From Pleurostoma richardsiae (taxonomy: Eukaryota > Ascomycota > Sordariomycetes > Calosphaeriales > Pleurostomataceae), in NCBI GenBank assembly GCA_030052745.1, contig JANBVO010000023.1, positions 186,001 through 250,000 of the forward strand: a DNA stretch of 64,000 nt. Reading direction: 5' to 3'. The notes beneath the pieces were generated by a model. It was given only the letters and a program-made list of their open reading frames with translations. It was not told where the DNA came from and made no database searches. The translations under genes were made by a program, and so were the position numbers. Positions 1 through 64,000 of the stretch are shown one piece after another (the first letter of the stretch is position 1; each line of letters begins with the position of its first letter).

Positions 1-178
1 GGTTCCGCCGCCGGACGGCTGTCCCTGGTACGGCGTGGCTCGTGCGCGCATCGGCCTAAATTCTTCAATTCGCTGGACGCTCCCGAGCTCATGGCAGATT
101 CTCGACTGACGGCCCAAACGATGCGATAGAGCACAACCAACATTCAATTCCCGTGGTCGCGTACACAGTCAACTGACA

Positions 179-1658
179 ATGGCTGCGAGCAACTGCTGGA
201 GGTGTCTCCTGCGGCCCTCCGCGGCTGCGCCCGCCCCGACCCTGGCCGTGCCTGTCCGGTTGCCGACAGCTGGCGTTGCCGCGGCGTTCACGACCTCGGC
301 GCAGGTCCAGGCCGTCCCCCAGACGAAGGGGACCTCGAGGTCCGAGCAGGCCAAGCGGGCGCATAAGATGAAGCTGGGGAAGTTCAAGAAGAAGGCCAGG
401 CCGCAGCAGACTGGCCGGCCGCCGCTGCCGGGTGAGCGGAAAGCCTGGCGAAAGCGCATCATGCTCTCCAACAACAACGCGTTGCCCGTGGCGGGCTTGC
501 AGAAGCTGAGCGGGGACAACATGACCGACCAGGAGAGCGTCGGCCGCGTGTTCGCCGTGCCGGACGCGGTCGTCGACCAGCTACGGTCGAGCGAGGCGTT
601 CAAGATCACCCAGACTTGGGGGCTGTTCCGGAGCCCGCACGTCCTGATCCGGTCGGAGACCGTCGACCTGGTTAAGAAGATGCAAGCGGCCGCTGCAGAT
701 AAGAAGACGCTGAAACTCGTTCTCAACGGAGAGAGGATAACGGGCAAGAGCATGCTTCTTCTCCAGGCTATGGCCAATGCCTTCCTGAACGAGTGGATTG
801 TGGTGAACATCCCTGAAGGTGAGAACAATTCCCGTACCGATCTCTCACGCACTCGCTCACATCTGTGCAGCACAGGAATTGACCACCGCTTGCACTGAGT
901 ACGCCCCCATCTCGGACACCGAACCTGTTCAGTGGATGCAGCCCAACTACGCTCTTAGGATGATCAACGCCATTCACAAGGCCAACGAGCCCGTCCTGCG
1001 CAAGCTGAAGACGGTCCACGCCTGGGACAACCTCCTGACGCCGGTGCCTCAGGGCGCCAGCCTTGCCGACCTCTCCGGCAGCGCCCGTGAGGCCGACTCT
1101 GCCTGGGCCATCTTCACAGCCCTCTGGACCGAGCTCACCGTCGCCGGACACGGCCGCCCTCCCCTATTGTTCACCCTCGACGGCCTCGCGCACATCATGA
1201 AGACTAGCGACTACCGCAACCCTGCCTTCGAGCTGATCCACTCGCACGACCTGTACATCGTGCGCACCTTCGTCGACCTGCTCTCCGGCGCCACCCCCCT
1301 GCCCAACGGCGGCGCAGTCCTGGCCGCCACCAGCCGCAGCAACAGCCCGCGGTCCCCCTCCATGGAGCTCGCGCTCGCGGCGCGCGCCGCCGAGCGGGAC
1401 GGCAGGGCGCCGCCGCAGAGGGAGCCGTACCTCAAAACTTACGACGGCCGGGTCGACGAGGCGCTGCGCGGCGTTGAGGTCTTGGACGTCAAGGGGCTCA
1501 GCAAGACCGAGGCCCGCGCGCTGATGGAGTACTGGGCAGCCAGCGGGCTGCTGCGGGCCACGGTCAACGAGCACACGGTCAGCGAGAAGTGGGTCATGGG
1601 CGGGAATGGCGTCGTCGGTGAGATCGAGAGGGCGGCGCTGCTGAATTTGAGACTGTAA
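179..1658 (+). CDS. RSM23: Mitochondrial small-subunit ribosomal protein mS29 (DAP3/Rsm23)
   Basis: Predicted GTP-binding protein of the mitochondrial 37S ribosomal subunit (DAP3/Rsm23 family). Two exons, 179-818 and 871-1658, join across a 52-bp GT-AG intron (donor gtgaga, acceptor gtgcag) in phase 1 to give 475 aa. The N-terminus is Ala/Arg-rich without acidic residues for about 40 aa, as expected of a mitochondrial presequence. It is followed by a basic linker, a P-loop NGERITGKS near residue 190, and a Walker-B-like strand ending LFTLDG in exon 2. The WGLFRSP segment before the P-loop and a C-terminal winged-helix-like region (ALMEYWAASG) fit the family. The start at 179 is the first in-frame ATG and gives the best presequence. 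It is convergent with MCM7. The family call is strong, but the GTPase activity is inferred from the family. Confidence 0.93.
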
Positions 1659-2110
1659 GCGTCCTGGTCGAGGAAAAAGGGGGCTTACGCAGGGGCTTTG
1701 TGGATGGATGAGATAGACTCCCGTATTGTCGGGTTGTGTATCGAGTGCTGAGATCTCTGTATGTACAACCTGCTGTAAGATGTGTAGAGAAAACTGTATT
1801 ATATGCATAACATACTCCCAGCTGTGACCGCCCTCAGAGTCCTGTTATAAGCTTTTCTTGTCATCGAACGCTCGATGGTAGGAGAATTTTGCTGCTCCGT
1901 TAGACACAGTCTGAGAATCAGTGAGAAGATTGCTTGATTCTAGTTCTTTTATTCATGCAGTCCAGATACTTCTACGACAATTCCTTCTCTCATCGTCTGA
2001 GCCGTTTCTCATACCGTATATCAAACCTATGAACGCCAAAACCTGATATACCTCACAATCACAGCACGAGAATCACAGAATTGACCAACCCACGCCGCAA
2101 AAACATCAGC
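1659..2110. other. Convergent intergenic region (3' ends of mS29 and MCM7)
   Basis: 452 bp between two converging stop codons. It is AT-richer than the flanking exons, with several TGTA/TATA stretches of the kind found around fungal poly(A) sites (for example near 1760-1805). No RNA gene or plausible ORF was recognised. Confidence 0.6.
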
Positions 2111-4804
2111 TTACACATCCATGCTGCCCTCACGGTCGTCATTGTTCGCCGTGATGAAGATCAGTCGGCTGCCATTGCCAGCAGTTTGCCAGACCTGTTA
2201 TGCATGTTAGTTTCACAATCCCACATTGTCAGCACGGCGAGGGCGGAGAGAGGATATCTTACATCAAGGTCCGTGTACTCATCCAGGGCAGCAAGCCACT
2301 GGTCTTCAGTGAATCCCTTCGCCAGGACGCGCTCCCGGACGCGGCGCAGATTGAGCTCCACGCCGCCGAACTCGTCGTCGTCTTCCGCGTCGTCAGCTCG
2401 GCAGGCGCCCGAGTCGGCAAGAGCCTTGACGAGGTTGTAGATCCTGCTGCTCGGGTTCTGCGCGCGGCGGCCACCGGCGCCCGCCTCTGCGTTCAAGCTG
2501 TCCTTGCTGGCCTCTACCAGGCGCAGCGCCTCGTCGACGTCGTCCTGGGCGACGGTGTTGCTGAAGCGCAGACGGGCGAGCGCCTGCGCGAGGCGGACAA
2601 CGCCGAGCAGGGTACGCGGCGTGGTGTGCGCGAACTGCTTGCCCTTCTTCTCGGCGCGGCGCTGCTGCTCGCGGAGGCGCACGTACGTCTTGATCATGTA
2701 CTCGGACACAGCCTGCGGGACCACCGGACGGAAGGTGCGGGCTTGGGCGACATAGGCGCGGACCTCATGCGGCGTGAAGACGACATTGTCGGCGGTGCCC
2801 ATGTCGGGATGTTGGCTGTGCATGTGCACGTAAGCAACATGCTTAGCCAGCTGGGCATCCGTGTCACGCGAAGGAGTGTCGAGGAGGAGGAACAGGACGT
2901 CGAAACGCGACAGGAGGGCAGCAGGGAGGTTGATATTCTCCACGGGTGAAATGCGCGGGTTGTAGCGGCCGTAGATGGGGTTAGCCGCTGCCAGAATGGA
3001 TGTGCGAGCGTTGAGGCTGGTGGAGATGCCGGCCTTGGAAATACTGATGGTCTGTTGCTCCATGACCTCGTGGATGGCCGTCCGGTCGTTGTCGTCCATC
3101 TTGTCGAACTCGTCAATGCAGCAGATGCCATTGTCCGCAAGGACCAACGCGCCGCCCTCGAGCACCATCTCGTCCGTGACAGGATCGCGCATGACGGCTG
3201 CCGTCAGACCGACACCGCTGCTACCCCGGCCAGATGTGTACACGCCACGGGGAGCCACCTTGGAGATATACTTCAGCAGCTGGGACTTGGCGACACCAGG
3301 GTCACCCATAAGGCAGATGTTGATGTCGCCACGGATCTTCATGCCGTCGCCCATCTCCTTGGAGACACCGCCAACAAGAAGCAACAAGAGTGCCTTCTTA
3401 ACATCGAGGTGGCCGAAGATTTCGGGTGCGATCGACTTTGCAAGATACTCGTAAACATGGCCGGATTGTCTGAACTGATCAATCCTCCGTACTAGTTGAG
3501 GGTCGATGATCATCTCGGAATAGGCCTTCTTGTGCTGGAGAATGTGATGGGCCTCAAGGTACGTGTCCGTCAATAGGCCTGCACGCATCGCCTTGAAGCC
3601 GGTATATGGTGTAGGAAGGAAGATGCCAGCGATATCAACCACATCACCGGGGCTGATCCGTCTTACTAGACTGCCATAGCACATAATCGTCAGGGTTCGC
3701 GGAATCTGTCCGATCGGCACTTGTTCGGGCAGCTCCTGAATCTTCAGCTCCTGGAAGGGTAGGAACTTCGAGGCCCGTGTCGAGGGCTGAAGTTGGCCCT
3801 TTGTCTGGTTCTCCTTGCAGTCTGCTGAAGGGCAGACAGTCAAAGGACCAAACGTCTTGTCGCTGATAGGCTGGAAAATCTCGCAACCACAGCGGTCACA
3901 GGTATAAGCGTTGACCTGGACAACAGGCTTTACGTCCGAAACTCTCGTCGCAATGCCTCGAACCGTGATGAGATGGCCTAGATGATCGCCGCGAACTTGG
4001 CGGACGGCGAGGGCCTTGGCAGGGTTGTCCTGGCTGGCCGATCGCGGCTTGAAAACGAGCGTGTAGCGTCTCGTGAGTTCCGCGGGGAATCTGTCTTCGA
4101 GAAGTTCGGGGTTACCTGTCGACTCAGCGGCTTGCACAAGATCTCGGTTTCGGTTCTTCCTCCGCTCCATCAGAACGTCCAGTACGTCGTCCTTGAATCT
4201 ATAGCTACCGTCAGCCAGCTATTCCTATATCGAGTAGCACACAATCACATACGTGACATCGACGCTGGGCTCTGGTGTGAGCTTATCGACCGCTCGGGAC
4301 AGGATCTCAACATAGTGCTTTGTGTTGGCTTCCACCGATTGCACGAGCTTCAACCCTTCATTGAGCTGTCCCTCGTACTGTCTTAACGTCAGCGTGGCTA
4401 TCCCTCCAAGCAGATGGACTGTTCGAATCATACAGTAGCCAGGTCATCCAGGTCGATGAGGACCTCGTCTAACTGCCGGTCTGCCAGCTTCTGCAGCATA
4501 TCTTTGTACTTGTACTGAGGCAGCCGTTGACGGGCCTTCTCCTGCTGCCGCCGCTGCTGTGCGTCTTCATCCTCGTCCATAAAGTCATACTCGTCGCTCA
4601 GATCATCCTCGTCGATGTTGATGTTCCCCAGAGCATGGGTGATAGCCTGCTCAGGTGAAGTCTTGAAGTCTTGGAGGAACGCCTCAAAAGCGCCTGTAGC
4701 AGCTAGTTAGAATCGAAGGATTGAGCTTCCTCCCAACCATTGATCCACGTACTTTGTTGCGCTTCGTAGTTCACAGGCGCCTTCCACTGAAGGAGCGCGG
4801 CCAT
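2111..4804 (-). CDS. MCM7: DNA replication licensing factor MCM7
   Basis: Subunit of the MCM2-7 replicative helicase in the nucleus. Five exons in transcription order: 4804-4753, 4693-4434, 4377-4253, 4204-2263 and 2194-2111, giving 820 aa. Introns are 59, 56, 48 and 68 bp. Motifs include a zinc site with Cys about 248, 251, 270 and 275, Walker A GDPGVAKS (about 446-453), Walker [10 protein letters not shown] and the arginine-finger motif LLSRFD. The last exon restores the conserved C-terminus starting VWQTAGN and ends at the TAA at 2111-2113. Reading through the last intron would instead give an unrelated tail. The third intron has two possible acceptors 6 nt apart (before 4204 or before 4198), so two residues (YR) are uncertain. 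The N-terminal region carries an acidic DEDEDAQQ stretch. It is divergent from PEX1 and has ACGCG boxes upstream. Confidence 0.96.
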
Positions 4805-5380
4805 ACTTGCGACCTGGACTGCGATCCCGTAGAGGAAGTGACTTTACGCAAAATGTGGCTATCCCAAGTATTGTGGTCGAAGGGTGAAGCTTTGATGGTC
4901 GTGATGCCGCGGATTGGCCTCGAAGACGGTGGGATTTGTTACTTACAAGGGGTTTGAAAAAGGAGGCTGGGATTCTCTGCATCTTAGCGCTATGGATTTC
5001 GTGTCGGAGCGCGTCGCGCGTCTTTTCGCGTCTGTAGACAGGGGGGGGTGTTTAATTGAAGAATGGAAGCTAAAGGCCCCGTGGCTGGTGCTGTCAATGC
5101 GCCTGGGCCAAGGGGTTCGTGCCGCAAGGCGGCGCAATTCAAGCCACATCTCGGCATGTACTGCAACTTATCCGCATGTACCCCGGATTCCAGCCGAGGC
5201 ACATGCAAATGAACCCACGCCGGCGAGAGCCGCAGTAGCTTCGGCTTATGTTCAGACAGACAAGAGCTACCTTACCTACGTTCTACCTAGGAGACCACTC
5301 GCCATCTGCCCATCTTGCAGTTGCTGCGACATGGTTCCTGGACACGCCCACACCCTTCATTCCTCATCATTCCAAAAAGC
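4805..5380. other. Divergent promoter region MCM7 / PEX1
   Basis: 576 bp between the MCM7 and PEX1 starts. It contains the CGCGT cluster at 5010-5031, a short G run at 5041-5047 and otherwise unstructured sequence. Small ORFs on both strands here have no recognisable protein features. Confidence 0.6.
5010..5031 (-). promoter_or_regulatory. Cluster of three ACGCG (MCB/SCB-like) boxes upstream of MCM7
   Basis: On the minus strand three ACGCG cores lie at 5031-5027, 5021-5017 and 5014-5010, within 22 bp and 206-227 bp before the MCM7 ATG. The first runs into GCGAAAA, which also resembles the SCB/E2F half-site CGCGAAA. Known biology: MBF/SBF-type factors bind ACGCGT and CNCGAAA in front of fungal G1/S genes. 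Function here is inferred from position and from the matching cluster at MCM4. Confidence 0.6.
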
Positions 5381-8300
5381 ATGGCTCCCAGGCGGAATGC
5401 CCCGTCGGCGGCCGCTGAGATATCACTTGCTCACCTCCAGAACTGTCTCGTCAATCTCCCCGGTTCCCTCGTCTCCTTGCTCGTGAACGTGAACACTGTA
5501 AGTTTCCTCCAGCACCCACACTTCTCTTCAGCCTAACTAACTTCTCAGCCTGCGCAAAATGTTATCGTTGAGCTCAACTATCGTACCCCAGCTTCGTCCC
5601 TTGCCGCCGGCCAGAATGGTGGCGTGGCGTCGCAGCGATCCGTATACGTGGGCTGGACGGGTATGCCCAGCAAGAGGAGGGTTGCACCACTAGTCGGAAG
5701 AGATGGCATCAATGGCACCCGGGGCGCTTCAGGGTCGCGGGACCAGGAGGTACCTCTCGTCGAGGTCGACGCTGCTCTTGCCAATACTCTGGGGCTATAC
5801 GATGGGCAGAAAGTCACGGCGATAATACACACTGACCCTCCCCTGGCGCACACCGTCAATATCGAACCGCTTACATCGGAGGATTGGGAGATCATCGAAC
5901 TACACGCGACGTTTCTCGAGCTCAACCTTCTGTCGCAGATCCGTGCGCTGCCGAACCCCGCCTACTCTGCTGCGCCAGGAGTTCCTTCGAGTCCGCATCC
6001 ACTGACGCTGCATCTATCGCCAACATCGACTGCCAACATAAAGATCCTGTCGCTGGACCCGCCGCTTCCCTCCGATGTGCCCTTCGCCAAGATCGGTCCT
6101 GACGCCGAGGTCATTGTCGCACCCAAAACGCGATCCAAGCCTTCGCGCAGCAGAGGGGAGAACGCCAGCGTCGCAAGCACATCGAAGAAAAGCGCTAGGA
6201 GCGCAGCCAGCACTGTGAGGCGGAAGAGCGCCCGAGACGAACGGAAGCCTTCTCTGTTCTTCCGCGGAGTAGACCGCCGCTTATGCGCAGAGTGGTTCGA
6301 CGATGAGTCCGGGACAAACGAGCTTAGCGTATGGGTTGATCGCGACCTTCTGCTATCCAAAGAGTTGCGCAGCTCAAAATGGGTGGCTGTGACACTCATG
6401 AGGCCGTCCAGACTCCAGCCAAGTGCTGCCACGCCCATGCAGCCGCAGGAGGGGCAGGGTGCTGCTGATGGTTCGAAACCGTCCGCCAAGGTTGTCGCGC
6501 ACCTTCATCCATGGGATGATCCCCCAAATGGACAGACAGCCGCCCTATCCACGCAATTATGTGCCGCCTTTGGTGCTGAAGGATGCGTTGGTGGTGTGGT
6601 CAAGATTGAGCCTGCTCCACAACCCCTGTCGCGGAAGTCCATTCTCAAGACAGACAATGCATCCCAAGACGAAGGGCGCAATTCTGTGCAACATCTGAAG
6701 GTGTATCCCTTCATCACCACAAACACGCAGTCAGCTACAGGGCTGAAGTTCGGAGGCGAATCTAAGGCCGAACGAGAGGAAGCCATGAAAAGTATCAAGC
6801 ACATCTACTCTGGAAAAGACGGCAAGGGGATTCTTGACGGCCCCTTAACCGATGGTCTTGTTCTTGGTGTGTATGAAGGGCTGGACCACCCTTCGACGTG
6901 GGAAGGCGGAATCATTAGATTCCACCCTACCTCTAGCTTGAGCAAGGATTCGAGTGCTTGGATTTCAGGGTCGGACTGGCAGATACCTATCGAGGTGCAG
7001 CCTCCAATTCCGCGGCCTCAATGGCTCTCAGAGTCTGTCGACCAGTCGCCTTCTCCTGACGCCGTGCTGGTTGGAATCGATGCTCTCCTTGAACAAATAC
7101 AGTCACACCTGTCGCACATGTCGTCTGTCCTCCTGACAGGAGCGTTAGGAGCGGGAAAGACCTCCGTTGCCCAGGCCATGGCACACAGACTGAAGACAGA
7201 ACAGCTTTTCCACACGACGTACTTCGCCTGTCGGACTCTTGTCAATGATGAGAGCCGCATATCCACCATCAAAGAGACCCTCACCCGCGTCTTCATGAGC
7301 GCAAGCTGGGGGGCGAGGCTCGGCGGGAAAGCAGTGGTCATACTGGACGATCTTGATCGGCTCTGTCCCGTAGAAACGGAACTACAAGTCGGCAACGAGA
7401 ATGGACGTAGCAGACAGGTCAGCGAGGCACTCTCCGCGATAGTCCGCCGGTACTGTGGGCAGGACAGCAATGTGGTGTTACTCGCCACGGTCCAAGGCAA
7501 GGAATCGCTCCACAACGTGGTTGTTGGAGGCCATGTGGTAAGGGAGATTGTCGCCTTGAAAGCCCCTGATAAAGAAGCCCGGAGAAGGATCATGGAGGCG
7601 GTTGCTAAGCAGGGTGCTATCGCTCCAGAGGAGGACAGCTTCTCTAGACACGACAACAGCCGTCCACCCACCGCCGACGGCAGTATTACCAGTGACGAGA
7701 ATGCATGGATGGATGGTCCAAGCCAGCCTTCCAGGCTCGAGGCTCCCTCAGAGAAGTCGGGTTTTCTTCTTGAAGCTGATCTTGACTTCCTTGACATTGC
7801 CGGGCAAACGGACGGATACATGCCCGGGGATCTGAACCTGCTCATTGCGCGAGCCCGAAGCGAGGCTCTCATGAGATCGTTCAGCGAGGCAACGCATCAT
7901 GGTAGCACGGACGCCGTGGCGCTAGGTCGCGTCGACTTCGACAATGCACTTAAGGGGTTCACGCCCGCGTCCCTGCGCAATGTTTCTCTTCAAAGTTCGA
8001 CTACGACATTTGATTCGATAGGAGGGCTTACAGAGACCCGGCGAATCCTCCTCGAAACTCTCCAGTACCCAACGAAATACGCGCCCATCTTCGCACAATG
8101 CCCGCTGAGACTGCGCTCCGGACTGCTCCTCTACGGCTACCCCGGCTGTGGCAAGACTCTCCTAGCCAGTGCTGTCGCTGGCGAGTGTGGCCTTAACTTC
8201 ATAAGCGTCAAGGGTCCCGAGATCCTGAACAAGTACATTGGCGCGTCCGAGAAGAGCGTCCGGGACCTCTTTGAAAGGGCTCAAGCAGCCAAGCCTTGCG

Positions 8301-9193
8301 TTCTCTTCTTCGACGAGTTCGACTCCATCGCTCCTAAGCGTGGTCACGACTCCACGGGCGTTACGGACCGCGTCGTCAACCAGCTTCTAACCCAGATGGA
8401 CGGCGCCGAAGGCCTGTCAGGGGTGTACGTCCTGGCCGCGACGTCGCGCCCCGACCTCATCGACCCTGCTCTCCTGCGCCCTGGTCGACTCGACAAGTCC
8501 ATTCTCTGCGACTTCCCCAGCGTCCACGACCGCCTGGACATCATCAAGGCTGTCTCGAAGAAGGTCAAGCTCAGCGATGAGGTGTCGCAGTCCGAAGACC
8601 ACCTCATGGAGCTGGCGAGGCTCACTGAAGGCTTCACCGGCGCAGACCTGCAGGCCCTGCTGTCTAACGCGCAGCTGGAGGCCATCCACGACGTGCTCGA
8701 CGACCATGGGGCCCCTCAGACAAACGGGAGCAGCCGACGTGCCGGCGCTAGGGACACTACCAGTAAAGCTAGTGGCGGCGCAGCGTCCCGCAACTTCTTG
8801 CAGTTCCGCTACGGCCCGGAGGAGGCCCTCGCAGAGTCGGAGCGCCGGGTCAAGGCCGGGACGACGCGCTCCGCCCAGCTGGCGGAGCAGGCGGCGATTG
8901 CTGCCAAGCTCGAGGCCATCAAGTTGGCGAGGAGACGCGCGAAGCATCAGAAGGGGCACGCCTTGGGCGGAGATACCCAGGATGCCAAGGCAGAGAAGGA
9001 CCAGCCGCACAAGGAGGTCGTGATCGGCTGGGAGCACCTGGTGAAGGCACTGGATGATACGAGGGCCAGCATCAGCACGCAGGAGCGGGCGCGCCTGGAG
9101 AGGATATACCGGGAATTTGTCGTTGGGAGAAGCGGGGAGATGAGAGATGGGCAGGGCAGCATGGAGATTGGGGGGCGGAGCAGCCTGATGTGA
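5381..9193 (+). CDS. PEX1: Peroxin-1 (Pex1), AAA+ ATPase of peroxisome biogenesis
   Basis: Type II AAA+ ATPase that works with Pex6 to extract the ubiquitinated receptor Pex5 from the peroxisomal membrane. Two exons, 5381-5497 and 5549-9193, are separated by a 51-bp intron (gtaagt, branch ctaac, acceptor tcag) in phase 0, giving 1253 aa. The start at 5381 (MAPRRNAP) yields the conserved N-terminal double-psi beta-barrel start with CLVNLPGSLV. D1 has a Walker A GALGAGKT (about residue 570) and Walker B VVILDDLDRL. D2 has a strong Walker A GYPGCGKT (about residue 905), Walker B CVLFFDEFDSIAPKRG and the SRPDLIDPALLRPGR second region of homology. The tail is basic and helical. Length is typical for fungal Pex1. 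Confidence 0.97.
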
Positions 9194-9399
9194 AGAGGAA
9201 GGTGAAAACGGGTAAACTAATCTCAATGGGGAGACTGGGAGGTGGAAGCGAGTAGTGTCGACATGAGAAATACTAGTCTCAAGACTCTGATAGTTGTTCG
9301 TGAACTCATATACTCATTGCATCAGGATCATACCCGCAAAGAAGACACAATTTAACGCTTCCAACACCAACTCAAACGGTCAATCTCAACCCACTGTCT

Positions 9400-12069
9400 C
9401 TAGAGGACCACCCCCAATGTACGCATCTGCACAATGTCACCGCCGTGGGTCAAGTACACCGAGTCCCTGTTCCGAAGAGACATGTCGGTAGCCGTGGAAA
9501 GAGAGAGGACGTCGATGATCTGCTCACTCCCATATCTCCGGACGTACCGCGCAGCCCGGTCGGAAAGCCATTCAATCCACCATTCTTCCCGGTCTGATGC
9601 TCCTGGGTTTTTAGAGGTCAAGTTGAACTCAGGAATCACGCGGAGAAGCGGAGTCGAGAAGCTGGAATTTTCGCCTAGGTCGCGAAGGTTGTATGAGACT
9701 TTCTGCCCCTGTATAAGGCGGACATGGAGAGCTTGTAGGCTCTGCGTTCCAGAGGTGCTGTCGACGGATTCTTCTGACGACAGGGATGCTAAGGAGGATA
9801 GAGATGCTTCCGAGTCGGGAGAAGCCAGAGATCCCCGGGTATCATCGTTTACGGCAGAGTGCCCGGTCATGTCAAGGTCGGAGTCAGGACTAAGGTCCTC
9901 TACCTCAGAATCTTGTGTTGGAATGTCATGAGGCAGCACGTCCTCGGCTGACTTATCGTTACTGGTCTCTGGTACCCTTTCTTCTATCGTCACGACCTTT
10001 TCGGACCTACCCACTGTCACTGGATCGGATCCAGCAATCCCACTTCCGCTTAATGTCGTCGCCGATAATATGACTGAGAAGACAGTGCTCTTCTGGACGA
10101 ACCCGCGGGATTTTGCAAGGACCGGTTGCTTGATACCGTGAATAATGTCTTCTTCCAGGGCAGCATTCAGTTGCTCCTGTACAGGACGGAGCGTAGCGAC
10201 AACTGGGAGCTTCCATCTCGTGTGTAGGGAACCGTGTGACTTGCGGACATGGAATTTTCCATGGAGTCGAATGAATGTCCAACACAGGTAGCATGCGTCC
10301 ATATTTGAAGCAATGTACCTTGGTGGCCGCTGAACCGGATGCAGTTCATAATGCGCCAGAATCTGGATCTCGGCGTGGATCTTGGCGTGCTTCACACCTT
10401 CGAAGACTTTATCGGAGAACTGCCTGTTCTTGGCCGCGGGCTTCTTCCTCAGCCTCTTCACTGCGATGGCATTTGATACATGACAGCCTTGCTCTTCAAA
10501 TCTAACAATAGCAGAAGTTAAGTCGGGAAGATAGCCTTCTGGAGACTGCGGGAAGACTGAGGCGTCGAGTCTGACCTGGGTTGCATGTGCGTTCTGCAGG
10601 ATGGGATACTTCTTCGCTCTCCGATAGAGAAATCTAGCGGCTTCCCGATACCGAGCAATCTTCCGCATACTGTCTAGGATCGTGGACCTGGACTCCTGGG
10701 ATATCCCCTTGGCCGTTTCGAGAAGGCGTCCTAAGTTCACATCTTCCATGAAGTGCTGAATCTTCTGCACGACGTTTGCAACCCTCTTTTCAAGAGTATC
10801 TTGAGGGTTGCTGTCGTGCTCGAATTCTTCAAGAATGTCCAGCACGCTTTGTGCTTCGTCTATGTGCATCTGGAAAGCAAGGTCACGGTTCCCTTGCCGC
10901 CGAAGAGCATCCACAAAATCTCCGAACAACTCCCCCAGGTAACATTCGGCTTTCTTGTCATGTCTCACAGGTGACTTTTTGGACCTCATACGGTTGAGGA
11001 TCCGCTTCTGGCACAAATTGATGATCTCCTCGAAGACATCATTTTCAATATTGTTGTAAGAATCTGATCAAAAACTGTTAGTGCTGCTAGTAACCTCTAG
11101 GAAAGGTCCTTTTGTACCCGACCGGAACCTCTGGAGGATTTGAAAGATCCTGTTGAAGCTATTTTGCACGAGTCTCAAAACGACATGACCACTTTCTGGT
11201 GCTAACGTGTTGACAGCTATCAACACTTTGACGCCCTGACCACAGGGTGTCTCTTCAACGCAAACAGCCATGATACGGTCGGGATTATCGGTGGTGCTAG
11301 CAAGGAATGCCAAAATCCCAGAAAGGTCGCGCTCGAGCCTGAGCGGTAGCGATCGCTCCACCCCATCGTCTCTAACATCCCCTTCGGTCGTCTCAGGGGT
11401 ATGCAGACCGGGTAACAAGTCCAGAGAGGACAAGAGGGCGACATTTTCGGCACAACGGATACTCAGAGAGGAACACTCAGTACGAGAAGGTCCTGGCCTA
11501 GTCACAACTGCATTCTCGTATACTTCCCTGGCTGTTGTTTGGGGTGTAGGGGTCGGCTTAGAGCTCCGGATCGATGGAGATTCTCCCTTCTGCTTAGTTG
11601 CCGCTTGGCGTGCTGGCTGAGAACCTGACGCTTCCTTCTTCCCTTTCTGCTCAGCTGGTCGAGCGACAGGTGGAGTAATTGCAGCCGCTGCCTCTGCTTG
11701 TTTCTTGGATAGCGCTTGGGAAGCAGGTTGAGGAACTGCACCCTCAGCCGTCTTCCCTTTATTCTTAGCTATGGCTCGAGGGTTAGTCAGAGGAACTGCA
11801 GCAGGAGCAGCTTTCTTTCCCTGATTCTTAGCTGTTGCTGGAGGGACAGATGGACCGGCGGGTGCGGTGGTCTTCGCTTGTTTGCTGGATGCTGCTGAAG
11901 GGACAGGCTGCGGGGTTGCAGCAACAGCCTTCTTCCCTTTACTCTGAGCTGCACATTGAGGCACGGAAGGGCCGGCAACTGCCGACTTCTGCGCTCCTTT
12001 CTTAGGTGTCGGCTGAGGAACAGGCTGGGGGCCTGCGACGGCGGCCTTCTTGGCTTTCTTCTTCCCCAT
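9400..12069 (-). CDS. OTT_1508-like deaminase domain protein with Lys/Pro/Ala-repeat N-terminus
   Basis: Two exons, 12069-11118 and 11063-9400, join across a 54-bp intron (donor gtacaa, branch ctaac, acceptor tcag) in phase 1, giving 871 aa. The acceptor phase requires the donor at 11117 rather than the GTTACT further on. Residues 1-190 are low complexity: degenerate units of about 25-30 aa mixing KGKK, PxP and Ala. A middle region (LAFLASTTDNPDRIMAVCVE) is followed by NDVFEEIINLCQKRIL. The deaminase-like core has H547-A-E549 and C575-x2-C578, the zinc-binding pattern of cytidine-deaminase-fold proteins. This matches my recollection of the fungal OTT_1508-like deaminase family (Pfam PF14441). 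The substrate is unknown. The C-terminal third is acidic/Ser-rich, then ends with a conserved-looking helix. The start at 12069 (MGKKKAKK) is preferred over an in-frame ATG 24 nt upstream. It is convergent with PEX1. Confidence 0.75.
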
Positions 12070-12872
12070 CCTGTCATGACAACGAAACCGCAACTGTCAG
12101 GATTCAGAGGCCAGGAGATGGTAATGAAGGGAATTGACATCTGGAACAGGTCCGTCAGTATTTGAACATGCCTTGACACACTTGAGTCATCCGACCTCCA
12201 GAGCACCCTCCATCGTCGCAAGCGGCCATTTGGATGGCAAGGCTGCGCCTATCAGACCGACGAGATGCAGCTCCCCGCGGACAAGACTATCGTCATTCGC
12301 CAACAATGCCAGATAATGCAGAGGACCAGCCTCTCGCGGCAGCCACATGCGGGAGGCCCACTGGCCGGATGCAATTGGATCTTGCCGGCACATCTTGCTG
12401 GCTGTTGGAGTCTGTCTCACGTTGCACAGCATATCAAAAGAAATACTGGGTCGTCATCAGGGCTGACTGCCCGTGGCCAACCATGGGCTGGCCGGAGACA
12501 CTGTGATTCTTTGGGAGGTCAATTACTTTTAGAGTCGGGGAACTCAATTCCCCGATCTGGGATCCCAGGCGGATTGGGAGCCTATTTACTATCGCAGGTT
12601 AGACCAATTGCAGCAAGGCGTTTGAGGAACCGTGGAACGTTTGGTGGGATGACGCAGCAAACGTCTCAGCCAACGAGAGCCCGTTCAATCTCAGGAGTTG
12701 CGTTCGGACCCTGGGGTTGCAAGGGAACCTAAGACCATAAGAACCTCCTAGACTGTTTACTGTCGTCATTTCATATATTGTTAAGTCTCTCCTTCAAGTC
12801 GTTCTCTTTTCTACCATCTCTGGACACGGAGCTGGATAACCGAATTGGACTGACTCTGGTCGATTTGCCAAC
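12070..12872. other. Divergent intergenic region, deaminase-like gene / DUF7053-like gene
   Basis: 803 bp that should hold both promoters. It contains several CT-rich patches just before 12873, typical of a fungal 5' UTR. Short overlapping ORFs on both strands lack recognisable domains and are treated as chance. Confidence 0.5.
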
Positions 12873-13471
12873 ATGTCATGTAAGCCGTCTGGCCCCGCCT
12901 TCATCGCTGGCGGATGTTGGCCGCCGAATCTGACGTCGTATCAGTCTTTAACACATCGGCCACTGTGAGCCACAGCAGCAAGCTGCCTGCGGGCTCCACG
13001 CATGAGGCGGGCATCAAGATGCTGCAGGATCACGAGTTCTTCCTGCACTGCGATCCGCATATGACCGAGTTCAAGCTCGTGCCTCTGAAGGATGCAGCGC
13101 CCCTACCCGACTCCGTGAAGCCGCTGGACGGCAGGAGCACACAGGCGTACCAGGTGACGGACATGGTGCACACGCTGCCCGCGGGTCTATGGGACTCCAA
13201 CGTTATCAGCACGTACGAGTTCACGGACATCGAGGGCGGGCTGTTCGTGCGCATCCGGAGCCCGCTATCCATCGTCATGGACACGATCTGGCAGATCAAG
13301 GAGGGTGACGACGGTGGGCTGGAGCTGGTCGAGGATGTGTCTATCAATTGCACACGGCTGTTGGTTGGGGTGGTCAAGTCGCAATGCGAGAACGGGTGGC
13401 AGAAGATCCATGCCAAGATGATGAGCAGACTCGAGGGAGGGTCCTCTCACACGAACGGCGCGGCGGCTTGA
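12873..13471 (+). CDS. DUF7053-like small fungal protein
   Basis: 177 aa from a 7-nt first coding exon (12873-12879, ATGTCAT) and a second exon 12945-13471, joined over a 65-bp intron (gtaagc...tcag, phase 1). The splice produces the N-terminus MSFFNTSATV, which looks natural. Starting at the in-frame ATG at 12914 would place intronic sequence in the protein. The pattern (N-terminal THEAGIKMLQDHEFFLHCDP, central VTDMVHTLPAGLW, a membrane-binding-like FVRIRSPLSIVMDT segment and the C-terminal SINCTRLLVGVVKSQ) resembles fungal proteins annotated as DUF7053, which I recall as a START/SRPBCC-like fold. Function is unknown. Confidence is high for the gene and moderate for the family. Confidence 0.72.
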
Positions 13472-14410
13472 GGGGAGACAATGTGGTAGAAATTCCTCGT
13501 AATGAGCATTTTGCATGACCAGGGCTATTCTGCCTGCATTTCCTGGCGACATCATTCACATAGACACGTCGTAGTGAAAATTTCAGCATCCATCATTGCT
13601 CTTCCATGCAAGCGTGTATGACCAGCCGGGGAGACATGGATTTGCTTCGTCCTTCGAATCCTCGGTCTCTTTTCGAAGCCATTCTGTTTGCGGACGCAAG
13701 TGACACCCCGACTTGCCCGAGCAGAAGAAGCCTCGACATATGGGCCAAATTTTCTTTAGAATTTCCTTGTTAGAATTACTATCAAAGTATCGAGCACCTT
13801 GCACTTGGATTCAAAAGCAATGAATCGGTCGCCTCTCAGAGTACGACTTCGAAAGGACCGTGGTACGGAGTACTTCACCCCACATGCGCCTCACCTGCGA
13901 CACCGACAGCAGGAACAGGGGTTTGGCGCTAAGTCACATGAGACATCTCTCATTGGTCCAATCGCGTCGGCGGCGATGTTTAGCCTCTTCTCAGATCCCT
14001 GAGTTCCACGCTCCTTTCCGCCTTCAGTTCACGACGCCCTTTGACGACCTCAACTACAGCTGTGCACAATCGGCGTGCGATGGGTGATGCAACCCCCGTG
14101 ATGAAATGCTATTAACAGCCAAGCTGGGCTGGACTCATTGAGGACATTCGGGCTCGAGTTTTTCCGGCGGCAAAAACAAGCCTATTGGGCTGACACAAGC
14201 GCTTGGTGTACAGAGGGCCACACGACCGCCTCGACATCAAGTGTCGTGAGAGAAAGGAGTCAACAACAACAGCAACACCGGAGGTGAGCAGAGAGCTGCC
14301 CAGCTGAGAAAAACTCTGCTCGGGGCTTTCCGCGCTGTAAAGTAAGTGTTTATTTCTATTTCTTCGGTTGCTCTTTCCTTTCTACACATATACCATCGCC
14401 AGCAGCAGAA
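13472..14410. other. Intergenic region without recognised gene
   Basis: 939 bp downstream of the DUF7053-like gene. No ORF longer than about 75 codons, no RNA gene motif. A purine-rich stretch near 14251-14290 (caacaacaacagcaacacc) and a T-rich patch at 14345-14385 precede the proline-rich ORF. Confidence 0.5.
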
Positions 14411-14965
14411 ATGGAGCTCCCACATCGCGATGGCAAGACCCGCTCAGCGGCGGGAAACCGCCAAAGGGCCTCATTGATGGATGAGATACGAAGAGGCAGT
14501 GGGGGTGCTTATCCGAGCGAGGCAACGCCTCGTCCGACGCCGCGGCGTCTTCCAACGCCTCCAGCTCGCCCCCTAATCCCCCTCAACGCTCCTCCCAGCG
14601 TTCCCTCTCGTGTTCTTCCGCGCGTCCCTCTCCCGGTCCAAGTTCCCGTTTCTGTCCCTGCCTGCTGTCCGTCTCCTTCGGTTCTTCCGCCTCCTCCGCC
14701 TCCCCTGCCACCTCCTCGCCGTCGGTTCAGGTACATACCTCCTACCCCGACGGCACGCTTGGGTCAAGACCCAATGGTGTCAGCTCGCCATCTCAGGCCA
14801 GCTGCTCCTCCCGCTTCTGCCGCTCCTATCCTCCCCTCCCCTCCTCCCGCTCCTCCTCCCCCTCCACCCGCGCCATCGCGCATAGAGCTTTGGCTAGAGG
14901 CACTGCCGCATCACGACTACTGGCAAGTAATCTCAAGGAACACCCAGCAGCCTAGATCTTACTAA
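14411..14965 (+). CDS. Doubtful proline-rich ORF (184 codons)
   Basis: An open frame from ATG 14411 to the stop at 14963-14965. It encodes about 35% proline with poly-Pro tracts (PPPPPPLPPP, PAPPPPPPAP) interspersed with Arg and Ser. No domain, signal peptide or membrane segment. The region is a C/T-rich tract in which other frames are also open, so the frame may be by-product of composition in the long leader of the kinase gene that starts at 15173. A gtaatc sequence near the ORF end could be a 5' UTR intron donor. It is reported because no other gene occupies the interval. Confidence 0.25.
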   Translation: MELPHRDGKTRSAAGNRQRASLMDEIRRGSGGAYPSEATPRPTPRRLPTPPARPLIPLNAPPSVPSRVLPRVPLPVQVPVSVPACCPSPSVLPPPPPPLPPPRRRFRYIPPTPTARLGQDPMVSARHLRPAAPPASAAPILPSPPPAPPPPPPAPSRIELWLEALPHHDYWQVISRNTQQPRSY

Positions 14966-15172
14966 TCCTGCGCATTACTTTCATTCTCCGTCCACAACTA
15001 CTGGAAGAGATAGGTGGATCAGCTAACCAAGAGTACTTGATAGGCGGTGGTCGTCAAGAGACGAACCTGGCTCTACAAATCCATCAGATGACCGCCAGCG
15101 TGTGCAACACAGCAGCCAATTTCTGAGAGACGGCCAACAGAGTCGAGACAATTGACAGATCTGCTCGGAACA

Positions 15173-17581
15173 ATGGCTACCCTCCAAGTTCGAGGCGCCG
15201 ACTTCTCGGTGATTAAGCAGAAAGCGCTAGAGGACGCGAAGAAGATGCAGGCTGTGGTAGAAGAGGAATGCACCAAAGCAGGAAAGGAGAAACCAGCATA
15301 TCAACTACAAGAACTTATTGGAAAAGGAAGCTTTGGCAGGGTCTACAAGGCGACTGACCTCAAGACAAGTCGGCTTGTTGCAGTGAAGATAATCGACATC
15401 GAGGAATCCGACACGTTAAATCCCAAGCTGGCCGACACCTACAGCGAATTTCTCAAGGAGATCAATGCCCTTAAACTCTTGAGCGAAGGAGGAGCTAAGA
15501 ACATAAACCATGTCTTGGATGCACTGCCTGTTGGGCAATCTATGTGGATGGTCACCGAACATTGCGCTGGCGGTAGCGTGGCCACTCTCATGAAGCCCAC
15601 CGCGCCTGGCGGACTGAACGAGAAGTGGATCATCCCCATCCTCCGGGAGGTGGCCGAAGCCATATTCTGGGTACACAAGCAAGGGATTATTCACAGAGAC
15701 ATCAAGTGCGCAAACGTCCTTATCACTGAAACAGGTGGAGTCCAGCTATGTGACTTTGGGGTCTCTGGCGTAATCGAGACAAAGTTCGATAAGCGATCTA
15801 CCTTCATCGGAACACCTCACTGGATGGCCCCCGAGCTATTCGACCCGTCAGCATCCTATGGGATTGAAGTCGACATCTGGGCCTTTGGGTCCATGGTCTT
15901 CGAGATTGCGTCTGGACTTCCCCCTAATGTCCTAGCTGGTGTCGATATCACGCGACTGGGCAGTTACCTCAAGTCACACACACCTCGTCTTGAGGGCGAT
16001 CAGTATTCGGAAACTCTCAAAGACCTCGTTTCATACTGTCTCGTGGAAGACCCGGCAAATCGACCGACGATAGAAGAAGTCCAGCGACATCCCTACATTT
16101 TCAACACAGCCTCGGCCTATCCGACAGAGTCCCTGTCCATGCTTGTCAAGGCCTTCAGAATGTGGGAGGCTCAGGGAGGAAGTCGGAAGTCACTATTTGC
16201 CCTGGGAGGTGCTCAGGGACCCTCCGAGTGGGCGTCAACAGCCATGGCAAACGATGAGTGGAACTTCAGCACGACGATCGATTTCGACCAGCGCGTTATG
16301 AACAACACCGATGCCCAGGCTGTGTACGATGTCTATGGCCAGAACGTCGACTTTCAGATGGAAGGATTTAATGCTGAGGTTTCTCGACCGTCGAAGCTCA
16401 AGTCACGACGGCGGCCACCCCCCCAGCAGCTTGCCGGAATGCGGGCTCCCCTTGAGAGAGTCTTTGATCCCAACACTATTTCGAACTACGAAGATAACTC
16501 GCGTCTATACTATAACAAACCCGAAATTCCGCCCGCGTCCGATCTTCCCCTTCGTGATGACTCGCTGCATGCCACTTTACGAGAGTCCCTCATCGACCTC
16601 GACGCGTCATTACACGGCAGTGACCTATCATCGTTTGCCGACATGGAGACCATCCGAGCGGACCCGCGACAGTCCGCAGACTATGACGCTGTTATAGATA
16701 TTCCCGACTTCAACCGGGCACCCAACAGCGACCCCGAGATGCTGAACAACAACAGGAAAACCCAAGAGTGGAAGTTTCCAGTGATGGCGCCTCCGGCCTC
16801 TGCCAATCCCGATGTGTCTCATTTCCCCTTTGCTGAGGATGGGCTATCAGTTGCTGCAACCTCCGCACCGAGGCCGCCTCTCATACATCACCCGACAGAC
16901 CCTGTTGGTTTACAGTCTCAAGGATATGACCTGATGGTTCCTCGGCCGCAGGACAATCGCATGTCAACGAGCAGCCTTATCGACTTGGACGAAAGCCTGC
17001 CCGACCCAGTTCCGGACTTGACAAGACCGTCAACTTCGCATTCCGATGTCGGTTCGATCGCAGGGTCAGACGTTGGCGCCTTCTATCTGGAACGCCACGC
17101 GTCCATGTCCGAGCAGCAGCTCCCGTCGTCGAACCGCGAGCCCTCAATCTACGTGTCTGATGATACGGACTTTGCTAGGTTTGCAGCGGTGCCAGATAAC
17201 CTAGGCAACATAACGGACATGGAGTCGAGCATGAGCAGCGACCGGGATCGCCGGGCGACAGCAAATTTTATCGATGACGCAGACCTGTATACTGGCGATG
17301 AGTACCTTGAGCCAGATTACGACAGTCAGCCTCAGCGCCAGTCCTTCATCCAGCAGGGGGCCCAGCTTAGTGACCAGGACGACGGTGACCGTCCGCTACC
17401 GCCACTGCCCGGTCCACCATCGGCAGCAGTCATGGGGGGGACGGCAAGCAGCGAGGAGGTGCGGGCGGAGTTCATGCGGCTGCTGGACGCTATGCAGAGC
17501 CAGCTGAGTTTCACTGGGGAGTTCGTGGCGAACCTTCCTGTGCGGCGTGCTGGGGTGCGTCAAGACCTCTCCAGCGAGTAA
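15173..17581 (+). CDS. Ste20/GCK-family serine/threonine protein kinase
   Basis: Intronless 802-aa kinase. After a 42-aa helical N-terminus (VIKQKALEDAKKMQ) comes a complete kinase domain, about residues 43-300: glycine loop GKGSFGRVYK, VAVK lysine, catalytic loop HRDIKCANV, DFG, and the Ste20/GCK-type activation segment GTPHWMAPE. The 500-aa tail is Ser/Asp-rich with two SLIDLD-x-SL copies and a conserved-looking C-terminal helix EEVRAEFMRLLDAMQSQL. Filamentous ascomycetes have several GCKs (SID-1/SepM-like, POD-6/Nak1-like, MST-1-like) acting in septation and morphogenesis networks. Which one this is cannot be settled by eye. The ATG at 15173 is the first in frame. A 17-bp repeat array lies just beyond the 3' end. 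Confidence 0.9.
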   Translation: MATLQVRGADFSVIKQKALEDAKKMQAVVEEECTKAGKEKPAYQLQELIGKGSFGRVYKATDLKTSRLVAVKIIDIEESDTLNPKLADTYSEFLKEINALKLLSEGGAKNINHVLDALPVGQSMWMVTEHCAGGSVATLMKPTAPGGLNEKWIIPILREVAEAIFWVHKQGIIHRDIKCANVLITETGGVQLCDFGVSGVIETKFDKRSTFIGTPHWMAPELFDPSASYGIEVDIWAFGSMVFEIASGLPPNVLAGVDITRLGSYLKSHTPRLEGDQYSETLKDLVSYCLVEDPANRPTIEEVQRHPYIFNTASAYPTESLSMLVKAFRMWEAQGGSRKSLFALGGAQGPSEWASTAMANDEWNFSTTIDFDQRVMNNTDAQAVYDVYGQNVDFQMEGFNAEVSRPSKLKSRRRPPPQQLAGMRAPLERVFDPNTISNYEDNSRLYYNKPEIPPASDLPLRDDSLHATLRESLIDLDASLHGSDLSSFADMETIRADPRQSADYDAVIDIPDFNRAPNSDPEMLNNNRKTQEWKFPVMAPPASANPDVSHFPFAEDGLSVAATSAPRPPLIHHPTDPVGLQSQGYDLMVPRPQDNRMSTSSLIDLDESLPDPVPDLTRPSTSHSDVGSIAGSDVGAFYLERHASMSEQQLPSSNREPSIYVSDDTDFARFAAVPDNLGNITDMESSMSSDRDRRATANFIDDADLYTGDEYLEPDYDSQPQRQSFIQQGAQLSDQDDGDRPLPPLPGPPSAAVMGGTASSEEVRAEFMRLLDAMQSQLSFTGEFVANLPVRRAGVRQDLSSE

Positions 17582-17759
17582 GGGAAGGCAAGGGATTGGA
17601 CCATTGGCTGGGCCGTTGTTCATTATAGACTACATGTATGCATGAGCGGGACTTGACGAAGATACCACGCAGAAATGGAAACCACGGCATCTTGACTTTG
17701 AGACTTATCTACTTGGATCGTGAGAGCTAATCCTGTGTCTATGGGAGAGCGATGAGTGC
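17582..17759. other. 3' flank of kinase gene
   Basis: 178 bp of presumed 3' UTR leading into the minisatellite. Nothing else seen. Confidence 0.4.
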
Positions 17760-18025
17760 ACATCGTCCATCCCAACACGCCGTCCATCCCATCATGCTGT
17801 CCATCCCGTCATGCCGTCTATCCTGTCACGCCGTGTGTCCCGCTATGTTGTTTATCCCATAATGTTTATCCTATTACACTGATTATCTGAACAGGCTGTC
17901 TACCCCACTGGATTGTTCACCCCACAATGCTCTGTATCCTGTTGCACTATGTATCCCGGTATGCCGTGCATCCCGGTACGTCATGTATCCCAGCACGCCT
18001 TGTATCCTGTCACGCCGTATGTCCC
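17760..18025 (+). repeat. 17-bp degenerate tandem repeat (about 15.6 units)
   Basis: Read by eye, 266 bp divides into 16 consecutive units, 14 of exactly 17 bp and two of 14 bp, with consensus close to AYGCCGTGTATCCCGTC. Units at 17777, 17794, 17811 and 17828 are the most similar. The middle units (17862-17926) are the most decayed. It lies between the kinase 3' end and SUA5. Transitions C/T dominate the differences. Confidence 0.85.
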
Positions 18026-18671
18026 AATTCCCATACATAGGCAGATGATTATCCCACAGCATGAGTTAGCAGGTTATCAACTCACGTCCTACACCAAATG
18101 GGTCTCGAAATTATCCTACTGTCGACTCAGCCAAATAGACATTACGTCTGCCTCTTCAGGATGCAGGTATTGTTATTGTTAATATTTGAGAAAATCACAG
18201 ACAATAGTTATTTAGAGCTCTAGTGTTATGTTATTAATTTATTTGCTCGGCTCAGCGACTTCCTGAAGGTGTCGCCACTGATGCCTCACCTTCACCTCAC
18301 TTCAGTTGAATCTGAGTGTGGGCGCAAGAGAACCGAAAATTTATCAACTGACTCACTGCAAACCCACCACAAAGCAACCAACGCAAACCGCCGAACCTCA
18401 CAAAGCCTCCCTTAAATACCATCAGAGCCGGCACCTTATTCACCTACCCCAAGCAAAATTGACTTATAAAAAGCTTCTTGGGAGGTTGTTTGCAACCGCC
18501 GAGCTCACATTATCTCACCTCACCTCACCTTACCTTACCTTACCTGCCAAGTTGGCGTCAACAGCAGCACTATATCAAGCTCGCAGACCAACCGTCAGAT
18601 TAATTTCGGTCGCCGCTGCCTTTCCTCTATCAACGAGAACTCACGCACGCCTTGCAGGAACAGTCGCAACG
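18026..18671. other. SUA5 upstream region
   Basis: 646 bp between the minisatellite and the SUA5 ATG. It contains an AT-rich block (18170-18245) and the CTCAC/CTTAC array at 18514-18543. The frame before 18672 is open back to a TTG at 18306, but has no ATG and no conserved residues, so it is regarded as leader. Confidence 0.5.
18514..18543 (+). repeat. Pentanucleotide array (CTCAC)3(CTTAC)3
   Basis: Six perfect 5-bp units, three CTCAC then three CTTAC, about 130 bp upstream of the SUA5 start, in the probable leader or core promoter. A related ACCTCACCTTAC string occurs upstream of the BTB gene near 54842-54860. Confidence 0.8.
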
Positions 18672-20156
18672 ATGAAGACGCGGCTCGTTAAAGTTAACAG
18701 GGCGGCAGAGTATGGCGGCTTCTTCGCCCGCATGGGCCAGGATGGAATCATTGATACCTGGAAGCTCATCCATGCCGAGAGGTCGGAGCAAGACCCTGTG
18801 GTCGAAGCGGCGCGGTGCCTACGAGACACCAACGTCCCCGTTGCCTTTCCCACGGAGACTGTCTACGGTCTTGGGGCCGATGCCACGCGCAGTGAGGCGG
18901 TTCAGGGCATCTACAGAGCAAAGAACCGGCCAGCAGACAACCCGCTCATTATCCACGTCTGCGACCTAGATATGCTGAGGAGCGTCCTTGTTCCTGCCGG
19001 TACTACTTTCACAACGGATGGCGGTTCACCAAACGGACAACACGCATCCACAGCATCTTCCACAGAGGATCCTATCCCGGCCATCTACAAGGAGCTCATC
19101 AGCCGCTTCTGGCCTGGCCCCCTGACCATCATCCTGCCCAATCCCACGCCCTCCAAGCTCGCGCCCGAGGTCACCAGCGGCCTCTCAACCTTCGGCGCGC
19201 GCATGCCTCACTCGTCGCTGGCCCTGGCGCTGATCAAGCTCGCCGGCGTCCCCATCGCCGCGCCGTCCGCCAACGCCTCGACGCGGCCGTCGCCCACGAC
19301 GGCGCAGCACGTGCTGGAGGACCTGAACGGCAGGATCGAGCTCATTCTCGACGGGGGACCCTGCGACGTCGGCGTGGAGAGTACGGTGGTCGACGGGCTG
19401 TGCGACCCGCCCGTTGTCCTGCGCCCGGGCGGCATCAGCATGGAGCAGCTGCGCAGCGTGCCCGGCTGGGAGGGGGTGCAGAAGGCGTATAAGGACCAGA
19501 GCGAGACGGGCAAGGGAGACACGGCGGCGCCGCGCGCGCCCGGCATGAAGTACAAGCATTACAGCCCAAGGGCCAAAGTCATCCTCTGCGAGGTGAAATC
19601 GAAGATCACGGGGAAAGACGTGTACAACGAGGTGCTGCGCGAGGCGGCGGCGAAGGAGGAGAAGGCAAAGGCAAAGGAGCAGAAGGCCAAGGCAAAGGAA
19701 CAGAGGGCTAAGCAAGCCAATGCAGAGAATGACCAGACTGCAGAGACGGCAGAGACGGCGAGCAAGGTGAAGAAGCAGTGGGTTGTCGGGGTCATCAGGA
19801 CGGACGAGTGGACATCGCCGAGACTGGCTGATCAGTGGGAGGAGCAGAAGCGGCACATCGACACGACGCCAGCAGTGGTAGAGGGCAGCGAGCCCGCATC
19901 CCCAGCACCTTCGCGTGTATTGGGCGAGAAACTAAACTTCAAGATGTGGAGCGCCGACGTGGAGGGCACGACAATCTACGACCTGTTCATCGGCCCAGGC
20001 CCGGCAGAGGTCGCCCAAGACTTATTCTCGGCTCTACGCGAGCTGGATGCGAGAGGGGCCGAGACTATCTACGTGGAAGGCATTCACGACCACAACGACA
20101 TCGGAGCGGCGGTCATGAATCGCCTGCGAAAGGCCGCATCTGAGATTCGAAAATGA
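18672..20156 (+). CDS. SUA5: Threonylcarbamoyl-AMP synthase Sua5
   Basis: Makes threonylcarbamoyl-AMP from Thr, bicarbonate and ATP, the first step of t6A37 modification of ANN-decoding tRNAs (cytosol and mitochondria). Intronless, 494 aa. The YrdC/Sua5 domain, about residues 30-265, has the conserved FPTETVYGLGADA, KNRPADNPLIIH, FWPGPLTIIL, PSANASTRPSPT and GVESTVVD blocks and ends in RPGGIS. The APGMKYKHYSP hinge leads to the Sua5 C-terminal domain. That domain is interrupted by a Lys/Glu/Ala-rich insert (EEKAKAKEQKAKAKEQ) that looks unstructured or coiled. The ATG at 18672 is the first in frame. Confidence 0.96.
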   Translation: MKTRLVKVNRAAEYGGFFARMGQDGIIDTWKLIHAERSEQDPVVEAARCLRDTNVPVAFPTETVYGLGADATRSEAVQGIYRAKNRPADNPLIIHVCDLDMLRSVLVPAGTTFTTDGGSPNGQHASTASSTEDPIPAIYKELISRFWPGPLTIILPNPTPSKLAPEVTSGLSTFGARMPHSSLALALIKLAGVPIAAPSANASTRPSPTTAQHVLEDLNGRIELILDGGPCDVGVESTVVDGLCDPPVVLRPGGISMEQLRSVPGWEGVQKAYKDQSETGKGDTAAPRAPGMKYKHYSPRAKVILCEVKSKITGKDVYNEVLREAAAKEEKAKAKEQKAKAKEQRAKQANAENDQTAETAETASKVKKQWVVGVIRTDEWTSPRLADQWEEQKRHIDTTPAVVEGSEPASPAPSRVLGEKLNFKMWSADVEGTTIYDLFIGPGPAEVAQDLFSALRELDARGAETIYVEGIHDHNDIGAAVMNRLRKAASEIRK

Positions 20157-20235
20157 TTGACGTCTAGCTTTTTCACCACCAAAGAGTGTTGAATAATGCG
20201 TCAAATGCGTCAACGCATCCATAATCATAGAGCTC

Positions 20236-20259
20236 CAATCAATCAATCAATCAATCAAT
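20236..20259 (+). repeat. (CAAT)6 microsatellite
   Basis: Six perfect tetranucleotide units in the short convergent gap between SUA5 and the coatomer zeta gene. Confidence 0.85.
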
Positions 20260-20436
20260 GCATCCGTTCATGTTTTCTGTGCTGCCCAGATGAGAGTCTA
20301 ACGGTATAGGCAAACCATGGTGATCATGATGTAGATGTCGCCAACCCGGAAAAAGTAACCCATTACTCCATTGTGTGAAGAACTCTCCTTTTCCTTGCTT
20401 CTACCTCCGCTGTCATGCCACACATCACGACGCACC

Positions 20437-21118
20437 TCACAGCCCCTGCCGCAGCCAGTCCGTCAGCTTTGCCTTGCCCAGCTGTGCTAGGTTGTTGACG
20501 CCCTGCTCGCTGAAGGGGTCGATGCGACGGAGGTCGACGTCCTGCGCCGGCGCCTTGCTGACCCGGTGGGTGATAATGGTGGGGTCCGTCTCGATGATGA
20601 TGCCGTCGTCGACAATCTCCTCGATGGCGAGCGCGACAAGGTCGTAGCTCTCGATGATGGAGCGCTTGTCTAGGGAAGCTCTGAGCGAAGGCGCACAATG
20701 TCAGTCTCACTAAAAAAGGGTAGACCGTACGTGTGTTTGGGAGAGCAGAGACATACTTGAATAGCAGGTGCAAGCTGTCCCGGAGGGCGAGCAGCACGTT
20801 GTAGAGCAGGATCTCGTTCTCGTCGACGGACCCGACCACGTACAGCATCACGTCGCTCTCCGCCTTGTAGCAGACGATGCGGTTGTCGTACAGTACGATG
20901 TCGCCGTTCTGCTTGGCTGTCTTCTCCAGCAGGCCCTTCTCGAACCGGACCTGCGACTTGACGTCAGGGTAGGGGCCCGAAGGTGCTGGCTGGTGGTGCT
21001 GTCCGCCGGCGGGGGCGGGCGTCTGGTGCGGCGGGCTGTAGTACTTGGCGAATATCCGCTCGCCGTCCATGCTGAGGATTAGGATCGCATTGACGGAGTA
21101 GAGTGAGAGAGGAGCCAT
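20437..21118 (-). CDS. RET3: Coatomer subunit zeta (COPI)
   Basis: Small subunit of the COPI coat in Golgi-to-ER retrograde transport. Two exons, 21118-20757 and 20680-20437, with a 76-bp intron (gtatgt...ctcag, phase 2), give 201 aa. The longin-type fold starts SVNAILILSMDGERIFAKYY. A Pro/Gln/His-rich insert follows, then VRFEKGLLEKTAKQNGDIVL, DENEILLYNVLLALRDSL, and exon 2 IEEIVDDGIIIETDP. The stop is at 20437-20439. Length is normal. It is divergent from MCM4 with 482 bp between the two starts. Confidence 0.95.
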
Positions 21119-21600
21119 CTTGGGCAGATGGGCAGACGAGCAGGAGGTCGATGTGCGAGGAGAAGGGTGTTCTATAGGAGAGGGCGGGCAGCTTCGTGCG
21201 TCGTGGCTTTGCGATATTGAATTGTGGTGTTGAGTGTCCGTCTTCTTCGGTCCCTGTGGCTGGGGCCGATGGTGCGGGAGGTGTGGCTTGATCTTGGGTA
21301 GCTTCGGTACGTACCTGCGTGGAGCGCTCTGTGGGTCTATGCCTCAATCCCTGCAGGGTTTAGGCCGTCGTAGGGGCTTTAATTGAGACGCGCAGGAGAC
21401 GCGTAGATACGCGACTTGGAAAATCAATTTACGCGTCTGAGGTCCCCCTTTCCTCCCGGTTATCTGCACAGAACCCCACCACCTCTTGCCCTTCGCCTCC
21501 AAGCCGCAACCTGTCTTTCCCATTTCCGACCCTCACGTCTCTTGATCCCGGGAGTCAAGCCTTCTTGCACTGAAACAGGTCTCCTGGAAAGACGGGCAAG
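21119..21600. other. Divergent promoter region RET3 / MCM4
   Basis: 482 bp containing the ACGCG cluster at 21388-21436. No other recognised elements, and no ORF that resembles a protein. Confidence 0.6.
21388..21436 (+). promoter_or_regulatory. Four ACGCG boxes (two perfect MCB ACGCGT) upstream of MCM4
   Basis: ACGCG cores begin at 21388, 21399, 21409 and 21431. Those at 21399-21404 and 21431-21436 are perfect ACGCGT palindromes. Start-to-start spacing is 11, 10 and 22 bp, close to whole helical turns, and the cluster lies 165-213 bp before the MCM4 ATG. ACGCGT is the MluI cell-cycle box bound by MBF in yeasts. Its action here is inferred. Confidence 0.72.
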
Positions 21601-24600
21601 ATGTCTTCACAAACGCCTCGACGATCTCAGCGCAACTCGCAGTCTGCTACTCCAAGCAGCCGCAGCCAGCGAGGCTCGCAGGCTCGGAGCAGCCCCACGC
21701 CCGCCGGCGAGGAAGCCTCACCAAATGGCTCGCAGACGGCTGCCACTCCTCGTGCGTCTCGGACGACGCGCGCCTCGCAGCTGGCGTCGAGCCCAATGTT
21801 CTTCCCACAGTCCTCTCCGGCCGCCGGCGGGAACGGAGCCGCCGCGCCCTCATCGCCGTTGCGCCAGATGAGCAACACGCAGAGCACAGAGGAGCCGGCA
21901 GCTCCAAGCTCACCGCTGCGCCATATGACCGATACTCAGTCGGTCAGCAACGGTGACAGGACACCGCGAGCCAGCCGAGCCATCGGTGGTAAGCAGTGTC
22001 AACCCTTGATCAGAGTACATGTCTAACCGGTCTCTAGAATCCTCTCCGGTTCGCTACGATCCCAGCTCCAGTCCTGGCCACAATCTAGGCCAGCCGTCCG
22101 AGTTCCGAAGTGAGAGCAGCATGTTTGTCGGCTCTACCAGATCGAGCAGCGCACGCTTCCACCATCGCGGAGACATCCACTCAGAAGGTCTCTCTCGCTC
22201 ACTCCGTACCCCTCGCCGAGTTATCCTCGATGAGGCTGGCAGAGTCGTACGCGAAGGTCCTATAGATGGATCTGATGCAGCCTCCTTCTCGAACAATAAT
22301 CCCAACACGTCGGAGGCTGATGTCCTCGGCGGGCAGAGCCAGAGTCTCGTATGGGGTACTACTATTTCGGTCGACGACACCTTTGCAGCCTTCAAAGACT
22401 TCCTGAAAAACTTCACCAAGAAATACCGGTACTGGCTCGACGGTATGACCGAAGCGGAGACTGCTGAGATAGAAGATGCCGAGTCACGAACTTACTGGGA
22501 GACTATGGAGACAATGCTTCTGCTTGGCACGGACAAGCTATACTTGGATATACGCGATCTGAAAGCGTATCCGCGCACTGTTAAGACGTGGCATCAAATT
22601 CAGGCCTACCCGGCGGAAATTATCCCCATCATGGACCAGTCAGTCCACGACCTCATGCTTCAGATCGCGCAGGCAGAGACCATCAAGCAGAGAAACAGTC
22701 AAAGCAGTGCTGGTGCCCAGGCTTCCCAGCAATCCACGCAGAGCTCCGAGCCCGCGTTTCCTAGCTCTGACAGGGGCGACGTCCCAAGCACCCCCCGGCC
22801 GACTCAGGATCAACAGCCGACGCTCGAGGACCAGGTCGCTGACAATACATACGTTGTGCGGCCCTACGGCCTTGACAAGACGATTAACCTCCGTGACCTG
22901 AACCCGTCAGACATGGACAAGTTGATCTGCATCAAGGGTCTTGTTATCCGTACTACTCCTGTCATCCCGGATATGACTCAAGCATTCTTCAAGTGCGCAG
23001 TCTGCAACCACTCAGTCACTGTTCTCTTGGACCGTGGTAAGATTCACGAACCCACCGAGTGCCCTCGGCCACGGTGTCGCACCAAGAACTCCATGCAGAT
23101 TATTCACAACCGCTGCTCGTTCGACGACAAGCAGGTGCTCAAGCTCCAGGAGACTCCTGACGCCGTTCCAGCGGGTCAGACGCCACACTCTGTCTCGGTT
23201 TGCGTGTACAATGATATCGTGGACTTCTGCAAGGCAGGTGACCGTATCGAGTTGACCGGTATCTTCCGGGCCACCCCTGTCCGCGTGAATCCTCGCCAGA
23301 GGACTGTCAAGAGCATTCACAAGACTTTTGTGGATGCCGTTCACGTCCAGAAAGTGGATAGCAAGCGAATGGGGGTTGACGTCTCAACCCTTGACACAGA
23401 GGATGTAGATGACGAGGCAGCTGGCACTAGCGAGCACACCCGTCTGCAAGAAACCCGCAAGATCACTCCCGAGGAGGAGGAGAAGATTAAGGAGACGGCC
23501 AAGCGTGAGGACATATATGACTTGCTCTCCCGTTCTCTAGCACCTTCGGTGTACGAGATGGACGACGTCAAGAAAGGAATCCTTCTCCAACTCTTCGGTG
23601 GTACGAACAAGTCCTTCCACAAGGGTGGAAGCCCAAAGTACCGCGGCGACATTAACGTGCTGCTGTGCGGTGACCCCTCGACCTCCAAGTCGCAGATTCT
23701 ATCCTACGTACACCGCATCGCCCCTCGTGGTATCTATACTAGCGGCAAGGGCTCTTCTGCGGTCGGCTTAACTGCCTACGTCACCCGAGACCCAGAGACG
23801 CGAGAGCTTGTCCTCGAGTCAGGGGCTCTCGTCCTCTCTGACGGTGGCGTTTGCTGCATTGACGAGTTCGACAAGATGTCAGACGCAACGCGGTCCGTAC
23901 TGCACGAAGTGATGGAGCAGCAGACTGTGTCCGTTGCAAAGGCAGGAATCATCACGACCCTCAACGCTAGAACCAGCATTCTGGCATCCGCCAACCCCAT
24001 CGGCAGTCGATACAACCCGGATCTGCCTGTGCCTCAGAACATCGACCTCCCTCCCACTCTCCTGTCACGTTTCGATCTTGTCTACCTGATCCTTGACCGT
24101 GTCGATGAGATGAACGATCGACGACTGGCCAAGCATCTGCTGTCCATGTATCTTGAAGATACGCCTCAGTCTGCGCAGAGTAACAACGACATCCTGGTAA
24201 GCCATTGTTCACTCCTTCAAAACCCAGTACTTAAGCTAACAGCAACAGCCGGTCGAGTTCCTCACCTCGTACATCTCCTACGCTCGCGCCAACATCCACC
24301 CTACCATCACGCAAGAGGCGGCTCGCGAGTTCGTCGATGCGTATGTTGAGATGCGTAAGCTTGGCCAGGACGTCCGCTCCGCTGAGAAACGCATCACCGC
24401 CACGACCCGTCAACTGGAGTCAATGATCCGCCTTGCCGAGGCTCACGCCAAGATGCGTCTCTCGAGCAGCGTCACCCGGGACGACGTCCTGGAGGCGGTG
24501 CGACTAATCAAGTCGGCGCTCAAGACGGCCGCCACCGACTCCCAGGGCCGTATCGACATGTCGCTCCTCACGGAGGGTACAAGCGCCACGGAGCGCAAGC

Positions 24601-24830
24601 GCAAGGCCGACCTCAAGGAGGCCGTGTTGAAGCTGCTCGACGAGCTGACGGCGGGCGGGCAGACCGTCAAGTACGCTGAGGTGGGACGGCGGCTGGGCGA
24701 AGGCGCCAGTGTCCCGGTCGAGCCGGCTGAGTTCGCCGAGTGCATCCGCGCTCTGGAGCTGGAGGGCGCTATCACGATCAATGGTGAGGGCGCGAGGAAG
24801 ACGGTGAGGAGGGTGACCGCTGTCGTGTAA
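21601..24830 (+). CDS. MCM4: DNA replication licensing factor MCM4
   Basis: Subunit of the MCM2-7 helicase. Exons 21601-21988, 22038-24196 and 24249-24830 (introns 49 and 52 bp, both gtaag donors) give 1042 aa. The first ~170 residues are a Ser/Pro/Arg-rich disordered tail with many SP/TP sites, which in MCM4 is the target of DDK/CDK (known for the family). Then come the MCM N-domain, a zinc site CAVCNH...CPRPRC, Walker A GDPSTSKS (about 673), Walker [10 protein letters not shown], the arginine-finger motif LLSRFD and a C-terminal winged helix. Exon 3 restores PVEFLTSYISYAR immediately after the intron. Confidence 0.97.
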
Positions 24831-25133
24831 TGAACCCGGGGGCAGGTAAAGGGGTGTGGGCATGCCTAGGAACTTGATTTGGAACGTGTCTGGGCTTGGC
24901 GTCTCGGTTTGATATTTGGCTGGGTTGTGTTGCCGTTTAGACATCTGTATCAGTTGCTGGGTATCACGGTAGTAATGATGTCGACGGATCCTCGGTATTG
25001 ATAGACGCACATCAACATATGACACTCATGAGCGTGGTCTAACCATTGGAACCTTTCGTGAAAATGAACGAAAACAATACCAGACCTCTCGCTAGCTCTG
25101 CGCCATCTCCTCGCGGAGCCGCTCACACACCTG
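24831..25133. other. Convergent intergenic region MCM4 / cystathionine gamma-synthase
   Basis: 303 bp of presumed 3' UTRs. Nothing specific seen. Confidence 0.5.
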
Positions 25134-27033
25134 TTAGCTAAAGTCCACCTTCTCCCTCCTCCAGCCGACCTCCTCCCCCCTCTCCCTACGAGCTCTCGCC
25201 TCCGCCGCCCTCCCCAGCGCCTCCTCCACCGTGTCCAGCAGCTCCCGCTCCTCCTCCAGCCCGACGCTCAGCCGCACCTGCGCCTCCCGCGCGCCGTACG
25301 CGGCGTGGTAGGCCATCTCCGCCGCGTCGCGGCCGAAGACGGTCGCGTTGAAGGGCATGGCCAGGCTGTGGTGGGCGCCGAGGTGCGGCCCGTGGTAGAA
25401 GGACAGGTTGTCGTAGAAGGCGGCCGCGGTGGGCACGTCCTCGAAGTCCACGGAGAGGAGGCACCCGTGGCCCGGGGCGAAGTCCGGCGTCGCGCGGCGC
25501 GCGAAGGCGGCGTAGTTGCCGGCGGTGTCGGTGTGCGGCGGGTAGAGCACGCCGGTGACGGGGGAGAGCGGGTCGGACGCCGCGGGGCGCAGGCGCGCGG
25601 CGAGGGCGGCGGCGTTGCGGTTCAGGACGGCGGAGCGGGCGAGGTAGTCGGCGCTGTTGGCGAGGAGGACGGCGGCGTCGCCGGCGAAGAGCTCGTTGTG
25701 GTGGGCGCGGGCGTAGAGCGGCTTGAGGGAGGCGTAGTGCGGCGAGGCCGGGTTCAGGGCGGCGCTGCCGGCGAGGAGGTTGGCGTAGCCGCTGAAGGAC
25801 TTGGTCAGGGAGGTGATGATGACGTCGGCCACGGAGGAGACGTCCACGTTGCAGAAGCTGCCGACGGTCTCGTCGACGACGAAGGGGAAGTCGTACTTGT
25901 CCGCCTGTGCGAGATTAGCCAACCGGTCAGTTGTCCTACTGTGTAGTGGACATGGAGGGAGGTGGGAGAGAGGAGCTGTCGACTCACCAGCTGTCGTACG
26001 CGCCTCAGGTCCGCGCTGACAAGAATCGGGTTGCTGGGGAACTCGACAAAGGCGTAGCTGATCTTCCGACCCTCCTTCCGCCTCGAGATACTCCTCGAAC
26101 TCGTCTATGCCGCCTCCAGCACTATCACACCGTGCAAAGTGCTTCATCCCCCCTGGAGCATCTTCTGCCAAATGGAAGGTGCTGTGAAACACGGCACCGA
26201 GGATCACAACGGTACCTGGTCGGCGCTGCAGGAGTAGCTCGTTTGTGAAGTAGATGGAGGCCATGCCGGATGGGTAGAGATACACGTCGTCCGGGGTGGT
26301 CTGGACCGTAGCCGGGTCGATGACCGCACGGTGAAGCAACCCAGTAATGCGCTCCCTCAATTGGACGTGGGCGTCGCTCTCTGGCAGATACGTGGGAGGT
26401 GGGACGGCGGTCAGGTCACCTGAGAAGGGGACCACCTGGATTTCGTCCTTGTAGGCTAGCAACGCCTCGCCGAGTCGCGTTGAGATGCCGATCCCTGGAT
26501 TCTGCCAGAAGCCGATGACGCCGGGCGTCTTGGTCATGAAGAAGGCGACGACATATAGCCTGACGCCGTGGATGTCGACCACGTGGAAGGTCAAGTCGCT
26601 CTCTGTCAGCTTCTTCTCCTTGCGATGCGCGGACAGCGCGTGCGCCTTGGCCGACTTGAAGGCGTCAGGGGAGGTGAACAGCAGGGCGGAGCTGCCTTTG
26701 GGCAGACCGAGCCTTTCGACGACAGCCACAGAAAGCTAGTCGGTTTCTTCTCGTCAGCTCCAGTCTCCCTCGCTTCTCCACCAGTTCATCTGCTTTTCGG
26801 AGGCTCAGGGCCGGCGGAGAGTATGGGACGGTCTGTATGCGGTCACTCACCTGCTTAGCATGGGCGTGTGGACCGAACCGCGGGTATATCGACTTGAGAT
26901 GCGCCAACAGGCTGGTCTCGCCGTCGCGGAATCGTATACACGTGTCCCAGTACTTAGCATGGACAGTGATAGTGTGGTCGCCCTCAGGGGGCATGGAGTG
27001 ACCAAAGACGGTCGTGATGGTCTTGACCGGCAT
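25134..27033 (-). CDS. STR2: Cystathionine gamma-synthase (PLP enzyme), with an apparent +1 frameshift
   Basis: Transsulfuration enzyme joining cysteine and an O-acyl-homoserine to cystathionine. Exons 27033-26851, 26735-25988 and 25904-25134 (introns 115 and 83 bp). Both introns sit in phase 0, yet exon 2 is 748 bp (3n+1). Before about 26085 the frame reads through FEEYLEAEGG. From about 26066 on, the conserved KISYAFVEFPSNPILVSADL lies one base further along. So the gene carries one surplus base (or an equivalent indel) in a G-rich stretch near 26066-26085. Everything else is intact: the N-terminal PPEGDHTITVH block, YPSGMASIYF, the VVDETVGSF strand and the PLP-lysine motif SLTKSFSG. Without the indel it would be about 566 aa. 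Exon 3 is exceptionally GC-rich. Sequencing error or a recent null allele are both possible. Confidence 0.85.
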
Positions 27034-28111
27034 TGCGGTAATTTTCTCTGAAAGATATCAGACCTTGAGACTCCACTGGATCTTTCGAGTTAATTCCTTC
27101 TGTCAACAATAAACGGAAACGGCTTGAGTGAGAGAGATGACTGTGCAGTAAGACGTTATGGAGAAGCCATAGGTTCTGGGGACACGCATCGCAACCCCCT
27201 TTAGCACAGTGACACTAGGCTTATATAGGAGACCCTGCATATGGTCCAGCTATCCCACCGCGAGCAGTAACCATACTGCAATTGTAACCAAGTTCGTCGG
27301 CAGAACTGTAAGCACGAAGAAGCCGCAGCTATTTTAGCGGTCGTGCTAACGGCATCCCTGCATGGCGAGTTCGATAGCCGCCCTAGGAGAACAAGTCGGC
27401 GTAAGCGTAGCTGGACCGAGACTGTAGCCAAGGAGGTGGAGCGATACAAGAAAGCGGATCCATCAGGGTGTGCGCGTCCCAAGACGCCAACATCTGAAGT
27501 CTACAGTCACGATCGAACCTTGTCCGGCAGAGTCACGGCTTCCCATGCTCCAGAGCCTTATCTCCTCTTTAAGCATCTCCCAGGGGCGCCCATGAGTGTC
27601 TGCCATACAGCTGAGACCCCGAGAAGTAGCTGATGGACAAATTCTGATGTAAGAAAAGGGATAAAAAGCCCCTTTAAAGTTATGTTGAAGGATACGAACC
27701 TCTGCAGGTATCACGGAGTGGCGGGCACTGGTCCGCGACATGCGTGGGCAACATGTAGGTGGTCCACCGACAATTGTTTCGTATTCTCCGTAACCGTAGC
27801 CATTCGGACAAGACTATATGCAACTTGAAAAGAAAATCACGCCAATGGCCAAGGCGAGGAACCACAATGAGATTCACATAGCTCAAATTTGGGTATATGA
27901 TCCAAACAAAGAGTAAGCAAGCATGCTTATTCAAGTCAGTGCCTAGTAGGTCTTCTCCAACAAGTAACTAGCATCTAACAGACCAGTAAGCTGCAAGATA
28001 AGACGTTATACACACCTAACGTATCCAGAACCAATACATATCTCGAGCTCGGGAGCCTCAGCTTACTGTGCCAGAACCCTTTCCCGTTGCTCAAGGGGCT
28101 TTGATTATAAA
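27034..28111. other. Intergenic region upstream of cystathionine gamma-synthase
   Basis: 1078 bp between the STR2-like start and the VTC4 stop, both on the minus strand. It holds the STR2-like promoter. Small ORFs (up to about 96 codons, for example 27343-27633 +) have no recognisable features. No tRNA B-box was found. Confidence 0.5.
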
Positions 28112-30622
28112 TCACCACCAATCCCGCTCCCGGCCCTCGAAGCCGACATTGAGAGCGACGGCCACGAACAGGGCTGCGCAGAGGAAGCTAGGCCCCCACT
28201 TGTCGTAGTATTTGACCACCTTCCGCCTGCGAATGGCCTTGCTCCGGTAAAGGTAGGTGCCGACTGAGTAGCAGAGACTGAAGATGGCGAGGAGGGTGAA
28301 GGCTCCAGCGACAATAAACGACTCCCTGGTGGGCTTCGGCCCAAAATTCAGGAGCGTCACGGCGATTGTGCCTATGTAGATCGACCACTCAAGCTGGATA
28401 TGTGTTAGCCAAGAGCAGTCAGCAGGAAGAATATGACAGAACTTGGACTTACCCATCCTAGGAAGGTCCTTTCAGCGGCAAAGTAGACCTTTGGCTCTAC
28501 ACGCACAGGAACGTAGATCTTCTTGCCTTTCGGAGCTCTGAACCTTTTCGTCTGTAGGTTCTGTGTCCCAAATAGGGCTATTGTCCGCTCGTGCGGGGGA
28601 ATGTACGATGCACGAGGATGGGCCGCCACGAACTTCCCTAGGACATGAGCGAAACCACGGCCCGCGGACTTGGCCTTAGTAGCGAGAAGGACCCGGTAGT
28701 AGGTAGCACCTCCAACTCTTCGAGCCTCTTCCAGCCTTTCCTGATCATTCTCCGATTCCTCATCTTCACTTTCGTAAACCGGGTATGCATCGTTCCCAGC
28801 GTTGTCACTTGTCTGATCCTCCATATCGACTCTGCCGTTGGTCCGGTTGATACGGATTCGGAGGGCCGCAGCAGCTCCTTGAGCACTGCTTTCACCCGGC
28901 GCAGGGCCACTGTTGCTAGACTGAGTTCTAACATCTTCGTCAATGTCAGAATCATCGTCATCTTCGTCTTCAGACGTGCCTGTCGTCGTCGAATGGCCTG
29001 GGCGCTGGATACCGAAGTTGTGGGATACAGGCTTTCGGATGTCCACATCCATCTGCGGCATCCAGTAGGGCAGAAGCTTGATCCGGTCCGGAAATAAGGA
29101 TGCAGTGCCATGGATGAACTTAGAGAACTTTGGCACTGCCTCCACCAGATGACTAGAGATGAGCTGTCGGACCCATTCAGGCGGCTCTTGGCCTAGCTGT
29201 GTCTGGAGCTTGACTTCAAGGACAGCATACGGGAATCGAACAATATCCTCCGGGGGTAACTGAGAGAAGGGCCAATCGATGCCAATATCCATCCGCCGCC
29301 AGTTGTTCCCAGATCTCTTCCTCCCATCCAAGTTATCCTCCCGGACCATGGTCAGCTCCGTGTCCAAAGAGATGCGGACCCGGGCATCACCCGGCAGCTG
29401 GAAGGCTGTCCGGTTATAGAAAGACCGGCAAACAGGTTTATAGCCCTTCTTCAGGACGGAGTACTGTATCTCGGCTGCCAGCCTCTCGTCCTCGTCAATC
29501 TGTGCTTTTGACTTTTTGCCTTCTTTGCGCGCTTTCTCGAAGATGGCCTGGGGGAGCAGGTCACCCCTCATGTAAGCGTTCACATTCTTCTCCTTCAGAG
29601 CAAAGCGTGCTTTGACGGACTTCTCGCCGGTCCAGTCCTCTCTGTGGGTCTTTCTCTCGACGAAGATGGTCTCAGTAGACATGCCGCCGTACCACCGCAA
29701 ACGGATGGCTTCGGCACCTTCCGTCTTTTTCAGCCGACCCTCGTACAGGTCCCATGTATCCGGATTGTCATAGTAGATGGAAGTGATTGCAGAGTCCTGC
29801 TGATCGAATTCCTTGTTGGCATTGAAGACCAAAACCGGCAGGTGTTTCAAGATGATAAGCTTCAGCTCGGTGATGTTGTCGGGGTGCACCCAATACTTGG
29901 TGGTGTGGCGAACGAAGCTACCCTGGCTCCCGCCTGCAGCACTATCCCCCTTGACTGGATTGCCCCTGGTGCGGACCAAGTCGTACAGCTTTGAGAGCTT
30001 CACTACAGAAGCATCATAGTTCTCCTTGTAGAAAGGCTTCGCTTTCAGACGGGTCTCGAAGACGGGCCGCAGGTGCCAACCAGTCAATTTCTGCTAAGAG
30101 TTAGCATTTGTCCGAATACGGGTCACTAGGATGACCTACATCATGCTTCTTGATGATCTTGTAGAATCCTGTGTAATTGACCTGGACGAACTTGGCCAGG
30201 TCATGCACATCGGCAATGATGTCGCTCAGGTCTTCCTCCAAGAGCATGAACTCCTCCTCGCTCGGCCCATCCTGGCCGAGGCCTCGCTCGTTCAAGCGGC
30301 TGACCACATCCTGCACCTCTCGTTCGCTGACTTGGATTCTCCTCTGGATCTCAATGGCCTTGACCTGCTGTTTGGTGTGGACCTTCTCCAGCTCAGCTTC
30401 GAGCTTGCTGACGAACCGACCCTCGTCTTCTTCAGTCCATTCCTTTCTGGACTTCGCGGCCTTGCCCTTTCCCTTCTTCTTCCCCGACTCTTCGTCTCCT
30501 CCGGGAGCAGGAATCACGGGACCATTCGCATTCTTCAGGTCCGCTTTCAGGCCATCGTAGTCAATGTAGTACCACTGGTATTCGCGGATGATGCTGGACC
30601 GGAGCTGCTCGCCGAACTTCAT
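28112..30622 (-). CDS. VTC4: Vacuolar transporter chaperone 4, polyphosphate polymerase
   Basis: Catalytic subunit of the VTC complex, which makes polyphosphate from ATP and moves it into the vacuole. Exons 30622-30140, 30090-28453 and 28393-28112 (introns 49 and 59 bp, phase 0) give 800 aa. The N-terminal SPX domain starts [20 protein letters not shown], the Vtc4 rather than Vtc2/3 form, and senses inositol pyrophosphates. The tunnel (TTM) domain keeps the basic catalytic set: R291 and R293 in RLRWYGG, K308 in VERKTHRE, and K321 in GEKSVKARF. An acidic Ser-rich linker follows. The last exon encodes three predicted transmembrane helices (DUF202-type) ending DWW. The start is the ATG at the SPX consensus. 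The frame stays open upstream without conservation. Confidence 0.96.
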
Positions 30623-31510
30623 GACGACAGTTCCGGGGCTTGCACGCCACGCGGAGTCGGAGGACTCGAGATCTCGGGCGAATTGCCAGGTGCGTTTCCG
30701 TGTCTTCAGGTCTTCAATGATCAGCATGAGGAAACAACAAGCCCATTGTATGGCAGAAGCTGGGTGCGGTACAGGAAAAGCAGCGTTATAGAGAGAACGG
30801 ATTGGATGATGACACCATGATGCAAAGCAAAGATAGAAGGGGGAGAAGAAACTAGGGGTGGAACAGCGAGAAGAACGCAGCGCTCGAGGGCTTGTGACCT
30901 GCCTGACCACTTACAAGAAGGGTATGGAGCTAGGAAGGAGGAAGCTAAGGTATCAGCAATGGAGAGAAAGTAGGGCTCTTTGTTTCGATACAACAGGAAT
31001 AACAGAGAAACAAATGCCGTGGAGCCCTGAGAGGTGAAAAGACAGGTTTCGCTCGGTAACGTGAAGGGAATCGCTGGTGATGATGGCTTCCAGTTCGAGA
31101 GATCACTGATCGGCCCCGCTTAAGCCACCCACGTTTTCAATCTCGGACTGCAATTGGCCAATTCGGCCTTACCGAGCTACATCCTCTGCCCTTGTCCTCC
31201 AGCCTGTCGTTAGCGGGGCAGCTGAAGCTGGCACGGCGACCTTAGCAGTCTTAGGTACCTTAGGGTATCGACCTTAGGTAGGTACCTAGGCAAGCAAATT
31301 TTCCCAAGAGCTGCCCCTCCATCGAAGCACATGTCAAGCATCACGGCCTTGAGAAAGTTGGTGTCATTCACGGACTCTTCCTGTTAAGGTACGAGTACCT
31401 TAGCCGGATAGTAGGGAAGCAGACTGCCACACAGTCAGACAAGCACCTTCCAGAGCCTATATCGTGTTACCCTCCGCCATACGAACCGACCCCTCCCGCC
31501 CTCATACAAG
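30623..31510. other. Divergent promoter region VTC4 / RMT2
   Basis: 888 bp. The RMT2-proximal part (31245-31405) is dense in GGTACC/CCTTAG words, including a perfect inverted repeat at 31385-31402. No gene recognised. Confidence 0.5.
31385..31402. repeat. Inverted repeat TAAGGTAC-ga-GTACCTTA upstream of RMT2
   Basis: Perfect 8-bp arms with a 2-bp spacer, 109 bp before the RMT2 ATG. Related words ttaggtacctta (31251-31262) and the palindrome taggtaccta (31279-31288) lie about 100 bp further upstream. It could be a dimeric transcription-factor site. No factor is assigned. Confidence 0.6.
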
Positions 31511-32863
31511 ATGGCCCCCTACAACGACGACATCCACTCGCGCATCTCCCCCTCCTGCCCCGCCGACACCTCCCACATCCTGCACCTCGCCTGGGCCCAC
31601 GACGCTGCCGCGCTGCACACCGTCCTCGACGCCCCCGGCAAGGCGAGCTGCCAAGACCCATCCACTCGCGAGACCCCGCTGCATGCCGCCGTCCGCGCCT
31701 GCGGTCCTGCTCCGTCCTCCTCCTCCGCCGAGGTCGAGGCCGAAATTGACGACACGTCTGCCGCGCAGGCCACCGTCCGCGAGCTGTTTCTCTCGGGCGC
31801 GATATGGAACGACGTCGACGACCACGACGAGACGCCCGGGTGCGTGGCGCTGCGGCTGGGCCGCAGGGCGCTGTACGAGCTGTGCGTGGAGGCGGGCGTG
31901 CGCGCGGAGCTGCTGTTCGGGCTGCTGGAAGGGTACCAGGAGCTGTCGTCGGGATCAGAAGAGGATGACGAGGGGCTGGAGGACGACGAGGCCGACGAGG
32001 CGGAAGCCAACGGACACGAAGGGGAGAACGGACAGCAGCAAGAAGCGGCAGATGCGGAGCAGCCGAGCGTGGCTGAGGCCGACAAGGAGCAGGTCACCAG
32101 CGAGGCCTACCTGCGCTCGAGACTGACGTACTCCGACGGCAAGCTGGTAGACGACGCAGGCAACGGCGTCATGATGGCCTGGGAGACGGACATCATGAGG
32201 CGGAGCGTCGACGCCCTGCTCCCAAGCCGTCCGGCAGGAAAGCGCATCCTAAACATCGGCTTCGGGATGGGCATCGTGGACTCCATGTTCGCGGAGACCA
32301 AGCCCGCGCGGCACCACATCATCGAGGCGCACGAGGGCGTGCTCGCACGCCTAGCGGAGCCGGGGTCCGCGTTCGGCGCGGAGTGGGAGGCGAGCGGGTC
32401 GGAGGAGGGCGCGTACAAGGTGCACCGCGGGCGGTGGCAGGACGTAGTACCGGCGCTATTAGAGCGCGGGGAGCAGTATGACGCGGTGTACTTCGACACC
32501 TTCGGCGAGGACTACGGCCAGCTGCGCATGTTCTTCACCGAGCACATACCGGGTCTGCTGGACGAGCGCGGCATCTTCAGCTTCTTCAACGGGCTCGGCG
32601 CCGACAGGCGGATCTGCTACGACGTCTACACGCGGGTGGCGGAGGCGCACCTCGCCGACGCGGGGCTGGACGTCGAGTGGCAGGAGATAGACGTGGATTT
32701 GAAGGGGCTGGAAGAGGCCGGCAAGGGAGAGTGGGAGGGCGTCAGGAGACGATACTGGACGCTCGACAGTGAGTTATACAGTTCTTTATTCTTGGCGGAG
32801 CCCAAGGCTAACCCGACTGATCTTCCAGAATACAGACTCCCGGTGTGTACGTTCTTGGGCTAG
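31511..32863 (+). CDS. RMT2: Protein arginine N-methyltransferase 2 (Rmt2, type IV)
   Basis: Methylates the delta nitrogen of arginine, known in yeast for ribosomal protein Rpl12. Ankyrin-like N-terminus (ILHLAWAHDAAALHTVLDA, TPLHAAVRA), an acidic low-complexity linker, then the methyltransferase core with SAM-binding ILNIGFGMGIVDSMF, HHIIEAH and the catalytic-region motif YFDTFGEDY. A 60-bp GT-AG intron (32769-32828: gtgagt, ctaac, ccag) near the end is a multiple of three with no stop, so the frame is open with or without splicing. Spliced, the protein is 430 aa and ends YWTLDKYRLPVCTFLG, as in the family. Unspliced it would carry 20 extra residues. Confidence 0.95.
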   Translation: MAPYNDDIHSRISPSCPADTSHILHLAWAHDAAALHTVLDAPGKASCQDPSTRETPLHAAVRACGPAPSSSSAEVEAEIDDTSAAQATVRELFLSGAIWNDVDDHDETPGCVALRLGRRALYELCVEAGVRAELLFGLLEGYQELSSGSEEDDEGLEDDEADEAEANGHEGENGQQQEAADAEQPSVAEADKEQVTSEAYLRSRLTYSDGKLVDDAGNGVMMAWETDIMRRSVDALLPSRPAGKRILNIGFGMGIVDSMFAETKPARHHIIEAHEGVLARLAEPGSAFGAEWEASGSEEGAYKVHRGRWQDVVPALLERGEQYDAVYFDTFGEDYGQLRMFFTEHIPGLLDERGIFSFFNGLGADRRICYDVYTRVAEAHLADAGLDVEWQEIDVDLKGLEEAGKGEWEGVRRRYWTLDSELYSSLFLAEPKANPTDLPEYRLPVCTFLG

Positions 32864-33095
32864 CACCTCGGCGGCCTTGCCCTTGAGAGGATTGCCCCCC
32901 GTCTCTGCCTCAAACGTAGGCGTGGGTAATCAGGTCCTACCCACTCGTCACCAGCTTCTATTCTCTTTCTGCCTCGCTTGCCCAAATGTCCCCTGATCAT
33001 CAGATACACAAGAGAAACAAAAGAAAAGTGTTCATTCAGTTCCCGCAAATATCAAGAAGAGCCTGGAAACTTTTGGCTAGGCCACCTTGCGCCCT

Positions 33096-35903
33096 CTATT
33101 TGAAGTTCTCCGGGTGCAAGATACCCGCCATGTTGCCCTCCTGGACGCGCTTCAGCGTCAGGGCGGCGATCAGGGCCGCGCCGACACCGGAGCCGTCCTC
33201 GGCGGCCAGGATCTCAATCGGGTCCTCTTCCGTCGTGTTCGTCTTGACCGGCCAGTCGAGGATCTCCCGCAGGGCGACAGCACCGCGGGCCTTGAAATGG
33301 GGATATTTGTTGAAGACAGAGCCATCGGCACCGACGTGGCACGAATCGTAGCCTTTCTTCTTGCAGATGGCGGCGACGCCGCAGGCAGACAGGCGCGCGG
33401 CACGGGTGCCGATGAGCTCGGCGGTCTTACGGATAAGCTCAAGCTCGGGCTTGTTGGGGCGCAGGTTCAGCTTCTCCACGAACAGGTCGAAGGTCTCCTG
33501 CAAATTCTCGAACGGGTCACTGCAAGACTGGTTAGCGGATGACAGAACTTGCACGGGCGCAGAAGCATAAGCATTCTCACTCTTCGATGGCAGAGAGGAA
33601 GGAGGAATCCAAGCTGTAGGCCCGGCGGAGCTTGGAGATGTCTTGGCCTTCGAAGATGTTGACGGCGTGGTTGTCATGCAGGTCAACCAGGACCAGCCGG
33701 AAGATCTCGCCTAGATACAGACCCGCAATCATCTTCTCAAAAGCCTGCTGGCCCGGCCGCGGTGAGTCCTTGTCGATGACGACGTCGTACTTGGTCAGCG
33801 GCAATACGGCGTGCTCGTTGTCGAAGGCTCCCCACTCGCAGTTGATGGCCATAGGGCAGTCGGGGGGGAGATTCATGTTGGCAAGCTTGGGGATGTACTT
33901 GCACTCCTCCATGTAGGCAGCGTTGCAGCCCGTGCCAAAGATACAACCAATTCTCATCTTAGGATCGGTATATGCCGAGGCAATAAGCGTGCCCGTTGTG
34001 TCGTTGATCAGGGCGGTGACCTTAATCGGCACGCCCTACAAGGGTATTAGCTAGGACCGTCGCAGTGAAGATACGTGTTTCTTACCCGTCTTGCCAGCGC
34101 CTCCTCGAACATGGGGACCACGTTCTTGCCCTCGACCCCGTCGATATCGAAGCCCTTCGTCCATCTCTGCAAGACTCCCTCATCGATGTAGTGCTGGGTT
34201 GCAGGGTACGAGAAGGTGAAACCGAGAGGCAGCTTCTCCAGCTTTGTGGCGTCTCCATGGTGCGTCTCGATGAACTGCTGCAGGCAGTCGGCGATGTATT
34301 CCCACAGCTCATCCGAGTCCCCCGTCTTGAGCTCCTCGGGCATGCGATACTTGGACTGGATAATGTCGAATTCGGACTTCTGGTCGGTCAGGGTGATCTC
34401 GCAGACCCGGAGGTTCGTTCCGCCCATGTCTAGCGCCAGGTAGGTCCCTGTCTCGTAGCCGGTGGGGAAGCCCATAACCCAAGTGGGGTTCATCGGCTAG
34501 TGATGCAGTTAGCAAACCGCGACCCAAAAGTGCATTAGCATCATGATGATGACGCAGCAATTGAAGTAATCGATAGAGTGAAAGCGTTTGGGGATCGCTA
34601 GCATCGGAAAGAGGTAGGCAGCCGGATCCTAAGCTTCAAAGCTCTAGATCAGGGGATCAGGGGCACTCACGATGCTGCCGCCCTTGACACTCAAACCTGG
34701 ATGACGTCAGTTACCGAGCACCGAGTTGAGCCGCATTCAAGGCTATTCTCACCCTTTTCCAACTCCTTGACAAAGTGATCGGTGATTTGCTTCAGCTTCT
34801 CGCGAGGGACCGTGAATATCTCCTCCAACTGCTTGATCTCCTGAAGGAGGTCCTTGGGGACATCGGCCATAGAGCCTTTCAGACGCATAGATGTCAGCAA
34901 AGTGCTTGAAACGCTTTCAAGACGGCAAACCAAAGGGCCAAAGAGACCAGACCATCTTGATGTTTGTGGTGATGATATGAATGATTGCGGCCTTTCGGAG
35001 ACATGGCCATGTCGTGGTATGGAAGAGCCGTTGTCTGCAACATGGTCGCGATTCTATGCGCAGCTTGCGCAGCTCGAGAACTTCAGGTGATGGGCGATGT
35101 TTGGAGGAGAAAGAGAGCAGCAGGATTTGAGTTTGATATGCTTTCGGGAGAGTTTCCAAGGTCGCCGAGAACGGTTGAGGAATGGGAGGTGTTCAGGAAT
35201 GGTAGGAATGCTGTCACCACGGGTGGAGTAGCCGAGGAAACGGTCCGGGTTGGGCTAAGGTACTTGGGGTAGAGAGACACAAGGGGGGGTCCGGAATGAC
35301 GTGAGGAGCTGGAGGAGATGTGACAAGGTTGTCGGGGGTGGAGGGAATAGTAAAGTATAAAGATCAGGTTGCCCAAACAAGCAATCCCGGTCCAGGCGAA
35401 GGAAGGGCTAAAATATGGGTGGTATGTATTTGGCTTTTGGAGGTTTCGTGGGAACACTCACAGCTCTCACACACCCATCCGCCCATGAGTTGGTGTTGCC
35501 GCAGCTTGCCGCAACTTGGGATGTGGCACACGAGCAACCTCTCGGCCATCACCACCTCCAAGGCTCCTCCTCCCACAGGCATGGCACATCGATAACTCGA
35601 GGAAAGGGCAACTCGTCCTTCTAGGCTCAATCTCGTCCCACCAGGAGGATCTAGGTCGCACAGCCATGTCACCCCCGCATGATGCAGAAGAAGCAGCAAC
35701 AAAGACAACCATAGATATGTCTTCTCTTGTCGCGGCGACCGAGCAATCCGCTCAATCACAGACAACGGCGCATCCGCAGAAGCAGCAGTAGCAGCAAAAT
35801 CGGCAATTGACGGACCAGGATGGTGGGATCAGGTAAAGAAAACACCTATCAACGTACCAGTTCCCTTGCGGGAGGGAGGCTTCTTGGGGCCTAGACCGAC
35901 CAT
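33096..35903 (-). CDS. HXK1: Hexokinase
   Basis: Phosphorylates glucose and fructose, the first step of glycolysis. Six exons: 35903-35858, 34875-34753, 34696-34671, 34496-34086, 34035-33581 and 33519-33096, giving 494 aa. The first exon encodes MVGLGPKKPPSRKGT, matching the N-terminus I recall for ascomycete hexokinase (MVGLGPRRPPSRKGS in Aspergillus), and is separated by a 982-bp intron. Exon 3 has only 26 bp. Motifs: phosphate 1 loop LALDMGGTNLRV, the sugar-binding LGFTFSYPATQ with WTKGF, INDTTGTL and GCIFGTGCNAAY. An in-frame ATG at 34870 (MADVPKDLL) inside exon 2 could serve a shorter 479-aa form if transcription starts inside the long intron. It is convergent with RMT2. Confidence 0.95.
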
Positions 35904-37306
35904 TGTTTTCCAATCAAGTGCCTGATAGATAAGGTAGGGATTGTTTCCGAGATCGCGCCCCGCGTTAGAGGTAGCTGGCGTGAATGCACTGTACTGTTCC
36001 TGGGTAACTTGGTTGAGGTCTCAGCCTTGGTTGGGGTGGAAACGCGAGCTCCGGCTTGGGCTTTGGAGGTGACGATGCCAATATGTACAGTCTGACGGGG
36101 AGACACGCAGACAGGCGTAAAAAAGCGCAACCTTAGTGGTCAGGAGACACCCGCTTTTTTGGCGTGTTGAGCGGTCAGGCGCGATGAAAAGAATCACTGG
36201 AGTCAGGCAAGGTAAAGTCCAAGTTTGGTAGCGTGTCTGGGGGGCCGAGAACAACAGCTAGGGTGGTCTAGCGGAGCCCCGTGGGAGAGCTCAAGCTGTA
36301 TATAAAGAGCGAGAATTTCAGCTTTACTCCCCAGCCAACCCAGGGTACTTCTTTTCCCGCGAAGTAGCACCGGGGCACCGACGACATTACTATGTTATTA
36401 AGCTTTTTCAGAGCAGGCGACGCTCCTACTTATGAGCGGGTAGCTGAGCGGATGCAAGCGGGGAATTACTCAGCTCAGCAGCAGATTCCCGCTCTTACCT
36501 CGAGCAATGGATATCGGAATAAGCCAGCCGGGCAGCGTCTGTGTAAGCCTGCATGTCCTTCTCTAACTCCGTGTTTCACCAACTCTAGACGTAGTGAGCA
36601 GCTAGACGGTCCTCTTGAGACCTGGTACCTGATGGGATACATCATAGCTAAGAGGGGTTGAGGGGTCGAAGGGCAGGAGTGATGCAAATGCCTTTGAGCT
36701 GCCCCTCATGGGCCGGTCCTAGTGGCAAGTTGGGCCACACCCGCAAGCCATTAATGGTGAGTCCAGCCGAGTCTCTAGACCACTATGAACTGCCGTGATG
36801 TTGCGGGAAGTTATCTTGATAACTGCCCAACTAGGCATCGTTCCAGATAGAGATGGTCCCCCACGATTTGCGTGGACCTGCTCGATCTCACGAGACTCTA
36901 GTAGGAGGCATTTATGCTTCTCTTTTCTGAATTGGCTCTGAGCTGAAGGTCGTCGTCACTTCGGCCAAACCCCGGCCACCCCACTAGGCCGGAAGCGTAG
37001 GTATGTACTGTTATGCGCACAGGCCACAGATACCTGGGTACATCAGTGGGTATTAAGCCACGTGTGGCGTCGGGGCGGATCATTATTGGTACCTCATCTC
37101 TGGAGCTCCAATAGAGCAACGTAAGCCTTAACGAGCTGCCGCGCTGTCCTGTCCGTTCAAGCCAACGTGAAGCACGAAAGTGACGACGATGGAATGAGCA
37201 CCCAATTGCGCAACAACCAGGAAATCGTTTGTCGATTGTCAGTTAGCCTACACTTCCAGGGTTCAGGGCCGCTCTGGATGAGCGTGCTTTTCTTTTCTTC
37301 GTCAAA
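35904..37306. other. Divergent region hexokinase / OST1
   Basis: 1403 bp. A good TATA word TATATAAAG occurs on the plus strand near 36298-36306, followed 86 bp later by a short ORF (36392-36661, 89 codons) without recognised features. The remainder is unremarkable. It should contain the hexokinase promoter on the left and the OST1 promoter on the right. Confidence 0.45.
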
Positions 37307-38901
37307 ATGAAGCTCTTGGCAAGCTTGCCAGCGGCCTTTCTCTCACTGCTTGGAACCGCGAGCGCTGCAGCCACCAAGGTCTCCGAGGACGCCCTCCAGT
37401 CCACATTCACGCCTCCAGAAGTCTTCAAGAATGTCAACCTGGTGCATATAATATCACTTGAGAAAAGCTATGTGAAGGAGACGGTCAATGTCATTATCGA
37501 GAACATCGCTTCGACGCCACAGGATGAATACTATCTGCCCTTCACGGCAGACCAGATGTCGCGTATTGGTGGCGTGGAGGTCAAGGATAGAAAGGACGCT
37601 ACCCTCGGGCCATTGAGCGTGGAGGCTGCGGAATTTGACCCAGAGAGGTGAGTGAAGCAAGAATCCTGAACTGGATGAGAACGAGGAGTCTGATACTCGT
37701 CGGTCAGCGACATTCAATACTATCGCATCGAGCTCCCGACACCCCTCAAATCTGGCAGCCAACAGACCCTGGGCATCACATACTACTATCTGAGCGCCTA
37801 CTCGCCCTTGCCTGCGTCGATCAACCAAGATGATAGCCAGTTCCTGACATATTCGTTCTCGGCAATCTGCCCCTCGGCCTACGCCACAGAGAAGCAGAAG
37901 ACGGAGGTCAAGTTCCCGTCGTCCAACATTCCCGACTACACCAAGATAGCCAGCACGGGCGACGTCAAGGAGTTCCCTCAGAAGCAAGGCTCGAAGCTAA
38001 CGTATGGTCCCTTCGATGCGAAGCCCGCTGGCGCCGCATCCCCTGTCCAGGTTCGCTTCGAGTTTACCAAGCCCCTCCTCCACGTCTCTGAGCTCGAGCG
38101 CGACATCGAGGTCAGTCACTGGGGAGGCAATGTGGCCTTCGAGGAGAAGTACACCCTGTACCACCGCGGTGCCAATCTTTCTAGCCTCTTCAGTCGCGTC
38201 AAATGGCAGCAGCAGCAATACTATAACCCCAACTCATATGCGCTCAAGGAGATTCGGTTCCCGCTGCGGGTCGGCAGTGCTGACCCCTACTACTACGATG
38301 TCATCGGCAACGTCTCCACTTCGCGATTCCGCAGCAACAAGCGGGAGGCTCTCCTGGAGGTCAAGCCGCGATACCCCATCTTTGGCGGTTGGAAATACCC
38401 CTTCACGATTGGCTGGAACTCTGATGCGAAGAACTTCCTCAAGACTCTCTCGGGTGGAAATTACATCTTGAACGTCCCGTTCCTCGAGGGCCCAAAGCAG
38501 GCCGAGGGAGTTGAGTACGAGCACGTCCAGATCCGCGTTATCCTACCTGAAGGTGCCGAGTAAGTTCATCTTCCTCTCCAAGAAGCCATGCTGCGTTTAT
38601 CTGACATCGTACTTCCAGGAACGTCAAGTTCTCCACCACCATCCCGCCCTCGGCCATTGTGTCGACAGACATCGTGCTCCACAAGACGTTCCTGGACACC
38701 GTGGGGCGGACGACCCTGGTCATTAAGGCCCGCAACCTTGTGGATGACTTTCGTGATCGGGAGCTTGTTGTGTCCTACGACTACTCTGTCGTGGCCCTCC
38801 TGCGGAAGCCCTTCATTGTCTTCACCGGCATGATTGCCGTTTTCATCGGTGCTTGGATCATTGGAGGGGTGAAGTTGCAGTTCTCGGGCAAGAAGGCATG
38901 A
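37307..38901 (+). CDS. OST1: Oligosaccharyltransferase subunit Ost1 (ribophorin I)
   Basis: Subunit of the ER oligosaccharyltransferase that transfers N-glycans to Asn-X-Ser/Thr. Exons 37307-37647, 37708-38559 and 38619-38901 (introns 60 and 59 bp, phase 2) give 491 aa. A signal peptide covers about residues 1-21 (LLASLPAAFLSLLGTASAAA). The luminal ribophorin I domain has LHVSELERDIEVSHWGGN and VGSADPYYYDVIGNVSTS. A single C-terminal transmembrane helix (PFIVFTGMIAVFIGAWIIGG) is followed by a short KLQFSGKKA tail with a terminal lysine pair. Length is normal. Type I topology is expected. Confidence 0.96.
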
Positions 38902-40082
38902 TGGGTCGTCGTACCGGTAGAGGAGGGAGCGGAGGATATACCGCTTTTGTAGAATGTACCAACATATGCACGGGATTCCAAAAGGAAAATGAATTATGGC
39001 TTGCTTTGCGTAACATTATGATACCAGGATTTCTGTCTACGGTACCCGTGAGCTGCAAGTCATCTGCACTCTGGCCAGGGAATGAACAGTGCGAACTGTC
39101 GTACCTGGAAGGCCGGCAGTCGAAAAGGGGGGGCATGGCCGGTTCATTAGCCTCCTGCAGGTTGACGTCGCCACCATCCTCTCAGCGCCTCGTATCGCGC
39201 CAAAAATACCAGCTTGCCAACAGTCTTTTCTTGGAACGCATCTGCAAAACGAGATATCGAACGGACGGTATCACTGAACTTCATCTGCATGTATTGCTTG
39301 CGGCCCTCGTGTTCTGCAAGATTATGCGGGAAGCAAGCGGCGAGTTACCCATTGAGTGGGAACTGCCAGGCGCCGAGGACGATTTTGGCCACCAGCCCCC
39401 GTAATTGGGGGTTAGCCATGGGCCGACTTCGTGTCTCCCGAAAGACTCATTCCAGCTCAAGTGCCTGCATCAAGTGATGACGCCGCCAGAAACCGGTATG
39501 AAGAGGCTCTCCGGTGGGACTCACCATCGTGGCTGGACAAGCGTCCCAGCTCGCTTACAAGCGCTCATGCAGGAGTTCCACGCTATCATTTCAGGGTCTC
39601 GCAGGGTCTAGGGGTCCCCCTTGTCCTACAGCCGGAATCGAGATGGTGTGCAGCCCGAGAAGATGTGGTACAGTTGTAGGGGTGACGCGGGAGGGAGCCG
39701 AGCCACTGACGAGCAGCCAACATTCCCCGGAGGCCACGCCCGGGGCAACATCAGATCGCGGGCTGTCGGCTCGTAAACCTGGTCTGCCTGCCATGGCGTC
39801 AAGCCCCCTTCTCGGTGAGAGTCCCGTCTGCCTGGAGCCCACGATAAATACCTCCTTAGTTGTCCCTCCATCGCTGAGTCTTTCCACCGTTGCTTACTTG
39901 CTGTCAAACATATCACGACATATTATTATTGCCTGACTCACCCATCTTGGCAACTTTGCCCGGTCATATCTGGTCATCTATATAGACGTCTATCTGCTCA
40001 CTCAACTGGTAGCCTGTTCTCTTCCAACAGTCTGCTACACTCTTCTCCCAATAACCTATCCACAACAAGACACGGAAACAAG
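38902..40082. other. Intergenic region OST1 / small His-rich gene
   Basis: 1181 bp. A TATATAG word at 39979-39985 lies about 100 bp before the next ATG, followed by a C/T/A-rich leader. ORFs across 39404-39936 overlap in several frames and look like chance. Confidence 0.45.
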
Positions 40083-40289
40083 ATGTGCTTCTCGGCCGAG
40101 CCCAGGAGGTCTAAATATTATTATCGCGAGGAGATCATCCCTGTGAGGCACCACCACAACTACTCGCGGACCCAGCCAGCGCGGGCCAGCTACCACAGCT
40201 CGCACTCGCACCACAGCCACAGCCGCAGCCCGCGGGCCAGCGGGCAGCAGGTTGTGTACGAGCGGTCGAGCCGCACGCGATATGTCTAG
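40083..40289 (+). CDS. Small His/Ser/Arg/Tyr-rich protein (68 aa)
   Basis: A short intact ORF beginning MCFSAEPRRSKYYYREEIIP and continuing with His-Ser-rich repeats (SYHSSHSHHSHSRS) to SSRTRYV. No signal peptide or membrane segment. Support: a TATA word about 100 bp upstream, a typical fungal CAACAAGACA-type leader directly before the ATG, and high GC and codon bias inside the ORF that fall off outside it. I recall similar tiny MCF-start basic proteins in other ascomycetes, but cannot verify this. Function is unknown. His-rich metal binding is only a guess. Confidence 0.6.
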   Translation: MCFSAEPRRSKYYYREEIIPVRHHHNYSRTQPARASYHSSHSHHSHSRSPRASGQQVVYERSSRTRYV

Positions 40290-41590
40290 ATGGCGTCTTT
40301 GACGAACGCTGGAAAAGAGGCGGTTTATAATGGTTTGGGCTTGAGAATCACCTTTCCGTGGCCTATAACACTTCTTGTCCTGGCCGTGTATACGGAGCGG
40401 GCCTTTAGTGCCACAGCGGAGGGAGTCAGAATGGCTTGAGATATGATCTTTCTGTGTTTGGCTGCTTGTGTTACACTATGAATATTTCTGGACTAAGGCG
40501 CCGGGCGAGGACCTAGGAAATGGCGGAAGGAAAATAAGCCCGGGAAATGGTGGCTTCGTCATTCAGCGACAGAGACACATGAGACTTGGTGTTCAGATGA
40601 AGGAAATATGGTTGTTGGTCAGTCTTTAGACGTTGAGGAACGGTGTCAGATCGCCATGGATTAGCTAGCAGCGCGATCTGCGCCCTCTGACAAGAAGAGA
40701 ACATAAAAGACGATTGGACGCCTCGCTGTTTCACCATTTGCGATGACGAACCTGCCTCTGGTGGAGAGATGTGATGCAGAAGCTGGGGAAGCAGTCGCGG
40801 ACTCCCACGGGTGAGTGCGGGGTCTGAAGGTGGGATGAAAGCGTCCACTGCAGCCAAGCGATGATGTCATACTTCACCATTCCTCGCGAGCTTCCGAAGC
40901 TTCCTGCCGGCCGTGATATCATCATGTTTCTGCACGAGACTTTGCTGCGGTGGCTCCCGCAATCAGATGCGGCAGGAAGCAAGGGAGATAAGTTCCCGCA
41001 GTATTCAGCTTACAGATCGAGCATATACGTAGCTTCCACTATCGTCACCAGGATATCCCGAGGAGGACTCAGTTCGACTTACACGACGGCCCTGAGACTG
41101 TGACCCTCTGTACCTCCAGCTTACGTACCTCATCCCATTGCATCCACCTCGCCTTGAAAGACCCTGCTGTGCACACGCAGTGCGTCAGTTATATCATCGT
41201 CAGCGGTACCTCTATAGCTTGGCTGCAAGGCTGAGACTGTACATCATCGTCTTCTCCGATACCCTCCAAACACTTGCTCAACAGAACACCCTTGCTGAAG
41301 AGATACACCATCTCCACCAAAAGAACTTCCTGTACTGGTAAGAAGATCTCCACAGGCATGTCTGCTGCAGCTCCTCAAAGCGAAGCTGCTCTTCGACATC
41401 CCTGCCCCCTGGCATCGCTCCCATGTCCAGCTGTCGTATGCCATGCATCCCCGACTGTCTTCGTGCATGCATCCAATGCACTGCCAAATATCTGGGACCG
41501 CAGATTGACGAGAAACAAGGCAGAAGAAACCTACGGCATTCCCATCTGCCTGCTTAGTCCAGCCAAGTACTCTAGGCACCGCAATCCGCA
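40290..41590. other. Intergenic region and probable long leader of the eisosome gene
   Basis: 1301 bp without convincing coding capacity. The right part (41105-41590) is C/T-rich and may be transcribed leader. An ORF reading through 41274-41690 crosses the predicted intron and has no conserved features. Confidence 0.45.
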
Positions 41591-42804
41591 ATGTAAGTCA
41601 CATCCGGGCATCCGGGCATGGGGCTTCACACTCTGCTTCTATACTCTGTCGCATCCAGGCACTGCAAAGGATGCCATGCATCACGTGTAGGTTCACATGC
41701 TCACCATATCCAGGAACCGCGCACTTTCCATCCGCTCCAACAAGAACAGCGGCGGTGCCGGGGGTAGCTCCTCGGGCCGCCGCGGCTTCTCCTTCGCCTC
41801 CCTCCGCGGCACCGTGCAGCCGGAGCTCTCGCGCAAGTTGTACCGGCTGATCAAGTCGGAGAACAACCTCATCAGCGCGCACGAGGCGGCCGGCAAGGAA
41901 CGGGTGTCCATCGCGACGCAGCTCTCCGAGTGGGGCGAGCAGACGGGCGACGAGGCCATCTCCGACGTGAGCGACAAGGTCGGCGTCGTGCTCTCGGAGA
42001 TCGGCGAGCAGGAGGACTCGTACGCGCATGCCCTCGACGACAGCCGCGGCGTCCTCAAGCAGATCCGCAACACCGAGAAGAGCGTGCAGCCCAGCCGCGA
42101 CGGCAAGGCCAAGATCGCCGACGAGATCGCCCGGCTCAAGAGCAAGGAGCCGGAGAGCACCAGGCTCGTCACGCTCGAGCAGGAGCTCGTTAGGGCTGAG
42201 GCAGAGAACCTGGTCGCCGAGGCGCAGTTGACGAACGTCGTACGTATCCTGACACACAACCTTTGCCAGGTGGAAGCTCCGCTAAAACGTCTGTCAGACC
42301 CGTCAGAAGCTGAAGGAGGCCTATGAGGCCGAGTTCGCCGCCATCATCGAGCGCGCAGAGAAGCAGATCATCCTGGCCCGCCACGGCCGCCGCCTGCTGC
42401 GGCTCCTGGACGACTCTCCCGTCGTTCCCGGCGACACGCGCCCGGCATACACCCACGGCGCCCAGGCTCGCCAGATCCTCAACGACGCCGAGGACGACCT
42501 GCGTGACTGGCGCCCCGAGGCGGACAACGACGATGAGGCCGCCGCCGCACAGCCTGCCAGTGGCGCGGACAAGATCCCTGTCCAGCAGAGCAGCGCAGGG
42601 GCTGCCACCGGGACGTCCACGGCAGCGACTGACACGTCCACGTCTGCTGGTGGCGGTGCCGGCCCGGAGGAGTTGGTGTGGGGCTCTGGTGGTGCTAATG
42701 CTGCGACGGATGCAGCGACACCGAGCCAAGGTAAGCATGGTGATGCTGGCGTCGGTGGTGCTCGCGAAGACTAACAGCTAGCTGCAGCATCCACAACAGC
42801 TTGA
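41591..42804 (+). CDS. PIL1: Eisosome core component Pil1/Lsp1-like (BAR domain)
   Basis: Self-assembling BAR-domain protein of plasma-membrane eisosomes. Exons 41591-41592 (AT), 41714-42239, 42298-42730 and 42788-42804 give 325 aa. The initiator codon is split: AT|gtaagt... at 41592/41593 joins ...tccag|G AAC CGC at 41713/41714 to make M-N-R-A-L-S-I-R, the start I recall for this filamentous-fungal paralogue. An in-frame ATG at 41697 inside the intron would instead give MLTISRNRALSI. The Pil1 domain has PELSRKLYRLIKSENN, SEWGEQTGDEAISDVSDK, IRNTEKSVQPSRD and VTLEQELVRAEAENLVAEAQL. The C-terminal Ala/Thr/Gly tail is low complexity. The last acceptor is uncertain: 42781, 42787 and 42777 are all AGs, the first two in the same frame. 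Confidence 0.88.
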
Positions 42805-43276
42805 GAGCTTGACAGTGTTGCGCTTCGCAAACTGAATCTTGCTTTTTCTTAGGGCACGTTCGAGGGAAAGGGCGAGAATGTCTGAAGGAAAGGAGGTCTT
42901 GTATTGTCTCTAGGAGCGATGTCTACTTGTACCATCACTTACTTACGCGAGTCTCCTATCAGTGGTTAGGGAAGTGGGTTTTTATCAGTTTCGGTTCGCG
43001 CGTGGTTAGGTGCAAGGGGCAGTTAAGTTGTGAGAACACGTCTTGATTCGTTGCGTATCATTATGGATTCATCAGTCAGTAAAACCAACCCAACTCCGAG
43101 GATTAAGAACGATCGTTCACTGCGCCAGCCACTCTGGTATTGTAAATGCAGAAAGAGAAGGGGGAAAAGGAACAAACAGACGCCCTCCTACGCCATGCTC
43201 CGCTTCGCTATCGTAAAACAGGTAAGGAGACATACACTGAGGAACTGAATATAGAGACAGAAAAGAAAAGAACTAA
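42805..43276. other. Convergent intergenic region (eisosome gene / SH3 gene)
   Basis: 472 bp of presumed 3' UTRs, AT-rich toward 43260. Nothing specific. Confidence 0.5.
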
Positions 43277-44693
43277 TCACTCATTAAAACGATCACCAAC
43301 ACGAGCGGCCAGCTGGAGCACCGTGATCGCCTGGACCACCGACCCGAAGAAGCCCAGCAGCGGCGAGGCCGCGGCGTCGCGGACGTAGACCGCCACCGAC
43401 GTGAAGTTGAGCACCACGGCCGCCGCGCAGAGCAGCGCGACCCACAGCGCCGACACCGTCCTGCCCGCGCTCCGCTTCTTGGTGCTGGCAGTGTCCTCAT
43501 CGGTGCCGCCATCGGGGAGGGCGACCTCGCTGTCGACTACCGGCACAGCCAACCGCGCCGCAGCCGCGGTGGGGGCCAGCCCTGTGTAGGTAGTCAGCAG
43601 CTGCATGAGCAGCGACTGGACGGCGGTGTAGAAGTCCGGGTCGGAAGGGGACCCGGGGAGGTGTGACGCTACGACGTAGGCGCGGAATTGCAAACAACAG
43701 GAGGCGAGGGACACGAGGAAGGTGAGGTTGCGCAGGGTGGGGTAGCTGAGGAGGAGGGCGTGGAGGAGCGAGCGGTGCTGGGTAGGAGAGCAAGACGGGG
43801 GAGGAAAGGATGGGGACGGCGAGAGGGTGGTGCCGGTCAGGGCAGTAGAGGTCCGAGAATAGGGGGTTGAAGGGCTGCTCGGGAACTTGCCTAATGGTTT
43901 GGCACTATTAGTCCACTGCATGTGCACTTCTGTGTTGTACGAAAGATGGATAATGTCTCACTAACCGTTCCAGGCATCGAAAGCGAAGTTTGTGACCTCG
44001 AGAAGGCTGCGGAGCGTGGTCTGCATGCACAAGGCATTCTCGAGGACCGAAGGCATGACCTTGGCGTGCTTCCGGATCTCGGTGACAAGGTCGCCCACGA
44101 ACTGGTCGAGCCTCTCCGCGAAGCCCCGCAGCTTCGTCCGGCAGAGGACGAAGTCGTTGGGGTCGACGCGCTTCTCCTCGAAGGCGCCGACGAAGCTGCG
44201 GACACACTTCTCCCAGATACCCCCGGCGCAGCCGGAGCTGAGGTACGACAGTGCACCTCTGCTGTTTAGGGTCTCCTCGCGCTTCTGGAGAGACCGCCGG
44301 TCATCCTCCGAGGGGAGATGCGAGGATTTGGCGATGAGCATGTCCATCCTGCAGCAGACTGAGGCAGTCTCGAGAAGGGCTCTGTTAAGAGACGACTCAT
44401 AGGTCCGTGGGACGCTGCTATAGCCTATCAAGGAGTATCAATGTCTGATTATGACTTAGATACTGGGAGGGAGATTTCATACGCTTTGGGAACTTCCCCT
44501 CAGCCCCTCCTTGGCTCAGGTTCTGGCCCCAGCACCATCCATGCCCCAATTCGGACACGAGGATGTAGTCGCCCTGCGAGAAACGGAGCTCGTCAGGAGT
44601 TCTGGGGTTGAAGTCGTCTTGCAGCCTTGTTAGCCACGACGATCCATAGTCTCCACAGTTGCACTTACAGGGAGCTATCAGGATCCTGGTCAT
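43277..44693 (-). CDS. SH3-domain protein with C-terminal membrane segments, unknown function
   Basis: Four exons, 44693-44669, 44617-44483, 44424-43966 and 43890-43277 (introns 51, 58 and 75 bp), give 410 aa. Removing the first intron (gtaagt...ctaac...gcaag) creates the textbook SH3 start APYDFNPRTPDELRFSQGD, and the domain closes with HGWCWGQ and GKFPKRY (about residues 4-55). It is followed by an all-helical region with VDPNDFVLCRTKLRGFAERL, a Ser/Pro linker (207-245), and three hydrophobic stretches at about 259-280, 351-376 and 383-402 that could be membrane helices. I do not recognise the family. A membrane-anchored adaptor is an inference. Pex13 also combines SH3 and membrane helices but in the opposite order, so it is not a match. 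Confidence 0.75.
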
Positions 44694-45809
44694 GTTTCAA
44701 ACCTGCGTGTGATAAGGAACCTGGTATTAATGGCTAGGCTGATTAGGTGGGCCGCTTGTTGAAAGCAGATGGTCAAATGAGATGCTGCGCCGAGTTAAGT
44801 AGGCAAGGCTATACGGCTCAACGATGGCGTTCACGACGAACTGAAGACTACCAAGTTGGATTCTAAGACGGATAAAATTGGGAGGAAGCAGAGAAGATGG
44901 AGAATGGCAGTAGAAGCGACAGGACAGATCACTCGATCATATCCAAGTTTTGGATATATAGACGATGAGCACACGGCATCAGCGGGAACCTCAGACGTAA
45001 AGGGCTCCTGGGGGGAGATCCGAGTCACCTCCTAAGAGCTAAGGTGCGAAGTCGGAGACTTTGAGGAGGGCAGCATAGCCACTTCTATGAGAAAGTGAGG
45101 CTGGCTATCGACCAAAGTCCATTTCCTTGACCATCCGTCCCAGTGCCTTTGAGCTCTGGGATGAAGCAGTGCTTGAGGAAATGGGAGGCATGGGAAGGCC
45201 ATTTGGGAGCCTAGTTATACGGCGCCAATCACATCAACGGATAGGGCTGGCACTCGTCAGGCTTGCGCCGGCCTTGGCCGAGGCCGAATCCAAATCCGTT
45301 TCTAGCCTCGCTGCGGAATCTGGCCGACGGATGGCGGATGGTAGAAGAGCGGATGACGGATGATACCCAGGTCGGCTATTGGTCGATACCCACGACCTCC
45401 GTCCCTATCTTGCCGTGCCACTTCCAAACCCCGCTCGGTGAGCCTTTCGGTTGACCTTAAAGGTGAGAATCACTGCCTCTGGCGGAAGGTCGTAAGCGAG
45501 CCAGTGCATTCTGATCAGAGGACCGATCTCGGAATCGGAAAGCCTCAATCACCGTTTGATGTCATGCAGATTCCTTGATCTCCAAGATCTTGTTTGTTGT
45601 AAGTGTGTCGCTTAATAATTGTCTCTGGTAAGAAGTGTGTTGTTGTCGGAGGTCGATATGAGGCTGAACTCCATGTGTTGCGCACGGGCCATGGCCCAGA
45701 GCTCCCCACTCACTCAATGCACGTCAGACATCGTCGACGGAGCATATGAGTTGAGGCTGGCTTGGCTTCTGTTCATTGTTCCGCACAGCAATTGACCCAA
45801 CACAGAGCA
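44694..45809. other. Divergent promoter region SH3 gene / COQ6
   Basis: 1116 bp. Contains short direct GGATGRCGGATG words at 45328-45364. No gene recognised. The COQ6 frame is open back to an ATG at 45762, 48 nt before the chosen start. Confidence 0.45.
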
Positions 45810-47334
45810 ATGGATGCTGTGCTCCGTAGATATGGGGCGCGCTATGTGTGCCGCAGCTGCTTCCGCCGCGCTGGCCAGCAATTGAGGCGTTCATATGCCA
45901 GTACCAGCAACGCGAAGCCTGACATCTACGATGTTGTCTGTGTGGGAGGCGGTCCCGCAGGACTGAGTCTCCTTACCGCTCTTCGCAAGTGCTTCCCGTC
46001 CCTTGAAGCGAGAGGCCGCGATTTGCTAACCAGCGTCTCAAACAGGGTCGAATCCTGCGACCTCGAATCTCCGAGTCGCTCTCGTTGAGGCCCAGGACCT
46101 GTCCAAAATCAGGTCATGGACTCTGCCTGCCGATCGATACTCGAATCGATGCAGCTCTCTGACGCCATCGTCCGCTCGCTTCCTGCAATACATTGGAGGC
46201 TGGCATCACATGAAGCAGGAGCGCATCCAGGCGTACCAAGAGATGCAGGTCTGGGATGGTCTCACGGACGCCCGTATCGAGTTCGACTGGGAGGGCGGCT
46301 CTGGAAAGACTATCGCGTATATGATCGAGAACCTCAACATAACATCCGGCCTCCTCCGCCGGTTGGACGAGCTTGGTAGCGTCTCTACCTTCGACAACAC
46401 CAGAGTCGAGGACATTACCTTCGGCAAGGAAGTCGACGGGCTGAACCTCTCCGAGTGGCCAGTGGTCCACCTCTCAGGGGGCAAGCAGCTCTGGGCCCGC
46501 CTCCTTGTCGGGGCGGATGGTGCAAATAGCCCTGTGAGGTCATTCGCCGGAATCGAAGCTCGCGGATGGGACTACGGGAGGCATGGTGTTGTTGCCAGCT
46601 TGGCACTAGAGGGAGAGGGATGGGGCGGGGAGTACAACAAGATCGCATACCAGAGGTTCCTACCCACCGGCCCAGTTGCCATGCTTCCATTACCGGGTAA
46701 CTGCTCAACCCTTGTCTGGTCAACGACACCGGAAAACGCCGCTGTCTTGAAGAAACTCTCTCCGGAGGACTTTGTGGCCATGGTCAATGCCGCCTTCAGA
46801 CTCAACCCCGCAGACCTTGCCTATTTGCATACCATGAGCTCTGGCCAGGCAGAGGAAGTCTCGTGGCGGTTGCAGCATACGCCCTACGACCCTGAGCAGA
46901 TACCCCTGGCGGTAACTGATGTTCAGGAAGGAACAGTGGCATCCTTTCCTTTGAAGTTGAAGCACGCCGACACGTACATTGGCGAGAGAGTCGCCCTTGT
47001 CGGTGATGCGGCCCATACCATACACCCACTGGCTGGTCAGGGCCTCAATCAGGGGCAAGGGGATGTCCAGAGTCTCGCAAGGACTATTGAATACGCCGTC
47101 ACTCACGGCCAAGACTTGGGCTCGCGCATGTCTCTGGAGCCGTACCCGGCGGAGAGATACGCAACCAACCATGTCATTCTCGGTGTCTGCGACAAGCTGC
47201 ACAAGCTGTACTCCGTGGGGAGTGGTCCTCTAGTCCCGCTGAGACATCTTGGACTCAACGCCGTCAACGCGATGAAGCCGGTGAAAGACTTCTTCATGAA
47301 TGAGGCGAGTGGCAACGGCATCAAGCTGTTTTAG
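45810..47334 (+). CDS. COQ6: Ubiquinone biosynthesis monooxygenase Coq6
   Basis: FAD-dependent C5-hydroxylase of the coenzyme Q ring, on the matrix face of the inner mitochondrial membrane. Exons 45810-45984 and 46046-47334 join across a 61-bp intron with a GC donor (gcaagt) and an acag acceptor (phase 1), giving 487 aa. Splicing restores TALRSNPATSNLRVALVEAQDL, SWTLPADRYSNRCSSLTP and YIGGWHHM. Motifs: an Arg-rich presequence (RRYGARYVCRSCFRRAGQQLRR), the FAD-binding CVGGGPAGLS, and the second FAD motif ALVGDAAHTIHPLAGQGLNQG. The start at 45810 gives a compact presequence; 45762 is an in-frame alternative. Confidence 0.94.
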
Positions 47335-49439
47335 GAAGGCACTTCTCTCCTTGCTCCATGTATCTACCTATACTATGTGTACTATTTCCTGTACAACTTC
47401 TCCTTTACCAACCGGCAGCTTTGCCACGATCTACCAGCCTGCCCTTAGGGATTTTGACATACTAATGCGATGGCCCATCTGCGTGACGTCTCGTGGCTAC
47501 GTCTCGATTGAATATCCTTCTTTCCATACCATTCCCTCCTTTTTGATCATCTTGCCTCTCTCGCTCACACCGTCTCCACCTTCCCGTTTCCATTCTCTAA
47601 TATTCATCATTACACCTCAACTCTCAACACCGTCTGCCTTCGTATTTACATGTTCTCATCCTCTATCACTCCCGTCTCCCATTCTGGTACCACCATTTCT
47701 AGCCGCCTGCATATTCGCGGTCCAGTTCCGTCTCATCTTTCCGTCTCTGTCTTCACTAATTTTTTTGACCTCCACAGCACTGAAAATAGCCGCTCGCTCA
47801 GACTTGCTCCGCAGATTCACGTTCCTCTCCCTAAGCGGATGAAGATTCTGGATATTTAAGCCATCCCTCTGCCCCCGTTCTGATCTTCTCGCAGGAACCA
47901 CTCATTTCTAAAGGGCTCTAAGTCTCGCAGCTCGGCTAGTTGGGATCTCTTACTGTTAGTGAGCGTCAGTCATTCTGATGACCTCGAGTTTCCTGATTTC
48001 TCTTCCCCCCTGGCCTCGTCATCCACAAGCTCTTATTCACCAGCCCTGCAGGTTCGGATGAGCCTGACATTTCGCGCAGCGTCTGTTACCCTTGCTGCCT
48101 TATCCCGAGCTGGCGGAGTATTCAGCCTGTGGAACTCCTCTTCTTATAATTCTGCTCGCATCAAATGCCCATTCCTTCATACCCAGCCACTCCTTCACTC
48201 TGAACCACTGCTCCATGCCCGGCCACTCTTTTATGACAGGCCACCCCCAAAGTCTTCATCTACCAGCGCCGAGGTTCCGCTCGATGGTGAATACCTACAC
48301 CTCAGTATCTGGATACTAACTTACAAGTCTTCCAATTATTAAGTCTCGAATATCCATGGGCGAGATTCTCCGCGGTCGACTGCTACTTCATCCACCGATT
48401 CCGACGCCTTCGAGGTTGGCGGTTCTCTACGCCCAATCCCCCTGAGTTTCTATCTACGATCTTGACATCGTTGCCCGGCAGCCAAAGTCTACGCTCTCAT
48501 CCTCGATTTCCGATTTGGCAGGTTTCCAACTACAAGGGCAGTGCTTGGATTCTCAGCCGTCAGTCTGCTCTTCCATCCTGGCCTGCTGCCCACGACCACT
48601 TTCTCATCGTTTACCTGCTTGGTCGCTTCGAGGTCCGACTAGTACCTTTACTCTGTCTACCCCCTGCCACGAAGTCGAAGCCCTGAAGGTTGAAGATCGG
48701 AGCCCGCTCCTCCATACTGAACTGGCACGTCCCTCCTTTGGGCTCGACTCACAATTTCGATTCTGCTAAGTTGGTATCTCCCCTTAATTGTTGCTGTGAC
48801 CCAGAGTTCGCCTCGTTTGCCCCTGTTGATCGGGGGGCATCCATGTCTTTTCATTCTATTGTTTTCCCAGCATAATCCCCCCCCCCGGGGGAATTTGCGT
48901 GTTTTTCATTCCCAGCAACTTTGCATCTCTAGGTACTCTAACGCGTCTATCTCCAATCGTCCCATCTTGGACATCTTCAAAATTTCCACTTTTCAATGCT
49001 GACATCTCATCACTCTTGTCTTGAAGCCATCCAGCCCTTTTCAGCATCTGCCTCAAGCCTTTTCCATCCATTTCCTACCACCATCACTTCCTGAGAACCT
49101 TCGAAGCCTTTTTCAGAGCCTTTTCCTGCATCGTTCCTGCGTTGACCAGCTCTAACCCTTCGTCAACACTTGGCGCGGCGCCACTATCTCCAACCATCCC
49201 ATCTTGAACACCCTCACAACTTCTATAAGCCTTATCTCTCCTTCGTTAAACCCACTTCAAGAGTTCAGCTTCTTTCTCCCATCTATTATCCTTCAACCGA
49301 TCCCCCTCTCCAGCCCATCTTCTCTCCAACCCATCTTTCTCCCCAACCCATCTACAAAGACCTTAGCTGGCTGCAACCATTCCCCTTGGCCTCCGGGCTC
49401 AAACTGTTACAAACTGTAACAATCGCACTACTAAGACGA
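47335..49439 (+). other. Long pyrimidine-rich intergenic tract
   Basis: About 2.1 kb where the plus strand is strongly C/T-rich. Sampled 60-base lines from 47521, 47581 and 49261 contain only 12-16 purines. It includes a C10G5 run at 48877-48891. Apparent ORFs such as 47300-47842 consist of Ser/Pro/Leu/Phe codons dictated by the composition. It could be a very long leader or a non-coding transcript upstream of the gene at 50595. No coding gene is supported. Confidence 0.5.
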
Positions 49440-50395
49440 GGCTCAGCTAACATTGTCCGAAAGATATCGCCATCCCCTGACTTGGAAGTCCAGAGCTCGC
49501 ATGTGCATGCTCTATCCAAAGATCTGGTTAACGAAGGAGCGAATAACCGGCAGAATACTGTTCTGCAACAAAACGATACCTTCGGGAGTTGTTTGCTTTT
49601 TGCCACGTTCACCAAGAGAGTGGATTTAGAGGCTCACAGCCCCTGACCAAGAATCGCAAGAACGAACAGCAGAACAGAATAGTGCCTCCATCGAGCCATC
49701 ACGCCTTTCGGCATGCTCGCAAGGAGAACGGTCCTAGAGGCTCACGTTCCCTAGACGCAAAGCGAAGGAGCGAATAACCTGCAGTTCACTTGTTACCGAA
49801 AGAACGGTGCTCCCATCGAGCAATTACGCCTTAATATCCCCTGCAAGAGAACAGACTAATAGGCTCACGTCCTGTAACCAAAAAGCGAAAGAGCGAACAA
49901 CTGACAGTCTTCCTGTTCACCAACAGAGCAGCACCCCTATCACGGACTCCCGTCTTCCAGCTACCCTCGAAAAGAGAGCAGACCTGGAGGCTCGCATGCT
50001 CTGACCATAAAGCGAAAGAGCGGACCATTGGCAGGCTTCCTGTTCTCCGATAGAAGGTACACCCATCGAGCAATCACGTCTTTTGGCCACCTCGCAAAGA
50101 GAACAAGCCTGGGGGTTCACATTACTTATGCACAGAGTTTGCCAGCGCAAGAACGAACCATTCACAATCTTCTTCTCCGGCGAAAAACAGTGCCTTCATC
50201 GAGCACTTGCGCCTTTTAGCTCTGTCGAAAGGAAAAGAACTTGGAGGTCGGCCTCATCTACCCGTAAAGTTAGCCAGCGCAAGAGCGAACAATCGCACCT
50301 TTATGGTTCCTCGACAGAACAGTGCCTCTACCGAGCAGTTACGCCTTTTGGCTCCCTGGTAATTTTATGCAGCCCAGAGCAATAGCGACACAAGG
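49440..50395 (+). repeat. Degenerate ~125-bp tandem repeat array
   Basis: Recurring anchors CATCGAGCAATCACGCCTTTTGGC (here in variants) occur at about 49578, 49689, 49814, 49938, 50064, 50197 and 50329, spaced 111, 125, 124, 126, 133 and 132 bp. Between them recur words like GAGCGAACAA, TTCCTGTTC, AGAACAGTGCC, CTCGCAAAGAGAA and GAGGCTCACATG in the same order. Units are strongly diverged, with no shared reading frame. A weaker unit may start near 49440. It ends about 200 bp before the ATG at 50595. Confidence 0.8.
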
Positions 50396-50594
50396 TCGTC
50401 CTTACTGCTTCTAGAGAGGACTGTACCTTTGCTCTCAACCTGCGATCTAGACACCTCTGAAGCCCTTGCTCGCCAACAACAACGATCAACTCAACCCATC
50501 GCCCCTCCCCTCGGCCTCAGCGAACAATTGATCCAGCGGAAGCGCTTTACAAGAAAGACTCACCACTATCGTTAGCCGCACTATTGACTGCAAG

Positions 50595-51533
50595 ATGTGC
50601 TTCCAGGAATTCATGGGCTATACATGTGGCCACTCATCTCCCCCAGTCGCTCGACCGTGCCCGATGACAACTGCCTTGCACACGAATCCAGTGTGCTCCC
50701 ACATGGCGATTCGCCCCTATCTCTCTCCCAGCATGTGCCCGTCGTGCCAGCGCATTTTGCACGGACGTGCCGTGCTTATCCAGGAGTCTGAACACCGCTT
50801 CATGCACGAGCGTGGCGCCTGCGGCTGTCCCGTCAAGTTCCCTGAGCAGATTCAGCCTCAGGTGGTCGGAGGTGGCGCCGGTGTCCCTCAGACTCAGGAG
50901 CCTCAGACTCGGGACACGTCCTTTGCAGGTGCGCAGCCGAACGCAGCCATCGCACCTACCACAGACGCGATGACAATGGCGCCCCTTGGAGGTGCTGCCC
51001 CTGCTGCACCCCCTCTTTTCCAAGAAGCGACGACGGGTGTCAACCAGGGCGTCGCCGTCCGCATTCCCAGCCTGTATGCGGCTGAGTGGATCAATGATCA
51101 CCGCCTGTTACACCAGTGGGGCCGCTGCCAGTGTCCTGCGTACTTCGGCGTGTATCAGCCAAGCTTCATCGATGACCCGCTGCGGCCTGAGGAGGTCGCT
51201 GCACTCGAGGATGCAGATCTAGAGGGGATAACCGTACGCCCCGCAGAGATGCAAGCCCCTCGTGCTGCTGGAGCCATCCATGAGCCAGACAGTGCGCCCT
51301 CTACCAACCCCATCTTCAACGACGCGTGTGCTGTGGGCCTACAGCAGCGTCCCGTCGACTGTCAGGCGACCATGTATGTCCACAGCATGACTCCTATCGT
51401 CGGTCTGCCCATTGGAGCCGGTCCAGAGGGGCAGTCCCATGCGGGAGAGTGGCGGACTTGCATCCTGCGGCGTGCTTCACACTACCGTCGACATGGGAGG
51501 TCGAGAAAGGGATTTGTTCATACCTTGAACTAG
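50595..51533 (+). CDS. Cys/His-rich fungal protein with duplicated HRxxHxxGxCxCP motif
   Basis: Intronless 312-aa protein starting MCFQEFMGYTCGH. Residues 11-51 have C11, H13, C22, C34, H36, C48 and C51, spaced as in metal-binding regions. The motif H-R-x2-H-x2-G-x-C-x-C-P-x2-F occurs at 67-82 and again at 169-184, separated by an Ala/Pro/Gln-rich linker. The C-terminal 100 residues are low complexity and Arg-rich at the end. I recall ascomycete hypothetical proteins beginning MCFQEF with the first motif, but know no function. No signal peptide. A zinc-binding role is inferred from the Cys/His pattern only. It sits directly after the ~125-bp repeat array, which may be part of its leader. Confidence 0.75.
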   Translation: MCFQEFMGYTCGHSSPPVARPCPMTTALHTNPVCSHMAIRPYLSPSMCPSCQRILHGRAVLIQESEHRFMHERGACGCPVKFPEQIQPQVVGGGAGVPQTQEPQTRDTSFAGAQPNAAIAPTTDAMTMAPLGGAAPAAPPLFQEATTGVNQGVAVRIPSLYAAEWINDHRLLHQWGRCQCPAYFGVYQPSFIDDPLRPEEVAALEDADLEGITVRPAEMQAPRAAGAIHEPDSAPSTNPIFNDACAVGLQQRPVDCQATMYVHSMTPIVGLPIGAGPEGQSHAGEWRTCILRRASHYRRHGRSRKGFVHTLN

Positions 51534-52093
51534 CCGAATAGAGTAGGTATGTCCCAGGAAAGGACCTTGTCACCGAGACATGAGCTAACAAAACAAGTCA
51601 CGATCATGAGAAATGTTGGAAATGTATTCATATATGCCATTCTTCCCCCCTTCCACTATGATACAAAGAATACCGGAAAGACGACACACAACCTGAGGGC
51701 ACAACTTCCCCCCTAATTGACCTATCAGGGGTCTTTCTAAGTCTTGGGTAAAAATACCAATTCTAAGGAGTCCCCTATTGTTGTTTCCCGCCACTTGGTT
51801 TCCGATGAAGTCGATAATTCATAAAAACCGAGGGCATCTCTCGTCGATCCGGCGGCCTTGCAGAAAGGGGTCTCCAAAGAATTAGGGGACAGAACGACTT
51901 CAGACTATTTGAGGGGTCCTCTTGGTCCTCCACAGTCTTCTAGGTAAGTCTCAAAGGGACCACGAGGAATATGTATTGTGCAAGTCTGTCATTAACATGC
52001 GTTCCTAGGCTGTTACAGGGTTTCGGAAGACACCGAAAACTTAGCCAAAACAAAAGGGCCCCATTCGTTGATCTTGCGATGCTTTCTTTTGAA
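51534..52093. other. Convergent intergenic region (Cys/His-rich gene / complex I 49 kDa)
   Basis: 560 bp of presumed 3' UTRs, moderately AT-rich. No feature recognised. Confidence 0.5.
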
Positions 52094-53688
52094 TTACCTG
52101 TCGACCTCACCTATAAGCGCGAGTTGTTAGCTTTCGTTTGCTTAATTCACATCTGCGATGATTTTCACATACCGAACACCAGATCCATCGTTCCGATAAC
52201 AGCGACTGCATCTGCTAGCAGATGGCCTCTGGAGATATGATCAAATCCTGCAAGATGCGCAAATCCAGGTGCCCGGATGTGAACGCGGTACGGGCGCTCA
52301 CTTCCATCGCTGACCACATACACGCCCATCTCTCCCTTCGGAGCCTCGATCGCCGAGTAGGTGTCACCAGGGGGCACAGCGTATCCCTTGGTGAACAGCA
52401 AGAAGTGGTGGATCAGGGCCTCCATGTTCTCCTTCATGGCAGCACGGGGAGGAGGGGCGACCTTGTAGTCCTCGACCTTCACCGGACCCGCGGGCATCTT
52501 GTTGAGGCACTGGTAGATGATCCGGAGAGACTGACGGAACTCCTCCATGCGGCACAAGTATCGGTCATAGCAGTCGCCGTTGACACCGACGGGAACATCG
52601 AACTCGACCTGGTCGTACGCATCATATGGGGAGCTCTTCCGCACATCCCAGGGGACACCAGAGCCCCGAAGCATGACGCCGGTGAAGGAGAGGTTCAAGG
52701 CCTCTCGAGCAGAGACAACGCCAACGCCCTTAAGCCGGTTGATCCAGATACGGTTATCGGTAAGCATCTCTTCCGTTTCGTCAATCCGGTCGCCGAACTG
52801 AGTAGCCCACTGATAGATATCATCAAGCAGGCCGATGGGAATGTCTTGGCTGACACCACCAGGGCGGACATAGGCGGCATGGAGTCGGGCACCGGAGACG
52901 CGCTCATAGAATTCCTGAACGAATATCAGATATTAGCGATGCATTGATTTTACATAGCAGAGCGTTGATTCATGCTTGAACAAATAAGACTGATTTAAGC
53001 CACGAAATCTTCTTACCATAAGCTTCTCTCGCTCCTCGAAACCCCAGAGGAAGGGCGTGAGGGCACCAACGTCCATGGCGTGTGACAGCACCGACATCAG
53101 GTGGTTGAGGATCCGGGTGATCTCGCCGAACAGTGTCCGGATCCACTTTGCGCGGTCGGGGATCTCGATGTTGAGCAGCTTCTCGACAGCGAGGGAGAAG
53201 CACTGCTCGTTGGTCATCATGGAGACGTAGTCGAGACGGTCGAAGTAAGGGAGCGCCTGCAAGTAGGTCTTGTACTCGCACAGCTTCTCGGTACCACGGT
53301 GCAGCAGACCGACGTGCGGATCTGCACGGACGATCTCCTCGCCGCTCAGCTCGAGGATCAGTCGCAACACGCCGTGGGCGGCGGGATGTTGGGGACCAAA
53401 GTTGACTGTGTAATGGCGGATCTTGCGCCCGGCTACCGAGTCCTCACGCGCCTTGTGCACCGACTCCTTGTCGCCCTCCAGCTGGGCCAGGCCGTAGGGG
53501 TCCGACGTGTTCGAGAAGCTCTCGTCGGTGGGGATGAGCCGCGTCTGCTGGTCGTCGTAGGGCGTCGCGTACCTGCGCAGGCACGTCGCGGAGAACGCTC
53601 GAACCGAGGTCGTCGCCGCCGCCGTCCGGGCCGGTCTCAGGCACAGGCGCTTCGCGCCCTGGCCGACTAATCGGTGGATCGCGGCCAT
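52094..53688 (-). CDS. nuo49: NADH:ubiquinone oxidoreductase 49-kDa subunit (NDUFS2/NUO49)
   Basis: Core subunit of respiratory complex I near the ubiquinone-binding site. Exons 53688-53017, 52914-52173 and 52110-52094 (introns 102 and 62 bp) give 476 aa. The presequence is Arg-rich ([20 protein letters not shown]). Conserved blocks: [59 protein letters not shown] and [17 protein letters not shown]. The last exon is just 17 nt: G|GTGAGGTCGACAGGTAA, completing the family-typical end VFGEVDR. Reading through the intron would end FGM. Divergent from the BTB gene. Confidence 0.97.
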
Positions 53689-54770
53689 TGTGGATGGTGG
53701 AGCGGAGAGTCGGGTCGAAAGACAATGAGGGGGGGACGGCTTCCTCGCGAGTTGGGCCCCTTCTCCGTTGCCAATGGCTTGCACTGAGCTTTTCGAATGT
53801 TTGGAGGGGAACTTGATTTTAATGTCGCCGTCACATCCCGAGCTCCCGTTTCCCACAGCTGGTGAGGTGCGCTAGTGTCGGCATCCGAGTATTTCCTCTC
53901 CCGCTGTGACCCGCTTATCCCGTTCTCCCGTCGGCATTGGCCTATCAGGAAGCATATATTACCTACAGCTTCGGTGAAGTGGAGAGGTCGCATTCATATC
54001 AACCTCAATGGAGGTCCGTAGATTCATGATGAGCATCATCCGTTTGAGTTGCTTCCTTTAAGCAAGATCTAAGCTCACTTTGTTGCCGAATCAAATTACT
54101 ATTTAGTCACCCCATTGGTGGCACATCTGCAGCATCTCGGTGGTATGAAGCCTTACGTGCTGGGCTATCTCTCCGCATCATACGCCACAGTCCCAGCCTA
54201 TTCTTCTAAACTGTTTGATAACTCTCAGTTAACGAATGTTCTTCCTCCATCTACCTGCGTCTGCTACGCTACCATCATTACCGTGATATAGCTAGTCTGG
54301 CTCAAGTGACACAGACATCTCTGGCGTGAGTACGTCTTGGGCAGTCGGTTCTGTCTGAGGAGACACAACGAAAGGGATGGCGTGCCCCTTGCTCTAGGTG
54401 TGCTCTAGAAGCCTCGAGATCAAAGTGTACAAATATGGCCTGCATTCTCTATATTTGATGTCCCTCTCGCAGCATCTATCCGACAGTCTGCGATGCTTCC
54501 TTGAGTCTTGTTTACTAATAGGTGCATTGTAATCGTGGGCTGCTCCTGGCTCACCCTATGGAATGTGCCTAACTTTGAAACGGCTATCTGTGATGGCTTC
54601 GCCTTTGCTCAACAATATGCTTTCCTTTATTACTTCGCCTGGGCTGGGAAGGGGCTTGCACAAAAATGACAGGGCGGTACCAAGAGATTGCATGTCCTGA
54701 TACCTTGCAGACATCAAAGCAATGTGGAGGGAAATTGGCCGAGTCTTTGAATTGGGGTTCCTGAGCATGC

Positions 54771-54817
<47 letters not shown>

Positions 54818-55190
54818 TGACAACTTCACCTCAGCTTCCTGCCTACCTCACCTTACTTAGATCTCTGAGAGAGGGTTGGCACCACAGGTGAATGCGAGGT
54901 GAATCCTGCTAGCTCGGACGTGCGCCAGGCAGCTCAGCCAACAGGTCACGCTCCTTCCCGTATCGTCGACCTCGCCTTCTACCTCGCACATATTCTCCTC
55001 CATTCTTCTACGAGGTGCCCAATCCAAAACGTCAAAGACGGCCTCCTCTCAAATCTGCACCTTGGTCTTCGCCACCTCAATCAGGATAGCTTAGCTATCA
55101 CGTCAAGCGCCAATCTTTTGCGCGGACCTCCACCTCAAGGTCTCGCCGATTTCACAAGATTGTCTCCTCCAGAGTTCGAGCACTGTAACC
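53689..55190. other. Divergent intergenic region complex I gene / BTB gene
   Basis: 1502 bp. Contains the (TA)n tract at 54772-54814 and, further right, a C/T-rich leader with CTACCTCACCTTAC before the BTB gene. ORFs here (for example 54899-55279) show no features. Confidence 0.5.
54772..54814. repeat. (TA)21 microsatellite
   Basis: 43 bp of uninterrupted TA dinucleotides, flanked by gcatgcg and gcctgac. Confidence 0.95.
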
Positions 55191-55961
55191 ATGGAGAAAT
55201 TCTTCGACTTCTTCGACGCGAAGGAAACAATGGAGCCACTGGAGATGGAATCTCGCAGATCCTCCAGCTCATCGGTTGAAGCCCCCGAGCCGAACCGAAA
55301 AGTCGTGCTGCAAGTTGGTGAGCAGCGCTTCATCACGACTCGCGACACCCTCTGCGGTGAGAGCAACTACTTTCGCACGCTTCTCTCGTCTCCTCCCTGG
55401 GATTCAGCCCATAGTGAGGACGGCTCTTACTTCATCGACGCTGATGCCGAGCTCTTTTCTCACGTCCTGCGTTACCTCCGTCACGGCATTTGCCCCCTTA
55501 TCTTCGACCGACTGTCCGGCCACGACTATGCGACATACATTGGTATACTCCAGCTAGCACGTCAGTTCCAGATTCAGTATCTGGAGCAGTGGCTGGAGAA
55601 TGGGATGTACGATACCGCCGTCACCAGCGAAGTTATTCACTCGACTGAGATCCTCGCTCCCGGCGAGCACTTACAAGTCAAGCCATGCATGGCGAACGTC
55701 GTGCGTGAACATTCTTTCGCGCCTGGCTCCAGACGGGTCTACCGATGCCCCCGCAAGATCTTTGTTCACACTCATCCCGACCGCTGCGGCAAGCAGTGTG
55801 AGTCGGCGAAGCTGCCGCACACGAAACTCTGGGAGGAAGAGCTGATCCTTCATGCTCAGACGGTCGATCGCATCTACACTTTGCGGCCAGACAACTGCCT
55901 TTCGTCTGCTGCGGCTATTTCTACTCGGTCTGGTGCTGATTTCAGCGAGGACTCCATCTGA
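55191..55961 (+). CDS. BTB/POZ (K+-channel T1/KCTD-like) domain protein
   Basis: Intronless 256-aa protein. After a 35-aa Ser/Glu-rich start, residues about 37-135 form a BTB domain of the T1/KCTD type: VVLQVGEQRFITTRDTLCGE, SNYFRTLLSS, GSYFIDADAELFSHVLRYLR and a following helix YIGILQLARQFQIQYLEQWL. The rest holds a Cys/His/Arg-containing segment (YRCPRKIFVHTHPDRCGKQC) before a Ser-rich end. KCTD proteins often act as cullin-3 adaptors, but in fungi the role of stand-alone T1-BTB proteins is largely unknown. ATG 55191 is followed in frame by a second ATG at 55230. Confidence 0.87.
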   Translation: MEKFFDFFDAKETMEPLEMESRRSSSSSVEAPEPNRKVVLQVGEQRFITTRDTLCGESNYFRTLLSSPPWDSAHSEDGSYFIDADAELFSHVLRYLRHGICPLIFDRLSGHDYATYIGILQLARQFQIQYLEQWLENGMYDTAVTSEVIHSTEILAPGEHLQVKPCMANVVREHSFAPGSRRVYRCPRKIFVHTHPDRCGKQCESAKLPHTKLWEEELILHAQTVDRIYTLRPDNCLSSAAAISTRSGADFSEDSI

Positions 55962-56719
55962 TGTCATATGATCGAGGCATATGATTGAGAGGCGAAAATG
56001 GTGATTCGACCAACTTCATAGCAGATATGGTGGACGAAGAGTGAAACATGGATGATATCTCTGCATTGCAGGCCGGACGAAGGAATTGTTGGAGAAATTG
56101 AAGGCCTGCCACTTGATATCGGGGGTCCTGCCGCCTCTGTATGGCAGGAGGACTTCATGGAAGGGAAGCCTACACAGGCAGTCTATTGCTAGCAGCAGAT
56201 TCCTCGATACACAAGGACTACAGATGGCCTATAGGCTACCAATTTAGCTCGAGGAATCTCTCGAAGGATACTGTTGACAATTCCACATCAGACTGCAGCA
56301 GCTCCCTTTTTGTGTCCAGGTCTTTCTTCCACGAACCAAGAATCTATTCCCATCGATGCTCCACAGCATTCCGCTATCAATTATTACTCTAATCGAGTAA
56401 TCTAAGTTAACAAGGTTGGTTTTGTCACATTGATAAACCGTTCTGAAGTTGGGTCAATAACTTTGGCCAACCCCTATTCAAACAGGATGGGGGAGCTGGT
56501 GTAAATATTAGGCGCACACATATCTCGGAGGGAGCCAGGTATTTACACCATGGATGTGGGCCAAGCTCCATACCTTTCAAGGTGAGAAGGTGTGGAGGCA
56601 GCTCAGGCTCGGTGAGCTTCGGTGAAAATTTTCCCCTCCAAAATTTCTAGGTAAGAGCTCCCGCCTTTCTCGCTAAGAATTGTGTCCTACTACAACACAC
56701 CCCGCCATGCTATATCAAG
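55962..56719. other. Intergenic region BTB gene / RPC40
   Basis: 758 bp. Holds the BTB gene 3' end, an AT-rich middle and the RPC40 promoter. A short upstream ORF begins at 56707. Confidence 0.5.
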
Positions 56720-56757
56720 ATGGCGCCAAACGTAGTTCCCAGTCAAGAAGAGCTTGA
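56707..56757 (+). other. Upstream ORF overlapping the RPC40 start
   Basis: An ATG 13 nt before the RPC40 ATG opens a 16-codon frame in another register that stops at 56755-56757. If the mRNA starts upstream of it, scanning ribosomes would meet it first. Its context (gccATGc) is weaker than the main start (aagATGg). Regulatory effect is inference. Confidence 0.4.
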
Positions 56758-57902
56758 CCGGCGGAAGGCAAGACAAGCACTCTGAAGAATGTTTAGGTAT
56801 TCATGTTTAACAATCTTTCCAGATAGTCGGAATCAATGCAGAAACGGTTACGGATGTCACGTCGACCGACTTCCCTGGGCACTACCCAGGCGAGGACAAC
56901 TCGTGGGACATCGAGGCGTTCCGACGCGGCTTCGAAGTCAAATTCCACCAGAACAAGCAGCATGACGCCTCCTTCTCGCTGATCGGCATCGACGCCTCCA
57001 TTGCCAACGCCCTCCGGCGCATCCTCATCGCCGAGATCCCTACCCTCGCCATCGAGAACGTCTTCATCGAGAACAACACCTCCGTGATACAGGATGAGGT
57101 GCTCGCCCACCGCCTGGGCCTCATCCCCTTCAAGGGCGGCAAGCGTGGCCTGCACGACTTCCTCAAGTGGTACAAGAAGCCCGAGGACGGCACCGACCCC
57201 TTCGACACGTGCTACGACTTCAACACGGTCAAGCTCGAGCTGCGCGTCGAGTGCACGCACAACCGCGACGCCGCCAAGGACGAGACGGACCCCAGGAGGC
57301 TGTACCACCACGCGCACGTCTACGCCAAGGACATCGTCTTCGTGCCCGAGGGCCGTCAGGCCGAGTTCTTCTCGGGCGAGGACGCCATCGCCCCCGTCAA
57401 CCCGGACATCCTCATCGCCAAGCTGAGGCCCGGCCAGGCCATCGACCTCGAGATGCACATGCACAAGGGCATCGGCGCCGACCACGCGAAGTTCTCGCCC
57501 GTCTGCACGGCGAGCTACCGGCTGATGCCGACCATCACCATCACGCGGCCGATCCTGGGCGCGGATGCCGAGAAGTTTGCGGAGTGCTTCCCTCCGGGAG
57601 TGATCGGGCTGGACAAGGTCACGGCGAAGGATGCGGCGCGGGCGGGCAGCGGGTACGAGGGCCACAGGGGCGAGCTCAAGGCCGTGGTGCTGGACCCCAT
57701 GCGCGACACGGTGAGCAGGGAGTGCCTGCGGCACAAGGAGTTCGAGGGCAAGGTGAAGCTAGGCAGGAGGAGGGACCACTTCATCTTCCAGATCGAGAGC
57801 ACCGGGCAGTGGGACAGCGACGAGCTGTTCCTAGAGGCGGTGAAGCACCTCAAGACGAAGGCTGCCAAGCTGGAGAAGCAGGTGGTTAACATGGTTAGGT
57901 AA
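56720..57902 (+). CDS. RPC40: RNA polymerases I and III shared subunit AC40 (Rpc40)
   Basis: Alpha-like subunit that pairs with AC19 to nucleate Pol I and Pol III. Exons 56720-56767 and 56823-57902 give 375 aa. The 55-bp intron has a GC donor (gcaaga) and a ttccag acceptor, phase 0. No GT donor in the short first exon reconstitutes the frame, whereas this one yields RRKIVGINAETVTDVTSTDFPGHYPGED. Conserved blocks: FSLIGIDASIANALRRILIA, EIPTLAIENVFIENNTSVIQDE, LAHRLGLIPF and the C-terminal HFIFQIESTGQWDSDELF. The second exon is very GC-rich. Convergent with UBA3. Confidence 0.95.
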
Positions 57903-58158
57903 AGAGGGGACATAGAGAGCCCTATCTCTACCTGCCCACTTCGCATCAATGCATATAGGAGGCGTTTGGAGTCTAAAAAGGAACGGACGGTACCCCAGGA
58001 CAAGATAGAATCTCTGAGAGCAAATCAATCCTTTTTGCTTGTTCATTTCTTCATATCTACTTGTCATGATAATATGTACAAACTTTAGTTTCGCCCAAAG
58101 CTACTGCCTTGCGATGCGAAAAGCTAGTGTCTTGCATGCCCACATACCAGCAGACTGC

Positions 58159-59817
58159 TCACTTAAACCGCAGAACGAACTTGAATGATACCGTCGCAAA
58201 CGCAGGGTCAGTGACTCCGACCTCCTGGCCGTCCACGAGGCCGAGTTCCATCAGCGTTCTGGAGAGGTTCGGTCTCGTCTGCTCCTCCAGGCCGGGAGGA
58301 AACTGCATATACAGCGTCTTGTCCTCCGTCCGGATCGACGGCTTCTTGAGCTGTGCCTCAGGCCGCACCGCCAGCGAGTCCAGAAGGTCCTGGAGGGTCT
58401 CATTCGGGTTGACCTCCAGCGGCCGCGCCCTAACACCGCAAACCGGGCAGTCGTCCTTCTTCTCGTGCTTGAACGTGTACGTGTAAATAGCGTCGTCGCC
58501 CGAGTACATCATGTAGTTCTCACGCAGGCCCAACGACGGCGCGCACGACGTCGCGATCTTCATGGCCTCGTTGCAGCAGCTGGCGGCGATGATGGCATTG
58601 GTGGATGCGATCGCCGGGATGATGTTCTTGACAACACCCTGGGTGAGCGAGTAGGTGACGCCCGGGATGTTGAACTCGCGCGCCCGCGCGAGCGCCTTCT
58701 CGTACAGCCACTGGATATGTTGCGGGTCGTCCTTGTCGAGCTTCGGAAACGGCTTCTCCTGATCCCAGGCGATGATGTGCGCCCATTCGATGCAGTGCTC
58801 CGGCTGCCGGGGGATGGTGGCGATGGTGCAGAGGGGGACAGCGGCACGCGGAGCGTGCATGTCCAGCTGGCACTCTATGCAGGAGGTGAACGTCGGAAAG
58901 ATGACCCGTGATTGCCCCTTGAACCCTGCGAGAAAATCAGTCATCATGTCTCTGGATAGACGCCAAAATAGGGTGGTAGCTGCCAACCTTCAGTGCCTCC
59001 ATCAATAAGCGGCTTCAGACTATCCGGATCATCCTCGTCTACCATATTGACCAGCGTCGCATTGATCCACCGGCGAGCCTCAATGCTGTCTAGGCCGCAT
59101 ACAACTAGTTGAAACTGCATGTAGAAATCCTCATCGAAGTCCTGTATGCGGCAGTTGTGCGGCGTGATCTTGACTCCCTTTACACGTCTTTCAACGAAGC
59201 TCGCAGCCACCTCGGCCTTGAACTTGCCGACGTCGGCCTTGCGAAAGAGGAACTGTCGGTTTAAGTTGGAGATGTCTATCGTATCTGCCACGGCTGTGTG
59301 AGCTCTCTTTCTCTCCTCCTCCACGTCTGCTCCACTTGGGTGTTGCCCAGCCTAGCTTCCGTGAACGTACCCATATCGATGACGTGAATGTCCTTGAAAC
59401 CCGACAAGGCCAGATCCTTCAAGATTTCACATCCTAACCCTCCAGCTCCTCTATATTTCGGGTTTATATCAGCATATGGCGTGGAATTCGGCGCTGTGGG
59501 CGGAAGGGAACTCACATCACCCTGTGATGGCCGGTTAGCTGCCTGATGGTTCCTCGCGTTGAATGATATACAAGTAGACGTGGACACTCACAGCACTTTG
59601 ATCTTCTCCATACTTGACACGACATTATCGCCGTCAAAGCCGGACTCAGGATCTGTAAACGGACCGGCTGTAGTCCGGACTTTGTCGAGGTACTTCCTGG
59701 AGACGGGGGGTGGCCGTGTGAGCATGAGTAACCACGATTTAGATATGCGCCGCCTTCCTACCATCGTGAGGTCTGGCTCGGGCCAGAGCCTTCTTCTATC
59801 TCCTCCATGGCGGTCAT
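58159..59817 (-). CDS. UBA3: NEDD8-activating enzyme E1 catalytic subunit Uba3
   Basis: Activates NEDD8/Rub1 with Ula1/APP-BP1 for cullin neddylation. Six exons: 59817-59762, 59696-59592, 59521-59516, 59450-59371, 59284-58988 and 58925-58159, giving 436 aa. Exon 3 is only 6 nt (GGTGAT). It supplies V-I of the adenylation motif so that the protein reads KVLVIGAGGLG. Further motifs: [16 protein letters not shown], the zinc-binding pair C197/C200 and the CPVCG motif, and catalytic C214 in [12 protein letters not shown]-terminal E2-binding ubiquitin fold ends at RFK. The start at 59817 (MTAMEEIE) makes a normal length. An in-frame ATG at 60012 would add 65 residues without family features. It is divergent from TEL2. 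Confidence 0.93.
59516..59521 (-). other. 6-nt microexon of UBA3
   Basis: On the minus strand the sequence reads ccatcacag|GGTGAT|gtgagttcc, an acceptor directly followed six bases later by a strong donor. The flanking introns are 70 bp (59522-59591, with ctaac) and 65 bp (59451-59515). Joining CT|GGTGAT|A keeps frame and codes L-V-I, completing the Rossmann strand before GAGGLG. Skipping it also keeps frame but deletes V-I. Confidence 0.85.
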
Positions 59818-60385
59818 GCCGTGCCTCTCCACGTGTTTCCCAGGCGCAGCAGGTTTGTCGGGTGTGTTGAGCGGAATGCCAGGGCAGAGTTGGACGAGCG
59901 CGGGCTGTAGGTTCAATTGGAAAGTTATTGGCGGGGTCGTCAGTTTCGAGATGGAGCTGTCGAGGAGCTGCCTTATCGGCCAGCCGATAAGCCTGCTGAG
60001 GGGCCACTCCATTGCGCTAAATTTAAGGTGTGGTAACAGTTACCTTAGCACAGACCCTCCCGCTAAAACCAGGCACCAGCAATGGGCTTTTAGTGAGTAT
60101 GACAGCGACGTGCATGAGAGAGAAGCTTGCTCGTACGGGCGGCATTTTGTCTCCAAAGAGGACTGAGATGATTTAAAACCCTGATCTTTCGCGATTACGT
60201 CCCGATAGATATCTCTCTCTCCGGCTCGTCCATGGTCTGGCTGTCAGCTTTGCTTTTCTTGACCAGCAGGACGGCTTCATGGCAGCCTCTCACAGAGCCA
60301 AGGCTTTCGTCCCCGAGTGAGCCCAGTGAGCTCGCCTCACGTCAGACCGAACCATACGAACATACGAGCATCCTCCGGTAGAATC
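59818..60385. other. Divergent promoter region UBA3 / TEL2
   Basis: 568 bp. Both alternative upstream frames (UBA3 to 60012, TEL2 to a GTG at 60317) are open but show no conservation. No specific element recognised. Confidence 0.5.
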
Positions 60386-63300
60386 ATGGAAGGGCTTCTC
60401 AGTCAGGTCAGCAAGACATATCGCAGCGAAGCACAAGTGCAACAACCCTTGCTGCAGGAGGTCCAGCTCAGCGGCGGGCGAACTGCTGCCTCCACTCGCG
60501 GAAGCTTTCAGGGAGGCTTGTTTGACGAGGCCCTGGAAGCCTTGAGGTCAGAGCCAGACTATGAGACACTGATAGCCGTGCTCAAATACTTACTGGCCGG
60601 CGGGAAGACGTCTGGGGACTCTTTCAGCATCACTGTCCCTGGCCCTCAGAGTGCAAAGGCTGTTCAGATCTTGGTCGCTGACATTGTGCCAAACTACTGG
60701 GTGTTGCTTAAAGAGTCCGATACGCCGGCAGAGAAAAGAAATTCGACGGCTTCCGATCTGGACCTATTGTTGCATTGTCTTCGAAGCATTACCGGGATAA
60801 ATGCTGTCTTGGCGCGTCTGAGGACGTTGCTGCAAGAGAGGAGGGCCGAAAAGCTAGACGCGCAACGGACAGATACAGCCTTGAACTTGCCCATTCTCTT
60901 AGAACTCCTATGTGACCTGCTTGACGGCGACGACCGAGTGCAGCAGATATGGATCGCCGCCTCATCGGGAATGGACAAGCCCCAGGCAAGGCGCCCCTTG
61001 ACTCAGGAAGTCCTCAACCTACTTGGTGGCGGGAAGATTCTATCTTTAGCCGCTGAAGCACAGCATGTTCTCGCCCCCAAATCAAGCGAAAACAGCAATG
61101 GATTCTGGGTGGCAGATGGAGCAGAGTACAGTAAATGGTTGGCTCGAAACATTTCTGAGTGGGCAAGGCAGATATCGCATAATCCTGAGGATGACGCGAA
61201 GCTTTGTTCGGACTTCCTGGGGAAGGCTTTGCGGTTAGGATATGCTGGTAAGACTACCCAGACGCAATTATGGCGATGCTTACTGACTGTTAAGATGATG
61301 TTGTGAAGCATTTCGTGAATGAGCTTCTGCTCAAAGACGATATAAGTGCTGAAACATTCCGCAAGGTCTTCAGCCATCTTCCTGCATTAGAGCAAAGGAA
61401 AATCTTGTTTTCTATCTTCAAGTTCCTCTCTGAGCGCTTTCTCAACAGCCTAGAACTTCAAAACCCCTCCACTCCCGACGCGATAATATCTGGAGTGGCT
61501 CGTGTCATTACCCGGTTGGTGGGGGATTCACAGGTTGCCAGAGATCATCTTGTCGCTTGGTCAACCAACTCAACCGGAGCTGGACTTGGTGACGGAGTAG
61601 GCATTCGACGAGCTGTGCTCGCTGTGCTGTCGCAGGACAGAGACTCTATTTTGACGGTACTCGAGAAGAGCCTGAGCCAATTCGGTGATCAGCTTTATAT
61701 CAAGCACTCCCCTATACTCCAGCAGGAAGGTTGGTACCACCTCATAACCCGCAGGCTCTACACTTTGTCTTCAGTGCTGATATAGCCTCTCAGTTCATGT
61801 ACAAGTGCTCTTGATAAGCGCCAGTTACGTCAACAGGCTCGCCCCAGTCAAGCTCTCACTACTCACAAAATCGGGCTCCTTCATGAACGCGATATCGAAC
61901 AGACTAGCCGCCTCGCAGACCAGGGTCCGTTTTCTCGGGATGATCGTTGGCGAAGCACTGTCGAGTCTCGTCAATAAAGGCGATAAAAAGTTGAACTTCA
62001 ACATGGAGGAAACCAACTCCGAGGAGGCAGAATGGCTCAAAGGGCTGACGCATGTCACGGACCCTATTGGCCCCATGGATCCTTTGGTGACCGATAAAAC
62101 TACAACCGGAGCAGCGACAGCGAGGAAGGCTCGAGTGCAACCGAAGCTTCCTAAGCAGCCACCTCCTCCGCCAAGTAAGGCAAAGGCAATTATCGAAGAG
62201 GTAGATTCAGAGGAGAGTGAAGACGATGACTTGGTCCCCTACGCGAAGCCTGAGTCGGATGAAGAAGACTCGGACGACGACCCCACTACAGTCAGACGGG
62301 ACAAGCCAAAGGCACCTGTCTATATACGGGACCTCATAATCTACCTACGAGACGCTGAAAATTACGACCGACAGAAGCTTGCGCTGACAACAGCGCCGAT
62401 ATTAATACGCAGAAAAGCGAACTATGGAACAGAAGTCAAGGAGCATGCGGAAGAGCTGGCTTCCCTCCTAATCGGCCTTGAGGACAAGTATGAGCTGGAG
62501 GACTTTTATAACCTCAAACTCCAAGGCATGGTCGCCCTCGTCGTGGCTCATCCTCAAAAGATGGGACCCTGGTTCGCGAAGACTTTCTTCGACGGCGACT
62601 ATTCCATATCACAGCGAGCATCTGTTCTTACCGTGCTGGGTTTAAGCGCGCGAGAAATATCAGGGTTCGAGACTTCGGAGTACGCACACGCAGCATCCTT
62701 CCCTTCAAAGACTCTTCCCGAACGGATCGAGAAATTATACCTCGGGCCAGAGACATCCCAGGGGAAACTACAATCTTCATCGTCTCTAAAAGCTCTCCCG
62801 TCAAATGCACTCGACAGCATATCCAGATCCTTGACGTCTAACTTCCTTGCGCCCCTGGCCGCCGGTGCCGCAGACGCTGCGACTGGCCCCGACGTTCTCA
62901 AACTGTCCACTTTCACCTCCCGCCTCCAGGAGAAATCTTCCTCTTCCGTCTCCGGCTCCCGTCCTGCGGCGCCTCGCCCTCGCGTTCGTGCTATCCCAAA
63001 CACCACGGCGCAGCTCATCTGTACCTCATTCTTCTTCCCGTTGACTGCGCGCTTTCAGCACGCTCTACACTCCACAGCAAGCCGTGCTCGCGGCATCGTC
63101 TTCCAGCCCTTCCTCCTAGCGCTGTACCTGCGCACTCTCGCCCTACTCCTTCATGCCGCCGGGCCCAGTACTCTTGCGCTTCCCGACATGACGTCCGAGC
63201 TGTGGGGCCTGCTCCTGGGGAGCGGTGTGCGCGCACACGCTGCCGGGGACCTGGGTGTCACACATGCGGTGCTATTCGCACTGTTGACACTGCTAGAGGT

Positions 63301-63508
63301 GAACGCAGACCGGTTGCGAGACCTGTGTCGGGATAACGGGAGGGAGGTGGTAGAGACACAGGAGTGGGTGGCGCAGGTCTTTGAGAAGACGAGAGGAGAG
63401 GATGGGGGTGAGGAGAACGAGGTCAAAATGCTGGCCGCGGGAGTGCTGATCAGGCTAAGGGAAGGGATGGATAAGTATCGCATGTTGCTGGTTGGAGATA
63501 TGATTTGA
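60386..63508 (+). CDS. TEL2: Telomere length regulation protein Tel2
   Basis: Core of the TTT (Tel2-Tti1-Tti2) co-chaperone complex that matures PIKK kinases (TOR, ATM/Tel1, ATR/Mec1). Exons 60386-61247, 61295-61729 and 61794-63508 (introns 47 and 64 bp, phase 1) give 1003 aa. The N-terminal half is an alpha-helical solenoid. Then comes FLGMIVGEALSSLVNKGDKKLNFNME, a conserved-looking family block. An acidic Ser-rich linker (EEVDSEESEDDDL) follows; in mammals the equivalent linker is CK2-phosphorylated to recruit R2TP (known biology, inferred here). The Telomere_reg-2 domain starts about residue 607 at YIRDLIIYLRDAENYD. ATG 60386 is the first in frame. Confidence 0.95.
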
Positions 63509-64000
63509 CGGCCTTCATGATGCTCGAGCTACAAGTGCATTGAAGGCGCAGATGTAGGCGGTCTGGGGTAGATCAAGGATACTTAAAGGTTCGAGGCCTC
63601 CGCCGGATTGATACAGCATGATAGCCAAGCTCCATAGGTCGAGAGTCCACTCACATAACGATAATCATATTGCATAAACAACTTCGTATCTTCTCATAAG
63701 AAACTTGATTATCTTGAAAGCAACCTTACTGTGTTGTTTGGTATGTATTTTTTTTATCTTCTTAAAACGACTGGGTAGAGGCACCACCGCTATGAGAACT
63801 CCTGCAGGATTGGAGGCGGTCGTCGCTCGAGGTATCCGTGATTCGGCACGTGACTGTCGGGAATTATCGGTTCTCTGATCCCTGCAGCGATCTGATCGAA
63901 TTGGCGAACCAGGGACCTGACAAATCAACGTCATAAAAGCTCACCTGAGATTCCGCCATCGAACTTGCTCATTGCAGAAAGTCTGACTTTGAATACACCA
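63509..64000. other. Downstream flank of TEL2 to window end
   Basis: 492 bp with a poly-T tract at 63747-63756. No gene recognised. The last ~80 bases may belong to the next locus. Confidence 0.4.

Follow-up and report, generated by a model that had tools for sequence, protein, structure and literature searches.

A predicted six-nucleotide internal exon within the nucleotide-binding motif of a fungal UBA3 gene

The microexon of the Schizosaccharomyces pombe cgs2 gene, said to have been tested experimentally by Romfo in 2000, is reportedly handled by intron definition. That mode of recognition has been proposed to prevail in fungi (PMC3925392). In Fusarium, CYP621A contains an exon of a single nucleotide. 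It was aligned in 20 orthologues by the count of the abstract, or in 24 genes by that of the main text, and it appears in SRA reads from two species; nearly all earlier gene models were wrong at this exon (PMC12940212). An 8-nt exon, gg/cac/gag, within a conserved motif is given in the same paper, and P450 genes of Phanerochaete chrysosporium have microexons of 2–10 residues, the shortest exon being 6 bp (PMC1184071). Twin introns, or stwintrons, in which one intron lies within a splice element of another, have been described for Hypoxylaceae, Xylariaceae, and Aspergillus (PMC6616335 and other work). A literature search on UBA3 microexons and fungal neddylation exons returned no prior report of a 6-nt UBA3 exon among the matches listed.

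The gene described here lies on the reverse strand of the window, meaning the whole 64,000-nt stretch of Pleurostoma richardsiae DNA that was analysed. The short GT–AG introns are in keeping with a filamentous fungus. It is predicted to run from an ATG at 59817 to a stop codon at 58161–58159 and to comprise six exons, counting the microexon. Exon 1 (59762–59817) begins at this ATG and is followed by intron A (59697–59761, 65 nt) and exon 2 (59592–59696), whose encoded stretch ends in MEKIKVL and whose last bases are AAA GTG CT. Intron B (59522–59591, 70 nt, GTGAGT...GCTAAC...CACAG) and intron C (59451–59515, 65 nt, GTGAGT...GCTGAT...ATATAG) flank exon 3, the microexon GGTGAT (59516–59521, 6 nt). 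Exon 4 (59371–59450) opens with A GGA GCT, and intron D (59285–59370, 86 nt), exon 5 (58988–59284), and intron E (58926–58987, 62 nt) lead to exon 6 (58159–58925), which holds the part aligning with the human PMCTIASMPRLPEHCIEY region, the E2_bind domain, and the stop codon. A second in-frame ATG at 60012 on the same strand, 65 codons upstream, would allow a possible N-terminal extension (59818–60012).

The spliced product has 436 residues, and its frame is intact throughout. Pfam searches returned ThiF (PF00899) at 190.1 bits, the adenylation domain with its GxGxxG motif (VIGAGGLG), and a C-terminal E2_bind domain (PF08825) at 107.7 bits, which is the only E2_bind match found in the 39.4-Mb genome (136 contigs). 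The best solved relative is human UBA3 (chain 1yov_B, E=1.7e-147), and the nearest solved relatives belong to the NEDD8 E1 rather than to SUMO or ubiquitin E1: eight UBA3 sequences scored between 1.7e-147 and 3.9e-145, against 7.7e-45 for the best SUMO E1 subunit. An NCBIfam search of the product found no UBA3-specific model, all 22 rows falling under their curated cut-offs. From domain content and similarity, the gene is assigned to UBA3, which encodes the catalytic part of the NEDD8-activating enzyme, and it is the sole copy found in the genome; this bears out the first-pass annotation of the locus. Scanning of a genome contig collection with the spliced UBA3 protein gave 29 pattern matches and of a viral contig collection with UBA3 exon 6 gave 5, with no relative in either.

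Around the UBA3 gene, an ORF at 57084–57902 (+), convergent with it, encodes Rpb3/RpoA insert and Rpb3/Rpb11 dimerisation domains (RNA polymerase). On the other side, an ORF at 61805–63508 (+) encodes a TEL2-like Telomere_reg-2 domain (PF10193, 144.8 bits). Upstream of the latter, an ORF from 60386, divergent from UBA3, matched no family; these two ORFs may be part of one gene.

When exons 2, 3, and 4 are joined, the codons read AAA GTG CT/G GTG AT/A GGA GCT (K V L V I G A), so that, within KVL-VI-GAGGLG, GGTGAT completes the Leu codon with its last base, encodes Val in full, and contributes two bases to the Ile codon. The 13-residue stretch around the microexon is identical to human UBA3, with KVLVIGAGGLG restored. 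A 6-nt exon between two short introns, with frame and phase agreeing on both sides, and the completion of the ATP-binding motif by V-I had both been put forward in the first-pass annotation, and both stand. As a predicted coding exon of at most ~30 nt between complete introns (70 and 65 nt), GGTGAT belongs to the class of microexons. That an error in the sequence, or decay of a gene copy, imitates an exon here has a near-negligible probability: no point in favour of this was seen, and it is opposed by the intact 436-residue frame with both domains, by the finding of a single E2_bind match in the genome search, and by the donor, branch-site match, and acceptor found in each of introns B and C.

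Alternative splice solutions were examined by enumerating open, phase-compatible GT/GC–AG readings within 59696–59371 (minimum intron length 35 nt); a second enumeration reproduced the counts. None of the 65 single-intron readings yielded KVLVIGAGGLG, and only 1 of the 2026 two-intron readings did; VIGAGGLG was present in 34 of the latter, with KVL ahead of it in that one reading only. These counts bear on the idea that there is no genuine 6-nt exon here and that the region is removed as a stwintron or as one long intron, for which it may be said that introns B and C lie near enough to pass for a single 141-nt intron. Apart from the motif having no other enumerated route, use of the donor CTG/GTGATG after removal of intron B loses the frame (KVLRSWRVRM followed by a stop), and the score of this donor, −4.33 with intron B in place and −4.93 once it has been removed, lies below the 3.26 of GAT/GTGAGT. 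The splice elements of B and C are each complete, neither interrupted by the other intron, and the need of the motif for the six bases between them argues against a stwintron. We regard any such solution as very improbable.

A shuffle null was also employed, in which the interior of the 141 nt was permuted with dinucleotides kept and the outer ends fixed (20,000 trials per donor rule). An in-frame open microexon of 1–30 nt flanked by branch sites arose in 1 of 20,000 shuffles with strict donors and in 5 of 20,000 with loose donors, and the motif was restored in 0 of 20,000 under either rule; these figures apply to the 141-nt site alone and not to the choice among many sites in 64 kb. From homology, we infer that GGTGAT is present in the mature mRNA.

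Donors were scored with published Fusarium frequencies (PMC5677156). Among the 38 GTs in 59900–59200, the donors of introns A–D ranked as the top four. The donor of intron E (GTTGGC) was weak at −1.26, and donor score alone therefore does not decide splicing in this gene. The last exon base ahead of donors B and C is an unfavoured T, at 15% in Fusarium according to that same source. Matches to the CTRAY branch site are present in intron B (CTAAC, with 13 nt from its A to the intron end) and intron C (CTGAT, 18 nt), and also in intron E (CTGAT). They are absent from intron A, which has CTCAT/CTCAC/CTAAA-type matches only, and from intron D, which has CTCAC close to its 3' end.

Introns B and C are each in phase 2 and start with GTGA, so that retention of either brings an immediate TGA right at the junction: a retained intron B gives KVL and then a stop, and a retained intron C gives KVLVM and then a stop. 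One might accordingly suppose that the crowded splice sites lead to regulated or frequent retention of B or C, with premature stops and nonsense-mediated decay limiting expression. A precedent for retention could be seen in the S. pombe cgs2 microexon, which reportedly made the intron after it harder to remove (Romfo 2000). Among alternative splicing events in the fungi studied, retention also ranks first, with 61% against 3% for skipped exons (PMC3925392). In Trichoderma reesei, intron 1 of Xlr2 is retained in some transcripts, from which the authors infer inefficient microexon splicing (PMC11121469). The junction stops themselves, however, are what consensus and phase would lead one to expect, since any phase 2 intron starting with GTGA yields TGA if retained. 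We consider regulated or frequent retention rather unlikely. In a related reading, the intron pair would act as a kinetic checkpoint on neddylation, with one intron having to leave before the other, either retained intron ending the frame, and splicing efficiency governing how much UBA3 is made from the sole copy found in the genome; this appears improbable.

Skipping of the whole 141 nt, by contrast with retention, is in frame, as had been noted at first pass, and leaves an open reading, KVLGAGGLG. It had been proposed further that regulated skipping of the 6 nt would give a UBA3 without V-I, with weaker ATP binding, and would so tune neddylation. Two reports offer fungal parallels: a 20-nt switch-like microexon in Trichoderma virens Xlr2 (PMC11121469) and a 33-nt exon in Neurospora rtnA that was skipped in 3 of 13 ESTs (PMC6616335). 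In the former, reads joining exons 1 and 3 were not seen by the authors, so the Xlr2 switch is not a simple skip. At the UBA3 locus, donors B and C outscore every GT in 59900–59200 other than the inferred donors, and V and I belong to a motif identical in human UBA3. The Pfam ThiF score falls only modestly without V-I, from 190.1 to 182.9 bits. This 7.2-bit loss is not decisive, and, judged by profile fit alone, a skip might be tolerated; identity with human UBA3 is the stronger sequence argument for V-I. No feature found in the sequence speaks for skipping as a means of tuning neddylation, and the low share of skipping among fungal splicing events (3% against 61% for retention, as cited above) also speaks against it. 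Being in frame aside, regulated skipping has little support, and we judge it highly doubtful.

Constitutive inclusion of GGTGAT is the reading best supported, because retention ends the frame and skipping removes two strand residues from the only UBA3 found. It is very probable that the single UBA3 gene found in this fungal genome has a constitutively included 6-nt internal exon. Inclusion would be required for a working enzyme, since V-I belongs to the strand that precedes the nucleotide loop (GxGxxG), a placement that follows from the Rossmann-type adenylation fold. Skipping would accordingly be expected to cause loss of function. Introns B and C are short, and each appears to be equipped with a donor, a branch-site match, and an acceptor, so the sites could pair across each intron and GGTGAT would not have to be recognised as an exon. 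The shortness of these two introns and their good donors and branch sites support the first-pass suggestion that intron definition is the likely recognition mode. Introns B and C would probably be removed successively rather than together, because 6 nt would offer scant space for U1 downstream and 3'-site factors upstream to bind simultaneously. A splicing failure would be expected to appear as intron retention, and would thus mean that function is lost, not that a shortened isoform is made, given the TGA on retention and the prevalence of retention over skipping.

The remainder of the genome was then considered for comparable arrangements. There are 12 ThiF matches in the genome, including 3 within the UBA3 gene, and a motif search of these 12 loci gave matches in L001, L010, L005, L008, and L002. 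L001 and L010 read as a ubiquitin-E1-like gene and L005 and L008 as a SUMO-E1-like gene, and in both genes the motif is uninterrupted. The match in L002 lies in a frame that looks fortuitous.

The pattern branch site–CAG–N6–GTGAGT was found at 5 places genome-wide, against 2 in a reversed control. Four broader microexon patterns matched 30, 35, 71, and 43 places, below the 78, 58, 91, and 64 of their controls, so consensus patterns alone show no microexon excess. Three patterns (5, 30, and 35 places) yielded 65 distinct places, 62 of which were cut out as loci; the patterns with 71 and 43 matches (114 places) lay outside this set. An open two-intron reading was possible in 21 of the 62 loci and impossible in 41. 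A hexamer coding score did not discriminate among the 21, UBA3 itself (L014) ranking 10th.

Besides UBA3, the Pfam check covered 4 of the 21 open loci (L019, L059, L051, and L037), and the microexon brought a gain in score at L019 and L059; L051 matched no family. At L059 (G000:C54:239746-239780, −), a candidate 15-nt exon, TTCTGCGGCGTAAAC (FCGVN), lies between introns of 53 and 51 nt and completes a sugar-transporter motif, and Sugar_tr scored 39.9 bits with the exon and 16.6 without. At L019 (G000:C2:621977-622012, +), a candidate 9-nt exon, TCTGAAGCT (SEA), lies between introns of 69 and 51 nt and completes an OPT-transporter motif, with OPT at 98.6 bits with the exon and 88.2 without. L037 (G000:C76:204146-204181, −) is a ubiquitin-like gene, matching ubiquitin in Pfam with the exon placed by eye; its first coding exon may be only ATGCAGAT (8 nt), and a possible 5'UTR intron ends immediately before the ATG. 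With 4 of 21 open loci checked besides UBA3, the 9- and 15-nt cases speak to the existence of such exons, as candidates, and not to their frequency. The remark at first pass that exons this small are rare needs tempering, in view of these candidates in the same genome and of the published fungal exons of 1 nt and 6 bp.

Gene predictors tend to miss exons of this type, and an erroneous model of this conserved gene would either drop two residues from the motif or disrupt the frame. The UBA3 case adds a fungal candidate exon of <10 nt outside P450 genes, and, together with the other candidates, it suggests that very small exons within conserved motifs can be tolerated in fungi where the introns are short and their signals good. 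S. pombe cgs2 offers a parallel in mode of recognition, a fungal microexon reportedly under intron definition, in a different gene. Like the exon of UBA3, the tiny exon of Fusarium CYP621A sits inside an apparent single intron (139 nt in F. graminearum) and completes a conserved motif; it is, however, of 1 nt and was aligned across orthologues and seen in reads, whereas that of UBA3 is of 6 nt and is predicted from one genome. The 6-bp exon of Phanerochaete and the 8-nt exon are in the size class of the UBA3 exon, but these are basidiomycete P450 genes and not ubiquitin-like E1. The 20-nt microexon of T. virens Xlr2 is also from a filamentous ascomycete; its inclusion depends on glucose and its isoforms differ in function (PMC11121469), whereas no sign of regulation emerged for the UBA3 exon. 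Stwintrons resemble introns B and C in that a pair of U2 introns in a fungal gene lie nearly adjacent, but they are nested, with one element interrupted, whereas the UBA3 introns stand apart by six coding bases and have their own elements each. Showing no sign of a switch role here, the 6-nt exon of UBA3 is a tidy new example of a kind already known in fungi.
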